Positions 1-64,000 of a DNA stretch of 64,000 bases are shown here, in pieces (the stretch's first letter is position 1; each line of letters starts with the position of its first letter). Under the pieces are notes generated by a model. That model was not told the DNA's origin and did no database searches. It was given only the letters and a program-made list of their open reading frames with translations. The translations under genes and the position numbers were made by a program. This DNA comes from an uncultured Pelagibacteraceae bacterium (GTDB taxonomy: Bacteria > Pseudomonadota > Alphaproteobacteria > Pelagibacterales > Pelagibacteraceae), in NCBI GenBank assembly GCA_902573385.1, contig CACGJS010000001.1, positions 35,137 to 99,136 of the forward strand, written 5' to 3'.

Positions 1-1
1 G

Positions 2-1462
2 ATGAATCAATTAAAGGGTAAGGTTACTTTTAATGATGTTGCTGGAGTTGAGGAAGCTAAAGAGGAAGTTGAAGAAGTTGTTGAATTTTTAAAAGACCCA
101 AAAAAATTTAGTAAGCTTGGAGGAAAAATACCGAGAGGTTGTTTACTAGTCGGGCAACCAGGAACAGGTAAAACATTATTAGCAAGAGCAATTGCTGGAG
201 AAGCAGGAGTTCCCTTTTTTACAATATCAGGATCAGATTTTGTTGAAATGTTTGTTGGTGTTGGGGCTTCTAGAGTTAGAGATATGTTTGAACAAGGAAA
301 AAAACATTCGCCATGTATTATATTCATTGATGAGATAGATGCTGTTGGAAGAAGTAGAGGTGCAGGTCTTGGTGGTGGAAATGATGAACGAGAACAAACT
401 TTGAACCAATTATTAGTTGAGATGGATGGATTTGATACCAATGAAGGAGTAATAATTATTGCAGCAACTAATAGGCCCGATGTATTAGACCCAGCTTTGT
501 TAAGACCCGGTAGATTTGATAGACAAGTAGTTGTTGGCCTTCCAGATATTATAGGTAGAGAGAAAATTTTAAAAGTTCATGTTAAAAAAATTAAAATGGC
601 TCCAGATGTGAAATTAAGAACTATAGCGAGAGGAACTCCAGGTTTTTCAGGGGCAGATTTAGCTAATATAGTTAATGAAGCAGCATTATTGGCTGCGAGA
701 AAAAATAAAAGAATTGTTACATTAAATGAATTTGAAGAAGCAAGAGACAAAGTAATGATGGGATCTGAAAGAAGATCTATGGTAATGACAGAGGAAGAAA
801 AAACTCTAACTGCTTATCATGAGGCTGGACACGCAATAGTAACTATCAATGAAGATGCTGCTCATCCTATTCATAAAGCAACTATTATTCCAAGAGGAAG
901 AGCATTAGGAATGGTTATGCAATTACCAGAGAGAGATGAGTTGTCTCAAACAAGAGAACAGCTCCACGCACAATTAGCTATAGCAATGGGAGGAAGAGTT
1001 GCTGAAGAGATAATTTTTGGAGATGACAAAGTAACAACTGGAGCATCTAGTGATATTGAGCAAGCAACAAAGAGAGCAAGGGCTATGGTAATGAGAGCTG
1101 GTTTAAGTAAAGAATTAGGGCCTGTTGCGTATGGAGAAAATGAAGAAGAGGTATTTTTAGGAAGATCAGTTGCAAGAACACAAAATATGTCTGAGGAAAC
1201 CTCAAGAAAAGTTGACTCAGAGATTAGAAAGATTGTGGATAAAGGCTATGAAAGAGCTAGAAAAGTTTTGACAGAAAAAATTGATGACCTACATAAATTA
1301 GCCAAAGCTCTTTTAACATATGAAACATTATCAGGTGATGAAATAGAAAATTTAATAAATAAAAATATTTATCCATCAAATAAAGAAGACTTAAAGGTTG
1401 AAGATGAAGACAAAAGTTCGACTTTAGGATCAATGGGACTTAAGCCAAAAATAGTTCATTAA
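2..1462 (+). CDS. ftsH: ATP-dependent zinc metalloprotease FtsH, 5'-truncated by the window edge
   Basis: Walker [12 protein letters not shown] region, HEAGH zinc-binding motif; the N-terminal TM region lies outside the window. Confidence 0.97.
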
Positions 1463-1468
1463 TATATA

Positions 1469-2521
1469 ATGAAAAAATATTACACAAGAGTGTGTAATTT
1501 TTACTATGGTGAAAACTCAATTAAATTAATTAAGCAAAAAAAAAGCTTACCTTTAAATGGTAATAAAAAAATTTCTTTTGACCATATAGAAATATTATCA
1601 AGAAATTCAAAAAAAAAAATTCACATAAAAGAAGTAAAGAATCTAACAAAAAATTTAAAAAAAAAGATAAAAAAAGATATTAAAATTATTACTCAAAAAA
1701 AAAATAATTTTTCAAATTTAAATTTTAGTAAAATTCCAAATATTATGGGTATTTTGAATTTGACCCCTGATAGTTTTTCAGACGGAGGAAAATTTAATAA
1801 AGGAAATTTAGGATATGAACAAGCTAAAAATTTATTTAAGTTTGGAGCTGATATAATTGATATAGGAGGAGAGTCAACTAGACCTAAATCTAAAATTATA
1901 AAAAAAGAAATTGAATGGAATAGAATTAAAAAAATATTAACCAAAATAAATAAAAAAATTGTTCTATCATTAGATACAAGAAAATCAGAAATAATGGAAA
2001 ATGGAATTAAAAAAGGAGTTAAATTAATCAATGATATTTCAGGATTAAGTTTTGATACACAAACAATAGATGTCTTAAAAAAATATAAAATACCTTTTTT
2101 TATTCATCATATCCAGGGCACACCATTGACCATGCAAAACAACCCAACATACAAAAACGTATTATTAGACATTTATGATTATTTTGAGAAAAAGATAAAT
2201 TATGTAAGAAAAAATAAAATAAAACATAATAAAATTATACTTGACCCAGGCATAGGTTTTGGAAAAAATTTGAAACATAATTTGAACTTAATAAGTAATA
2301 TTTCTATTTTTCATAGTCTTGGTTTTCCTATATTGCTTGGTATGTCAAAAAAAAAATTTATCAAAGAAATTTCTGGAATTAATGATAGTAGAAAAAGAAT
2401 TGGAGGAACAGTTAGCTCTACAATATTTGCGATGATGCAAGGAGTTCAAATTTTACGAGTTCATGATGTAAAAGAGGTTATTCAAAGCATTAAAGTTTTC
2501 AATGAATTATTAAAAAGATAA
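1469..2521 (+). CDS. folP: Dihydropteroate synthase with Lys-rich N-terminal extension
   Basis: GILNLTPDSFSDGG, DIGGESTRP, ILDPGIGFGK motifs. Confidence 0.93.
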   Translation: MKKYYTRVCNFYYGENSIKLIKQKKSLPLNGNKKISFDHIEILSRNSKKKIHIKEVKNLTKNLKKKIKKDIKIITQKKNNFSNLNFSKIPNIMGILNLTPDSFSDGGKFNKGNLGYEQAKNLFKFGADIIDIGGESTRPKSKIIKKEIEWNRIKKILTKINKKIVLSLDTRKSEIMENGIKKGVKLINDISGLSFDTQTIDVLKKYKIPFFIHHIQGTPLTMQNNPTYKNVLLDIYDYFEKKINYVRKNKIKHNKIILDPGIGFGKNLKHNLNLISNISIFHSLGFPILLGMSKKKFIKEISGINDSRKRIGGTVSSTIFAMMQGVQILRVHDVKEVIQSIKVFNELLKR

Positions 2522-3852
2522 TGAATAAAAAATATTTTGGTACTGATGGAATTAGAGGAACTGTTAATAAAGGAAATATTAATGGCGACATGTTTTTTAA
2601 ATTTGGGCTAGCTGCAGGAACTTTTTTTAAAAATCAAAAAAAATCTAAACAAACTGCAATTATTGCAAAAGATACAAGGTTATCAGGGTATACTTTGGAA
2701 CCCGCACTTGTATCTGGCCTTACATCAGCAGGCATGCATGTCTATACACTAGGACCTTTACCAACAAACGGTCTTGCTATGCTAACTAAATATATGAAGG
2801 CAAATATGGGTATAATGATTACTGCTTCACACAACCCCTATTATGATAATGGATTAAAATTATTTGGTCCAGATGGTTTGAAATTATCAGATAAAATAGA
2901 GAGGAAAATCGAAAATTTGATTGACAAAAAAATAGACAAACAATTATCTAACCCAAAAGTCCTTGGAAGAGTAAAGAGGCTAGAGAATGCAACTGAAGAA
3001 TATATTAAAATTCTTAAAAAAAATTTTCCTAAAAATTTTAATTTAAAGAAATTAAAAATAGTTATCGATTGTGCAAATGGTGCTGGATATAAGTCAGGTC
3101 CCAAACTGTTACAGTCTTTAGGAGCTAAAGTGATATCAATAGGTATCAAACCAAATGGCTTAAATATAAATGAAAAATGTGGATCTACAGTTCCAAAGAA
3201 AATTCAACAAGCTGTTAAGAAATATAGGGCACATATTGGAATTTCTTTAGATGGGGATGCGGACAGAGTAATTATGTGTGATGAAAATGCAAATATTATT
3301 GATGGCGACCAAATAATAGCAGCATTAGCTAAAAGATGGAAAAATAAAAAAATGTTACGAGGTGGGGTAATTGGAACTTTAATGTCTAATTATGGTGTAG
3401 AAAAATTTTTTAAATTTAACAATATAAAGTTTCTAAGAGCAAATGTTGGTGATCGTTATGTAAAAGAAAAAATGAAAAAAAATAATTTTAATCTAGGTGG
3501 TGAACAATCAGGTCATATTATTCTAGGTAAATTTGCAACAACAGGCGATGGTTTATTGGTTGCTCTAGAAGTTTTATTTTCATTAAGAAAAGGAAAAAAG
3601 GCTAGTACATTTTTTAATGTTTTTAAAAAGACACCTCAAATTTTAGAAAACATAACAGTAAGAGATAAAAATATTATAAATGAGATTAAAGTTAAAAAAG
3701 CTATTAAATTAACAAAAAACTTAATCAACGGGCAAGGCAGAATGCTTGTTAGAAAATCAGGAACTGAACCAAAAATTAGAATAATGGGAGAGAGTCAAAA
3801 TAAAAAATTACTTATAAAATGTATTAATATCATAAAAAAAGAAATCAGATAA
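2521..3852 (+). CDS. glmM: Phosphoglucosamine mutase
   Basis: FGTDGIRG, TASHNP, DGDADR, RKSGTEPKIRIM motifs. Confidence 0.96.
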   Translation: MNKKYFGTDGIRGTVNKGNINGDMFFKFGLAAGTFFKNQKKSKQTAIIAKDTRLSGYTLEPALVSGLTSAGMHVYTLGPLPTNGLAMLTKYMKANMGIMITASHNPYYDNGLKLFGPDGLKLSDKIERKIENLIDKKIDKQLSNPKVLGRVKRLENATEEYIKILKKNFPKNFNLKKLKIVIDCANGAGYKSGPKLLQSLGAKVISIGIKPNGLNINEKCGSTVPKKIQQAVKKYRAHIGISLDGDADRVIMCDENANIIDGDQIIAALAKRWKNKKMLRGGVIGTLMSNYGVEKFFKFNNIKFLRANVGDRYVKEKMKKNNFNLGGEQSGHIILGKFATTGDGLLVALEVLFSLRKGKKASTFFNVFKKTPQILENITVRDKNIINEIKVKKAIKLTKNLINGQGRMLVRKSGTEPKIRIMGESQNKKLLIKCINIIKKEIR

Positions 3853-3853
3853 G

Positions 3854-4666
3854 ATGAGCCCAAAATCAAAAATATTAATAATTGCAGGATCAGACTCATC
3901 TGGTGGCGCCGGCATACAAGCTGATATTAAAACGGTCACAGCATTAGGTTCTTATGCCATGACATCTATAACAGCAGTTACGATTCAAAATACTACTGGT
4001 GTAAAGTCAATAGTTTCAATTAACCCAAGAGAGATATCTAGTCAAATTGAATTTACCTCCAAGGATATTAGGCCTGATGCTATAAAAATTGGAATGCTTC
4101 ACTCTTCAAAAGTAATAAAGTCTGTAATTCATTCATTGAATATTATTAATGTTAAGAAAATAATTTTAGACCCAGTTATGATTGCTAAAGGTGGCGCTAG
4201 ATTGATAGATGAAAAAGCCATTGATTTATTAAAAAATAAATTAATAAAAAAAGTTAGCTTAATAACTCCCAACATTCCTGAAGCAGAAATATTAACTAAT
4301 ACTAAAATAAAGACTAAAGAAGATATGATCTTTGCAGCAAGCTTATTGATTAGTATGGGTGCGAAAAATGTTTTTATAAAAGGAGGACATCTACATTCTA
4401 AAAACGTTTATGATATTTTTGTTAATAAAAAAGAGATTGATATTATAAAGAATAGAAGAATTACAACCAGCAATACACATGGAACTGGATGCACCTTATC
4501 TTCTGCCATTACTACATTTTTTTCATGTGGAAAAACTCTAAAGAAATCTTGTGAGCTAGCCACTAAGTATGTAAATCAATCCATAAGATCTAATCTTAAT
4601 TACGGTAAAGGTCATGGTCCAATAAACCATTTAAGTTCAAGTTTTATAGAGAAGAAATTTAGATAA
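3854..4666 (+). CDS. thiD: Hydroxymethylpyrimidine/phosphomethylpyrimidine kinase
   Basis: [18 protein letters not shown] and [11 protein letters not shown] motifs. Confidence 0.93.
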
Positions 4667-5958
4667 TGAAAAATGTAGTTGTCGTTGGTTCACAGTGGGG
4701 AGATGAAGGAAAAGGAAAAATAGTTGATTGGTTGTCTGACCAGGCAGATGTTGTTATTCGTTTCCAAGGTGGTCATAATGCTGGACATACATTGGTAATC
4801 GATGGAGTTACATATAAATTAAGATTGCTTCCTTCAGGAATTGTTAGAAAAAATAAAATATCAATAATCGGTAATGGGGTTGTTGTTGATCCTTGGGCTT
4901 TATTAGAGGAAATTGAAGAAATAAAATCTAAAGGTGTCAATGTAAGTGAGGAAAATTTTATAGTTTCAGAATCTGCAAATCTTATCCTACCTTTTCACAG
5001 AGAAATGGATGAAATTAGAGAAGATGCGGCTGGTAAAAGCAAAATTGGAACTACTAGACGTGGAATAGGTCCTGCATATGAAGATAAAGTAGGAAGAAGA
5101 TCTATTCGAGTTATGGATTTAAGGTCTGAGAGCAATCTTGATCATAGATTAGAAACAGTATTATTACATCATAACGCAATTAGAAAAGGACTTGGAAAAA
5201 AAATATATAAAAAAGATCAACTTAAAAAAGAACTTTTAAAAATAGCTCCAAAAATATTGAAATTTTCACAACCAGTTTGGCTTAGAATAGACGAGTATAA
5301 ACGACAAGGAAAAAAGATATTATTTGAAGGTGCACAAGGAATTTTATTAGATGTTGATCATGGAACATATCCATTTGTAACATCTTCAAATACTGTTGCA
5401 TCTAGTGCGGCAACTGGTACTGGTTGTGGACCAAATTCAATTAATTATGTTCTTGGAATAACAAAAGCTTACACGACCAGAGTGGGAGAAGGACCCTTTC
5501 CAACAGAATTGCATGATCATACTGGAGAGTTACTTGGTTCAAGAGGAAAAGAATTTGGAACAGTTACAAGTAGAAAAAGAAGATGTGGATGGTTTGATGG
5601 AGTTTTGGTGAGACAAACAATTAAAATTTCAGGCATTGATGGCATAGCATTAACTAAATTAGATGTTTTGGATGAATTAGATGAAATTAAAATGTGTATC
5701 GAATACGATCTAGATGGAAAAAAAATAGACTATCTTCCTGCAGCTGTTGAAGATCAATTAAAGATAAAACCTATTTATAAAAAATTCCCTGGTTGGAAAA
5801 CGGCAACTAATGGAATTAAAAACATTGAAGCCCTTCCAGAGAATGCAAAAAACTATATTTATGCTTTAGAAGATTTTATTGGTACAAAAATTTCAAGTAT
5901 ATCAACTAGCCCAGAACGAGAAGACACAATTCTTTTAGAAAATCCTTTTGAAGTTTAA
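4666..5958 (+). CDS. purA: Adenylosuccinate synthetase
   Basis: [36 protein letters not shown] motifs. Confidence 0.97.
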
Positions 5959-6848
5959 TTAATAGGTAGTAAATTTCTTGATTTAGCTGCATTGAGCATA
6001 TGCTTTTGAATTTTTTCAAAAGCTTTGTTTTCTATTTGTCTAACCCTTTCTCTACTAATTTTATACTTTTTACTTAACTCTTCAAGAGTTGTTGTTTCTT
6101 CATTTAATCTTCTTGAATATAAAATTTCTTTTTCTCTGTTATTTAAAATCTTAATAGAATCAATTAGTAAATCTTTTCTATTCTTCATTTCTTCTTGTTG
6201 AGCAAACTTTAAGTCATGATCAAGCTCTTTATCAGCTAACCAATCTTGCCACTCATCACCATCCTCACCAACTGGAGCATTTAATGAAAATTCTTTACCT
6301 GACAACCTTCTATTCATTGAAACAACTTCATCTTTGCTTACATCTAGCTTTTCTGCAATTTCATTTACATGCTCTTCTCTTAAATCTCCTTCACTTTTTG
6401 GAGCAATTTGGTTTTTTATTTTTTTTAGATTAAAAAATAATTTTTTTTGAGCTGTTGTTGTACCTATTTTTACTAAGCTCCAGGACCTTAGAATATACTC
6501 TTGAATTGAAGCTTTAATCCACCACATTGCATAAGTTGCTAGTCTAAAACCTTTCTCAGGTTCAAATTTCTTAACCGCTTGCATTAAACCAACATTGCCT
6601 TCAGAAATCATTTCATTGATTGGCAACCCATAACCTTTGTAACCCATTGCAATTTTGGCAACTAATCTTAGATGACTTGTTACAAGTTTTTCAGCTGACT
6701 TAATACTACCTGTGGTCTTCCAATTTTTTGCTAGCATATATTCTTCTTCGGCATCTAGCATTGGAAATTTTTTAATTTGTGCAAGATAAATAGATAGACC
6801 ACCTTCATTTGAAAGTGTAGGAAGATTATTATTAGTTGTTGCTGCCAT
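5955..6848 (-). CDS. rpoH: RNA polymerase sigma-32 factor
   Basis: sigma-70 region 2 ([26 protein letters not shown]), RpoH-box-like [11 protein letters not shown]-terminal [19 protein letters not shown]. Confidence 0.95.
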
Positions 6849-6890
6849 AATATAAGTTTATTTAATTAACTTTAATAATATTTCAATACT

Positions 6891-7871
6891 TTATTTATTA
6901 GTGTTTCTAAGTAATTTTAGTATATTTTCAAGGTCTTGTGGCAGAACTGATGAAAAAATCATTTCTTTATTAGTTTTAGGGTGAATAAATCCTAGTGTTT
7001 TTGCATGAAGAAACTGTCTATCCAATTTATAAATTAAATTTTCTAAATTAGTTGCTATATTTTTAAGTTTTTTATATTTTTTTTTATATTTATTATCTCC
7101 AAGAATACTATTACCCATATGTTTCATATGAACTCTTATTTGGTGGGTTCTTCCAGTTTCAAGTTTACATTCAACTAGACTTAGTGTTGGGGTTTTATCA
7201 TTCTCAAAAATTTCAAGAGTTTTATAATTTGTGATAGCTCTTTTTCCTTTAGAGTCACTTACTTCCATCATTTGTCTATTTTTTGAACTTCTAGTTATAA
7301 AAGTATCAATTCTACCTGAGGAAGGTCTAAGCTTTCCCCAAATTAAAAGTTGGTAAATTCTAGTAATTGTATGTTTGCTAAATTGAAGAGATAGGTTTTC
7401 ATGAGTTTCGTTATTTTTGGCTATGACAATTAATCCTGAAGTATCTTTATCAATTCTATGAACAATACCTGGCCGAAGTTCATCACCGATTGTTGAAAGA
7501 GCATTTTTATTATAACTCATTAAAGCATTTACGATCGTTCGATCATAATTTCCAGCTCCTGGATGCATAATAATACCCGAAGGTTTATTTATTATTAATA
7601 AATCTTTGTCTTCATGAATAATCTCAAGTTTAAAATCGTATGGTTTTAAAGAAGGTATCTTAGGTTTTGGAATTTCAAGTATTAAAATATCTCCTTTAGA
7701 TACTTTTTTAGAAGGAGTATTTATTATTCTATTATTTAACTTTAATTTTTTTTTTAAGATTAAATTTTTAATTCTTGTTCTACTAATCAACTTCTCTCTT
7801 TTGTTTATAAAAACATCAACTCTTAGACTATTTTCATCTGACTTTACTATTAAATTAATGTTTTTTTTCAT
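6891..7871 (-). CDS. rluD: RluA/RluD-family 23S rRNA pseudouridine synthase with S4 domain
   Basis: INKPSGIIMHPGAG, GIVHRIDKDTSGL and GRTHQIRVHM motifs. Confidence 0.85.
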   Translation of the reverse strand: MKKNINLIVKSDENSLRVDVFINKREKLISRTRIKNLILKKKLKLNNRIINTPSKKVSKGDILILEIPKPKIPSLKPYDFKLEIIHEDKDLLIINKPSGIIMHPGAGNYDRTIVNALMSYNKNALSTIGDELRPGIVHRIDKDTSGLIVIAKNNETHENLSLQFSKHTITRIYQLLIWGKLRPSSGRIDTFITRSSKNRQMMEVSDSKGKRAITNYKTLEIFENDKTPTLSLVECKLETGRTHQIRVHMKHMGNSILGDNKYKKKYKKLKNIATNLENLIYKLDRQFLHAKTLGFIHPKTNKEMIFSSVLPQDLENILKLLRNTNK

Positions 7872-7894
7872 AAAATGTAATATTAATACTATAT

Positions 7895-7971
7895 GCGCTT
7901 GTAGCTCAACTGGATAGAGCGCCTGACTTCGGATCAGGAGGTTCTGGGTTCGACTCCTAGCAGGCGCACCA
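7895..7971 (+). tRNA. tRNA-Arg (anticodon TCG), CCA encoded
   Basis: GCGCTTGTAGCTCAACTGGATAGAGCGCCTGACTTCGGATCAGGAGGTTCTGGGTTCGACTCCTAGCAGGCGCACCA: acceptor stem GCGCTTG/CAGGCGC, anticodon loop CTTCGGA, T-loop TTCGACT. Confidence 0.95.
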
Positions 7972-7972
7972 C

Positions 7973-8779
7973 TTATTCACCAATATTTATTAAAGATCCC
8001 TTTTTTCTGGCCTGAGCAAAGGAATAATAAAATATTGAAATTGCAATAATTAAGTAAAGTGCATTCAAGTAAAAAGCTTGGACTATGTTTTCATAGTTAA
8101 CAGTTTGGTCAATTAATATACTTCTGGCTTCTTCAAAAATATAAACCAAAGGAAGTCCAAATGCTATTGATTGAAATATTTCAGGTAAGGTTTCTATTGG
8201 ATAGTAGACACAACCAAAAGGCGCTAATAAAAATAAAGTTGACCATGAAATATTTTCAAAAGATGGTCCAAACCTTAATAGTCCAGCAGACACTAATAGA
8301 CCTAAGGTTATCCCAAAAATATATAGACTTAAGAAAAGGAAAAATAAAGGAATACCTAGATTTAGAAGAGATATTCCAAATAAAGGAGAAGTTAGAAGTA
8401 TTGCTGGTACTAGTCCTATTAAAGCTCTAACTAATGCTGTAAAAACTAATGAAGTAATTATTTCACTCATCTTCATTGGTGCAATAAATAAATTAGTGAA
8501 GTTTCTACTCCATATTTCTTCTAAAAATAAAATATTAAAACCTATACTTGTTCTAAATAAAAAATCATAAAGAATAGCGCAAGAAAGAATAACTCCAATT
8601 GCACCACTATAATAGGTGCTATGTGAAGCAAAAAAATTTGAAATAAAGCCCCAAAGAGTAATTTGTATAGTGGGCCAATATACTAGATCCAAAACTCTTG
8701 GAAAAGATTGGGTAATTAAAAAAAAATGTCTTAAAAAAAGACCATAAATTCTATTAAAACTCATTTTAATTCCTTGCAA
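7973..8779 (-). CDS. ABC-2 type transporter permease
   Basis: multiple hydrophobic TM segments; overlaps and follows an ABC ATPase gene on the same strand. Confidence 0.85.
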   Translation of the reverse strand: MQGIKMSFNRIYGLFLRHFFLITQSFPRVLDLVYWPTIQITLWGFISNFFASHSTYYSGAIGVILSCAILYDFLFRTSIGFNILFLEEIWSRNFTNLFIAPMKMSEIITSLVFTALVRALIGLVPAILLTSPLFGISLLNLGIPLFFLFLSLYIFGITLGLLVSAGLLRFGPSFENISWSTLFLLAPFGCVYYPIETLPEIFQSIAFGLPLVYIFEEARSILIDQTVNYENIVQAFYLNALYLIIAISIFYYSFAQARKKGSLINIGE

Positions 8780-9488
8780 GTTTTAAAAAAACTTCCTCTA
8801 AATTTTTTCTACCATGTTTATTAATTAATTCGTCGTGATTGCCTTTATCTATAATTATTCCATCCTTCATCATCAATATTAAATCACACAATCTCTTCAC
8901 TTCGTTCATATTATGAGAGGCAAGTAATACTGATATCTTTTTATCTTTTTTATAATTTTCTAAAAAAGTTCTAATAAAATCTCCTGTTTCTGGATCAAGA
9001 GAAGCTGTTGGTTCATCTAAAAGAAGTACTGTTGGATTATTAATCAAAGCTTTAGCTAAACTTACCCTATTTTTTTGACCAGAAGAGAGTTCACCAGTTA
9101 CTTTTTTTAATAAATTTTCAAGTCTTAATTCATTAGCTAAATATTCGATTCTATGATTTAAATTTTTGACACTATATAATTTACCATAAACAATTAAATT
9201 TTGTTTTACTGTCAGTTTTTTAGGTAATTCAATATATGGAGAAATAAAATTCATTTTATGGAGAAGAGAAATTCTATGATCTTCAATATTCATTCCGTTT
9301 ATTAATACAGAACCACCAGATGGTTTTAATAAACCAAGTATCATAGCTATAGTGGTAGTCTTTCCACATCCATTTGGGCCAAGCAAACCTATAATTTCAT
9401 TTTCTTTAATTTTGAAATTAATATTTTTTACAGCTATTTTAGAATCATAAGATTTTGAAAGATTTATAACTTCGATTGAATTTTGCAT
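8766..9488 (-). CDS. ABC transporter ATP-binding protein
   Basis: GPNGCGKTTT Walker A, LSSGQKNRVSLAKAL signature, LLLDEPTASLD Walker B. Confidence 0.95.
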   Translation of the reverse strand: MQNSIEVINLSKSYDSKIAVKNINFKIKENEIIGLLGPNGCGKTTTIAMILGLLKPSGGSVLINGMNIEDHRISLLHKMNFISPYIELPKKLTVKQNLIVYGKLYSVKNLNHRIEYLANELRLENLLKKVTGELSSGQKNRVSLAKALINNPTVLLLDEPTASLDPETGDFIRTFLENYKKDKKISVLLASHNMNEVKRLCDLILMMKDGIIIDKGNHDELINKHGRKNLEEVFLKLARN

Positions 9489-10420
9489 TAAAATCTAGAT
9501 GCTCTCTTTAATCTATCATTTATTGATTTACCTAAACCAATATTAGGAATTTTTTCAACAGCAATTGATTTATATCCTTTATTCTTTATTTTTCTTAAAT
9601 ATGAATATAAATTTTTAGCAGCTTCTTTTAGATCATTTTTTTTACTCAAATAAAAATAATTAAAACTTTTTATTTTTTTCTTTTTTACTAAAAGATAAGC
9701 TTCATTTTTTTTAGGTTTTAAAGCATTCATTCTTAAAGGAATTCCCGGTGAGTAATGTAATTTTGATTGACCAGGAGCAATTTTTTTAGAGGGATTTATA
9801 TTAATCTTAATTTTTTTATTTAAAACACTTTCAATTTTAGAAACTTCTAATCCACCCAATCTTAATATTTGTGGAAATTTTGTTAAATCTATTATAGTTG
9901 ACTCAAGCCCAATTTTTGATTTTCCACCATCTAAAACATAATGAATTTTTTTGCCAAAATCATCTTTAACATCAGAAGCCTTTACAGCACTTACTTTGGT
10001 ACTAATATTTGCACTAGGTGCAGCTAGAGGATAGTTTAAATCATTTATCAATTTTTTGAAAACTCTGTGTTTTGGAAACCTAACTGCTAAAGTTTTTTTA
10101 TTATTTGTAACAATTTTAGATATTTTTGAATTTTTTTTTAAATGTAAGACAAAGGTTAATGGGCCAGGACAAAATTTTTTATAAAGTTTAAGAAATTCAT
10201 CACTTATTAAACAATCATTTTTTAAATCACTAATGTTAGAGTAATGAACAATTAGGGGGTTAGATTTAGGTCTTTTTTTTAATTTAAATATCTTTTTTAC
10301 TGCATAACTTGAAAAAGCATTAGCAGCTAAACCATAAACTGTTTCAGTGGGCACTCCTATACAGTAATTTTTATCTAGGTATTTTTTAGCTTTTTTGATA
10401 TTTGATTGATTAAATTTCAT
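9488..10420 (-). CDS. L-threonylcarbamoyladenylate synthase (Sua5/YrdC/YwlC family)
   Basis: PTETVYGLAANA, KRPKSNPLIVH, CPGPLTFVL, APSANIS, plus C-terminal Sua5-like domain. Confidence 0.92.
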   Translation of the reverse strand: MKFNQSNIKKAKKYLDKNYCIGVPTETVYGLAANAFSSYAVKKIFKLKKRPKSNPLIVHYSNISDLKNDCLISDEFLKLYKKFCPGPLTFVLHLKKNSKISKIVTNNKKTLAVRFPKHRVFKKLINDLNYPLAAPSANISTKVSAVKASDVKDDFGKKIHYVLDGGKSKIGLESTIIDLTKFPQILRLGGLEVSKIESVLNKKIKININPSKKIAPGQSKLHYSPGIPLRMNALKPKKNEAYLLVKKKKIKSFNYFYLSKKNDLKEAAKNLYSYLRKIKNKGYKSIAVEKIPNIGLGKSINDRLKRASRF

Positions 10421-10440
10421 GTATTAATAGTTACTAATAT

Positions 10441-10686
10441 ATGAAAGATAAAAATTTACCAAACGATAATAACTCTCAATCACTTGAAGAATTAACGAAT
10501 GATGTAAATAATATTATTGAATTACTAGAAAAAGAAAAAGATCTTCAAAAATCTATAGATACTTATCAAAAACTATTAAGATTAAATAATATTATAGAAA
10601 AAAAATTTCAAAAAAACTCTAAAAAAATTAGTGAAGAAACTAAACAAAAAATAAATCTTGTGATGAGAAAAAAAAATGAAAAGTAA
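10441..10686 (+). CDS. xseB: Exodeoxyribonuclease VII small subunit
   Basis: small acidic/helical ORF immediately upstream of ispA-dxs, a common context for xseB; weak sequence motif. Confidence 0.7.
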   Translation: MKDKNLPNDNNSQSLEELTNDVNNIIELLEKEKDLQKSIDTYQKLLRLNNIIEKKFQKNSKKISEETKQKINLVMRKKNEK

Positions 10687-11548
10687 ACTTATAAAAGTAG
10701 CTAAAGATACAAATTCTTTTTTAAAAAATTTTTTAAAAAAACAGAAAAAAACAGAATTAATTCCTGCAATGAATTATGGATTATTTTCTGGCGGAAAAAG
10801 AATTAGATCAAAAATTTTATTAGATATAGGTTTTTTATTTAAAGTAGATTATAAAACTTTAATTATCATTGGATCGGCAGTTGAATGTATACATGCATAC
10901 TCTTTAATTCATGATGATTTGCCATGTATGGATAATGATAAAATGAGAAGAGGAAAGTTATCAACGCATGTTAAATTTGGAGAGTCTACTGCCGTATTGG
11001 CTGGTAATTCTCTTTTAACAATGGCATTTGAAATTTTAACAAGCTTAAATTTAAATATAAGCGAAAAAATAAAAATAAACTTAATTAAAAAACTATCTGA
11101 ATGTTCTGGCCATTTGGGAATAGCAGGAGGTCAATTTTTAGATTTAAGCTTTGAAAAAAAAAATATCTCAAAAAATAAAATTATAGATATGGAGATAAAA
11201 AAAACAGGAAAACTTTTTAGTTTTTGCTGCATGGCTCCAGCAATTATTAAAAAAAAAAGTCTCAAAGAGATTAAATTTTTTGAAAAGATTGGATCTGATA
11301 TTGGTTTATTATTTCAAATCGCTGATGATTTAATTGATCTTAAGGGATCAACCAAAATAGCTGGAAAAAAAACTGGAAAAGATAAAAAAAGAGGAAAAGC
11401 TACTCTTATAAGTTTACTTGGACATAAAAATGCTATTAAATATAGCAACAATATTAAAAGTAAAATTATTAAAGATTTAAAAAAATATGGTTCTAAATCA
11501 AAAAATATTAATGAAACTTTAAATTATATTTTATTAAGAAATAAATAA
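10676..11548 (+). CDS. ispA: Farnesyl/geranyl diphosphate synthase
   Basis: [17 protein letters not shown] and DDLIDLKG motifs. Confidence 0.92.
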
Positions 11549-13461
11549 TGCAAGATTATAAATTTTTAAAAGATATAAATTTTCCTTCTGATCTAAAAAA
11601 GCTATCTGAAAGTGATCTTAAGACACTCTCAGATGAACTTAGAGAAGAAATGATAAATGTAGTTTCTGAGACAGGTGGTCATCTTGGAGCAGGATTAGGA
11701 GTTGTAGAATTAACTGTTGCTCTTCATTATGTATTTGACACTCCAAATGATAAATTAATCTGGGATGTTGGTCATCAAACATATCCACATAAAATTTTAA
11801 CAGGAAGAAAAAATAAAATAAGAACTCTAAGACAAGGAAATGGATTATCTGGATTTACTAAGAGATCTGAAAGTGAATATGACCCGTTTGGAGCAGCACA
11901 TAGCTCAACCTCTATTTCTTCTGCTTTAGGAATAGCTGAAGCTAACAAACTATCTAATAAATCAAATAACGTGGTTGCAGTAATTGGTGATGGAGCAATT
12001 AGTGCAGGTATGGCTTATGAGGCAATGAATAATGCTGGAGCTTCAAAAGCTAAAATGATTGTAATTTTAAATGATAACGACATGTCTATAGCTAAACCAG
12101 TTGGAGCAATGAGAACTTATTTAGCAAGATTATTGTCAGGAAAAATTTATTTTAGTTTAAGAGAAACTTTTAGACTAATTGTTTCAGCTTTTTCAAAAAG
12201 ATTCAGTGCAAAAGCTGGAAAAGCTGAGGATTTTTTACGTTCAGCCGTAACTGGAGGAACACTTTTTAATTCTCTGGGTTTTTATTATATAGGACCAATT
12301 GATGGTCATGATCTAGATGCTCTTTTGCCCATTTTGAAGAATGCAAGAGACTCCAAACATAATGGTCCAATCATGATTCATGTAAAAACAAAAAAAGGTA
12401 AAGGTTATTCATATGCTGAAAAAGCAAATGATCATTATCATGGAGTTTCAAAATTTAATGTTGAAACAGGTGAACAGGTAAAAAGTAGCACAAATTTACC
12501 CGCTTATACGAAAGTTTTTGCAAACACTTTAGTTAAACATGCGCAAAAAGATAGTAAGATTGTTGGAATTACGGCAGCAATGCCTAGTGGAACAGGAATG
12601 GATATCTTTGCAAAAGAATTTCCCAAAAGAATGTTTGACGTTGGTATTGCTGAACAGCATGCAGTTACTTTTGCTGCTGGTCTAGCAACGGAGGGCTTTA
12701 AACCTTATGCTGCTATTTATTCAACTTTTTTACAAAGAGCCTATGACCAAGTAGTTCATGATGTTGCTATACAAAGTTTACCAGTTAGATTTGCAATTGA
12801 TAGAGCTGGTTTAGTTGGTGCAGATGGATCAACACATGCTGGCTCTTTTGATATAACCTATCTATCAACTTTGCCTAATTTTGTAGTTATGGCGGCAAGT
12901 GATGAGTCTGAACTGGTAAAAATGATTAATACTTCCATAGATATTAATGATCGGCCTAGCGCTATTAGATATCCAAGAGGAACAGGTATTGGATTAGAAT
13001 TACCTTCAATAGAAGAAAAAGTAGAGATAGGAAAAGGAAGAATAATTCAAGAAGGAAAAAAAGTTTGTATTTTAAGTTTAGGAACAAGATTAGAAGAATG
13101 TAAAAATGCTGCTGAAGAATTAAAGAATAAAGGAATAATCCCAACAATTATTGATGTAAGATTTGTAAAACCATTAGATGAAGAGCTTATTTTGAGATTT
13201 GCAAGAACACATGAAATAATGATTACTGTCGAGGAAGGTTCTATTGGAGGCTTTGGTTCACATGTTAAAAACTTATTAGCTGAAAAAGGTATTTTTGACA
13301 AAGGTTTAAAATTTAGATCTATGACACTCCCAGATATTTTTATTGAACAAGATAGCCCAAAGAAAATGTATGATGTTGCCGGTTTAAATGCAAAACAAAT
13401 TTCAAAAAAAATTTTAGATATTTTATTTATGCAAGACTCAATTAAAGTAGTAAAAAATTAG
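11548..13461 (+). CDS. dxs: 1-deoxy-D-xylulose-5-phosphate synthase
   Basis: [66 protein letters not shown] motifs. Confidence 0.97.
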
Positions 13462-13479
13462 ATTTAATTATAAAGATTT

Positions 13480-14562
13480 TTAACTGCACTGGGCTTTATG
13501 CATTAAATAATGATCTAATAGCACACAGTTTAACATTGCTTCGCCTACTGGAACAGCACGTATTCCTACACAAGGGTCATGTCTACCTTTTACTGAGATA
13601 GTTGTGTTTTTTCCAAACTTATCAATTGTTTTTCTACTTTTTAAAATTGATGAAGTTGGTTTAACTGCAAAAGAAATCACAATTTCTTGGCCACTTGAAA
13701 TTCCTCCTAGTATGCCTCCTGCATTATTTGATTTAAATATTAATTTTTTCCCTTTTTGTGAAATTTCATCAGAATTTTGTTCACCAGTCAATTGTGCTGA
13801 GTTCATTCCTGAACCTATATTTACACCTTTAACAGCATTAATGCTCATCATAGCAGAAGCAATATCCATATCTAATTTTGAATAAATGGGAGCACCTAAA
13901 CCAGCAGGAATTCCTCTTGCTCTTACTTCTATAATAGCACCACATGAAGATCCAGACTTTCTAATGCTAAGTAAATATTTTTCCCATAATTTTACAATCG
14001 ATTTATCAGGACAGAAAAATGGATTTTTTCTAATTGTTGAGTCATTCCATTTGTTTAAATCACACCCAAGTATTCCTAATTGAGTTACTGCACCAATAAC
14101 TCTAAATTTTTTACCTATTTTTTTTTCTAAAACTTTTTTTGCTATTGCACCAGCTGCCACTCTTGCTGCTGTTTCTCTAGCAGAAGATCTTCCACCACCT
14201 CTGTGGTCTCTAATTCCATATTTTTTAAAGTATGTAAAATCTGCATGTCCTGGTCTGAATTTATTTTTAATAGTTTCATAGTCTCTAGACCTCATATCCT
14301 TATTATAAATAATTAGAGAAATAGGTGTTCCAGTTGTTCTACCTTTGAATACTCCTGATAGAATTTGTACTTTATCATCTTCTTTTCTTTGAGTTGTAAA
14401 CTTAGATTGACCAGGTTTTCTTTTATTAAGTTCTATTTGAATATCTTCTTCTTTTATATCAATATTTGGTGGGCAACCATCAATTATACAGCCTATAGCA
14501 GGTCCATGTGACTCGCCCCATGTAGTGAAACGAAATAGCTTTCCAAAAGTATTAAATGACAT
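13480..14562 (-). CDS. aroC: Chorismate synthase
   Basis: [47 protein letters not shown] motifs. Confidence 0.97.
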
Positions 14563-14595
14563 TATTTATATTATATAGAATATTTTGTTAAAATT

Positions 14596-15222
14596 ATGAA
14601 TCAAAAAAACGCATTAGGATTGAATAGTTGCTTTTTAGATCTAAAAGACCCAATTGAATTGTTTAAAATATGGATGGAAGAAGCAAAAACTGCTGAACTA
14701 AATGATCCAAATGCACTTGCCCTTGCTACAGCTGATATAAATGCAAAACCATCAGTTAGAATGGTTTTATTAAAAGATTTTAGTAAATCTGGTTTTATTT
14801 TTTATACAAATTTAGAAAGTCAAAAGAGCAATGAATTAAAAGAGAACCCCAAAGCTTCTATGTGTTTTCATTGGAAAAGCTTATTAAGACAGGTAAGAGT
14901 TAATGGCATATTAACAAAAGTGAATGAAGATTTAGCAGATGAATATTATAATTCTAGATCTTATGATAGTAGAATTGGTGCATGGGCCTCTAAACAAAGT
15001 AGAGCTTTAAAAAATAGAAAAGACTTAATTTTATCAATAGAGGAATATAAGAAAAAATATAATAAAAAAGATGATGTGCCGAGACCAAAGCATTGGTCCG
15101 GGTGGAATTTATTGCCATCAAATATTGAGTTTTGGTTAGATGGAGAAAGTAGAATTCATGAAAGACTTAAATATAATAAAGATGAAAAAGGAAATTGGAA
15201 TAAAATTTTATTAAATCCTTAA
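14596..15222 (+). CDS. pdxH: Pyridoxamine 5'-phosphate oxidase
   Basis: NAMALATA-like NALALATADINAKPSVRMVLLKDF; C-terminal W-G--SRIHERLKY. Confidence 0.94.
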   Translation: MNQKNALGLNSCFLDLKDPIELFKIWMEEAKTAELNDPNALALATADINAKPSVRMVLLKDFSKSGFIFYTNLESQKSNELKENPKASMCFHWKSLLRQVRVNGILTKVNEDLADEYYNSRSYDSRIGAWASKQSRALKNRKDLILSIEEYKKKYNKKDDVPRPKHWSGWNLLPSNIEFWLDGESRIHERLKYNKDEKGNWNKILLNP

Positions 15223-16232
15223 AAATTTCTTTCCAAACTAAAAGAAGTTAAATTTTCTAAAATAGTTTTTTGTTCTGAATTTTTAAATATACTTAAAGAA
15301 TTTGAAGCAAGATTAATAAAGTGGTCTGCTTTTTTATAACACTCACTAATTATATTATACTTTTTTATTAAATTTAAAGTAAAAGTTAGATCTAAGTCAG
15401 ATCTTCTATTTTGTTTAAAGAAGCTCGCTATTTTTTCTTTTTCAGAAGAATTTATTTTTTGGAATAATAAAATGATTGGTAATGTAATTTTACCTTCAAA
15501 AAAATCTTTACCTATTTTTTTTCCAAAAATTTTTACTTCCGAATTATAATCCAAAGTATCGTCCGCTATTTGAAAAGTTAAACCAATATTTTTTCCATAA
15601 AAATCTAAAGCATTTTTTTCTTTGCTTTCTGAGTTAGATAGAATAGCTCCAACTTTTGTAGCAGCAGAAAATAAAGCGGCAGTTTTAGATGAAATTATTT
15701 TTAAATAAGTTTCTTCAAGTATATCTATCTCTCCTTTATGTTGTAGTTGTAAAATTTCACCCTGGGCAATCTGTGCTGAAGTAGACGATAATAGTTTTAA
15801 AATTTCTAAATTTCCATCTTCAACCATCATTTCAAAACATCGACTTAAAAGATAATCTCCAATTAAAATTGAAGTTTGATTGCCCCAAATAGAATTAAGT
15901 GTTTTTTTTCCTCTTCTTAAGTCTCCAAAATCTATTACGTCGTCATGCATGAGTGTTGCGCTATGTATCAATTCCACACAGGCAGCTAAATTAATATCTC
16001 TTCCACCTTTTGTATATCCACACAATTTTGCTGAGCCTAATGTTAGTAGAGCTCTTAATCTTTTTCCACCACTCAGTATATGATAGTTGGTCATTTTTTG
16101 AACTAATTCTACATCACTAGCAAGTTTTGATTTTATTTTCTCTTCAACCAAGACCAATTTCTCATCCACAGATTCCTTGAGCTGATAATAAGAATTATTT
16201 ATTTGATTTTTAAGCTGTATAACTGTTCCCAT
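15219..16232 (-). CDS. ispB: Long-chain polyprenyl (octaprenyl-type) diphosphate synthase
   Basis: GGKRLRALL, LMHDDVIDFGDLRRG, FQIADDTLDY motifs. Confidence 0.88.
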   Translation of the reverse strand: MGTVIQLKNQINNSYYQLKESVDEKLVLVEEKIKSKLASDVELVQKMTNYHILSGGKRLRALLTLGSAKLCGYTKGGRDINLAACVELIHSATLMHDDVIDFGDLRRGKKTLNSIWGNQTSILIGDYLLSRCFEMMVEDGNLEILKLLSSTSAQIAQGEILQLQHKGEIDILEETYLKIISSKTAALFSAATKVGAILSNSESKEKNALDFYGKNIGLTFQIADDTLDYNSEVKIFGKKIGKDFFEGKITLPIILLFQKINSSEKEKIASFFKQNRRSDLDLTFTLNLIKKYNIISECYKKADHFINLASNSLSIFKNSEQKTILENLTSFSLERNF

Positions 16233-16343
16233 ATAAAATTAAGTTAGTATAATTAAGTTTTATTTATTACTTATCAATTGACGCACCTTAATCTTCAACT
16301 ATAAGTAGCTTTATATTAAATCAAAATTCTGTAAGGATTATAC

Positions 16344-17150
16344 ATGTTATCATTTTTTAAAAAGAAAAAAATAGTAGCTCATATTAGGCTAAATGGCGTA
16401 ATTGGAAATGCAGGTAAATTCAAACAAGGCATAGATTTTGCAGGCCAGGAGGAAATAATTGTGAAAGCTTTTTCTCTAAAAAAAGCAAAAGCCGTCGCAA
16501 TTACCATTAATTCACCCGGTGGATCGCCAGTACAGTCTCATTTGATATATAGATTTATTAAAGCTCAAGCTAAAAAAAATAAAAAAAAAGTTATTGTTTT
16601 TGCAGAGGATGTTGCGGCCTCTGGAGGGTATTTAATAGCGTGTGCTGGAGATGAAATATATGCTAACTCAAGTTCAATAATTGGATCAATTGGCGTTATT
16701 TATTCATCTTTTGGTTTTACAGAGTTAATAAAAAAAATTGGAGTTGAGAGAAGAGTTCATACTGCTGGAAAAAATAAAAGCACTTTAGATCCATTTCTTG
16801 AAGAAAAAACAGAAGATATTGAGAGACTTAAAAATATTCAGTTAGAACTTCACAAAGATTTTATAAAAGTAGTAGAAGAAAGTCGAAAATCTAAGCTTAA
16901 TAAGTCTGAAGTAGAATTATTTTCCGGAGAGTTTTGGTCTGGAAGTAAAGCAAAAGATCTTGGTTTAATTGACAATGTAGGCAATGCCAATGAAGTTTTG
17001 AAAGAAAAATTTGGTGAAGATGTTGTAATTAAAAAATTTGAAAAATCTAAAAGTTGGTTAAATAAAAAACTTTCTTCATCTAGTAATCAAATGGATCAAC
17101 TAGCAAACATTCTTGAAGAAAGATCTATCTGGCAAAGATATGGCTTCTAA
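16344..17150 (+). CDS. S49 family signal peptide peptidase (SppA/SohB-like)
   Basis: [39 protein letters not shown] motifs. Confidence 0.9.
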
Positions 17151-18024
17151 AAAAAAAACTACAAAACCTAAATTTCAATCTTTTCAGGATACTATATTTA
17201 ATCTTCAAAAATATTGGAGTAAACAAGGGTGTATTGTTTTACAGCCTTACGATATGGAAGTTGGAGCAGGAACTTTTCATCCAGCAACAACATTAAGGTC
17301 TTTAGGATCAAAACCTTGGAAGACAGCTTATGTTCAGCCATCAAGAAGACCAGCTGATGGAAGATATGGAGATAACCCAAATAGACTACAACACTATTAT
17401 CAGTTCCAAGTATTAATAAAACCTTCTCCAGATAATATAAAAAAACTTTATTTAAATAGTTTAACTGTTATTGGTATTAATCATAAAGAACATGACATTA
17501 GATTCGTAGAAGATGATTGGGAAAGTCCGACTTTAGGAGCTGCAGGACTTGGTTGGGAAGTATGGTGTGATGGAATGGAAATTACGCAATTTACTTATTT
17601 TCAGCAAATGGCAGGTTTTGAATGTAAGCCAGTTTCGGTAGAAATTACTTATGGACTTGAAAGAATCTGTATGTTTACTCAACAAACAAAAAATGTTTAT
17701 GATCTTTTATGGAATGATGAAGGAGTAAAATATGGTGAAGTATTTCAACAAGCAGAAAAAGAATTTTCAGCTTATAATTTTGAATATGCGAATACAGAAA
17801 ATTTATTTAAAATATTTGACATGTTAGAACTAGAAGCAAAAGCATTAGTGGAAAAAAAATTATCATTACCAGCATATGATCAGTGCCTAAAAGCAAGCCA
17901 TGTATTTAATATTTTAGATGCAAGAGGGGTTATTAGTGTAGCTCAAAGGGCAGGCTATATTGGAAGAATTAGAGGAATTACCAAAGGTGTTGCAGAAATT
18001 TGGTTAAGTAGCCAAACAAAATAA
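17140..18024 (+). CDS. glyQ: Glycyl-tRNA synthetase alpha subunit
   Basis: [42 protein letters not shown]-track start (17113, TTG) replaced by ATG at 17140. Confidence 0.97.
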
Positions 18025-20090
18025 TGTCTGAGTTTTTTTTAGAACTATTCAGTGAAGAAATTCCTACAAATTTACAAAAAAGTTCTCGTATTATTTTATT
18101 GGAAAATTTCCAAAATTTATTTGAAGAGAAACAGCTAACGTTTAAAAAAAGTTTAGCATATTCAACCCCAAATAGACTTATAATTTTATTTGAAGGATTA
18201 TCTAAAGAAATTACACAAAAAGCTGAAGAAGTAAAAGGACCAAACGTTAATGCTCCACAAAATGCAATAGAAGGTTTTTTAAGATCTCATAAAATAGAAA
18301 AAGAGCATTTATTTAAAAAAGTATTAGAAAAAAAAGAGTTTTATTTTTTCAAAAAATCATCAAAAAAAATTAAGACCTTTGACTTATTACAAGAGCAAAC
18401 TCCTTTAATTCTTAATAAAATACCATGGAAAAAATCAATGCGATGGGGAAATTTTAATCTTAATTGGGGAAGGCCGTTAAAATCAATATTAGCAACTTTT
18501 GATGAAAAAAATTTAAATTTTAAATTTCATCACCTAACTTGTGTAAATACAACTTTTGTCGATAAAGATTTCGAAGATAAAAAAAGGATATTTAAAAATT
18601 TTAAAGATTATAAAATTTTTTTTCAAAAATCAGGAGTAGTTATTGATCATAATTTGAGAAAAAAATTTATTGAAAAAGAAATTGAAAGAATTTCTAAAAA
18701 AAAGAATATTATTGTAGATATAAATAATAAACTTTTAGAAGAGGTAACAGGTTTAGTAGAAAAACCCAGTGTTTTAATTTGTAAATTTGACGAAATATTT
18801 TTGAAAATTCCAAAAGAAATCCTAATCATTACAATGCAACATCATCAAAAATATTTTCCAACATTTAATAAAAAAGGAAACATAACAAATGAATTTTTGG
18901 TAATTACTAATAATAAAGATACAAAAGGATTTATCAAATCTGGTAATGAACGAGTTGTAGAAGCAAGACTAAGTGATGCACAGTTTTTTTGGAAAAAAAA
19001 TAAATCACAAAATTTAGTCAAACAAGTCACTAAGTTGAAATTGATAAATTATTTTAAAGGTTTAGGTTCTTACTTTGATAAAGTACAGAGAATGCGAAAA
19101 TTAGGAGGCATGATCTCTGATGAACTACTTATAAGTAAAGATAAAGTTGAATTGTTATGTTCAATCAGTAAAGCGGATTTAATTTCTGATCTAGTGAATG
19201 AATTTCCAGAGTTACAAGGAATTATGGGAGGACATTTTGCTGAGGCCCAAGGTTTTGAAAAAGATATATCTTTAGCTTTAAGTGAACAGTATTTACCACA
19301 GGGTCTTATTAGTAAAGTGCCAAAAAAAAAATATAGCATTGCTTTATCATTGACTGATAAATTAGATACACTGGTTGGTTTTTTTGGCATAAATCAAAAA
19401 CCGACAAGTTCAAAAGATCCTTATGCACTAAGAAGATTAGCCTTAGGAATTATTAGATTATTAATAGAAAATAAAAATAATTTTAAATTAAGAGATTTAA
19501 TAAATTATTCAGAATCTCTTTATGAGGAACAAGAATTTAAATTTGATAATGACAATACTCAAAAAGAAATAATTAATTTTTTATTAGATAGATTAAGGTA
19601 TTATATGAAAGAAAAAAATATTAGAGATGATATTGTTGAAGCTAGTATAAGTTCTACTGATTTAAATAATATTACATTAATTTATAAAAAAGCTTTATAT
19701 TTAAATAAAATAATAGATACACAGATTGGAAAAGATATAATCTTAAGCTACAAACGATGTTCAAGTATTTTAGTCAGTGAACTCAAAGATGAGTCATTAG
19801 AGATTTTAAATACAGTTGATCCAGGAATCTTTAAAAACGAATACGAGAAAAATCTATATAAAAAAATTACGCAATTAAGAAAATATTTTGAGAATATTAA
19901 TAAAGATGAAAATTATAATGAAACACTTACTAATCTAGCAAATATAAAAGCAGTAATTTTTGAATTTTTTGATAACGTTATTGTTAATGATAATGAAATA
20001 ATCATCAAAAAAAACAGATTGGAACTTTTACAAATGTTATGTAAAACCTTCGATAACTATATAAATTTTTCTAATATTGAGAGCATTTAG
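18024..20090 (+). CDS. glyS: Glycyl-tRNA synthetase beta subunit
   Basis: LFSEEIPT N-terminus, MRWG, HHQKYFP, YALRRLALGI motifs; follows glyQ. Confidence 0.96.
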   Translation: MSEFFLELFSEEIPTNLQKSSRIILLENFQNLFEEKQLTFKKSLAYSTPNRLIILFEGLSKEITQKAEEVKGPNVNAPQNAIEGFLRSHKIEKEHLFKKVLEKKEFYFFKKSSKKIKTFDLLQEQTPLILNKIPWKKSMRWGNFNLNWGRPLKSILATFDEKNLNFKFHHLTCVNTTFVDKDFEDKKRIFKNFKDYKIFFQKSGVVIDHNLRKKFIEKEIERISKKKNIIVDINNKLLEEVTGLVEKPSVLICKFDEIFLKIPKEILIITMQHHQKYFPTFNKKGNITNEFLVITNNKDTKGFIKSGNERVVEARLSDAQFFWKKNKSQNLVKQVTKLKLINYFKGLGSYFDKVQRMRKLGGMISDELLISKDKVELLCSISKADLISDLVNEFPELQGIMGGHFAEAQGFEKDISLALSEQYLPQGLISKVPKKKYSIALSLTDKLDTLVGFFGINQKPTSSKDPYALRRLALGIIRLLIENKNNFKLRDLINYSESLYEEQEFKFDNDNTQKEIINFLLDRLRYYMKEKNIRDDIVEASISSTDLNNITLIYKKALYLNKIIDTQIGKDIILSYKRCSSILVSELKDESLEILNTVDPGIFKNEYEKNLYKKITQLRKYFENINKDENYNETLTNLANIKAVIFEFFDNVIVNDNEIIIKKNRLELLQMLCKTFDNYINFSNIESI

Positions 20091-22753
20091 TGAAAAAACT
20101 AATTTTAAACTTTAAATCAAAAGAGTCGAAAAAACTAAAAAATCCAAAAAATTTTCTTGGAGGAAAAGGTGTAAATCTTTCTCAAATGGGAAGAATGGGA
20201 CTACCTGTTCCACCTGGATTCACTATTTCAACTAACGTTTGTAAATTATTCTATCAAAATAATAAAAAACTAAATACTAAGATATTAAATGATATTAAAA
20301 ATCAATTAAAAATTATTGAAAAAGATTCTAATAAAAAATTTGGAGACTTAAAGAATCCTCTACTTGTATCTGTAAGGTCGGGGGCAAGAATTTCGATGCC
20401 TGGTATGATGGATACAATATTAAATTTAGGTTTAAATGATAAAACTGTTTTAGCCTTAGCCAAAAAAACTTCAAATATGAGGTTTGCAAAAGATAGCTAT
20501 AGAAGATTTATTCAAATGTATAGCAATGTCGTAATAGGTATAGAAAATTACAATTTTGAAGAATTAATTGAAAATTATAAGTTAACTAAAGGTGTTTTGC
20601 TAGATACTCAGTTGGATGAAAATGATTGGGATGGTTTAATTCATGACTTTAAAAAAATCATAAAAGAAAAAACAAAAAAAGATTTTCCACAAAATGTTTT
20701 TGATCAATTAAACGGAGCTATTAGTGCAGTGTTTTTATCATGGGAGAGTAATAGAGCGAAAGTTTATAGAAAATTAAATCAAATTCCATCAGATTGGGGT
20801 ACTGCAGTTAATGTTCAATCAATGGTTTTTGGTAATATGGGAAATGATTGTGCAACAGGAGTTGTCTTTACAAGAAATCCATCTGATGGAAAAAATGAAA
20901 TTTATGGAGAATATCTAATAAATGCTCAGGGTGAAGATGTAGTAGCTGGAACAAGAACACCTCAATACATTACTAAAAAAGCCAGAAAAAATGCAAAGGC
21001 AAAAGAAAAGTCTATGGAAGAGTCAATGCCAAAAGTATTTAAACAACTAGTTAAAATTTTAAAAGTACTAGAAAAATATTATAAAGATATGCAAGATGTC
21101 GAATTTACAGTCGAAAATAATAAATTATGGATGCTACAAACTAGATCAGGTAAAAGGACTTCTAAATCTGCAGTTAAAATAGCAGTAGATATGGTTAAAG
21201 AAAAACTTATTTCAAAAAAAGAAGCAATATTGAGAATTGACCCAAGTTCTTTGGATACATTGCTACATCCAACACTAGATGAAAAAAGTTCAATAAATAT
21301 TATAGCGAATGGTTTACCAGCCTCTCCAGGAGCTGCATGTGGAAAAGTTGTTTTTTCTTCAGATGAAGCTGAAAGATTAAATTCGATGATGCAAGATACT
21401 ATTTTAGTAAGAATTGAAACTTCACCAGAAGATATTCATGGAATGCATGCTGCAAAAGGAATTTTGACAGCAAGAGGCGGAATGACGAGTCATGCTGCAG
21501 TTGTAGCAAGAGGAATGGGAAGACCCTGTGTTTCAGGTTCGAGTGAAATTGATATTGATTACGAAAGAAGAAGATTTAAAACTTCATCTGTAGAAGTTAA
21601 AGAAGGTGATATAATTACCATTGATGGTTCATCTGGAAGAATTATTTTAGGAGAAGTAACAACAGTTAAGCCAGAAATTTCGGGAGATTTTTCAAAACTA
21701 ATGAATTGGGCCGATAGATATAGAAAATTAAAAGTTAGAACAAATTCAGAAACACCACTTGATACAAAAACTGCTAGAGACTTTGGTGCTGAAGGTATAG
21801 GTCTTTGTAGAACAGAACATATGTTTTTTGACCAAGAAAGAATTTTATCTGTTAGAGAGATGATTTTATCAAAAACAATTGAAGATAGAAATAAAGCATT
21901 AGACAAACTCTTGCCTCATCAAAGAAAAGATTTTACTGAAATATTTAAAATTATGTACGATCTACCTGTAACAGTAAGGTTACTAGACCCTCCGTTGCAT
22001 GAATTTCTTCCTAAGACTGAGAAGGAAATCAATGATATTGCAAAAGTAGTAGAGTTACCTTTAAAGGAAATTGAGTCAAGAATTAATGAATTACATGAAC
22101 AAAACCCTATGTTAGGACATAGAGGATGTAGATTAGGTATCTCATTTCCAGAAATTTACGAAATGCAATGTAGGGCAATTTTTGAAGCATTATCAGAGCT
22201 TAAGATTAAAAAAATAAAATCAGCTTTTCCTGAAATTATGATCCCATTGGTTTCAACCGAAGCAGAAATAAGAATTATGAAAGAATTAGTTGTAAGAATA
22301 GCAAATGAAGTTCAAAAGAAAAAAAATATTAAAATTGATTATACTGTAGGAACTATGATTGAGTTGCCAAGAGCCTCCTTAAAAGCAAAGGATATAGCGA
22401 AACATGCAGATTTTTTTAGTTTTGGAACTAATGATTTAACTCAAACGACATTTGGTTTAAGTAGAGACGATAGTGGAAAGTTTTTGAATGACTATATCGA
22501 AAATAAAATATTTTCTATCGATCCATTTATATCAATTGATGATGGCGTAGCTGATTTAATTGAAATTGCAACTGAAAGAGGAAGAAAACAAAATAAAAAA
22601 ATTAAACTTGGAATTTGTGGAGAACATGGTGGTGATCCCAAGAGCATTCGTTTTTGTGCGGAAACAGGGCTAGATTATGTTTCTTGTTCTCCTTATAGAG
22701 TTCCCGTAGCGAGATTAGCGGCTGCTCAAGCCGAATTATATAAAAAAAATTAA
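20090..22753 (+). CDS. ppdK: Pyruvate phosphate dikinase
   Basis: GGKGVNLSQM, VRSGARISMPGMMDTILNLG, GGMTSHAAVVARGMG, FFSFGTNDLTQTTFGLSRDD motifs; GTG start. Confidence 0.97.
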   Translation: MKKLILNFKSKESKKLKNPKNFLGGKGVNLSQMGRMGLPVPPGFTISTNVCKLFYQNNKKLNTKILNDIKNQLKIIEKDSNKKFGDLKNPLLVSVRSGARISMPGMMDTILNLGLNDKTVLALAKKTSNMRFAKDSYRRFIQMYSNVVIGIENYNFEELIENYKLTKGVLLDTQLDENDWDGLIHDFKKIIKEKTKKDFPQNVFDQLNGAISAVFLSWESNRAKVYRKLNQIPSDWGTAVNVQSMVFGNMGNDCATGVVFTRNPSDGKNEIYGEYLINAQGEDVVAGTRTPQYITKKARKNAKAKEKSMEESMPKVFKQLVKILKVLEKYYKDMQDVEFTVENNKLWMLQTRSGKRTSKSAVKIAVDMVKEKLISKKEAILRIDPSSLDTLLHPTLDEKSSINIIANGLPASPGAACGKVVFSSDEAERLNSMMQDTILVRIETSPEDIHGMHAAKGILTARGGMTSHAAVVARGMGRPCVSGSSEIDIDYERRRFKTSSVEVKEGDIITIDGSSGRIILGEVTTVKPEISGDFSKLMNWADRYRKLKVRTNSETPLDTKTARDFGAEGIGLCRTEHMFFDQERILSVREMILSKTIEDRNKALDKLLPHQRKDFTEIFKIMYDLPVTVRLLDPPLHEFLPKTEKEINDIAKVVELPLKEIESRINELHEQNPMLGHRGCRLGISFPEIYEMQCRAIFEALSELKIKKIKSAFPEIMIPLVSTEAEIRIMKELVVRIANEVQKKKNIKIDYTVGTMIELPRASLKAKDIAKHADFFSFGTNDLTQTTFGLSRDDSGKFLNDYIENKIFSIDPFISIDDGVADLIEIATERGRKQNKKIKLGICGEHGGDPKSIRFCAETGLDYVSCSPYRVPVARLAAAQAELYKKN

Positions 22754-23583
22754 ATTTCTAATTTAAAATCAATAGCAGGCACACTATGAGTTATGCTTCC
22801 GATTGAAATTCTATCAATACCAGTTGCTGAAATTTTTTTTACTGATTTTAAATTAATATTTCCTGAGGCCTCAGTTTCATAATACTTTTTGGCTATTTTA
22901 ACTCCAACCTTAAGTTTCTTAATGTTCATATTATCAAATAAAACTGTATTGAATTTGAGACCAATTATTTTTTTTAATTGATTTAGATTATCTACTTCAA
23001 CTGTAATTTTTCTTTTTTTTTTATTTTTAATAGCCAAATCAACTAAAGCTTTGATGTTAGAGCTTGCTATATGATTATCTTTAATTAAAAATTCGTCACT
23101 CAAGTTAAATCTATGGTTAACTCCACCACCTAGTTTTACAGCATACTTTTGTATTACTCTTAAAGTTGGAATTGTTTTCCTTGTACAACAAATTTTACAA
23201 TTTTTATTAACCAGCTTAACAAAATTATTTGTTTTAGTGGCAATGCCTGAGATATGACTTATAAAATTAAGAGCAACTCTTTCTCCAATTAATATATTTT
23301 CAGCTTTCCCTTTAATAATTGCTATTAAGGTATTTTTTTTTACAAAAGAACCTTCTTTTTTTTTAATTATAAATTTTATCTTTTTGTCAATTAGTTTGAA
23401 TGTTTGTTTTGCGAATTTCAAACCACCAATCATAGCTTCTTGATTAGAAATTAATTTAGCTTTTATAATTTTAGTATTTTTAATTAAGTTTGAAGTAATA
23501 TCGCCAGAAGGGTAAAGATCTTCGTTTAAAGCAAGTTTAACTGTATTATTAATATAATAATTGCTTAATTTAATTTGAGACAC
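22750..23583 (-). CDS. nadC: Nicotinate-nucleotide pyrophosphorylase
   Basis: CTRKTIPTLRVIQKYAVKLGGGVNHRFNLSDEFLIKDNH, EVDNLNQ. Confidence 0.95.
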   Translation of the reverse strand: MSQIKLSNYYINNTVKLALNEDLYPSGDITSNLIKNTKIIKAKLISNQEAMIGGLKFAKQTFKLIDKKIKFIIKKKEGSFVKKNTLIAIIKGKAENILIGERVALNFISHISGIATKTNNFVKLVNKNCKICCTRKTIPTLRVIQKYAVKLGGGVNHRFNLSDEFLIKDNHIASSNIKALVDLAIKNKKKRKITVEVDNLNQLKKIIGLKFNTVLFDNMNIKKLKVGVKIAKKYYETEASGNINLKSVKKISATGIDRISIGSITHSVPAIDFKLEI

Positions 23584-23588
23584 TTTTA

Positions 23589-24593
23589 TTACCTGCCAAT
23601 TGCAGCCATTCTCTCAACAGGTATTCTTGCTTTTCTTATCATTTCTTCATCTATTATTATTTCACCAGTTTCACTCTCTAAACAATCTAGAATTTTTGGG
23701 AGTGTAATTTTTTTCATATGAGGACAAAGATTACAAGGTCTTATAAATTCTACATTTGGATTTTCTACTTGAATATTATCACTCATCGAACACTCTGTAA
23801 CCATCATTACTTTTTTAGGTTGTTTATCTTCAACATATTTAATCATTCCACTAGTTGATCCAGCAAAATCACTAGCTTTAATAACATCAGGAGGACACTC
23901 AGGGTGTGCAATTATTTTAATTCCAGGATTTTTTTCTCTAATACTGAATATTTCTTTTTCATTAAACTTTTCATGGACCATACAAATTCCTTTCCATGGA
24001 ATAATTTCAACATCTGTTTGTGAAGCTACGTATTTTGCTAAATAATCATCTGGTAAAAATATAACTTTTTTTACTCCTAGAGAGTTTACAATTTTTACAG
24101 CATTAGCAGATGTACAACATACATCAGTTTCAGCTTTTACTTCAGCAGAAGTATTAACATAAGATACAACAGGTACACCTGGATGTTTTTTTTTTAATAG
24201 TCTGACATCTTTACCTGTTATAGATGACGACAACGAACAACCAGCATTCATATCCGGTAATAAAACTTTTTTTTTAGGACTCATTAACTTAGAAGTTTCT
24301 GCCATAAAATGAACTCCTGCCATTACAATTATATCAGCTTTTGTTTTAGAAGCTTCTATTGCCAGAGCCAAAGAATCAGCAGCAACATCTGCTACTCCAT
24401 GATAAATCTCTGGAGTTTGGTAGTTATGAGCAAGTATTATTGCGTTTTTTTCTTTTTTTAATTGATTAATTTTATGAATGTAAGGAGCGTGAACAGACCA
24501 CTCTATTTCTGGTATAATTTTAGAAATTTTTTTATAAATAGGATCAGTTGCTTTTTTAACTTCTTGTGAAAATTCCATATCTAAACTTATCAA
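23589..24593 (-). CDS. nadA: Quinolinate synthase
   Basis: AHNYQTPEIYHGVADVAADSLALA, MAGVHFMAET, HPECPPDV, RPCNLCPHMK motifs. Confidence 0.96.
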   Translation of the reverse strand: MISLDMEFSQEVKKATDPIYKKISKIIPEIEWSVHAPYIHKINQLKKEKNAIILAHNYQTPEIYHGVADVAADSLALAIEASKTKADIIVMAGVHFMAETSKLMSPKKKVLLPDMNAGCSLSSSITGKDVRLLKKKHPGVPVVSYVNTSAEVKAETDVCCTSANAVKIVNSLGVKKVIFLPDDYLAKYVASQTDVEIIPWKGICMVHEKFNEKEIFSIREKNPGIKIIAHPECPPDVIKASDFAGSTSGMIKYVEDKQPKKVMMVTECSMSDNIQVENPNVEFIRPCNLCPHMKKITLPKILDCLESETGEIIIDEEMIRKARIPVERMAAIGR

Positions 24594-24652
24594 TCAGCAA
24601 GCATCATGTCATTTTATTATTGGTCGCATAAATATTGAAAAATCCATATTTT

Positions 24653-24915
24653 AAGGGGCGTTCTGTTACCCGGTGCCCCAGACCGTGCTTTTATGATTAA
24701 CCTAGGTTAATTATGCAGCAAGTGCGTAACTTTCGTTAGCATTTAAAGTTTAGCCCGTTGCGGTGGAACAATCCCGAACGAAAGAATAGCCTTTAGTCAC
24801 CCGTCGATCCTATTTCACCCCCATAAGTTGCAAATGGTGGAGGTGGTGGGTACTGCCCCCACGTCCGTAATGGTTATTACGAAATTCGTTTATCGTCGTA
24901 GTTGGCAAGCCAACG
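24653..24915 (-). ncRNA. ssrA: tmRNA, circularly permuted two-piece (alphaproteobacterial type)
   Basis: Reverse complement reads acceptor piece (…GACGTGGGGGCAGTACCCACCACCTCCACCA ending at 24835), 12-nt spacer TTTGCAACTTAT (24834-24823), then coding piece starting GGGGGTGAAATAGGATCGACGGGT (from 24822). GGGGGTG pairs with CACCTCC. Tag GCT AAC GAA AGT TAC GCA CTT GCT GCA TAA at 24740-24711. Outer ends approximate. Confidence 0.94.
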
Positions 24916-24956
24916 CTATTAATATAAAAGCATTTACAAGAGATTCAATAAAAATC

Positions 24957-25907
24957 ATGAAATTAACTAAAGAACAATCACAAGAAATTAAAGATCAGCA
25001 ATCTCAAGAGAATCAAACAAAAAGAGTTACAGTTTTAGGGCTTGAAAAAATTCTTTATGAGGCAATACCAGCACTAGATCATGGTTTTGTTAGAGTAGTA
25101 GACTATATGGGAGATGACACTTCAATTGTTCAAGCTGCTAGGGTTTCTTATGGAAAGGGAACTAAACAAGTTTCTACAGATAGCGGATTGATAAAGTATC
25201 TAATGAGACATTGGCATAGCACTCCTTTTGAAATGTGTGAAATAAAATATCATGTCAAACTTCCAATATTTATTGCACGTCAATGGATCAGACATAGAAC
25301 AGCAAATGTTAATGAATATTCCGCTAGATATTCTATTTTGGATAAAGAATTTTATTTACCGTCAGTAGAAAATTTAGCAGCTCAATCATCAAGCAATAGA
25401 CAGGGCAGAGGTGACGTTATTGAAGGGGAGCAAGCTAAAGAAGTTTTAGAACTTTTAAAAAATGACGCAGAAAAAACTTATAATAATTATGAAATGATGC
25501 TTAATCAAAGATTTGATGGGTCAACAATTGATGAAAATAAAAAAGGTTTAGCAAGAGAGCTAGCAAGAATGAATTTAACTTTAAATACTTATACTCAATG
25601 GTACTGGAAAACCGATTTATTAAATCTAATGAATTTTTTAAGATTAAGAGCAGACAGTCATGCTCAGTATGAAATAAGAGTATATGCTGATATAATGTTA
25701 GATACTTTAAAGAAATGGGTTCCAATAACTTTTGATGCATTTATGGATTATAGAGTTGGTGGAACCGAAGTATCAGCTAAAGGTAAATTAATAATTCAAA
25801 AATTAATTAAAGGTGTAGAGGTTAATCTTGAAAATTCTGGACTGTCAAAAAGAGAGTGGAATGAATTAATGGTAGCTTTTAATCTTAATGAAAGATTACT
25901 TAAATAA
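24957..25907 (+). CDS. thyX: FAD-dependent thymidylate synthase
   Basis: [19 protein letters not shown] ThyX motif; ATG at 24957 chosen because the upstream extension overlaps the tmRNA gene. Confidence 0.95.
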
Positions 25908-27813
25908 AAATATTAAAATTAAATATAGATCTGAAATAGATAGCTTAAGAGCAATTTCAGTTTTAGCAGTTGTAGTTTATCATGCTAAAATAAATATTTT
26001 AGGTTATTCATTATTTCCAGGAGGATATTTAGGTGTTGATATCTTCTTTGTAATTTCAGGATACTTAATAACCTCTATAATATTTAAAGAATTAAAGTAT
26101 AAAAAAAATTTTTCTTTTGGTGGTTTTTATTTAAGAAGAGCTCGAAGAATACTCCCTGCTTTATTTTTTCTGTTATTATGCTCTATCCCATTAGCATGGT
26201 TTGCATTATTACCTTCTGGTTTGGTAGATTTTGCTAGGTCTATTTATTTTTCACTTGGATTTTCTTCAAATTTTTATTTTTATTTTACAGGACTTGAGTA
26301 TGGAGCAGTTGATGGCTTATTAAAACCATTATTACATACTTGGTCTTTAGCAGTCGAAGAACAATATTATATTATATTTCCAGTTTTATTTGTATTTGGT
26401 TTTTTTTTTTTAAAAAAAAAAATTCATATAGCTATATTAATAATTCTTCTTTTAAGCTTAATATTTGCTGAATATTTTTCATTAAAAAATTCAAATTTGA
26501 ATTTTTATATTTTACCAAGTAGAGCTTGGGAACTTTTAGCAGGCTCTGCATTGGTTTTTTTAGAAGATAAAAAAAATTTTAAAATATCTAACTTTGTAAG
26601 CAATTTATTTTGTCTTTTAGGATTATTAATGATTTTTTTTTCATTTATCTATTTTTATGAAGCTGTTCCAAATCCTAATTTAAAAAATTGTTTACCAGTA
26701 GTTGGGACAATATTTATTTTAATTTTTATAAAAAAAAAAACAATTTTTGCAAAACTTTTAAGTAATAAATTACTTGTTGGCTTAGGTTTAATCTCTTATT
26801 CATTATATTTATGGCACTATCCAATCTTTGCTTTTGCAAGAAACCTTAGGATAGCTCAAGGACTATTAGAATACTCACTTATTGCTATTTTGATTTTTTT
26901 AATATCAATATTTTCATATTTTTTTATAGAAAAACCTTTTCGTGATAAAAAATTTATATCAAATCAATTATTTGTTAAAATTATTATAATTAGTTCATCA
27001 ATATTAATTTTATCTTCATTTACAATTATCAACAACAAGGGTTTTAAAAACAGATTTGCAAATTATGATAAATTTAGCATTGACTACCAAAAATACTTAA
27101 CAGAAGTTAGATTAAAAAAATATGAACTAGGAAATCCACAATTTATTGATTTAAATAAAAAAAATATTTTAATAATTGGCAATTCACATGGAAGAGATAC
27201 TTTTAATTCCTTAAAACTTAATGAAGATTTATTTGAAAATTTAGAATTTTCAATTCTTGATACTCGAATTTATTGTATTGAAAAAATTTTTGAAAAATCC
27301 GAATTTTGTGATGGACTTAAAATGACAAAATTGGAAAAGAAGATATTTAATGAAGCTAATATAATTATAATTAGTGCAGCATATACAGAAAAAGATTTGA
27401 TCAAAATTGAAAAAATTATAGATATTTCTAAAAAATATAAAAAAGAATTAATTTTGACTACCAAGAGTCCAAGTTTTTATTATGAAAATTATCTATCTAT
27501 TGTAGATAAATTCTACAATTTAAATAAAAGATTGCCCAATAAAGATGAGACAATAATTTTAGAAAAAGAATATTTTAAAAGTATGGATGAAGGAGTTAAA
27601 ATTTTGAATAAAAAAATAGAGGTTATAGCTAAAAATAAAAATATTAAATTATTAAAAAAAATAGATTTATTATGTGATCAAAAAAAACAAAGATGTGAGT
27701 TTTTAACAAAAAATAAGGATCGAATTTTATATGATGCAAATCATTACTCAATAAATGGAGCTAAACACATAGGAAAAAAAATATTTTCTTTAAATTGGTT
27801 AGATTTAAATTAA
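25888..27813 (+). CDS. Acyltransferase 3 (OafA/OatA-like) with C-terminal SGNH-like domain
   Basis: [39 protein letters not shown], ~10 TM segments, then GNSHGRD and [10 protein letters not shown] in the C-terminal domain. Confidence 0.92.
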
Positions 27814-28631
27814 AAAGATGATTTAATTTTATTAGCTAAATCTAAATAAATTTTAGAAATTTGATGTCCTGGATTAGCTTCAACAATCGGTTTTCCTTCA
27901 TCAGCAGATTTTCCAACTTCAGGATTAATTGGAATTTCTCCTAAAAATTCTTTTTTGAATTCTTTTGCAGTTTTTTTAACCCCACCTTCACCAAATATTT
28001 TATATTTTTTTCCATCATCACCCATAAAATAACTCATATTATCTACTAAGCCTAAAATTTTTACACCGAGTTTATCAAACATCTTAATTCCTCTTTTTAC
28101 ATCTAACAAAGCAATTTCTTGAGGAGTTGATACTATAATTGCACCATCCATTTTAATTTCAGTAGCGAATGTTAACTGAGTATCACCAGTTCCTGGAGGC
28201 ATATCAACAATTATAAAATCTAAATCTTTCCAAGACACTTTTTGAGTAAAAGTTTTGATTGCGCTTGTTACCATTGGACCTCTCCAGATCATCGGAGTCT
28301 GTTGGTCAGCTAGAAATCCAATTGACATACACTGAATATCATATTTAGTAATTGGTGTTAAAGTTATTCCATCACTTTTTGGTTTTTCATTAATATCAAA
28401 CATTTTTGGAATAGAGGGTCCATAAATATCAGCATCAAGTAAACCAACCTTACAACCAATACTTTTTAAGGCTAAAGCAAAGTTAGTTGCGAATGTAGAT
28501 TTTCCTACCCCTCCTTTTGCACTTGAAATAGCTATTGTAAATTTTGTGCCTTTAATAGGGTTTTTTTCCGGAGGTTTCCCTGCCATTTTTTTCCTCATTG
28601 CGTCATTTAATTCTGGTTTTTCCTTAGGCAT
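27810..28631 (-). CDS. mrp: Mrp/NBP35-family Fe-S cluster carrier ATPase
   Basis: SSAKGGVGKSTFATNFA, LLDADIYGPSIPKM, DMPPGTGDTQLT motifs. Confidence 0.95.
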   Translation of the reverse strand: MPKEKPELNDAMRKKMAGKPPEKNPIKGTKFTIAISSAKGGVGKSTFATNFALALKSIGCKVGLLDADIYGPSIPKMFDINEKPKSDGITLTPITKYDIQCMSIGFLADQQTPMIWRGPMVTSAIKTFTQKVSWKDLDFIIVDMPPGTGDTQLTFATEIKMDGAIIVSTPQEIALLDVKRGIKMFDKLGVKILGLVDNMSYFMGDDGKKYKIFGEGGVKKTAKEFKKEFLGEIPINPEVGKSADEGKPIVEANPGHQISKIYLDLANKIKSSF

Positions 28632-28682
28632 ATTCTTATCTTAGCTTGTTTTTCTCTATAAAGACATTATATACATTGTCAT

Positions 28683-29783
28683 ATGTCAGACGATTTTCAA
28701 GGTAGAGGCGGAAGTCCATGGGGAACACCTCCAGGAGGAGGAAATGGTTCTGGGAAAAGACCAACACCTCCAGACATTGATGCAATTATTAGAGACATTC
28801 AAAGTAAAATTAATAAATTTTTACCTGGTGGAAGCTCATCAGGAGGTAAACCAATTGGTCTAGTTTTAATTATTCTAGCATTTGTGTGGTTAGCAAGTGG
28901 CTTGTATAGAGTCCTGCCAGACGAACAAGGTGTGGTGCTTAGATTTGGTAAATTTATAAAAACTACTCAACCAGGATTGAACTATCATATACCATTTCCT
29001 GTTGAGACAGTGCAGACACCAAAAGTTACAAAAGTAAATAGAATGGATATAGGCTTTAGGTCTGAAAGAGATAGCGGTTTTTCCACAGGAGGAGGAGTAG
29101 CAGACGTGCCCCAAGAAAGCTTAATGTTAACAGGTGATGAAAATATAGTTAATATAGATTTTTCAGTATTTTGGGTAATTAAAGATGCGGGGAAATTTCT
29201 ATTTCAAATTCAAGACCCGGAAGGAACAGTGAAAGCTGCAGCTGAAACAGCAATGAGAGAAGTTATTGCAAAAAGTGATATTCAACCAATTTTAACAGAA
29301 GGAAGAGCAAAAATTGAAACTGAAACACAAGAAATTATTCAATCAATTTTAGACGAATACAATAGTGGTATTCAGATTACACAAGTTCAAACTCAAAAAG
29401 CAGATCCACCAGATCAAGTAATAGATGCTTTTAGAGATGTTCAAGCTGCGAGAGCAGACATGGAAAGATCTAAAAATGAAGCTGAAGCATATGCTAATGA
29501 CGTTATACCAAGAGCCAGAGGGGAAGCTCAAAAAATTTTACAAGCAGCTGAAGCCTATAAAAAAGAAGTAGTTGCAAAAGCTGAAGGTGAGGCAAGTAGA
29601 TTTATTTCTATTTATACCGAATATGCTAAGGCAAAAGAAGTTACTCAAGAAAGAATGTATTTAGAGACTATGGAAAAAGTTTTAGCAGACATTGATAAAG
29701 TGATTATTGAAAAAAATGCAGGTTCAGGTGTAGTTCCATATTTACCACTTCCTGAATTGGGTAAAAAGAAAGTGACAAATTAA
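28683..29783 (+). CDS. hflK: FtsH protease regulator HflK
   Basis: Gly-rich N-terminus, SPFH/band 7 domain, followed by hflC. Confidence 0.95.
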   Translation: MSDDFQGRGGSPWGTPPGGGNGSGKRPTPPDIDAIIRDIQSKINKFLPGGSSSGGKPIGLVLIILAFVWLASGLYRVLPDEQGVVLRFGKFIKTTQPGLNYHIPFPVETVQTPKVTKVNRMDIGFRSERDSGFSTGGGVADVPQESLMLTGDENIVNIDFSVFWVIKDAGKFLFQIQDPEGTVKAAAETAMREVIAKSDIQPILTEGRAKIETETQEIIQSILDEYNSGIQITQVQTQKADPPDQVIDAFRDVQAARADMERSKNEAEAYANDVIPRARGEAQKILQAAEAYKKEVVAKAEGEASRFISIYTEYAKAKEVTQERMYLETMEKVLADIDKVIIEKNAGSGVVPYLPLPELGKKKVTN

Positions 29784-30649
29784 TGAAAATACAAAAAATT
29801 TTATTACCAGTTATTATTGTAATTGGAGCTATAGCTTTTTTTTCAATATTTATAGTTAAAGAAGTAAATCAAGCAATCGTACTTCAGTTTGGTGATCCTA
29901 AAAAAATCATATTAAAACCTGGTTTAAACTTTAAAATACCATTTATTCAAAATGTTGTTTATCTTGATAAAAGAATTTTAAATTTAGATACACCACCGGA
30001 AGAAGTTATTGCATCAGATCAAAAAAGATTAATTGTAGATGCATTTGCAAGATTTCAAATAGTAGATCCTTTAAAATTTTATATTTCAGTTGGAAATGAA
30101 AGAGTTGCAAGATCAAGGTTAGCCACAATAATTAATTCAAGATTAAGAAATGTATTAGGACAACAAGAGTTACAAACTTTACTTTCGAAGGATAGAACGA
30201 AACAAATGACATTAATCCAAGAAGGTGTAAACACTGAAGCTGAAAACTTTGGTATTAAAATTGTAGATGTTAGAATAAAAAGAGCAGATTTACCTCAAGC
30301 AAATAGTGAAGCAATTTATAGACGAATGCAAACTGAAAGAGAGAGAGAAGCAAAAGAATTTAGGGCAAGAGGAGCCGAGATGGCTGTAACTATTACGTCA
30401 ACAGCAGACAAAGAAGTAGCAGTAATTTTAGCTGATGCCAATAAAGACTCTGAAATTATGAAAGGAGAAGGTGATGGAGAAAGAAACAAAATTTTTGCTG
30501 ATGCATTTGGCAGAGATCCAGAATTTTTTGCTTTTTATAGAGCTATGCAAGCATACGAAACAGCTTTGATTGGAGGTGATACATCACTGATATTATCTCC
30601 TGATAGTGAATTTTTTAAATTTTTTGGTAATATCAAGCCAAAACAATAA
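29783..30649 (+). CDS. hflC: FtsH protease regulator HflC
   Basis: KEVNQAIVLQFGDPKK, MQTEREREAKEFRARGAE, adjacent to hflK. Confidence 0.95.
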   Translation: MKIQKILLPVIIVIGAIAFFSIFIVKEVNQAIVLQFGDPKKIILKPGLNFKIPFIQNVVYLDKRILNLDTPPEEVIASDQKRLIVDAFARFQIVDPLKFYISVGNERVARSRLATIINSRLRNVLGQQELQTLLSKDRTKQMTLIQEGVNTEAENFGIKIVDVRIKRADLPQANSEAIYRRMQTEREREAKEFRARGAEMAVTITSTADKEVAVILADANKDSEIMKGEGDGERNKIFADAFGRDPEFFAFYRAMQAYETALIGGDTSLILSPDSEFFKFFGNIKPKQ

Positions 30650-30666
30650 CTAAATATAATGATATA

Positions 30667-30852
30667 ATGAAAGAGCTAATTATAGCTTTAGGTCTTTTTC
30701 TTTTTATTGAGGGAATTTTATATGCCTTATTTCCATCAAAAATGAAAAATATGTTAAAAAAAATGGAAATGATTAAAGATAACCAATTACGATCTGGTGG
30801 ACTTATATTTGCACTGATTGGTTTTATTATAATTTGGTATGCTAAAAGTTAA
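30667..30852 (+). CDS. DUF2065-family small membrane protein
   Basis: 61 aa with two TM segments downstream of hflC, typical DUF2065 context. Confidence 0.8.
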   Translation: MKELIIALGLFLFIEGILYALFPSKMKNMLKKMEMIKDNQLRSGGLIFALIGFIIIWYAKS

Positions 30853-32269
30853 TATGAGTAAAATTCGAAAATTATTAATAATTTTTTTTATAGTTGTTTT
30901 TACACCTAAGATTTTTGCAAAAGAAGCTCCAGCATCTTTTGCTGATTTGGCCGAAAAATTAATGCCATCAGTGGTAAATATCTCCACTACCACAACTGTT
31001 ATTACTAATACCAATCCTTTTCCAGGTTTTAAATTTCCTCCAGGATCACCTTTTGAAGATATGTTTAAAGAATTTGGGACTCCTCAAAAAAGAAAGTCTG
31101 CAGCTTTGGGATCAGGATTTATAATTGATGAAAAAGGAATTGTAATAACAAATAATCATGTAATTCAAGACGCAGAAGATATTCTTGTAAGGGTTGGGGG
31201 TGATAAAGAATATAAAGCTACACTAATTGGTGCAGATCCTTTGTCAGATATTGCGGTTATTAAGATAAACTCAAAAGAAAAATTTATTCCAGTAAAGTTT
31301 GGTGACTCAGATAAAGCAAGAATTGGAGATTGGGTAATTGCAATAGGTAATCCATTTGGTTTAGGTGGAACAGTAACCACAGGAATTATTTCAGCAAGAA
31401 ATAGATCAATTGGACTTTCGAGATATGAGGATTATATTCAAACTGATGCCTCAATCAACTCTGGGAATTCTGGGGGGCCTTTATTTGATATGGACGGTAA
31501 TGTTATTGGCATTAACACAGCAATTTTAGGTCAATCAGGTTCAATTGGTATAGGTTTTTCAATTCCATCTAATAGCGCAAAAAAAGTTGTAAGCCAGTTA
31601 ATAGAATTTGGTGAAACTAAAAGAGGATGGCTAGGAGTTAGAATTCAAGTAGTTACACAAGAAATTGCCGATATAGAAAAGCTAGGTGATCCTAGAGGTG
31701 CATTAGTTGCAAGTGTTGCAGAAAAAAGTCCATCAGACAAAGCAGGTATCAAGGCAGGAGATATTATATTGGAATTCAATGGTACAAAAATTAAAGAAAT
31801 GAAGGAACTTCCAAAGATTGTTGCCCAAACTGAAGTTGGAAAAACTGTAAATGTTAAAGTATGGAGAAATAAAAAAGAGATTAATAAAAAAATTAAATTA
31901 GGTAGATTAGAGACATCAAGTGATTTTAAAAAGAAAGAACTTAAAAAGTCTGAAGAAGAAAAACAAATAATTTCAGAAATAAAATCTTTAAAAATCACAG
32001 TAAGACTATTAAATAAAAAAGATATTGAACAAAGAAAACTTCCAAACCAAACAACAGGATTAGTTATAACTAATATTGGTAAAAGTAGTCCAGTTAAAGA
32101 CTTAAATATAGGCGATATAATAGTTGAGGTTCAAAAGAAAAAAATCAAATCTATAAATCAACTTATAAATATAGTAGACACTGCTTTAAAATCTGATCAA
32201 AAAACAATCTTGATTGCAATCTATAATAATCAAAACCAAAGAAGATATATTGGTATTAAATTAGATTAA
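30839..32269 (+). CDS. Periplasmic serine protease, DegP/DegQ (Do) type with PDZ domains
   Basis: GSGFIIDEKGIVITNNHVI, SDIAVIKI, INSGNSGGPLFDMDG motifs, PDZ region. Confidence 0.94.
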   Translation: MLKVNMSKIRKLLIIFFIVVFTPKIFAKEAPASFADLAEKLMPSVVNISTTTTVITNTNPFPGFKFPPGSPFEDMFKEFGTPQKRKSAALGSGFIIDEKGIVITNNHVIQDAEDILVRVGGDKEYKATLIGADPLSDIAVIKINSKEKFIPVKFGDSDKARIGDWVIAIGNPFGLGGTVTTGIISARNRSIGLSRYEDYIQTDASINSGNSGGPLFDMDGNVIGINTAILGQSGSIGIGFSIPSNSAKKVVSQLIEFGETKRGWLGVRIQVVTQEIADIEKLGDPRGALVASVAEKSPSDKAGIKAGDIILEFNGTKIKEMKELPKIVAQTEVGKTVNVKVWRNKKEINKKIKLGRLETSSDFKKKELKKSEEEKQIISEIKSLKITVRLLNKKDIEQRKLPNQTTGLVITNIGKSSPVKDLNIGDIIVEVQKKKIKSINQLINIVDTALKSDQKTILIAIYNNQNQRRYIGIKLD

Positions 32270-32271
32270 TA

Positions 32272-33214
32272 ATGGACAAGCTGTCCAAGATTTTTTTTAA
32301 TTTCAGGTCCTACTGCTTCTGGTAAATCTAGTTTAGCAGTAAAAATTGCTAAAAAAATTAATGGAGAAATTATTAACGCAGACAGTATGCAGGTTTACAA
32401 GAAATTAAAAATCTTAACTGCTAGACCAAGTAAAAAAGAACAAAAAAATATCAAACATCATTTGTATGGAATAATTGATCCAGACAAAAAATTTTCTACA
32501 GGACAATGGTTAAAAGAAACAGTCAAAATTATTAAAGATATTCAAAAAAGAAATAAAATTCCGATATTAGTTGGTGGAACTGGCTTATATTTTTATTCAT
32601 TAATTAATGGTTTGGTTAAAATTCCAAAAATTCCTCTTAAAATTAGAAATAAAGTTAGATTAATACAAAGTAAAATAGGTCAAAAAAATTTTTATAAGAA
32701 ACTTAAAAAACTAGATCCAAATATTAAAAATAAATTTGATCCAAATGACTCGCAAAGATCGATAAGGGCCTATGAAATTAAATTATTTACAAAAACCTCT
32801 ATGTATGAGTGGTTTAATAAAACTGAGTCAAAATTTAAAGATAGTGAATTTTTAAAATTATATATAAATTTTAAAAGAGATGAGCTTGTCGAGAGAATTT
32901 CATTAAGAACATCGAGAATGATTGAAGAAGGCGCAATTGAAGAAGTAAAAAGATTTAATAAATTGAAGATTAAAAAAGAAAATAGTGTGAATAAAGTGAT
33001 TGGGATTGTCGAATTGACACAGTTTTTAAAAAATCAGATAAATCTAATTGAAGCTAAAGAGTTAATCTCTATTAAAACTAGACAATACGCCAAAAGACAA
33101 GCTACTTGGGCAAGAGGTAGAATGAGTTCTTGGAAAAAAATTAATCCAGCTAAAATTAGAGACTTCATAAAAAAATTAAATAAATCATCTCTTAAACTTG
33201 ACCAATTAACATAA
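32272..33214 (+). CDS. miaA: tRNA dimethylallyltransferase, apparently frameshifted near the 5' end
   Basis: [16 protein letters not shown] P-loop lies upstream of the ORF-track start (32387); continuous from ATG 32272 only if one T of the T8 run at 32291-32298 is removed; RQYAKRQATWARGRMSSW near the C-terminus. Confidence 0.88.
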
Positions 33215-33233
33215 AGTCGAATAGATTGCCCAA

Positions 33234-35000
33234 ATGGGTAATTTATATTCAGGAGCAGAAATTGTTTTTAAGTGTTTGGAGGATCAAAAAGTTGATTATA
33301 TTTTTGGTTACCCAGGAGGAGCTGTACTTCCAATATATGATGAATTAAAAAATCATCCATCAATTAAACATATTTTGGTTAGACACGAACAAGGAGCAGG
33401 TCATGCCGCAGAAGGTTATGCAAGGTCAAGTGGAAAACCAGGAGTTGTACTGGTTACTTCAGGTCCAGGTGCAACAAATGTTGTAACAGCATTAACCGAT
33501 GCTTATATGGATTCAGTTCCATTAGTTTGTATTTCAGGTCAAGTACCAACACATTTAATTGGAACAGATGCCTTTCAAGAGTGTGATACAACAGGAATTA
33601 CTAGACCTTGCACAAAACATAACTGGTTAGTTAAAGATATAAATGATCTTCCAAGAATAATGCATGAAGCATTTGATGTTGCAACGACAGGTAGACCAGG
33701 ACCAGTATTGGTCGACATCCCGAAAGATATTCAGTTTGCAAAAACAAGGTATCTGAAACCTAAAAAAGAGAAAAAAATTAATGGAAAAGTTATTAATAGA
33801 TTTAATCAAAAAGATATAGATCATTTAATAAATTTAATGAGCAAATCATTAAAACCAGTTTTTTATACTGGGGGCGGAGTAATTAATTCAGGACCAAAAG
33901 CAAGTGAACTGTTAAGAGAGCTAGTTTCTTTAACTGGATTTCCAATTACATCAACATTGCAAGGATTAGGAGCATATCCAGGAGATGATAGTCTGTTTTT
34001 AGGCATGCTGGGCATGCATGGAACCTATGAGGCAAATAATGCAATGCATGATTGTGATTTATTAATTAACATTGGTGCCAGATTTGATGATCGTATCACA
34101 GGAAAGATAGACGAATTTTCTCCAAAATCAAAAAAAGTTCATATTGATATTGATCCATCCTCAATTAATAAAATTATAAAAGTAGATTTATCTATTGTAG
34201 GAGATGTTAGTGATGTAATTAGATCTACAATCAAAACTTTAAAAAAGAAAAATTTAAAATTAGATAAATCAAACAAGCAAAAAATTTCAAAATGGTGGCA
34301 ATTAATTCAAAAATGGAGAACAAAAAACTCTTTAAATTTTATTAACAGTGATGAAATTATTAAGCCTCAGCATGCAGTAAAAAGACTCTATGAATTAACT
34401 AAAGATAAAGACACATTTATAACAACTGAAGTTGGACAACACCAGATGTGGGCTGCTCAACATTATAAATTTAATAAGCCAAATAGATGGATGACATCTG
34501 GAGGACTTGGAACTATGGGATATGGTTTGCCTGCAGCAGTTGGAGTGCAAGTTGCAAATCCTAAAAAATTAGTAATTGACATTGCAGGAGAAGCTTCAAT
34601 TTTAATGACTATGCAAGAGATTTCGACAGCTGTTCAATACAATTTACCAGTTAAAATTTTTATTTTAAACAATCAATATATGGGAATGGTTAGACAGTGG
34701 CAGGAATTACTCCATGAAAAAAATTATTCAGAAAGTTATTCTGAAGCTTTACCTGATTTTGTAAAATTAGCTGAAGCTTATGGATGCATAGGAATTAGAG
34801 CTAAATCACCAGATGAACTTGATAAAAAAATTAAAGAAATGATCGATATAGATAAACCAGTGATTTTTGATTGTCTTGTTGATCAGGATGAAAATTGTTT
34901 TCCTATGATACCGTCAGGCAAGCCTCATAATCAAATGCTTTTAGGTCCTAAAGATCAAGAAGAAAATAAGATTAAAGGTAAAGGAAAGGTATTGGTTTGA
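33234..35000 (+). CDS. ilvB: Acetolactate synthase large subunit
   Basis: FGYPGGAVLPIYD, RHEQGAGHAAEGYARSSGKPGVV, TPP-binding region. Confidence 0.96.
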   Translation: MGNLYSGAEIVFKCLEDQKVDYIFGYPGGAVLPIYDELKNHPSIKHILVRHEQGAGHAAEGYARSSGKPGVVLVTSGPGATNVVTALTDAYMDSVPLVCISGQVPTHLIGTDAFQECDTTGITRPCTKHNWLVKDINDLPRIMHEAFDVATTGRPGPVLVDIPKDIQFAKTRYLKPKKEKKINGKVINRFNQKDIDHLINLMSKSLKPVFYTGGGVINSGPKASELLRELVSLTGFPITSTLQGLGAYPGDDSLFLGMLGMHGTYEANNAMHDCDLLINIGARFDDRITGKIDEFSPKSKKVHIDIDPSSINKIIKVDLSIVGDVSDVIRSTIKTLKKKNLKLDKSNKQKISKWWQLIQKWRTKNSLNFINSDEIIKPQHAVKRLYELTKDKDTFITTEVGQHQMWAAQHYKFNKPNRWMTSGGLGTMGYGLPAAVGVQVANPKKLVIDIAGEASILMTMQEISTAVQYNLPVKIFILNNQYMGMVRQWQELLHEKNYSESYSEALPDFVKLAEAYGCIGIRAKSPDELDKKIKEMIDIDKPVIFDCLVDQDENCFPMIPSGKPHNQMLLGPKDQEENKIKGKGKVLV

Positions 35001-35001
35001 T

Positions 35002-35550
35002 ATGGTAAAATCTAGATCAGCATATAGTACACCTAGCAAACTTGGGAAATTAGATACTCATATTTTTGTTGTTTGGGTAGATAATGAAGCCGGTGTACTT
35101 GCTAGAATTGTTGGCCTCTTTTCTGGACGAGGATACAATATAGAATCTTTAGCAGTAGCCGAAGTTGATCATAAAAAAAATCTTTCAAGGGTAACAATTG
35201 TGACAACAGGAACACCCCAAGTAATTGAACAAATAACATTGCAATTAAAGAAATTAGTTCCAGTTCACAAAGTAGCTAACTTTAAAAGAGAAGATAAAAA
35301 AGTAATATTTAAAGAAATGTCATTATTAAAAATTGTTGGAAATTCAGTTAAAATTAATAAAGCTTTAAATGTTTGTAAAAAATTTAACCCAGTTATATTA
35401 GATCAAACTAAGAAATCTGTTGTAATTCAGGTTACTGCATTAAGAAGAGAAATAGATAAGATGATAAAAAATTTAAAACCACTTGGTCTTGTAAGCGCTT
35501 CAAGAACTGGAGCGGTTGCAATGACAAGAGGCGCAGAAATATTTAACTAA
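35002..35550 (+). CDS. ilvN: Acetolactate synthase small subunit
   Basis: VDNEAGVLARIVGLFSGRGYNIESLAV ACT domain. Confidence 0.95.
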   Translation: MVKSRSAYSTPSKLGKLDTHIFVVWVDNEAGVLARIVGLFSGRGYNIESLAVAEVDHKKNLSRVTIVTTGTPQVIEQITLQLKKLVPVHKVANFKREDKKVIFKEMSLLKIVGNSVKINKALNVCKKFNPVILDQTKKSVVIQVTALRREIDKMIKNLKPLGLVSASRTGAVAMTRGAEIFN

Positions 35551-35557
35551 ATATTAA

Positions 35558-36592
<1,035 letters not shown>

Positions 36593-36682
36593 CACTTATT
36601 TAAAGGGTTTCTACTTATACACGAATTTGTAAAGTTAAATTAATTAACCTATACTTTTCATTATAATAATTAGGAGGGGAAA

Positions 36683-38242
36683 ATGAAGTTTACGAACTTA
36701 ATTAAGTTTTTATTGGCTACTTTGATTATTTTTGCATCGAATAATGCTATAGCAAAAACGATCAAATGGTCTATGCAAGGAGATAGTTTAACACTAGATC
36801 CGCACGCACAAAATGAGGGTCCTACAACTCAAGTATCAAGACAAATTTATGAAGCTCTTGTTACTAGAGGTTTAGATATGTCGATAGGACCTCAACTAGC
36901 AACAAAATGGAAAGCGGTAGATCCAAATACTTGGTATTTCTATTTAAGAGATGATGTTAAGTTTTCTAATGGACAAAAAATGACATCTGAAGATGTGGTT
37001 TTTAGTATACTAAGAGCAAAACAACCAACGTCTGATTTTAAAGAATACATAAGTACTATTTCATCAGTTAAAGCAATTGATGATTACACAGTTCAAATTA
37101 AAACAAGTAAACCAAATCCAATTCTTTTAAACCAGTTATCAAATATATTTGTTATGTCTAAACAATGGGCAACAGATAATTTTGCTATTGCGCCACAAAA
37201 TTGGGATGCAGGACAAGAAACATTTTCTGCAACAAATGCAATGGGAACCGGTCCTTTTAAAATCACTTTAAGAGAGCCTAATACAAAAACTGTTTTTAAA
37301 AAAAATGGTAAATGGTGGGGTAATGTTGAACATAATATAACTGAGATACAGTTACTTCCAATTAAAAATGCCGCAACAAGAGTAGCTGCTTTATTATCTG
37401 GTGAAATAGATATAGTCACAGACGCTCCAGTTCAAGACTTGGCTCGTATTAGTTCTTCGGGAGGTCATAAAGTAGAAAGCACTCCTCAGATGCGTACAAT
37501 CTTTCTTGGAATGGATCAAGCTGCTGATAAACTAAGAACAGGTAATACTGGAGACAATCCTTTTAAGAAAAAAGAGGTTAGACAAGCTCTTTATCAAGCA
37601 ATAGACATAGAAGCTATAAAGAAAAAAGTTATGAGAGGTTTAAGTGAACCAGCAGGGATTATAACTTTTCCTGGCGTTACAGGTTATACTAAGGCTCTTG
37701 ATAAAAGACTACCTTACGATGTTGACGCTGCAAAAAAACTGTTAGCGGATGCCGGATATCCAGATGGTTTTGATGTTGAACTAAGATGTCCAAATGACAG
37801 ATATGTAAATGATGAAGCAATTTGCACAGCTGTTGTAGGAATGTTAGGAAAAATAGGAGTTAATGTATCTTTATTTGCTCAAACTAAAAGTAAACACTTT
37901 AAAGAATTAAAAGATAACCAGGGTGATTTTTATATGCTTGGTTGGGGTGTTCCTACTTTAGATAGTCATTACGTATTCCATTATCTATATGAGTCAGGTG
38001 CAAGCTGGAATAAAGTTAATTTCAGTGATTCAGATGTAGATGCTGCAATTAGAGTAATGGAAGGAGAAGTTGACCTAGATAAAAGAAATGCTGCAATAGC
38101 AAAAGCTTGGAAAATTGTAAGAGATAATATTGCTTATCTTCCTTTACATCACCAAGTAATTTCTTGGGCATCAAAATCAAATGTTGATGTTCCTATAAGA
38201 CCGAATAACGAACCATTATTCCGTTTTTCTAGAGTAAACTAA
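36683..38242 (+). CDS. Peptide/nickel-type ABC transporter substrate-binding protein (SBP family 5)
   Basis: signal peptide, WSMQGDSLTLDPHAQNEGPT, followed by two permeases and ATPase; SD aggagggg. Confidence 0.92.
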   Translation: MKFTNLIKFLLATLIIFASNNAIAKTIKWSMQGDSLTLDPHAQNEGPTTQVSRQIYEALVTRGLDMSIGPQLATKWKAVDPNTWYFYLRDDVKFSNGQKMTSEDVVFSILRAKQPTSDFKEYISTISSVKAIDDYTVQIKTSKPNPILLNQLSNIFVMSKQWATDNFAIAPQNWDAGQETFSATNAMGTGPFKITLREPNTKTVFKKNGKWWGNVEHNITEIQLLPIKNAATRVAALLSGEIDIVTDAPVQDLARISSSGGHKVESTPQMRTIFLGMDQAADKLRTGNTGDNPFKKKEVRQALYQAIDIEAIKKKVMRGLSEPAGIITFPGVTGYTKALDKRLPYDVDAAKKLLADAGYPDGFDVELRCPNDRYVNDEAICTAVVGMLGKIGVNVSLFAQTKSKHFKELKDNQGDFYMLGWGVPTLDSHYVFHYLYESGASWNKVNFSDSDVDAAIRVMEGEVDLDKRNAAIAKAWKIVRDNIAYLPLHHQVISWASKSNVDVPIRPNNEPLFRFSRVN

Positions 38243-38297
38243 ATTAATTTTTTACAAGCCCTTTTAAAAAAGGGCTTGTAAGCTAAGTTTTCATAAA

Positions 38298-39281
38298 TTG
38301 ATAAAATATTTTTTTAAGCGTTTATTTCAGTCAGCAATGGTTATGCTGGTTGTTGCATTTGTTTCTTTTTCTCTATTTAATTTTGTTGGTGATCCAATTA
38401 ATAATATGGTTGGTGAAGAAACTTCAGATGAAGAAAGAGCTGAGCTTAGAGATACTTTAGGATTAACAGACCCAATACATATTCAATTTTCTAGATTTGT
38501 AGTAAATGCTTCTAAAGGTAATTTTGGTATTTCTTATCAATTAAAAAGACCAGTTTCTGAATTAATCTCTGAAAGACTACCAGCAACGATCGAACTTGTT
38601 TTAATTTCAGCATTAATTGCACTTGTATCTGGAACTTTATTGGGAGTTTATACTGGGATAAATCGAAAAGGCTTTTTGAGTGATATAATATTAGCTATTT
38701 CTTTGCTGGGTGTTTCACTCCCTACATTTGTAATCGGGATATTATTTATTTATCTTTTTGCTGTAATTTTAGGGATACTACCTTCATTTGGTAGAGGAGA
38801 GGTTGTTAGTTTAGGCTATTGGACTACTGGTTTTTTAACTATATCTGGCTTAAAGGCTATAATTCTTCCATCTGTAACTCTAAGTCTTTTTCAAATGACT
38901 TATATCATTAGGTTAGTTCGCGCAGAAATGATGGAAATTTTGCAAACAGATTATATTAAATTTGCAAGAGCAAGAGGTATAAAAGAAAAAAGCATTCATT
39001 ACAAACATGCATTAAAAAATGGATTAATACCTGTAATTACAATTGCAGGAATAAACATAGGTACTTTAGTTGCATTTTCAATAATTACAGAAACTGTTTT
39101 TCAATGGCCAGGTATGGGATTCTTATTCATACAGGCTGTCCAATTCGTTGATATACCAATTATGTCAGCATACTTAGTTTTTATAGCATTTGTATTTGTA
39201 ATGATAAATTTCATCGTAGATATTTTATATTACTTCATTGATCCGAGAATTAGAGTTAAAGCGGAGGTAGTAAGTGGATAG
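38298..39281 (+). CDS. Dipeptide/oligopeptide ABC transporter permease (DppB/OppB-like)
   Basis: 6-TM BPD_transp_1; DYIKFARARGIKEKSIHYKHALKNGLIP; TTG start. Confidence 0.93.
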   Translation: MIKYFFKRLFQSAMVMLVVAFVSFSLFNFVGDPINNMVGEETSDEERAELRDTLGLTDPIHIQFSRFVVNASKGNFGISYQLKRPVSELISERLPATIELVLISALIALVSGTLLGVYTGINRKGFLSDIILAISLLGVSLPTFVIGILFIYLFAVILGILPSFGRGEVVSLGYWTTGFLTISGLKAIILPSVTLSLFQMTYIIRLVRAEMMEILQTDYIKFARARGIKEKSIHYKHALKNGLIPVITIAGINIGTLVAFSIITETVFQWPGMGFLFIQAVQFVDIPIMSAYLVFIAFVFVMINFIVDILYYFIDPRIRVKAEVVSG

Positions 39282-40200
39282 TAAAAATTTAACATTATTT
39301 AATAGAATAAAAGATAGTGATATTTACTTTAGTTTTATAAAGTCACCAACAGCTGTATTTTCTACTATTATATTGATTATAATTTTCTTTTGTTCTTTTT
39401 TTGTTGAATTAGTAACACCATATAATCCATTTGACCCATCATCTTTATCTTTAATGGATGCTTTTACACCACCTTCATGGACAAAAGATGGTCTTGCTAA
39501 ATTTATTTTAGGAACTGATGGTCAAGGTAGAGATATGTTATCCACAATTCTTTATGGATCACGAATTTCTTTAATCGTAGGTTTTTCAGCAGTTATATTT
39601 GCTTTAATATTAGGAGTAGGATTAGGATTAAGTGCTGGATATTTTGGTGGTAAATATGAAATGATTGTTATGAGATTAACAGATGTACAATTAACTGTAC
39701 CAAGTATCTTAATGGCTCTTTTAGTAGATGGAATTGCACGTGGAATTATTTCAAGAGAAATGCATGACGAAATGGCAATATATGTTTTGATTTTTGCAAT
39801 CGGTATTTCTGAGTGGCCGCAGTTTGCAAGAGTTTCAAGAGCTGCAACATTAGTTGAAAAAAATAAAGATTATGTTTCTGCGTCTACAATTATTGGTGTT
39901 TCAAATATAATTATTATGATTAAACACATATTACCAAATATTATGAGACCAGTTCTAGTAATTGGGACAATAGGACTTGCACTTGCAATAATAGCTGAAG
40001 CTACACTTAGCTTTTTAGGAGTAGGTGTTCCTCCAACAACACCTTCGCTAGGTACATTGATTAGACTAGGTAATGATTTTTTATTTTCTGGGGAATGGTG
40101 GATTACTTTTTTTCCAGCTATATTTTTAGTTTTATTAGCTTTTTCAATTAATTTACTAGGAGATTGGATGAGAGATACTCTTAATCCAAAATTAAATTAA
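39274..40200 (+). CDS. Dipeptide/oligopeptide ABC transporter permease (DppC/OppC-like)
   Basis: LGTDGQGRDMLSTILYGSRISLIVG and EATLSFLGVGVPPTTPSLG motifs. Confidence 0.94.
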   Translation: MDSKNLTLFNRIKDSDIYFSFIKSPTAVFSTIILIIIFFCSFFVELVTPYNPFDPSSLSLMDAFTPPSWTKDGLAKFILGTDGQGRDMLSTILYGSRISLIVGFSAVIFALILGVGLGLSAGYFGGKYEMIVMRLTDVQLTVPSILMALLVDGIARGIISREMHDEMAIYVLIFAIGISEWPQFARVSRAATLVEKNKDYVSASTIIGVSNIIIMIKHILPNIMRPVLVIGTIGLALAIIAEATLSFLGVGVPPTTPSLGTLIRLGNDFLFSGEWWITFFPAIFLVLLAFSINLLGDWMRDTLNPKLN

Positions 40201-41882
40201 TGACATTTTTAAAAATTAATAATTTGAGTGTTAATTATGAAATGCGCAGAGAAACAGTTTACGCTGCAAAAAAAATAAATATTAATGTCGAAAAAGGTGA
40301 AATACTTGGTTTAGTTGGAGAATCTGGATCTGGAAAAAGTACAGTTGGTAATGCTATAATTAATCTTATAGATGAACCAGGTAAAGTGTCTGGTGGATCA
40401 ATAATATTAGATGGAATAGATATTTATGAAAATCCTGAAAATATTCTTAAACTTAGAGGCAAAAAAATAGGTCTTATTTTTCAAGATCCACAAACATCTT
40501 TAAACCCTATACTTACAATTGGAGAACAATTAATTGAAACAATTCAAACTCATTTAAAGTTAAGCAAAGAAGAAGCAAAAGATAAATCAATTAAGTTATT
40601 AAAAGAGGTAGGAATAAAAGATGCTGAAATTAGATTTAATAATTATCCTCATCAATTTTCTGGAGGAATGAGACAAAGAGTTGTAATTTCATTGGCTCTT
40701 TGTTGCGAACCAGAACTTCTTATTGCTGATGAGCCAACTACTGCACTTGATGTTTCAATTCAATCGCAAATTTTAGATTTAATTAAAAGATTAACTGAGG
40801 AAAGAAATTTAGCTGTAATATTAATTACCCATGACATGGGGGTAATATCTGAGACAGCAAACAGAGTGGCAGTAATGAAAAATGGAGATTTAGTAGAGAT
40901 AGGTCCAACTAAAGAAATATTAACTAAACCTAAAGAGATTTATACCAAAGCACTTATAAGTTCAGTTCCACCTACAAATAAAAAAATATCTAGATTTAAA
41001 ATTATTGAGAAAGAAAATAAAAAACAGGGCGAAACTAATATTAAAATTTTGAATAGATGGACAAAAAAAGAAATTATTGATCAAGATTTAGTTAAAGTTA
41101 AAAATTTAAGTAAAACATTTGATGACAATTTTTTTACAGAAAGTTCTAAAAATTCTGTAATGGCAGTAGACGATGTGTCATTTAACATAAAAGAAGGGGA
41201 GTCCTTTGGGTTAGTTGGAGAAAGTGGTAGTGGTAAATCAACAATAGCAAAAATGATTGTTAATTTATATAGCCCAAGTGCTGGAGATATTGATTTTGAT
41301 AATGTCTGTATAACTAAAATCAAAAGAAATAAAGAAATGATGAAGTTTAGAAAACAAATTCAAATGATTTTTCAGGATCCTTATTCATCATTAAATGGGA
41401 GATTAAAAGTTAAAGATATAGTTTCAGAGCCAATTAAACTTCACAATCCTTCAATTAGTTCAAAAGATATAGATAGTTATATTTATGATTTATTAGAATC
41501 TGTTGAGTTAACTCAACAATCAGCTGAACGTTATCCCCATGAATTTTCTGGAGGACAAAGACAAAGAATATCAATCGCAAGAGCTCTTGCTACTCAACCG
41601 AGACTTCTTGTGTGCGATGAACCAACCTCAGCATTAGATGTTAGTATTCAAGCTCAAATTTTGAATCTATTAAAAGATTTACAAGAACAGCTTAACTTAA
41701 CAATATTATTTATAAGCCATGATCTGCCAGTGGTAAGACAAATGTGTGATCGCATAGGAGTTTTGAAAAATGGAAAGATATGCGAAATTTCAAAAACTGA
41801 GGAATTATTTGAAAGTCCAAAACATGAATACACCAAAGAACTTTTACATCTGATGCCTAAAATTGAGTCTATTTATAATTAA
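40200..41882 (+). CDS. Oligopeptide ABC transporter ATPase, fused two-domain (OppD-OppF type)
   Basis: two Walker A (GESGSGKST) and two FSGG.RQR signature motifs in one ORF. Confidence 0.95.
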   Translation: MTFLKINNLSVNYEMRRETVYAAKKININVEKGEILGLVGESGSGKSTVGNAIINLIDEPGKVSGGSIILDGIDIYENPENILKLRGKKIGLIFQDPQTSLNPILTIGEQLIETIQTHLKLSKEEAKDKSIKLLKEVGIKDAEIRFNNYPHQFSGGMRQRVVISLALCCEPELLIADEPTTALDVSIQSQILDLIKRLTEERNLAVILITHDMGVISETANRVAVMKNGDLVEIGPTKEILTKPKEIYTKALISSVPPTNKKISRFKIIEKENKKQGETNIKILNRWTKKEIIDQDLVKVKNLSKTFDDNFFTESSKNSVMAVDDVSFNIKEGESFGLVGESGSGKSTIAKMIVNLYSPSAGDIDFDNVCITKIKRNKEMMKFRKQIQMIFQDPYSSLNGRLKVKDIVSEPIKLHNPSISSKDIDSYIYDLLESVELTQQSAERYPHEFSGGQRQRISIARALATQPRLLVCDEPTSALDVSIQAQILNLLKDLQEQLNLTILFISHDLPVVRQMCDRIGVLKNGKICEISKTEELFESPKHEYTKELLHLMPKIESIYN

Positions 41883-41986
41883 TATATCTCGAAGACCTAA
41901 AACGATCGTATAATAATCAAAATTTAACAAAATATTTTGCATTCTCTCCTATAGATTGTATTATAGATTTTCAAAAATTTTTGATT

Positions 41987-44588
<2,602 letters not shown>

Positions 44589-44593
44589 AAATA

Positions 44594-45466
44594 ATGGAAA
44601 CAAGCAGAGACGATTTTGTAATTGCAATTCGTTCTGCATTTTTAAAAAAAAGTAACAAACAACGATTTTCTTTAATAGGGTTAATTTTTTTTTCAATATT
44701 TTTTTTAATACTTGGTAGATTTAATTTTCCTATAATTAATCATACAAAAATTTTTATTAAAGAAATAATTTATAGATCTTCATTTATTATTTCAGTACCA
44801 GAAAATTTTGTAAAAAATACTTATTCTAACATAGAAAGTCATTTTAATTTATATGATGAACATGAAAATAATAAAAAAGAGTTACAAGAATTTAAAGCAT
44901 TAAAATTAAAAAATGATTATATTTTATTAGAGAATATTAGGTTAAAAAAAATAATAGACTCTTATTTAGTTAGTTCTGAAGAGATAGTAGCAAAAGTTTT
45001 GATTGATAAGCAAAGTCCATTTTTAAGATCAGTTGTTTTAAGTAAAGGTAGTAGAAATAAAGTCAAATTAGGTATGGCAGTTTTAGATAATAATTATTTA
45101 GTAGGAAAGATAGTGGAAGTAAATTATTTAACGTCAAGAGCTTTATTGTTGTCAGATTTAAATAGCAAAATTCCAGTATCGATTGAACCTGGAAACATAC
45201 AATCTATATTGTCTGGTACAGGTAAAAATGAAGGCATTATTCAGTATTTAAAAGATGAAACAAACATAAGTAATGAAAGTATAATTTATACATCTGGTTC
45301 GGGAGGATTATTTAAAGAAGGAATTCCAATTGGAAAAATAGATAGTCAAAAAACAGAAATAAATTCTGAAGAAGAAAAAAAACAAAATAAAAAAGTTTTA
45401 TTTTTTTCTGATTTTTCACAATTGCAATTTGTCAAAATTGTAGAATTTAAGGAAAATAATAATTAA
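44594..45466 (+). CDS. mreC: Rod shape-determining protein MreC
   Basis: TM plus coiled coil plus beta domain (VVLSKGSRNKVKLGMAVLDNNYLVGKIVEV); follows mreB. Confidence 0.93.
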   Translation: METSRDDFVIAIRSAFLKKSNKQRFSLIGLIFFSIFFLILGRFNFPIINHTKIFIKEIIYRSSFIISVPENFVKNTYSNIESHFNLYDEHENNKKELQEFKALKLKNDYILLENIRLKKIIDSYLVSSEEIVAKVLIDKQSPFLRSVVLSKGSRNKVKLGMAVLDNNYLVGKIVEVNYLTSRALLLSDLNSKIPVSIEPGNIQSILSGTGKNEGIIQYLKDETNISNESIIYTSGSGGLFKEGIPIGKIDSQKTEINSEEEKKQNKKVLFFSDFSQLQFVKIVEFKENNN

Positions 45467-45985
45467 ATGGGTAAATTTAAAGATATAACATTTTTTAAAA
45501 GGATAATTGCCAATATTCCGATTCTATTACTTTTTATTTCGGTTTTAAATGAATTTGATTTTAATTATTTGGAGATAAAATTTTTTGCATTTAACTTTCC
45601 ATTTATTCTAATATTTTATTGGAGCTTAAAAAAAACTGAAGTTTTGGGTTATGGCTATATTTTTATTGCAGGTTTAATAAATGATGTTGTTATAGGTTTT
45701 CCAATTGGTATAAGCAGTTTTTGTTATTTACTTATATGTGGATTTGCAGCATATCTAAAAAATATTACCTTAAGACCTAGTTTACTAAAAGATTGGTTAT
45801 TTTTTTTATTTACAATCTTAGCAACAAATTCAATAATGTATTCACTATTAGTTTTATTTTTCGGGTTTGAAATTAATTATAATAAATTATTAATAAATTT
45901 ATCATTTACTTTTTTATTATATATTTTATTCGCCTATATTTTTGACATGTATCACAAGTTAGTTTTTGGAAGAACAAATGATTGA
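45467..45985 (+). CDS. mreD: Rod shape-determining protein MreD
   Basis: small polytopic protein between mreC and mrdA. Confidence 0.82.
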   Translation: MGKFKDITFFKRIIANIPILLLFISVLNEFDFNYLEIKFFAFNFPFILIFYWSLKKTEVLGYGYIFIAGLINDVVIGFPIGISSFCYLLICGFAAYLKNITLRPSLLKDWLFFLFTILATNSIMYSLLVLFFGFEINYNKLLINLSFTFLLYILFAYIFDMYHKLVFGRTND

Positions 45986-47945
45986 TAGTAGTGACTCTGG
46001 TATAAAAAAATTAAACACAATAAATAGAAGAATGTTTATTATTTCTGCGGCTAAAGCTTTAGTTTTTACAGGTATTATTGCGAGACTTTTTTCACTTCAA
46101 ATTAGTGATAATAAAAAATATTTGACTCTTTCTGATAAAAACCGATTAAGAGAGTGGAGATTGCCGCCAATAAGAGGAGAATTTTTAGATTATTTTGGTA
46201 ATACTATAGCAGGAAATTTAAAAGTTTATCAACTACACGTAATTCCAGAACAAGTTGAAGATTTTAAATCTTTAATGGTGAGACTTAAAGATATTTTAGA
46301 TTTAAGTAAAAATGAATTTACAAAAATAATTAAAAAAAAGAATAGTCAAAAAAATTGGGAAACTTTGATTGTTTCAGAAAATCTAAGTTGGGATCAATTT
46401 TCTAAAGTTAATTATTATTTACACGAATTAGTAGGTGCCAAACCTGTTTTATCAGTAGTCAGAAGCTATCCATTTAAGGATAATTATACGCATGTACTTG
46501 GATATGTTTCTCAGGCTAGTGAGCAAGATTTATTAAACAATAAGTTGATCAAAAAGAATCATGTTCCTGGATTAAGAGTTGGAAAAAATGGTTTAGAAAA
46601 AACCTACGAAAATCAATTAATCGGATCAAATGGTGTTCAAAGATATGAGGTAAATGCTTATGGAAAAAGAATTAATCAATTAGATCATGTTGAGGGAACA
46701 AAAGGTCAAAATATTACATTAACAATAGATACAGAAATCCAAAAACTATGCAATGAACTAATGCTTAATAAATCTGGATCAATAAGTGTAATGGATATTT
46801 TTAATGGAGAAATAATTGCGATGCACTCATCCCCATCATTTGATCCAAATTTATTTTTATATGGAATAAGTCATGAAAATTGGAAATCAATTAGAGAAAA
46901 TCCACTTAAACCATTAATTAACAAAACAATTTCAGGTTTATATTCTCCTGGTTCAACAATTAAACCAATAGTAGCTTTATCAGCTTTAGAAAATGATATT
47001 ATTAACCCGAACTTTAGAGTTAAATGTAGTGGAAAAATGGAAATGTATGGACAAACTTACCATTGTTGGAAGGAAAAGGGACACGGTGTAGTAAACTTAA
47101 GAAGTGCAATAAAACAGTCCTGCGATACATATTTTTATGAGGTAGCTAGAAAGTTAGGTGTAGATAGACTTAGTGATACAGCCTTAAAATTTGGACTAGG
47201 AGCTAAGGTTTTAGAAGGAATATATGAAAATGAAAAAAAGGGATTAGTTCCAAATACAAAATGGAAAAGAAATGCTCTTGGAAAAGGATGGGTTTTAGGC
47301 GAAACATTGATTACTGGAATCGGTCAAGGTTACATCCAAGCTACTCCAATTCAATTATGTTTAATGACAGCGCAAATTGCTAATGGAGGTCATAAAATTT
47401 ATCCAAAGATAATTTTAAATAAAGATGATGAGTCAATAGATGAAATAAAAAATAAGATGGAAAATAGTGAAATTCTAGATAAAAAAAATACAACTCAATC
47501 GTTATTAAAAGTAGGAGAAGAAATTTTTAATAATGATGATAAAAAATATTATAAGCTTTTTAAAAATCCTGAAAATATAAAACTGGTAATAGATGGAATG
47601 TTTGGTTCTACTAATGAAATTAGAGGAACTTCATATAGATCAAGGATAGATGATCCAAAGTATCAATTTGCAGGCAAAACTGGAACAGCTCAAGTAAAAA
47701 GAATTACAGAAGAACAAAGAGAGTTAGATTTAAAAACAGAACAAATACCCTATGAATCTAGAGATCATGCGCTTTATATAGCTTTTGGACCATATAAAAA
47801 ACCTCGCTATGCTCTTAGTATAATTATAGAACATGGTGGGTCAGGTGGTGTCGTTGCTGCACCTATGGCAAAAAAACTATTTAAAATGATTATTGATAGA
47901 CATGATTTAAGAGAACTAACTAAAAAAAACTTAATGTCAGCATAA
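45978..47945 (+). CDS. mrdA: Penicillin-binding protein 2
   Basis: SPGSTIKP (SxxK), SCDTYFYEVARKLG (SxN-like), GKTGTAQV (KTG). Confidence 0.95.
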   Translation: MIDSSDSGIKKLNTINRRMFIISAAKALVFTGIIARLFSLQISDNKKYLTLSDKNRLREWRLPPIRGEFLDYFGNTIAGNLKVYQLHVIPEQVEDFKSLMVRLKDILDLSKNEFTKIIKKKNSQKNWETLIVSENLSWDQFSKVNYYLHELVGAKPVLSVVRSYPFKDNYTHVLGYVSQASEQDLLNNKLIKKNHVPGLRVGKNGLEKTYENQLIGSNGVQRYEVNAYGKRINQLDHVEGTKGQNITLTIDTEIQKLCNELMLNKSGSISVMDIFNGEIIAMHSSPSFDPNLFLYGISHENWKSIRENPLKPLINKTISGLYSPGSTIKPIVALSALENDIINPNFRVKCSGKMEMYGQTYHCWKEKGHGVVNLRSAIKQSCDTYFYEVARKLGVDRLSDTALKFGLGAKVLEGIYENEKKGLVPNTKWKRNALGKGWVLGETLITGIGQGYIQATPIQLCLMTAQIANGGHKIYPKIILNKDDESIDEIKNKMENSEILDKKNTTQSLLKVGEEIFNNDDKKYYKLFKNPENIKLVIDGMFGSTNEIRGTSYRSRIDDPKYQFAGKTGTAQVKRITEEQRELDLKTEQIPYESRDHALYIAFGPYKKPRYALSIIIEHGGSGGVVAAPMAKKLFKMIIDRHDLRELTKKNLMSA

Positions 47946-49070
47946 ATGTACAATCAGGCTTCTTATAGTGATAATTCAACATTTTTTCAAAAAGTTAAAT
48001 CTTTAGATTATTCTTTGTTAATTTGTATTTTATTGATTGGAGTTATTAGTAGTTTTTCAATGTATTCCACTGACGGAGGTGAACTATTATATCATACAAA
48101 AAGTCATATAATTAGATTTATAATATTTTTTGTGATGATGATTTTTTTATCTTTTTTGAATATTAGATTTTGGCATTCAGTTGGGTATTTATTTTATATT
48201 CTTATTTTAGGACTTTTATTATTTGCATCATTTTATGGAGTAACAGCTTCTGGATCACAGAGATGGATAAGTTTATACTTTATTAACATTCAACCTTCTG
48301 AATTAATGAAAATAGCTATAATAATTTGTCTTGCTAAATATTATCATCGAAGTCAAATAAATAATATTAATACTTTTAGAAATTTATTAATTCCAATTAC
48401 AATATTAATACTACCAATTTTATTAGTAATTTCACAACCTGATTTGGGAACATCTATTTTAATCGGGTTGAGTGGACTTGTTGTATTGTGGTTAGCAGGT
48501 ATTAATATAAAATATTTTATTTATTCTTCTTTAGTTTTAATTATTTCAATGCCATTTGTAATTTCCTTTTTACAACCTTATCAAAAAGCTAGAATTTTAA
48601 CTTTCTTTGATCCCGATAAAGATCCTTTAGGAGCCGGATATCAAATAATTCAATCTAAAATAGCTGTTGGATCAGGTGGATTATATGGCAAAGGATATTT
48701 AAAAGGAACACAGAGCTATCTTGAATTCTTACCAGAAAAACATACTGATTTTATATTTACATTATTTTCTGAAGAATATGGGTTTTTAGGCTCCATGTTT
48801 CTTTTGTTAGTATATGCAATTATAATATTTAGAATATTGAGAATAGGAGCAATATCTAGAAGTTTTTTTGCTAAAATTTTTTGTTTTAGTTTTGCATCAG
48901 CAATATTTATTTATATATCTGTTAATATGAGTATGGTATTAGGTCTAGTACCAATAGTTGGCTCTCCTCTACCTATAATGTCTTATGGAGGATCTTCAAT
49001 GCTTGCTACAATGATAGGCTTTAGTGTTGTAATGAGCTCTAAAATACATCGTAGACAATTAATTTCATAG
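47946..49070 (+). CDS. rodA: Rod shape-determining SEDS protein RodA
   Basis: 10-TM SEDS protein; QPDLGTSIL, GLVPIVGSPLPIMSYGGSSML motifs. Confidence 0.95.
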   Translation: MYNQASYSDNSTFFQKVKSLDYSLLICILLIGVISSFSMYSTDGGELLYHTKSHIIRFIIFFVMMIFLSFLNIRFWHSVGYLFYILILGLLLFASFYGVTASGSQRWISLYFINIQPSELMKIAIIICLAKYYHRSQINNINTFRNLLIPITILILPILLVISQPDLGTSILIGLSGLVVLWLAGINIKYFIYSSLVLIISMPFVISFLQPYQKARILTFFDPDKDPLGAGYQIIQSKIAVGSGGLYGKGYLKGTQSYLEFLPEKHTDFIFTLFSEEYGFLGSMFLLLVYAIIIFRILRIGAISRSFFAKIFCFSFASAIFIYISVNMSMVLGLVPIVGSPLPIMSYGGSSMLATMIGFSVVMSSKIHRRQLIS

Positions 49071-49139
49071 ACTATTACGTATTTTATTAGAATAATATGT
49101 CACAATTATAATTTATAAAAATTATTTATAAGTTTTTGA

Positions 49140-50384
49140 ATGAATAAAAATTTAAAAATTGCAATCGTTGGAGCTGGTATTCAAGGAATTTGTAATGCAT
49201 TATTTTTACAAAAAAAAGGTTTTCAAGTTACTTTGTTTGATAGGGAAAGCCCTGGAAGCCAAGCAGCATCATATGGAAACGCTGGCCATTTTTCACCTTA
49301 CGCTTCAGTACCTGTGAATAGACCGGATATTTTAAGTGATGTTCCAGCTATGCTGTTAAGTTCAACTGGACCCTTGGCACTAAAATGGAATTATGTTCCA
49401 AAGATGCTTCCCTGGTTTTTAAAATTTATAAAAAATTGTAGTAAAAAAAATATGATGCATACTGCAAAATATATGCATCAGATATTAGATTTAGCTTTAC
49501 CCGCATACGATGAATTATTTGAAGAAATTGACTTATCTGAATTGATAGAAAATAAAGGTATTATGTATATTTGGAATGATCAAAATCTTAAAAGTAGAGA
49601 GTTGGAGATTAACATAAGAAATGAAATAGGAGCAGAACAACAACTACTAAGCAAAAGTGAGATCCACGACTTAGAACCTAATATTAAAAATATTTATCAT
49701 GCTGGAGTTTTTTATAAAAAAGCAAGACATGCAAGAAATCCAGGGAAAATTTGGGTTAAATTATTTGAAAATTTTACAAAAAAAGGTGGAAAGTTTTTAA
49801 AATTAGATATTCAAAATATAAACTTTGAAGAAAACAACCCTGTTTTAAAATCTGAAACGCAGAGATTTATTTTTGATAAATTAGTCATTTGTTGTGGAGC
49901 ATTTTCAAAAAAATTAACAGATAAATTACATGAAAATATTCCATTAGATACTGAAAGAGGTTATCATATTCACTTTAAAGGTTTTGATCATTTAATTTCA
50001 CGTCCTGTTGTTTTTCAAAATAGAGGTTTTGGAATGACTCCAATGGAACAAGGTTTGAGAGTTGTTGGAACTGTTGAATTTGGAGGTTTAAATAATCCAC
50101 TTTCAAGATCTAGAATAAAAAATTTAGTTAATAATGCAAAATATCTTCTAGATGGTATACCAGACCTTCATGATGATGAATGGCTGGGTTTTAGGCCTAC
50201 ACTGCCAGACTATCTTCCTGTTATAGGTCCTTCTAAAAATTATAAAAATGTTTTTTATTCATTTGGTCATCATCATTTAGGATGGACTTTAGCCGCTATA
50301 TCTGGGAAGATAATTTCAAAAATGATTTCAAATGAGAATACTAATTTAGATTTAGAACCATACAGTTCTTTAAGGTTTTCTTAA
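49140..50384 (+). CDS. FAD-dependent D-amino-acid dehydrogenase / DAO family oxidoreductase (DadA-like)
   Basis: IAIVGAGIQGICNALFLQKKGFQVTLFDRESPGSQAASYGNAGHFSPY; C-terminal FGHHHLGWTLA. Confidence 0.88.
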   Translation: MNKNLKIAIVGAGIQGICNALFLQKKGFQVTLFDRESPGSQAASYGNAGHFSPYASVPVNRPDILSDVPAMLLSSTGPLALKWNYVPKMLPWFLKFIKNCSKKNMMHTAKYMHQILDLALPAYDELFEEIDLSELIENKGIMYIWNDQNLKSRELEINIRNEIGAEQQLLSKSEIHDLEPNIKNIYHAGVFYKKARHARNPGKIWVKLFENFTKKGGKFLKLDIQNINFEENNPVLKSETQRFIFDKLVICCGAFSKKLTDKLHENIPLDTERGYHIHFKGFDHLISRPVVFQNRGFGMTPMEQGLRVVGTVEFGGLNNPLSRSRIKNLVNNAKYLLDGIPDLHDDEWLGFRPTLPDYLPVIGPSKNYKNVFYSFGHHHLGWTLAAISGKIISKMISNENTNLDLEPYSSLRFS

Positions 50385-50395
50385 TTCGTTAAAAA

Positions 50396-51349
50396 ATGTA
50401 TTTATTAAATCTGCTAGACAATCTGGAACAGAAAGTTTTAAAATTCAAAATTAAACCAACTAATAAAGTAGCTTATTTTATTTTAATATTAACAACTATA
50501 TTTTGGTCTGGAAATTTTATAGTTGGCAAAGCAGCAAGTATATATGATATTCCACCGTTTTCTTTAAATTTTTATAGATGGTTTTTTGCCGGATTAATTT
50601 TACTTCCTTTTACTTACAAGGAAATAATAAATAATAAAAAATATATTTTAGACAATTTAGGTTTTTTCATAATATTGGGCATTACCAGTATTACAATATT
50701 CAATTCTATTGTTTACTATTCTCTTTATTATACCCAAGTGATAAGTGGAATTCTAATGATATCGACTATTCCTGTATGGATTATTTTTATTTCATCAATT
50801 TTAAAAATTGAAAAAACAAATATTTTTCAAATTATAGGAGTTATTTTATCTTTAACAGGTGTAATTTTTATTATTACAAAAGCTGACTTAAATTTAATAA
50901 AAAATTTAGATTTTAATAAAGGTGACTTATCAATGGTAGTTGCAATGTTTTCTTGGGCAATTTATTCAGCATTATTAAAAAGTAAAAAATATAAAATTTC
51001 TCAAGTCTCTTTATTAGAGGTTGTGATTATTTGTGGATTAGTTTTTTTAGTACCAATATATTTTATTGAAATGAATATAGGTAATACGATTATTTTAGGC
51101 AAACCATTTTATTTAATTTTAGCTTATGTAGTTATTTTTCCAGGTCTAGCAGCATTCTTTTTTTGGATAAAAGGGATTTCAATTATAGGAGCAAATAGAG
51201 CTGGAATTTTTTTACATTTGATGCCAATCATGGGAGCAGTAATGGCAATGTTAATTTTTGATGAAAAATTCATGTTTTACCATATTCTAGGAGCAATCTT
51301 TATTATTGCTGGTATAACACTTTCAAATAAAAAAAAAATTGATGCTTAA
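50396..51349 (+). CDS. EamA/DMT-family transporter
   Basis: 10-TM pattern, FWSGNFIVGKAAS. Confidence 0.9.
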   Translation: MYLLNLLDNLEQKVLKFKIKPTNKVAYFILILTTIFWSGNFIVGKAASIYDIPPFSLNFYRWFFAGLILLPFTYKEIINNKKYILDNLGFFIILGITSITIFNSIVYYSLYYTQVISGILMISTIPVWIIFISSILKIEKTNIFQIIGVILSLTGVIFIITKADLNLIKNLDFNKGDLSMVVAMFSWAIYSALLKSKKYKISQVSLLEVVIICGLVFLVPIYFIEMNIGNTIILGKPFYLILAYVVIFPGLAAFFFWIKGISIIGANRAGIFLHLMPIMGAVMAMLIFDEKFMFYHILGAIFIIAGITLSNKKKIDA

Positions 51350-52292
51350 AGTTGCAATACTTGATGATTATCAAAACGTTTCACAAGAATTTGTTGATTT
51401 AAAAAAACTATCTGGAAAATATGAATTTAAAATTTTTAGTAAACCTTTTTTAGATGAAGATGATGTAATCGAACAATTATCTGATTTTGAAGCTTTGTTA
51501 ATTATGAGAGAAAGAACGTCAATTACAAAAAATTTAATTGATAATTTAAATAATTTAAAATTTATTATTACAAGTGGTATGAGAAATAATGCGATTGATT
51601 TAGAAGCTGCAAAAAAAAGAGGAGTCATAGTCTCTGGCACTGAAATTAACGTTAACCCTACAGCAGAATTAACTTGGACTTTAATTTTAGGATTAGCTAG
51701 AAACGTAAAAGAAGAAATTGATAATATGTATCAAGGTTATTGGCAAACTAGTATAGGTTTTGAGCTTAAAGGTAAAATTTTAGGTTTAGTTGGGCTTGGA
51801 AAAGTAGGTTCTCAAGTTGCAAAAATTGGAAAAGCTTTTGGAATGCAGGTTATGGCTTGGAGTGAAAATTTAAATTTAGATACTTGTAAACAACTGGATG
51901 TTTTACCTTGTAGTAAAGATGATCTAATTCAAACTTCTGATTTTTTATCAATTCATGTTCGAGGTGGAAACAGATATAAAGAATTAATTAAATTAAAAGA
52001 ACTTGATGCAATGAAAAAAACAGCTTTTTTAATTAACACTTCAAGAGGTCCAATAATAAATGAAGATGATTTAATTATTGCTTTATCAACAAATATTATT
52101 GCTGGTGCAGGACTAGATGTTTATGAAAAGGAACCTCTACCAGAAAATAATAAACTTAGATTTTTACCAAATGCACTTTTATTGCCTCATATAGGATATG
52201 TAACTGCAGAAAACTATTCTATTTTTTATACACAAATGATTGAAAATTTAGAAGCATGTGTGAATGACAAACCTATTAGAGTTATAGAATAG
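51342..52292 (+). CDS. D-isomer specific 2-hydroxyacid dehydrogenase
   Basis: LGLVGLGKVGSQVAKIGKAFGM, NTSRGPIINEDDLI, GAGLDVYEKEPLP motifs. Confidence 0.92.
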   Translation: MLKVAILDDYQNVSQEFVDLKKLSGKYEFKIFSKPFLDEDDVIEQLSDFEALLIMRERTSITKNLIDNLNNLKFIITSGMRNNAIDLEAAKKRGVIVSGTEINVNPTAELTWTLILGLARNVKEEIDNMYQGYWQTSIGFELKGKILGLVGLGKVGSQVAKIGKAFGMQVMAWSENLNLDTCKQLDVLPCSKDDLIQTSDFLSIHVRGGNRYKELIKLKELDAMKKTAFLINTSRGPIINEDDLIIALSTNIIAGAGLDVYEKEPLPENNKLRFLPNALLLPHIGYVTAENYSIFYTQMIENLEACVNDKPIRVIE

Positions 52293-52294
52293 AT

Positions 52295-52990
52295 TTATTT
52301 TATTTTTTTTAGAAAAATTTGTGAGTTATTAACACATATAATTTTTAAATTATTTTTTTCTTTAATAAATTTATTTATTGTTTCTGCGGGAACATCATTA
52401 GATTCAGTATATATATTTCCATAAAAGTAATCATCACAAATCAATATTCCTCCAGCATTTAAAAAATTCCATGCATTATTAATATCTTTATAGACCTGCA
52501 TAGACTCATGTGACCCATCAATATAAATAACATCGAATTTTTCTTTATTTTTAATAAAGAAATTATCTGAAGTTTCTCTAAAAAAAGAAAATTTATTTTT
52601 AAACTCACTCATATTTAATTTAAAATTCTCAAAATTTTCATTGATTTCATTATTATCTTCCCAAATATCTACGCAGGCTACATTAATAGTTGAGTAATTT
52701 TTTAATATAAACAAAGCACTGTTGCCTTCCCAAGAACCTATCTCTAAATATGAAAATTTTTTGAAATTTTTACTAATTATTTTATCCCAATAGTATGTAT
52801 TGATAGAAAAATAGTCTGTAGTGGTGTGTTTGTTTTTTAGATAATTTTGATGAAAGTTTCGATGTAATTTTTTTTTAGATTTGGTAAAGGGATGTAGAAT
52901 TCTATCTAAAAAAAAATGTAAAAAAACTTTAAAAGGAGCTTTTTTTTCTAACTGGTATTTGACTCTATAATAAAAGTTTCTTGAAAACAT
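52295..52990 (-). CDS. Class I SAM-dependent methyltransferase (Methyltransf_24-like)
   Basis: YLEIGSWEGNSALFIL, DVIYIDGSHESMQVYKDI, GGILICDDY. Confidence 0.82.
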   Translation of the reverse strand: MFSRNFYYRVKYQLEKKAPFKVFLHFFLDRILHPFTKSKKKLHRNFHQNYLKNKHTTTDYFSINTYYWDKIISKNFKKFSYLEIGSWEGNSALFILKNYSTINVACVDIWEDNNEINENFENFKLNMSEFKNKFSFFRETSDNFFIKNKEKFDVIYIDGSHESMQVYKDINNAWNFLNAGGILICDDYFYGNIYTESNDVPAETINKFIKEKNNLKIICVNNSQIFLKKIK

Positions 52991-53028
52991 TTATATTTAA
53001 TTTATTATTTTTATATTAAATAAGCTAT

Positions 53029-53403
53029 ATGAAATATAAACAAAACATTAACCTTACAGCTGAACAAAAATTAGTTTTGTTTGAGGATGGAACTGAAGCG
53101 CCTGGCTCTAGTGATTTAAATCATGAAAAAAAAGAAGGTAGTTATCACTGTGTAAATTGTGGTGAAAAATTATTTGAATCAGACACTAAATATGAAAGTG
53201 GATCAGGCTGGCCTTCATTTTATCAATCGTTACCTGATGTTTTTGAAACTAAAACAGATCATTTACTAGGCTATGCTAGAACAGAATATCATTGTAAAAA
53301 ATGTGGTGGTCATCACGGTCATATTTTTGATGATGGACCCAATCCTACAAAAAAAAGATATTGCAATAATGGTGTTTGTTTGATTTTTAAGCCAAAAAAA
53401 TAA
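53029..53403 (+). CDS. msrB: Peptide-methionine (R)-S-oxide reductase
   Basis: SGSGWPSFYQ, RTEYHCKKCGGHHGHIFDDGPNPTKKRYC. Confidence 0.95.
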   Translation: MKYKQNINLTAEQKLVLFEDGTEAPGSSDLNHEKKEGSYHCVNCGEKLFESDTKYESGSGWPSFYQSLPDVFETKTDHLLGYARTEYHCKKCGGHHGHIFDDGPNPTKKRYCNNGVCLIFKPKK

Positions 53404-53430
53404 TAGATATGATATTTTTTTTAAGGTAAT

Positions 53431-53685
53431 TTATTTTAATAAATCTTTTAATTTATTTTCTTTTTCTAAAGCTCTAGCTTCATCGTAACCACCAATGTGT
53501 TGATCACCAAAAAAAATTTGAGGAATGGTTCTTTTTCCATTAGATTTTGCAATCATTTCGTCCATTGCACCGTCAACTGTTGCAATATTAATTTCTTTAT
53601 ATTCGACATTATTTCTAGCCAGTAATCTTTTAGCGGCATCACAAAAATTACAAAGTGGTCCTGTATAAATTGTTACATTTTTCAT
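53431..53685 (-). CDS. grxC: Glutaredoxin 3
   Basis: TGPLCNFCDAAKRLL, TIPQIFFGDQHIGGYDEARAL. Confidence 0.93.
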   Translation of the reverse strand: MKNVTIYTGPLCNFCDAAKRLLARNNVEYKEINIATVDGAMDEMIAKSNGKRTIPQIFFGDQHIGGYDEARALEKENKLKDLLK

Positions 53686-53688
53686 AGT

Positions 53689-53985
53689 TTATAAATAATC
53701 ATTCTTTTTAATTTTGCTAGTAATTTCTTTTCTTGAGTATTCAAATTTTTTTCTATGTTTTATACTTTTTTGGTTTACTCTTTTTCTCCATAATCTTAAA
53801 GAAGTAGGTTTTATAGATCTTCGCATAATCTTGATAACTTCAGATTCTGTCTTTCCAGTCTTTTGTTCAATTTCTTCAAATGTAATTCGGTCTGCCCAAG
53901 CAGCCCAGATGATCCAGTCAGGATCTGATATATGAGGCTCTGGATTTTTAACCCTAGTTATGGGGGTGTGACCTTTTTTTTTCAT
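53689..53985 (-). CDS. DUF2805 / TIGR03643-type small protein
   Basis: DPDWIIWAAWADRITFEEIEQKTGKTESEVIKIMRRSIKPTSLRLWRKRV. Confidence 0.75.
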   Translation of the reverse strand: MKKKGHTPITRVKNPEPHISDPDWIIWAAWADRITFEEIEQKTGKTESEVIKIMRRSIKPTSLRLWRKRVNQKSIKHRKKFEYSRKEITSKIKKNDYL

Positions 53986-54050
53986 AAATCCTTTATATTT
54001 GAAAAAAAAGATTAATGCATTTTATTTAAAATAGTGTTATTCTGTAAATA

Positions 54051-54096
54051 GATAGTCCTATTAGCCATCTTTAGCTCCCGGTTTTTTAGGACTATC
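54051..54096 (+). promoter_or_regulatory. Candidate structured 5' leader of the LysE-family gene
   Basis: perfect 10-bp inverted repeat GATAGTCCTA (54051-54060) / TAGGACTATC (54087-54096) with 26-nt loop, 14 nt upstream of the ATG at 54110. Confidence 0.5.
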
Positions 54097-54109
54097 CTAA
54101 TTATCTCAA

Positions 54110-54724
54110 ATGTTTCCCTTAAATTACTTTCTTTTTTTACAGATAATTTTGTTTTTATTTATTACTCCAGGAACACCCAGAATTGTAATTATTTCATATT
54201 CAATGAATTACGGAGTTCAAAAATGTATTTGGACAGCATTAGGAGATGTGACAGCAAATATACTACAAGCATTTTTAGTTATTTTTGTTCTTGGATCTTT
54301 TTTTAAGGATAATCCAAATTTTTTAAGTATAATTAAATGGATAGGAATACTTTATTTATTTTATTTGGCTTATGATGTTTATAACTCTAGACCAAAGAAT
54401 ATAAATTCAAGAAATATCTCTTCAAAAAGTTTTTTTTCTTTTTTCAGAGATGGTTTTTTAGTTGCTGGAACAAGTCCAAAAGCATGGATGTTCTTTCCTT
54501 TAATATTTCCACAGTTTATAGATTTTAACTCAAATTATACTGTTCAGTTTTTTATTTTAATTACTACATATGTAGTTTTAGATTTTTTATCTTTAATTAC
54601 CTATGCTGTGCTTGCTAGAAAATTAATTGTTTGGATAAAGACCAACCCTAAAATAATTAATACAATTTCTGCTAGTGTCTTATTAATAATAGCAATAATA
54701 ATTGTATTTATTCAAAAATATTAA
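54110..54724 (+). CDS. LysE/RhtB-family exporter
   Basis: polytopic; FITPGTPRIVIISYSMNYGVQKCIWTALGDVTANI. Confidence 0.85.
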   Translation: MFPLNYFLFLQIILFLFITPGTPRIVIISYSMNYGVQKCIWTALGDVTANILQAFLVIFVLGSFFKDNPNFLSIIKWIGILYLFYLAYDVYNSRPKNINSRNISSKSFFSFFRDGFLVAGTSPKAWMFFPLIFPQFIDFNSNYTVQFFILITTYVVLDFLSLITYAVLARKLIVWIKTNPKIINTISASVLLIIAIIIVFIQKY

Positions 54725-55062
54725 ATTATGATCAATAATATATTTTTTACTTAGGAAGCTCTTTTTTGGATTAATTTCTAAATTTTTTGTAAAAAAAACT
54801 ATTTTGAGAATCGAAATGAAAATTTCGACCATATCCAGCAATATTTCTTTTAAATTTTAATCGTATTGCAACTTTTGCTATATAAAGATTTATTATCTTT
54901 TTTTAGTATTAAAAATGTCAATAAATATGCTATTTTTATGGTTGTATAAATATCACACTATTAGAAATATTGTATTTATCGATCTTTTTATTCTCTATAA
55001 GTAAAATAAATGTGATAAATCATGGTTTTTATTAATAAAAAACATAAATATAAGGAAAAATT

Positions 55063-55785
55063 ATGATTAAAAAGATACTAAGCACACTTTTAGTTTCTTC
55101 TGTAATGTTTCTTGGCTTAGCTACTAGTTCATTTTCATTTGAAAGACCAACAATCGCGATTGGTGGATCACTGAACTATGGAGGTTATGTAGCAAGTGGT
55201 AAAGAGATTGAGGGTAGCTCAGGTGTTACAAGACCTGGATACACTGAAGAAGAGAACGATGGAACTGCAGCCATGGAAGTTGGTTACAGCTCTGTATTCC
55301 TCGAAATGACAATAGCAGATAGACTAACTCTAGGTGCTGAATATATGGCAGAGGAAGTTGAAACTGAAATAGCTGAAAGAACAGATACTTGTACAGTTCA
55401 ATGTGATGAAACTGGAATTGGTACTGATCTTGGAACTAGTACAGTAAAAGCAGTATTCTCTAATTTGACTACTATGTACGCTGAACTTAGATTGTTCAAC
55501 GGAGTTTATGCTAAAATGGGTGCTATGGAGATAGATGTAGAAACTAAAGAAAGTCTACATACTTCTTCAAGCTACGCTAACATAACTCTTGATGGATCTA
55601 CTTATGGTATTGGCTATAAAAATAGCTGGGACAATGGTATGTTTGTAAAAACAGAAACTATGATTCATAATTGGGATAATTTTACAATTACAGCAACAAG
55701 TGCAGATGCTACTCCAAATGGCAACTCTATTAAGGGTGACATGGATGGTATCGTAGCTTCATTAAGAATTGGAAAAGCATTTTAA
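55063..55785 (+). CDS. Predicted outer-membrane beta-barrel protein, function unknown
   Basis: N-terminal signal peptide (MIKKILSTLLVSSVMFLGLATSSFSF), alternating-hydrophobicity strands, C-terminal Phe. Confidence 0.7.
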   Translation: MIKKILSTLLVSSVMFLGLATSSFSFERPTIAIGGSLNYGGYVASGKEIEGSSGVTRPGYTEEENDGTAAMEVGYSSVFLEMTIADRLTLGAEYMAEEVETEIAERTDTCTVQCDETGIGTDLGTSTVKAVFSNLTTMYAELRLFNGVYAKMGAMEIDVETKESLHTSSSYANITLDGSTYGIGYKNSWDNGMFVKTETMIHNWDNFTITATSADATPNGNSIKGDMDGIVASLRIGKAF

Positions 55786-55821
55786 TTCAATTTTAATAAG
55801 CTAAATAGAAAATTTAAAAAG

Positions 55822-55848
55822 AGCCCGCTTTAAGCGGGCTTTTTTTTT
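55822..55848 (+). terminator. Rho-independent terminator
   Basis: AGCCCGC TTTAA GCGGGCT followed by T8. Confidence 0.93.
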
Positions 55849-55886
55849 GACAAAAAAAAAAGAATTTTACTGTTATAGTGTAAATT

Positions 55887-56654
55887 ATGAAACTAGGGTT
55901 TATTGGCACAGGAAAAATAGCATCATCAGTAATTACAGGCATTTGCACCTCTAAAATATTTTTTAGTAAAATTTTAATTTCACCAAGAAATAAATTAATA
56001 GGACAAAGACTTAGAAAAAAATTTAAAAAAGTTTTTATAGCAAAAAATAACCAAGAAATAATTAATTCATGCAATTGGGTTTTTTTATCAGTTACACCTT
56101 CAGTAGGAGAAAAAATTATTAAGGATTTAAAATTTAAAGCTAATCAAACAGTAATTAGCTTTATATCAACAATGACACTAGCACAGCTTAAAAAAGCTAT
56201 TAAAGTTAAAGCTAAAATTATAAGAGCAATACCCTTACCTCCAATTTCCTTAAAAAAAGGACCAGTTCCTATTTGCCCACCTAACAGAAAGGTCAAAAAT
56301 TTTTTTAATAAAATTGGAACGACTGTAGAAATCAAAAATGAAAAATCTTCAATTAATTTTTGGTCAACATCAGGAATGATGGCGCCTTATTATGAGCTAT
56401 TAAGAATAATGACTAGTTGGTTGGTTAAAAGGGGAGTTAAAAGAAAAAATGCACAAAAATATATAACTTCATTATTTTTAGCTTTATCTGAAGATGCGGT
56501 CATTAATTCAAAAAAAGATTTAAAGTATTTAGTTAAAGAATCTCAAACACCAAAAGGATTAAATGAACAAGGTGTAAAAGAATTATCAAAAGCTGGCTTT
56601 TATAAATCTTTAGAAAAAACACTTGGCAACATACATAAAAGATTAGATAAATAA
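55887..56654 (+). CDS. Pyrroline-5-carboxylate reductase-like NAD(P)-binding protein
   Basis: KLGFIGTGKIASSVITGI Rossmann motif, AIPLPPISLKKGPVPI; divergent C-terminal P5CR motif. Confidence 0.72.
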   Translation: MKLGFIGTGKIASSVITGICTSKIFFSKILISPRNKLIGQRLRKKFKKVFIAKNNQEIINSCNWVFLSVTPSVGEKIIKDLKFKANQTVISFISTMTLAQLKKAIKVKAKIIRAIPLPPISLKKGPVPICPPNRKVKNFFNKIGTTVEIKNEKSSINFWSTSGMMAPYYELLRIMTSWLVKRGVKRKNAQKYITSLFLALSEDAVINSKKDLKYLVKESQTPKGLNEQGVKELSKAGFYKSLEKTLGNIHKRLDK

Positions 56655-56660
56655 TATTTT

Positions 56661-57455
56661 ATGGATCAAACTCAAAATATTTTACAAATTGAAAATCTAT
56701 CTAAATACTTTGGAGGGTTAGCTGCTGTCTCAGACTGTTCTTTAAAAATTAAGAGAGGTTCAATAACTGGAATAATTGGCCCAAATGGATCAGGAAAAAC
56801 TACTTTATTTAATTTAATTGCAGGAAATCTAAAATCTTCTCAAGGTAAAGTTTTATTTAATAATGAAGATGTTACAGATATACCTTCTTATGAATTGTTT
56901 TCAAAAGGCATACTTAGAACTTTTCAAATAGCACATGAATTTACAAATTTATCAGTTTTAGAAAATTTGATGATGGTTCCTCCAAACCAATCGGGTGAAA
57001 AATTAATGACAGCACTGTTAAAGCCAGGTCTAGTTAAAACTGAAGAATTGACTATAAAGCAGAAAGCCCAAGATGTTGTAGATTTTTTAAATTTAAAACA
57101 TTTATCTAATGAATTAGCTGGAAACCTATCTGGAGGACAAAAAAAACTACTTGAACTTGGAAGAACAATGATGGTTGATGCTAAATTAGTATTACTTGAT
57201 GAAGTTGGAGCAGGAGTTAACAGAACACTATTAAAAGATTTAGGAAGTGCAATTTTAAAACTAAATAAAGAAGAAGGTTACACATTTTGCATGATTGAAC
57301 ATGACATGGAATTTATAAGTAGATTGTGTGATCCAGTAATAGTTATGGCTGAAGGATCCGTTTTATTTGAAGGAACTGCTGATGAAGCAAAGAAAAATGA
57401 AAAAGTTATTGAAAGTTACTTGGGTAGAGGATCAAAATTAAAGGAAGAAAATTAA
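56661..57455 (+). CDS. livG: Branched-chain amino acid/urea-type ABC transporter ATPase (LivG-like)
   Basis: GPNGSGKTTLFNLIAGN, LSGGQKKLLELGRTMM. Confidence 0.88.
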   Translation: MDQTQNILQIENLSKYFGGLAAVSDCSLKIKRGSITGIIGPNGSGKTTLFNLIAGNLKSSQGKVLFNNEDVTDIPSYELFSKGILRTFQIAHEFTNLSVLENLMMVPPNQSGEKLMTALLKPGLVKTEELTIKQKAQDVVDFLNLKHLSNELAGNLSGGQKKLLELGRTMMVDAKLVLLDEVGAGVNRTLLKDLGSAILKLNKEEGYTFCMIEHDMEFISRLCDPVIVMAEGSVLFEGTADEAKKNEKVIESYLGRGSKLKEEN

Positions 57456-58162
57456 TGGCTTTTTTCGAAGGGAAAAAAATGACAGGAGGTTATGGAAATG
57501 GCCCAGATATAATTAATTCTTGTACTGTTGATGTTAATAAAGGAGAGATAGTTTCAATACTTGGTCCTAATGGTGCGGGTAAATCAACAGCAATGAAAGC
57601 AATGCTAGGTCTTTTAAATTTAAAATCTGGTTCAGTGGTAATTAATGGAAAAGATATTTCAAAATTTTCACCACAAGAGAGAGTTAGAGAGGGAATTTCA
57701 TTTGTTCCACAAACAAAAAATGTTTTTGCAGGTATGACTGTTGAAGAAAACTTAGAAATGGGAGCTTACTTAAGAAATGACAATTATCAAAATATTATAC
57801 AAGAAATTTATGAACTTTTTCCAATATTAAAAGAAAAAAAAGATCAGTTGGTAGGAGAATTGTCCGGTGGACAAAGACAACAAGTTGCTCTTGGAAGAGC
57901 CCTAATGATAAAACCAAGTGTCTTAATGTTAGATGAACCCACTGCAGGAGTTTCACCAATAGTAATGGATGAATTATTTGATCATATTATAAAAGTCAAA
58001 AAAACTAATGTTGCAATTTTAATGGTTGAGCAAAATGCGAAACAAGCATTAAATATTTCAGATAGAGGTTATGTTTTAGTCACTGGTGAAAATCGTTATT
58101 CAGGCACAGGAAAAGAATTATTAAATGACACAAGAGTAAGAAGCTCTTTTTTGGGTGGATAG
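57455..58162 (+). CDS. livF: Branched-chain amino acid/urea-type ABC transporter ATPase (LivF-like)
   Basis: GPNGAGKSTAMKAMLGLL, LSGGQRQQVALGRALM, MLDEPTAGVSPIV. Confidence 0.9.
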   Translation: MAFFEGKKMTGGYGNGPDIINSCTVDVNKGEIVSILGPNGAGKSTAMKAMLGLLNLKSGSVVINGKDISKFSPQERVREGISFVPQTKNVFAGMTVEENLEMGAYLRNDNYQNIIQEIYELFPILKEKKDQLVGELSGGQRQQVALGRALMIKPSVLMLDEPTAGVSPIVMDELFDHIIKVKKTNVAILMVEQNAKQALNISDRGYVLVTGENRYSGTGKELLNDTRVRSSFLGG

Positions 58163-58163
58163 T

Positions 58164-59174
58164 ATGGATTTTTTAAACGCAACCATATTATTATTAAACT
58201 ATATTTTTGTTCCAGCTTTGACTTATGGCTCTCAATTAGCACTTGGTGCAATATTTGTAACTTTAATCTATGGTATTTTAAGATTTGCTAATTTTGCAAC
58301 TGGCGACATGATGGCATTTGGAACAATGGTAACTATTTTAATTACTTGGTACTTCCAATCACTTGGTGTTTCTTTAGGTATTTTGCCAACAGCTCTTTTA
58401 GCAATACCTTTTGCTATAATTTTTATGATTGGCTATATGCTTATTATAGATAAATTTGTATTTAGGTATTATAGAGTCCAAAAAAGCCCCCCCGTTCAAC
58501 TTGCGATGGTAAGTATTGGCGTTATGTTTGTAACTCAAGCTATAGTAAGAATAATAATTGGCCCCTCAGATCAAAGATTTTTTGATGGGAAGAAATTTAT
58601 TATTAAAGCTGGAGAATTTAAAGAAATGACAGGACTTAATGAGGGTTTGGCAATTAAATCTAGTCAGGTATTAACTATATTTATCACCCTAGTATTAGTT
58701 TCAATTTTGTTTTGGTTTTTAAATAAGACTAAAACTGGAAAAAGTATGCGAGCTTATTCAGACAATGAAGATCTAGCTTTATTGTCTGGAATTGATCCAA
58801 AAAGAGTAGTTATGATTACATGGATTATTGCAGGTATTTTAGCAACAATAGGAGGAGCGTTATATGGTTTAGATAAAAGCTTTAAACCTTTTACTTATTT
58901 TAACAATATGTTGCCAATTTTTGCCGCAGCAATTGTAGGAGGTATTGGAAATCCATTTGGCGCATTTTTAGGAGGTTATGTAATAGCTTTTTCAGAAATA
59001 TTTTTAACCTATGCATACAAGAAATTTTTTATGTATGTTTTACCAGAAAGCATGGAGCCAGAAACTTTGGTTCAATTATTGTCAACAGATTATAAATTTG
59101 CTGTATCTTTTTCTATACTCGTAATTGTCTTACTCTATAGACCAAATGGTATATTCAAAGGAAAGGTACTGTGA
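58164..59174 (+). CDS. livH: Branched-chain amino acid-type ABC permease (LivH-like)
   Basis: 8-TM; GAIFVTLIYGILRFANFATGDMM, AAAIVGGIGNPFGAFLGG; ATG 58164 preferred to the GTG in the ORF track. Confidence 0.9.
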   Translation: MDFLNATILLLNYIFVPALTYGSQLALGAIFVTLIYGILRFANFATGDMMAFGTMVTILITWYFQSLGVSLGILPTALLAIPFAIIFMIGYMLIIDKFVFRYYRVQKSPPVQLAMVSIGVMFVTQAIVRIIIGPSDQRFFDGKKFIIKAGEFKEMTGLNEGLAIKSSQVLTIFITLVLVSILFWFLNKTKTGKSMRAYSDNEDLALLSGIDPKRVVMITWIIAGILATIGGALYGLDKSFKPFTYFNNMLPIFAAAIVGGIGNPFGAFLGGYVIAFSEIFLTYAYKKFFMYVLPESMEPETLVQLLSTDYKFAVSFSILVIVLLYRPNGIFKGKVL

Positions 59175-60544
59175 GAAAAAATTTAAACGTAATTGCAGCC
59201 TATACAATAATGTTAGGGTTAATTGTTTTAGTTGGAATATTTCAATCTTGGAATGTTGCTCTATCAATTTTTAATATGTGTTTAATTTCTGCAGTTATGA
59301 CAATGGGTGCGAACGTACAATGGGGTTATGCTGGTTTAATTAATTTTGGTATTATGGGCTATGCAGCATTGGGAGGTTTGGCAGCAGTTTTGATATCAGT
59401 TGACCCTGTTCATGAAGCTTGGTCTGTAGGTGGTTTTAATATCATAATATGTTTGTTTTTAATAATTACGATTATAATTTCAATACGTTATGTTTTAAAA
59501 ATTTTTGAAAAATCTAAAATTAGAAATTATATTATAGCCACAATTATTATTGTGGGTGTTGTTTTTATAAGAATAATATCTGGACCTAGCATAGAAGCAA
59601 TAGAAGCTGTAAATCCTGCAACAACGGGTTTCCTTGGTGGCCTAGGTTTGCCCATAGTATTTTCTTGGATAGCAGGAGCTTTCTTCGCTGCTGGATTAGC
59701 ATTTATTGTAGGAAAGGTTGCTCTTGGTTTACGAGCAGACTATTTAGCAATAGCTACACTACTAATTTCTGAAATTGTTATAGCTATAATTAAACACGAA
59801 GACTGGTTAGCCAGAGGTGTTAAAAATGTAATTGGTTTAAAAAGACCTGTTCCATACGAAGTAGAGCTTCAGACTAAGGATTGGTTTATAAATTTGATTG
59901 CAAAATTTAATGAAGGAACATTAAGCGTATTTACTTATGGAACACCTGAAAGACAGCAAGCTTTACAGCAGTTAGTGATTGAAGGATCTTCAGTTTTTGT
60001 AAAACTTTGTTATTCAGGGTTGTTTTTATTAGTTGTTATAGCTTTATTGATAATTACTCAAAAAGCACTTTATTCTCCATGGGGAAGAATGATGAGAGCA
60101 ATAAGAGATAATGAAGAAGCGGCAAATGCTATGGGTAAAAATGTTGTTAAACAACACTTATTAATATTTATTTTAGGCTCTGCGATTGTAGGAATTGCAG
60201 GAGCAATGTTGGTTACTCAGGATGGTTTGTTTACGCCTGGAAGTTATAGACCAATGAGATATACATTTTTAATCTGGGTTATGGTTATAGTAGGGGGAAG
60301 TGGAAATAATTTTGGTGCAATTTTAGGTGGTTTTGCAGTTTGGTTTTTATGGATTGAGGCCGCTCCAATAGCCTTATTCTTAATCAACTTATCTACGGCA
60401 AGTCTTCCAGAGACTCATGAATTAAAAATACATCTAATTGAAAGTGTTCCTTACTTTAGATATTTAATGATGGGAATGGGGTTATTATTGATCATGAGAT
60501 ATCGTCCTAAGGGTATACTTCCTGAAAAAATCGAAATAAAGTAA
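59171..60544 (+). CDS. livM: Branched-chain amino acid-type ABC permease (LivM-like)
   Basis: GYAGLINFGIMGYAALGG, GRMMRAIRDNEEAANAMGKNV. Confidence 0.9.
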   Translation: MRKNLNVIAAYTIMLGLIVLVGIFQSWNVALSIFNMCLISAVMTMGANVQWGYAGLINFGIMGYAALGGLAAVLISVDPVHEAWSVGGFNIIICLFLIITIIISIRYVLKIFEKSKIRNYIIATIIIVGVVFIRIISGPSIEAIEAVNPATTGFLGGLGLPIVFSWIAGAFFAAGLAFIVGKVALGLRADYLAIATLLISEIVIAIIKHEDWLARGVKNVIGLKRPVPYEVELQTKDWFINLIAKFNEGTLSVFTYGTPERQQALQQLVIEGSSVFVKLCYSGLFLLVVIALLIITQKALYSPWGRMMRAIRDNEEAANAMGKNVVKQHLLIFILGSAIVGIAGAMLVTQDGLFTPGSYRPMRYTFLIWVMVIVGGSGNNFGAILGGFAVWFLWIEAAPIALFLINLSTASLPETHELKIHLIESVPYFRYLMMGMGLLLIMRYRPKGILPEKIEIK

Positions 60545-60551
60545 TCTTATT

Positions 60552-60620
60552 ATGAAATATATTTTGCTTGGAGCCGCTATAGCATGGGCTATGTATATAG
60601 GTGATAAATATATTTTTTAA
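60552..60620 (+). CDS. Candidate 22-aa hydrophobic microprotein MKYILLGAAIAWAMYIGDKYIF
   Basis: ATG…TAA micro-ORF filling the livM-MFS gap; its TAA overlaps the downstream ATG (TAATG). Confidence 0.45.
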   Translation: MKYILLGAAIAWAMYIGDKYIF

Positions 60621-61783
60621 TGAATAAAAATCTTTGGTTACTAATTTTAAGTCAGATTTTTGCATTTACTGCTGCACCTGTAACAGTTTTTTTAAGTGGA
60701 ATAATAGGCTCCCAACTCAGTCCAATAAAATCGTTAGCTACATTGCCAATGGCTTTGTCAATTGTAGGAATAGCTGTATTTGCAATTTTTGCTGCTAAAA
60801 TTATGAGTATAATTGGTCGTAGAGCAGGGTTTATATTTGCATCAATTGGAAGTTCTTTTTCATCTTTGTTAGCAGCCTACTCAATAATTGGCAAAAGTTT
60901 TATTTTATTCAATTTTGCATGTTTTTTACTGGGTGCTGCTGTAGCTTTTAGTCATCAATATCGTTTTGCAGCCGTTGAAACTGTAAAAAAGGATATGGCC
61001 CCAAAAGCTATATCAATAATACTATTAGCAGGAATAGGGTCAGCTTTTATTGGGCCAAATTTAGCAAACCTCACAAAAGAAAGTATAGCTGGACATTTAT
61101 ACTCCGGATCATATGTTGCTCTTGCTGTTTTAACTTTAACATCAACAATCTTCTTATTATTTTATAAAGACGGACACAAACCACATAAAGTTATTAAAAA
61201 AAAAACACGTAGTTATTTTGAGTTAATTTCCCAGCCTAGATTTTTACAAGCATTAATTGCTTCAGCATTTGCTTATGCTGTAATGTCATTTTTAATGACT
61301 GCAACACCAATAAGTATGCATGTAATGGAAAAAATAAGTTTAACTAAAACAGGATTTGTAATTCAACTTCATATAGCTGCAATGTTTTTACCATCTTTAA
61401 TTACAGGTAATCTAATAAAAAGATTTGGGCACAGTAAAATAATGTATGTTGGTGTTGTTTTATTTTCAATAACAATTTTAACTAGTTTATTTGAACAAAA
61501 CTTTATTAATTATTTAATAGCTCTTATATTTTTAGGATTTGGCTGGAATTTTTTATTTATATCAGGAACAAGCTTATTAGTTTTATCCTACAGAGAAAAA
61601 GAAAAGTTTAAGGCTCAAGGGTTTAATGATTTTCTAGTTTATTCAACTCAAGCAGCCGCTAGCTTATCTGCGGGAGTATTTTTAAATTTAACAAGCTGGA
61701 AAACAATGAATTTAATTTGTATAATTTTTCTAGTATTGATTATATTATCAACATTAAGAGCTGATTTTAGAGAAACAAAATAA
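60620..61783 (+). CDS. Major facilitator superfamily transporter
   Basis: ~12 TM, MSIIGRRAGFIFAS motif region. Confidence 0.87.
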   Translation: MNKNLWLLILSQIFAFTAAPVTVFLSGIIGSQLSPIKSLATLPMALSIVGIAVFAIFAAKIMSIIGRRAGFIFASIGSSFSSLLAAYSIIGKSFILFNFACFLLGAAVAFSHQYRFAAVETVKKDMAPKAISIILLAGIGSAFIGPNLANLTKESIAGHLYSGSYVALAVLTLTSTIFLLFYKDGHKPHKVIKKKTRSYFELISQPRFLQALIASAFAYAVMSFLMTATPISMHVMEKISLTKTGFVIQLHIAAMFLPSLITGNLIKRFGHSKIMYVGVVLFSITILTSLFEQNFINYLIALIFLGFGWNFLFISGTSLLVLSYREKEKFKAQGFNDFLVYSTQAAASLSAGVFLNLTSWKTMNLICIIFLVLIILSTLRADFRETK

Positions 61784-61784
61784 G

Positions 61785-62546
61785 ATGGAAGTTTTATCTT
61801 ATTTTCAACTTAACTTAGTAGAAGTTTGTTTTATATTTTGTACAGTATTTATTGCCTCTATAATTAGAGGATTTAATGGTTTTGGTTTTTCTGCGATTTG
61901 TATTTCTGGATTTTCTTTCATACTTCCTGCTATTGAAATAGTTCCTTTAATTTTAATATTAGAGGTATTAATCAGTATTTTTATGATTCCATATATATGG
62001 AATAAGATTGATTGGAAATTTGTTGCAAAGATTTTAATAGGAATAATCATTGGTTCACCAATAGGTCTTTTTTTATTAAAATATTTATCTTCGCAAACAA
62101 CACATTTATCAGTTTGTTTAATAATAATATTTTTTTCAGTATTATTAATGAGAGGATATTCAAACAAAAAAATAAATAATAATTATGTTAAATTTTTTAC
62201 AGGTTTGGTCTCTGGAACGTTAAATAGTCTAACAACTTTAGGAGGTATGCCAGTTGCGCTTTTTCTATTAATAACAAATATTCAGCCGGCAATAATCAGA
62301 GGATCATTAGCAGCATTATTTTTTTTTACAGACATTTATGCTTTTGCTATAAGTTTTTTTGCAGGAATTGTTGATACTATAACTATCTATAGAGCCATTC
62401 CATTAATTATTATTTTACCAATTGGAATTTTTATTGGTGATAAGTTTTTTGTTAAAAGTAAAAAAGAAACATATAGAAAAGTAGTGTTCTATTTTTTAAT
62501 ATTTATTTCAATATTTGGTGTTTTTAGGATTATCAGTAATTTTTAG
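61785..62546 (+). CDS. TauE/SafE-family membrane protein (DUF81)
   Basis: IRGFNGFGFSAI, GIIIGSPIGLFLLKYL, GTLNSLTTLGGMPVALFLL. Confidence 0.87.
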   Translation: MEVLSYFQLNLVEVCFIFCTVFIASIIRGFNGFGFSAICISGFSFILPAIEIVPLILILEVLISIFMIPYIWNKIDWKFVAKILIGIIIGSPIGLFLLKYLSSQTTHLSVCLIIIFFSVLLMRGYSNKKINNNYVKFFTGLVSGTLNSLTTLGGMPVALFLLITNIQPAIIRGSLAALFFFTDIYAFAISFFAGIVDTITIYRAIPLIIILPIGIFIGDKFFVKSKKETYRKVVFYFLIFISIFGVFRIISNF

Positions 62547-62552
62547 ATAAAA

Positions 62553-62584
62553 AAAACCCCAGCGATTCAAATCGCTGGGGTTTT
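62553..62584. terminator. Bidirectional intrinsic terminator between TauE/SafE gene and livK
   Basis: AAAACCCCAGCGATTCAAATCGCTGGGGTTTT with flanking A and T tracts between convergent genes. Confidence 0.93.
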
Positions 62585-62600
62585 AAAATTGAGAAATTAA

Positions 62601-63791
62601 TTATCTTTGTTTTTTAGTTTTAAATTTTCCACCTTTGATTTCTTTTTCTAAGAAAGAACCTTCGGCTTCACCAACTTCAGTAAATGACACTCCAGTTGCA
62701 CCTTCGTAGTCAACTTTTTTTCCTTTAGCTAGTAAATCTAAACCTTTTTTAAGTTCACCTGGGTAAATTTTAGTTCCAGGACCGTTAGCAACTGCCATTA
62801 CATTTTTAGCAATAGAAGCTCTATCAGCTGATCCACCCGCTTGCATTGCTAAAACAATTAAAGCTGCAGCATCATAGGATTCTCCTGTGTAGGGTCCTGA
62901 GGAATCTATTCCAGCTCCTTTAGCAACTCCCTCAAATACTCCAGCACCTTTGCCAGTTGAACCAGGAATTGAACCAAAAGATTTATTTAGACTTTTTCCA
63001 AAAGCATCAGTTAAAGAGTCACCGATCATACCATCAGATAAAATAAATTTATCAAATGCACCAGAGTCCAAAGAACCTTGAATGATTCCTTTTCCACCTT
63101 GGTCAAGATATCCAATTACTGCAACTGCATCACCACCTGCAGAAGCTAAAGTAGCTACTTCAGATGAGTAGTCAGCTTTTCCATCTTCATGAGCTGCTGT
63201 AGTTGTAACTTTAATGCCATGAGCTTTTACAGCTGCTGCATAAACATCAGCTAAACCTTTTCCATAGTCATTATTTGTATAAGTAATAGCAACACTTTTG
63301 ATTTTTCTGTCTTTGGTAATATCAGCTAAAATCTGTCCACCTCTAGCGTCAGAAGGAGCTGTTCTAAAAAAGAACCCTTTATCATCTAAAGTTGTAAGAC
63401 CAGGTGATGTTGCTGAAGGTGAAATCATTACTACACCATTTGGTACAGCAACGTTTGATGCAATAGCACCAGTTACACCTGAACAGTCAGCACCCATGAT
63501 CGCTGCTACTCCTTGTGATACAACACCTTCAGCTGCTGCAGTTGCCGCCGCTGAGTCAACACAAGTTGAGTCTGCTCTTATTACTTCAATTTTTTTTCCA
63601 CCTAAAAGTGAACCAGAATCAGAAGCTTCTTTAAATGCAAGCTCTGCTGATGCAGCCATAGCTGGTGTTAGAGATTCAATAGGACCAGTAAATCCTAATA
63701 TAATTCCCATTTTTATCGAATGTCCATCTGCTAATACGTTTGATGTAAAAGTTGACACAAACATAAATGCAGCAATAAATAGTTTTTTCAT
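62601..63791 (-). CDS. livK: Branched-chain amino acid-type ABC substrate-binding protein (LivK-like)
   Basis: signal peptide MKKLFIAAFMFVSTFTSNVLADG, IKMGIILGFTGPIESL, periplasmic binding protein type 1 fold motifs. Confidence 0.92.
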   Translation of the reverse strand: MKKLFIAAFMFVSTFTSNVLADGHSIKMGIILGFTGPIESLTPAMAASAELAFKEASDSGSLLGGKKIEVIRADSTCVDSAAATAAAEGVVSQGVAAIMGADCSGVTGAIASNVAVPNGVVMISPSATSPGLTTLDDKGFFFRTAPSDARGGQILADITKDRKIKSVAITYTNNDYGKGLADVYAAAVKAHGIKVTTTAAHEDGKADYSSEVATLASAGGDAVAVIGYLDQGGKGIIQGSLDSGAFDKFILSDGMIGDSLTDAFGKSLNKSFGSIPGSTGKGAGVFEGVAKGAGIDSSGPYTGESYDAAALIVLAMQAGGSADRASIAKNVMAVANGPGTKIYPGELKKGLDLLAKGKKVDYEGATGVSFTEVGEAEGSFLEKEIKGGKFKTKKQR

Positions 63792-63896
63792 TATTTTCCT
63801 CTTTGATTGTTAACAATTTATAAAAAGCTAATTAAATTATGATTAATCTAATAATTCAATGGATAAATTATCTTATTTTATGCAGGTTTAAGGGCA

Positions 63897-64000
63897 TTAT
63901 CTCATCGAGAAAGGATCAAGTGATGGTTCATCAGATGTATAATACCAAGTTGTTTTTACTCTTGTATAATCTTTAATAGATTCAATACCTGCTTCTTTTC
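63897..64000 (-). CDS. C-terminal end of an unidentified CDS running off the window
   Basis: minus-strand frame reads …KEAGIESIKDYTRVKTTWYYTSDEPSLDPFSMR* with no stop to the window edge; not in the ORF track. Confidence 0.55.
   Translation of the reverse strand, partial: KEAGIESIKDYTRVKTTWYYTSDEPSLDPFSMR

Follow-up and report, generated by a model that had tools for sequence, protein, structure and literature searches.

Several described systems bear on the start of the miaA gene examined here. In E. coli, miaA is controlled post-transcriptionally by CsrA (PMC12249760). In translationally coupled gene pairs, the downstream gene can be silenced by a structure at its start until a ribosome arriving from the upstream gene opens that structure, and a screen cited in the same review found that structure just behind the stop codon reduced coupling (PMC12548453). 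Runs of 9 A or T make RNA polymerase slip efficiently, and in a Roseiflexus IS element slippage is stimulated by a hairpin that forms in the nascent RNA next to the run (PMC5009743); for some IS elements, slippage on 8 As has been suggested (PMC1088944).

The miaA gene described here lies in the window, by which we mean the whole 64,000-nucleotide stretch of DNA analysed, and its named close relatives are SAR11 Pelagibacteraceae. The window belongs to a draft assembly (G000) that is 61% complete and comprises 54 contigs totalling 847,581 bases. The gene order at the locus is hflC, degP/htrA, miaA, ilvB, ilvH, and the TAA stop codon of degP ends 2 nt before the miaA ATG (Table 1). The encoded protein matches TIGR00174 MiaA, for which 2qgn, 2zm5 and 3crm are solved relatives, along its whole length, including the body, the P-loop and the NADSMQVY motif. 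It differs from that family in one respect: as assembled, its start codon and its P-loop sit in different reading frames.

Table 1. Features at the miaA locus (window positions) and further frame breaks in assembly G000
Feature	Position	Strand	Basis or remark
degP/htrA (Do family serine protease), upstream gene	30839..32269	+	TIGR02037 460.6 bits, cut-off 416.2; ORF
miaA start codon and short zero-frame ORF	32272..32325	+	start codon homologous to the start of same-genus relatives
Conserved start-codon hairpin, predicted	32273..32287	+	127 start regions, folding, synonymous-null test, genus-confined pattern
MiaA reading frame, +1 relative to ATG 32272	32273..33214	+	ORF, TIGR00174
T8 run, one T beyond what the reading frame allows	32291..32298	+	sequence, relatives
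P-loop GPTASGKS	32306..32329	+	aligned with solved MiaA structures
First ATG in the MiaA frame; a start here loses the P-loop	32387..32389	+	ORF
ilvB-type acetolactate synthase large subunit, downstream gene	33234..35000	+	NF006581 1072 bits, cut-off 974
polA			+1 break at A10
C-terminal protease prc			+1 break, A7 to A8
Glutamine amidotransferase			+1 break, T5 to T6
Acyl-CoA ligase-like gene			+1 break at A/T run
227-residue protein without family			+1 break at A/T run
249-residue protein	C14 near 3408		+1 break at A/T run
101-residue protein	C11 near 5714		+1 break at A/T run

The frame break in miaA

An earlier, sequence-only reading of the window claimed that the frame opened by the miaA ATG is lost at the T8 run, and direct reading of the sequence agrees. 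The zero frame closes at 32323-32325, while the P-loop frame, after a TAA at 32270-32272, stays open to 33214. That frame was also said to contain no ATG before 32387, which is correct; GTG and TTG are equally absent, so that an alternative start at any usual codon is ruled out before this point. A start at 32387 would remove not only GPTASGKS, as had been pointed out, but also the D of NADSMQVY. The P-loop frame nonetheless encodes MiaA, with a whole-protein score of 266.5 bits against TIGR00174, above the curated cut-off of 148.65.

Comparison with relatives bears out the further claim that deletion of one T restores the frame. Alignment was possible for 126 other start regions from the genus, and in all 126 the distance between the conserved TCC-AAR and the P-loop is exactly one base shorter than in the window, with start codon and P-loop in frame. 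Given these 126 starts and the TIGR00174 score, chance is not at issue, and the original observation is confirmed. The run of eight Ts occurs in the window only among the 127 distinct start regions (the window included), so the situation that would have spoken for an undisturbed gene, with T8 and another in-frame start in all relatives, was not found (0/126).

The usual sequence in the genus is TCC AAR ATT/ATA ATT TTA ATT TCA, and the window reads TCC AAG ATTTTTTTTAATTTCA at the same codons, which amounts to a substitution creating T7 plus one extra T. One relative, L222, carries an in-frame T7 at these codons (TCC AAA ATT TTT TTA ATT), and the T7 form is therefore viable; the remaining relatives have no run above T4 here. 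We infer that the form seen in L222 is the state of the window before the insertion.

A search for miaA across 151 genomes of the genus succeeded in 115, and the gene was present in all 22 of high quality. A DNA search for nearer miaA regions returned a best match 84% identical over the region. The body of the window's miaA has a dN/dS of 0.15-0.20 against relatives, compared with 0.12-0.20 among the relatives themselves, and is thus under normal constraint, with no decay.

Origin of the eighth T

Frame breaks were sought elsewhere in the assembly by protein-to-DNA alignment with frameshifts allowed, applied to the 815 of 848 kb of G000 that were rebuilt from stretches (one 2.9-kb contig reads as N) and, as a control, to 1.2 Mb of a 99% complete relative, G154. 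Under a uniform rule, which counted single-base breaks lying outside N gaps and no closer than 30 residues to the N or C terminus of the protein, 8 breaks were found in 584 genes of G000 and none in 554 genes of this single control genome, although two of the eight (C1 near 25320 and C18 near 6245) are possibly start-annotation effects. The probability of all eight falling on G000, if both genomes were equally prone, is about 0.005.

Individual inspection, in which breaks were judged partly by eye, left eight convincing breaks in G000, all of them +1 insertions at A/T runs and miaA among them. The others lie at C42 near 2682, in polA, at C31 near 4595, in prc, at C21 near 12660, in the glutamine amidotransferase gene, at C26 near 1004 and C19 near 9406, and at the two positions given in Table 1. 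The breaks in miaA and in the 101-residue protein are within 30 residues of an end and so fall outside the uniform count. Breaks within a few codons of the ends of a protein were attributed to start or stop annotation and not counted, and a break in lnt near an A16 run was left out for its ambiguous alignment. The break in polA falls just behind the part encoding the 5'-3' exonuclease. Insertions only, at homopolymers, in genes hardly lost together form the pattern of over-called homopolymers.

We therefore favour, with a probability of about 0.68, a homopolymer over-call in sequencing, amplification or assembly, so that the extra T would not be in the organism. This reading is supported by the uniqueness of T8 among the 127 starts, the in-frame T7 of L222, the constraint on the miaA body and the other +1 insertions at A/T runs. 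A natural A-to-T substitution would first have given an in-frame T7 (ATT TTT TTA, Ile-Phe-Leu), onto which an over-called T would have been laid to give the T8 of the draft assembly; in the organism, miaA would then be an ordinary gene, intact from its start at 32272. The sequence-only reading had offered homopolymer error, polymerase slippage and genuine mutation as options. The first is the best supported, by the excess of single-base breaks, their +1 sense at A/T runs and the undecayed miaA body, and the second found no support.

Genuine mutation is unlikely, though it deserves some weight. The T8 would here be a recent change in the sampled cell or strain, produced by replication slippage in a newly made T7; miaA would be disrupted or nearly so, and the tRNAs for UNN codons would lack the A37 modification. 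A T7 is a plausible target for such slippage and exists in L222, and the other homopolymer breaks could be real in a mutator lineage; indeed, a real mutator or insertion-biased lineage would give the same pattern of breaks as over-calls. Against this, miaA is present in all 22 high-quality genomes of the genus and its body is under normal constraint here, and a cell could scarcely tolerate simultaneous breaks in polA, prc and other genes.

If the T8 is real, the frame might instead be regained in some transcripts by RNA polymerase slippage, aided by the hairpin, whose end is three bases before the run. The arrangement resembles the hairpin-stimulated slippage of the Roseiflexus IS630 element and of dnaX of Thermus thermophilus (PMC5009743), in which a stem also lies just upstream of the homopolymer, and the window's stem and T run together score as terminator-like. 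The likeness ends there: the run is shorter than the 9-nt runs with documented efficient slippage, is present in one assembly only, and neither it nor the frame break is kept in the relatives. Nor are such runs avoided in SAR11 genes. In genes of G000 and G154, T8 and A8-A9 runs occur at 1.2-1.27 times their frequency in synonymous shuffles, T9 runs are near expectation (1.01 and 0.75, respectively), and clear avoidance begins at about ten (T10 and longer, 0.45 and 0.32; A10 and longer, 0.94 and 0.81), a pattern suggesting that in this lineage slippage at T8 is either weak or does no harm. The T5-to-T6 break in the glutamine amidotransferase is in a run far too short for slippage. Rescue by strong slippage at T8 is unlikely, and we regard this account as a whole as quite improbable. 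An intrinsic terminator finds no backing among the relatives, the terminator-like score being found in the window only, with its T8; the relatives have no T run above T4, the T7 of L222 excepted. A combination in which the hairpin serves Pelagibacter miaA as a dedicated cis-regulatory RNA and a real T8 in this strain completes a hairpin-plus-U-run switch, slippage or termination setting the amount of MiaA, is very improbable. It is harder still to credit that ribosomes make MiaA from a T8 mRNA, by a +1 shift on TTT-TTT or by starting at a rare codon such as the AUU at 32300. TTT TTT T does permit re-pairing after a one-base move, and the ATT at 32300 is in the P-loop frame, but the site is unconserved in relatives and a start there would omit the first strand before the P-loop (KIILI), which all relatives encode.

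The frame break in miaA serves mainly as a warning: with several +1 homopolymer insertions in conserved genes of this assembly, claims of gene loss based on G000 are unsafe.

The hairpin at the miaA start codon

The inverted repeat at 32273-32287 is conserved; it had gone unremarked in the sequence-only reading. It has the form TGGAC-N5-GTCCA, a stem of 5 bp that begins at the second base of the ATG and thus includes the UG of the AUG. The window's version folds as TGGACA-AGC-TGTCCA, at -6.5 kcal/mol on its own. Among the 127 sequences, pair 2-16 is T-A in all, pair 3-15 is G-C in 126, pair 4-14 is G-C in 124 and pair 5-13 is A-T in all, while pair 6-12 is C-G in 67, T-A in 56, T-G in three and T-T in one, and never C-A. 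Most other stem bases are fixed by the ATG, Asp and Ser codons, whereas positions 6, 12 and 15 are third codon bases. The Ser5 codon is TCC in 126/127, a codon that makes up 3-4% of Ser codons, and the codons of the loop vary freely. Within the region, corrected mutual information peaks between columns 6 and 12. The switch from C to T in column 6 has occurred only about twice on the tree, so the covariation is weak and the argument is one of synonymous-site conservation more than of covariation.

In a synonymous-null test, 91% of the sequences had a fold stronger than that of 95% of their synonymous versions. Strong start folds are otherwise rare: in either genome, about 300 other genes include only 2-3 with a start fold of -4 kcal/mol or stronger, and the median for miaA is -5.6. 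A pattern search matched 92 of 101 genomes within the genus, as against 3 of 196 genomes from thirteen other genera; the repeat is essentially confined to the genus. We hold it very probable that the hairpin exists as a conserved element. Rfam gave no above-threshold match for it, only sub-threshold chance matches to unrelated families, and no mention of degP, htrA or isopentenyl was found in the text of a paper on structured RNAs of Ca. Pelagibacter ubique (PMC2704228); the miaA start-codon hairpin seems new to the literature.

Its anatomy and conservation tip the balance slightly towards a gate for translational coupling. A closed hairpin would keep ribosomes from starting miaA independently, and ribosomes that have just finished degP would open it and go on to translate miaA, which would be the main route to MiaA. 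Two features that mark coupling hairpins are present: the upstream stop adjoins the start (the degP stop lies -1 to +4 nt from the miaA start in 126/127), and a structure covering the start is conserved beyond what the protein demands. Compared with the coupled pairs in PMC12548453, the putative gate at miaA is tiny, at 5 bp, starts inside the AUG and lies in coding sequence, and the screen cited in that review counts against the gate reading. No Shine-Dalgarno-like motif was found at miaA among the 127 starts, an absence that is not telling since such motifs precede just 5% of gene starts in G154. The likeness to CsrA control in E. coli (PMC12249760) lies in post-transcriptional control of miaA, which is putative in this genus; a search of 31 genomes of the genus did not turn up CsrA itself, which is thereby ruled out as the mechanism here.

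The palindrome could instead be a DNA site for a dimeric regulator, in keeping with its perfect inverted repeat and fixed 5-nt spacing, yet we think this improbable. TGGAC-N5-GTCCA occurs once in 815 kb of G000 and twice in the first part of G154, so there is no regulon, and an operator shared with other genes is rejected for G000, where the miaA site is the only one. The three G.U pairs at a position where C-A never occurs are a weak hint for RNA, and the place of the repeat within the start codon, adjoining the degP stop, fits translation. Mimicry of a tRNA anticodon loop, through which MiaA would control itself, was considered as some loops read UUUAAAA, and was rejected because the loops vary freely while columns 6 and 12 stay paired.

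A start structure at a tRNA-modification gene is thus kept across most of a genus in which start structure is otherwise rare. Under the gate reading, its conservation points to a MiaA output that depends on DegP translation in some of the ocean's most abundant bacteria.

Some relatives depart from the usual arrangement. In L036 (2875-2925; AG-422-A05), the first miaA ATG is lost and the start has seemingly moved into the repeat (GGACAGGATGTCC), with the repeat itself kept. The more distant SAR11 miaA genes L040, L041, L042 and L044 have no repeat and probably start at a TTG that directly follows the degP stop. A second, similar repeat, GGATTRGCWGTCCAAGATATTTTT, occurs away from the usual miaA match in three genomes (G516 C1:13694, G592 C24:3093 and G574 C2:16834).
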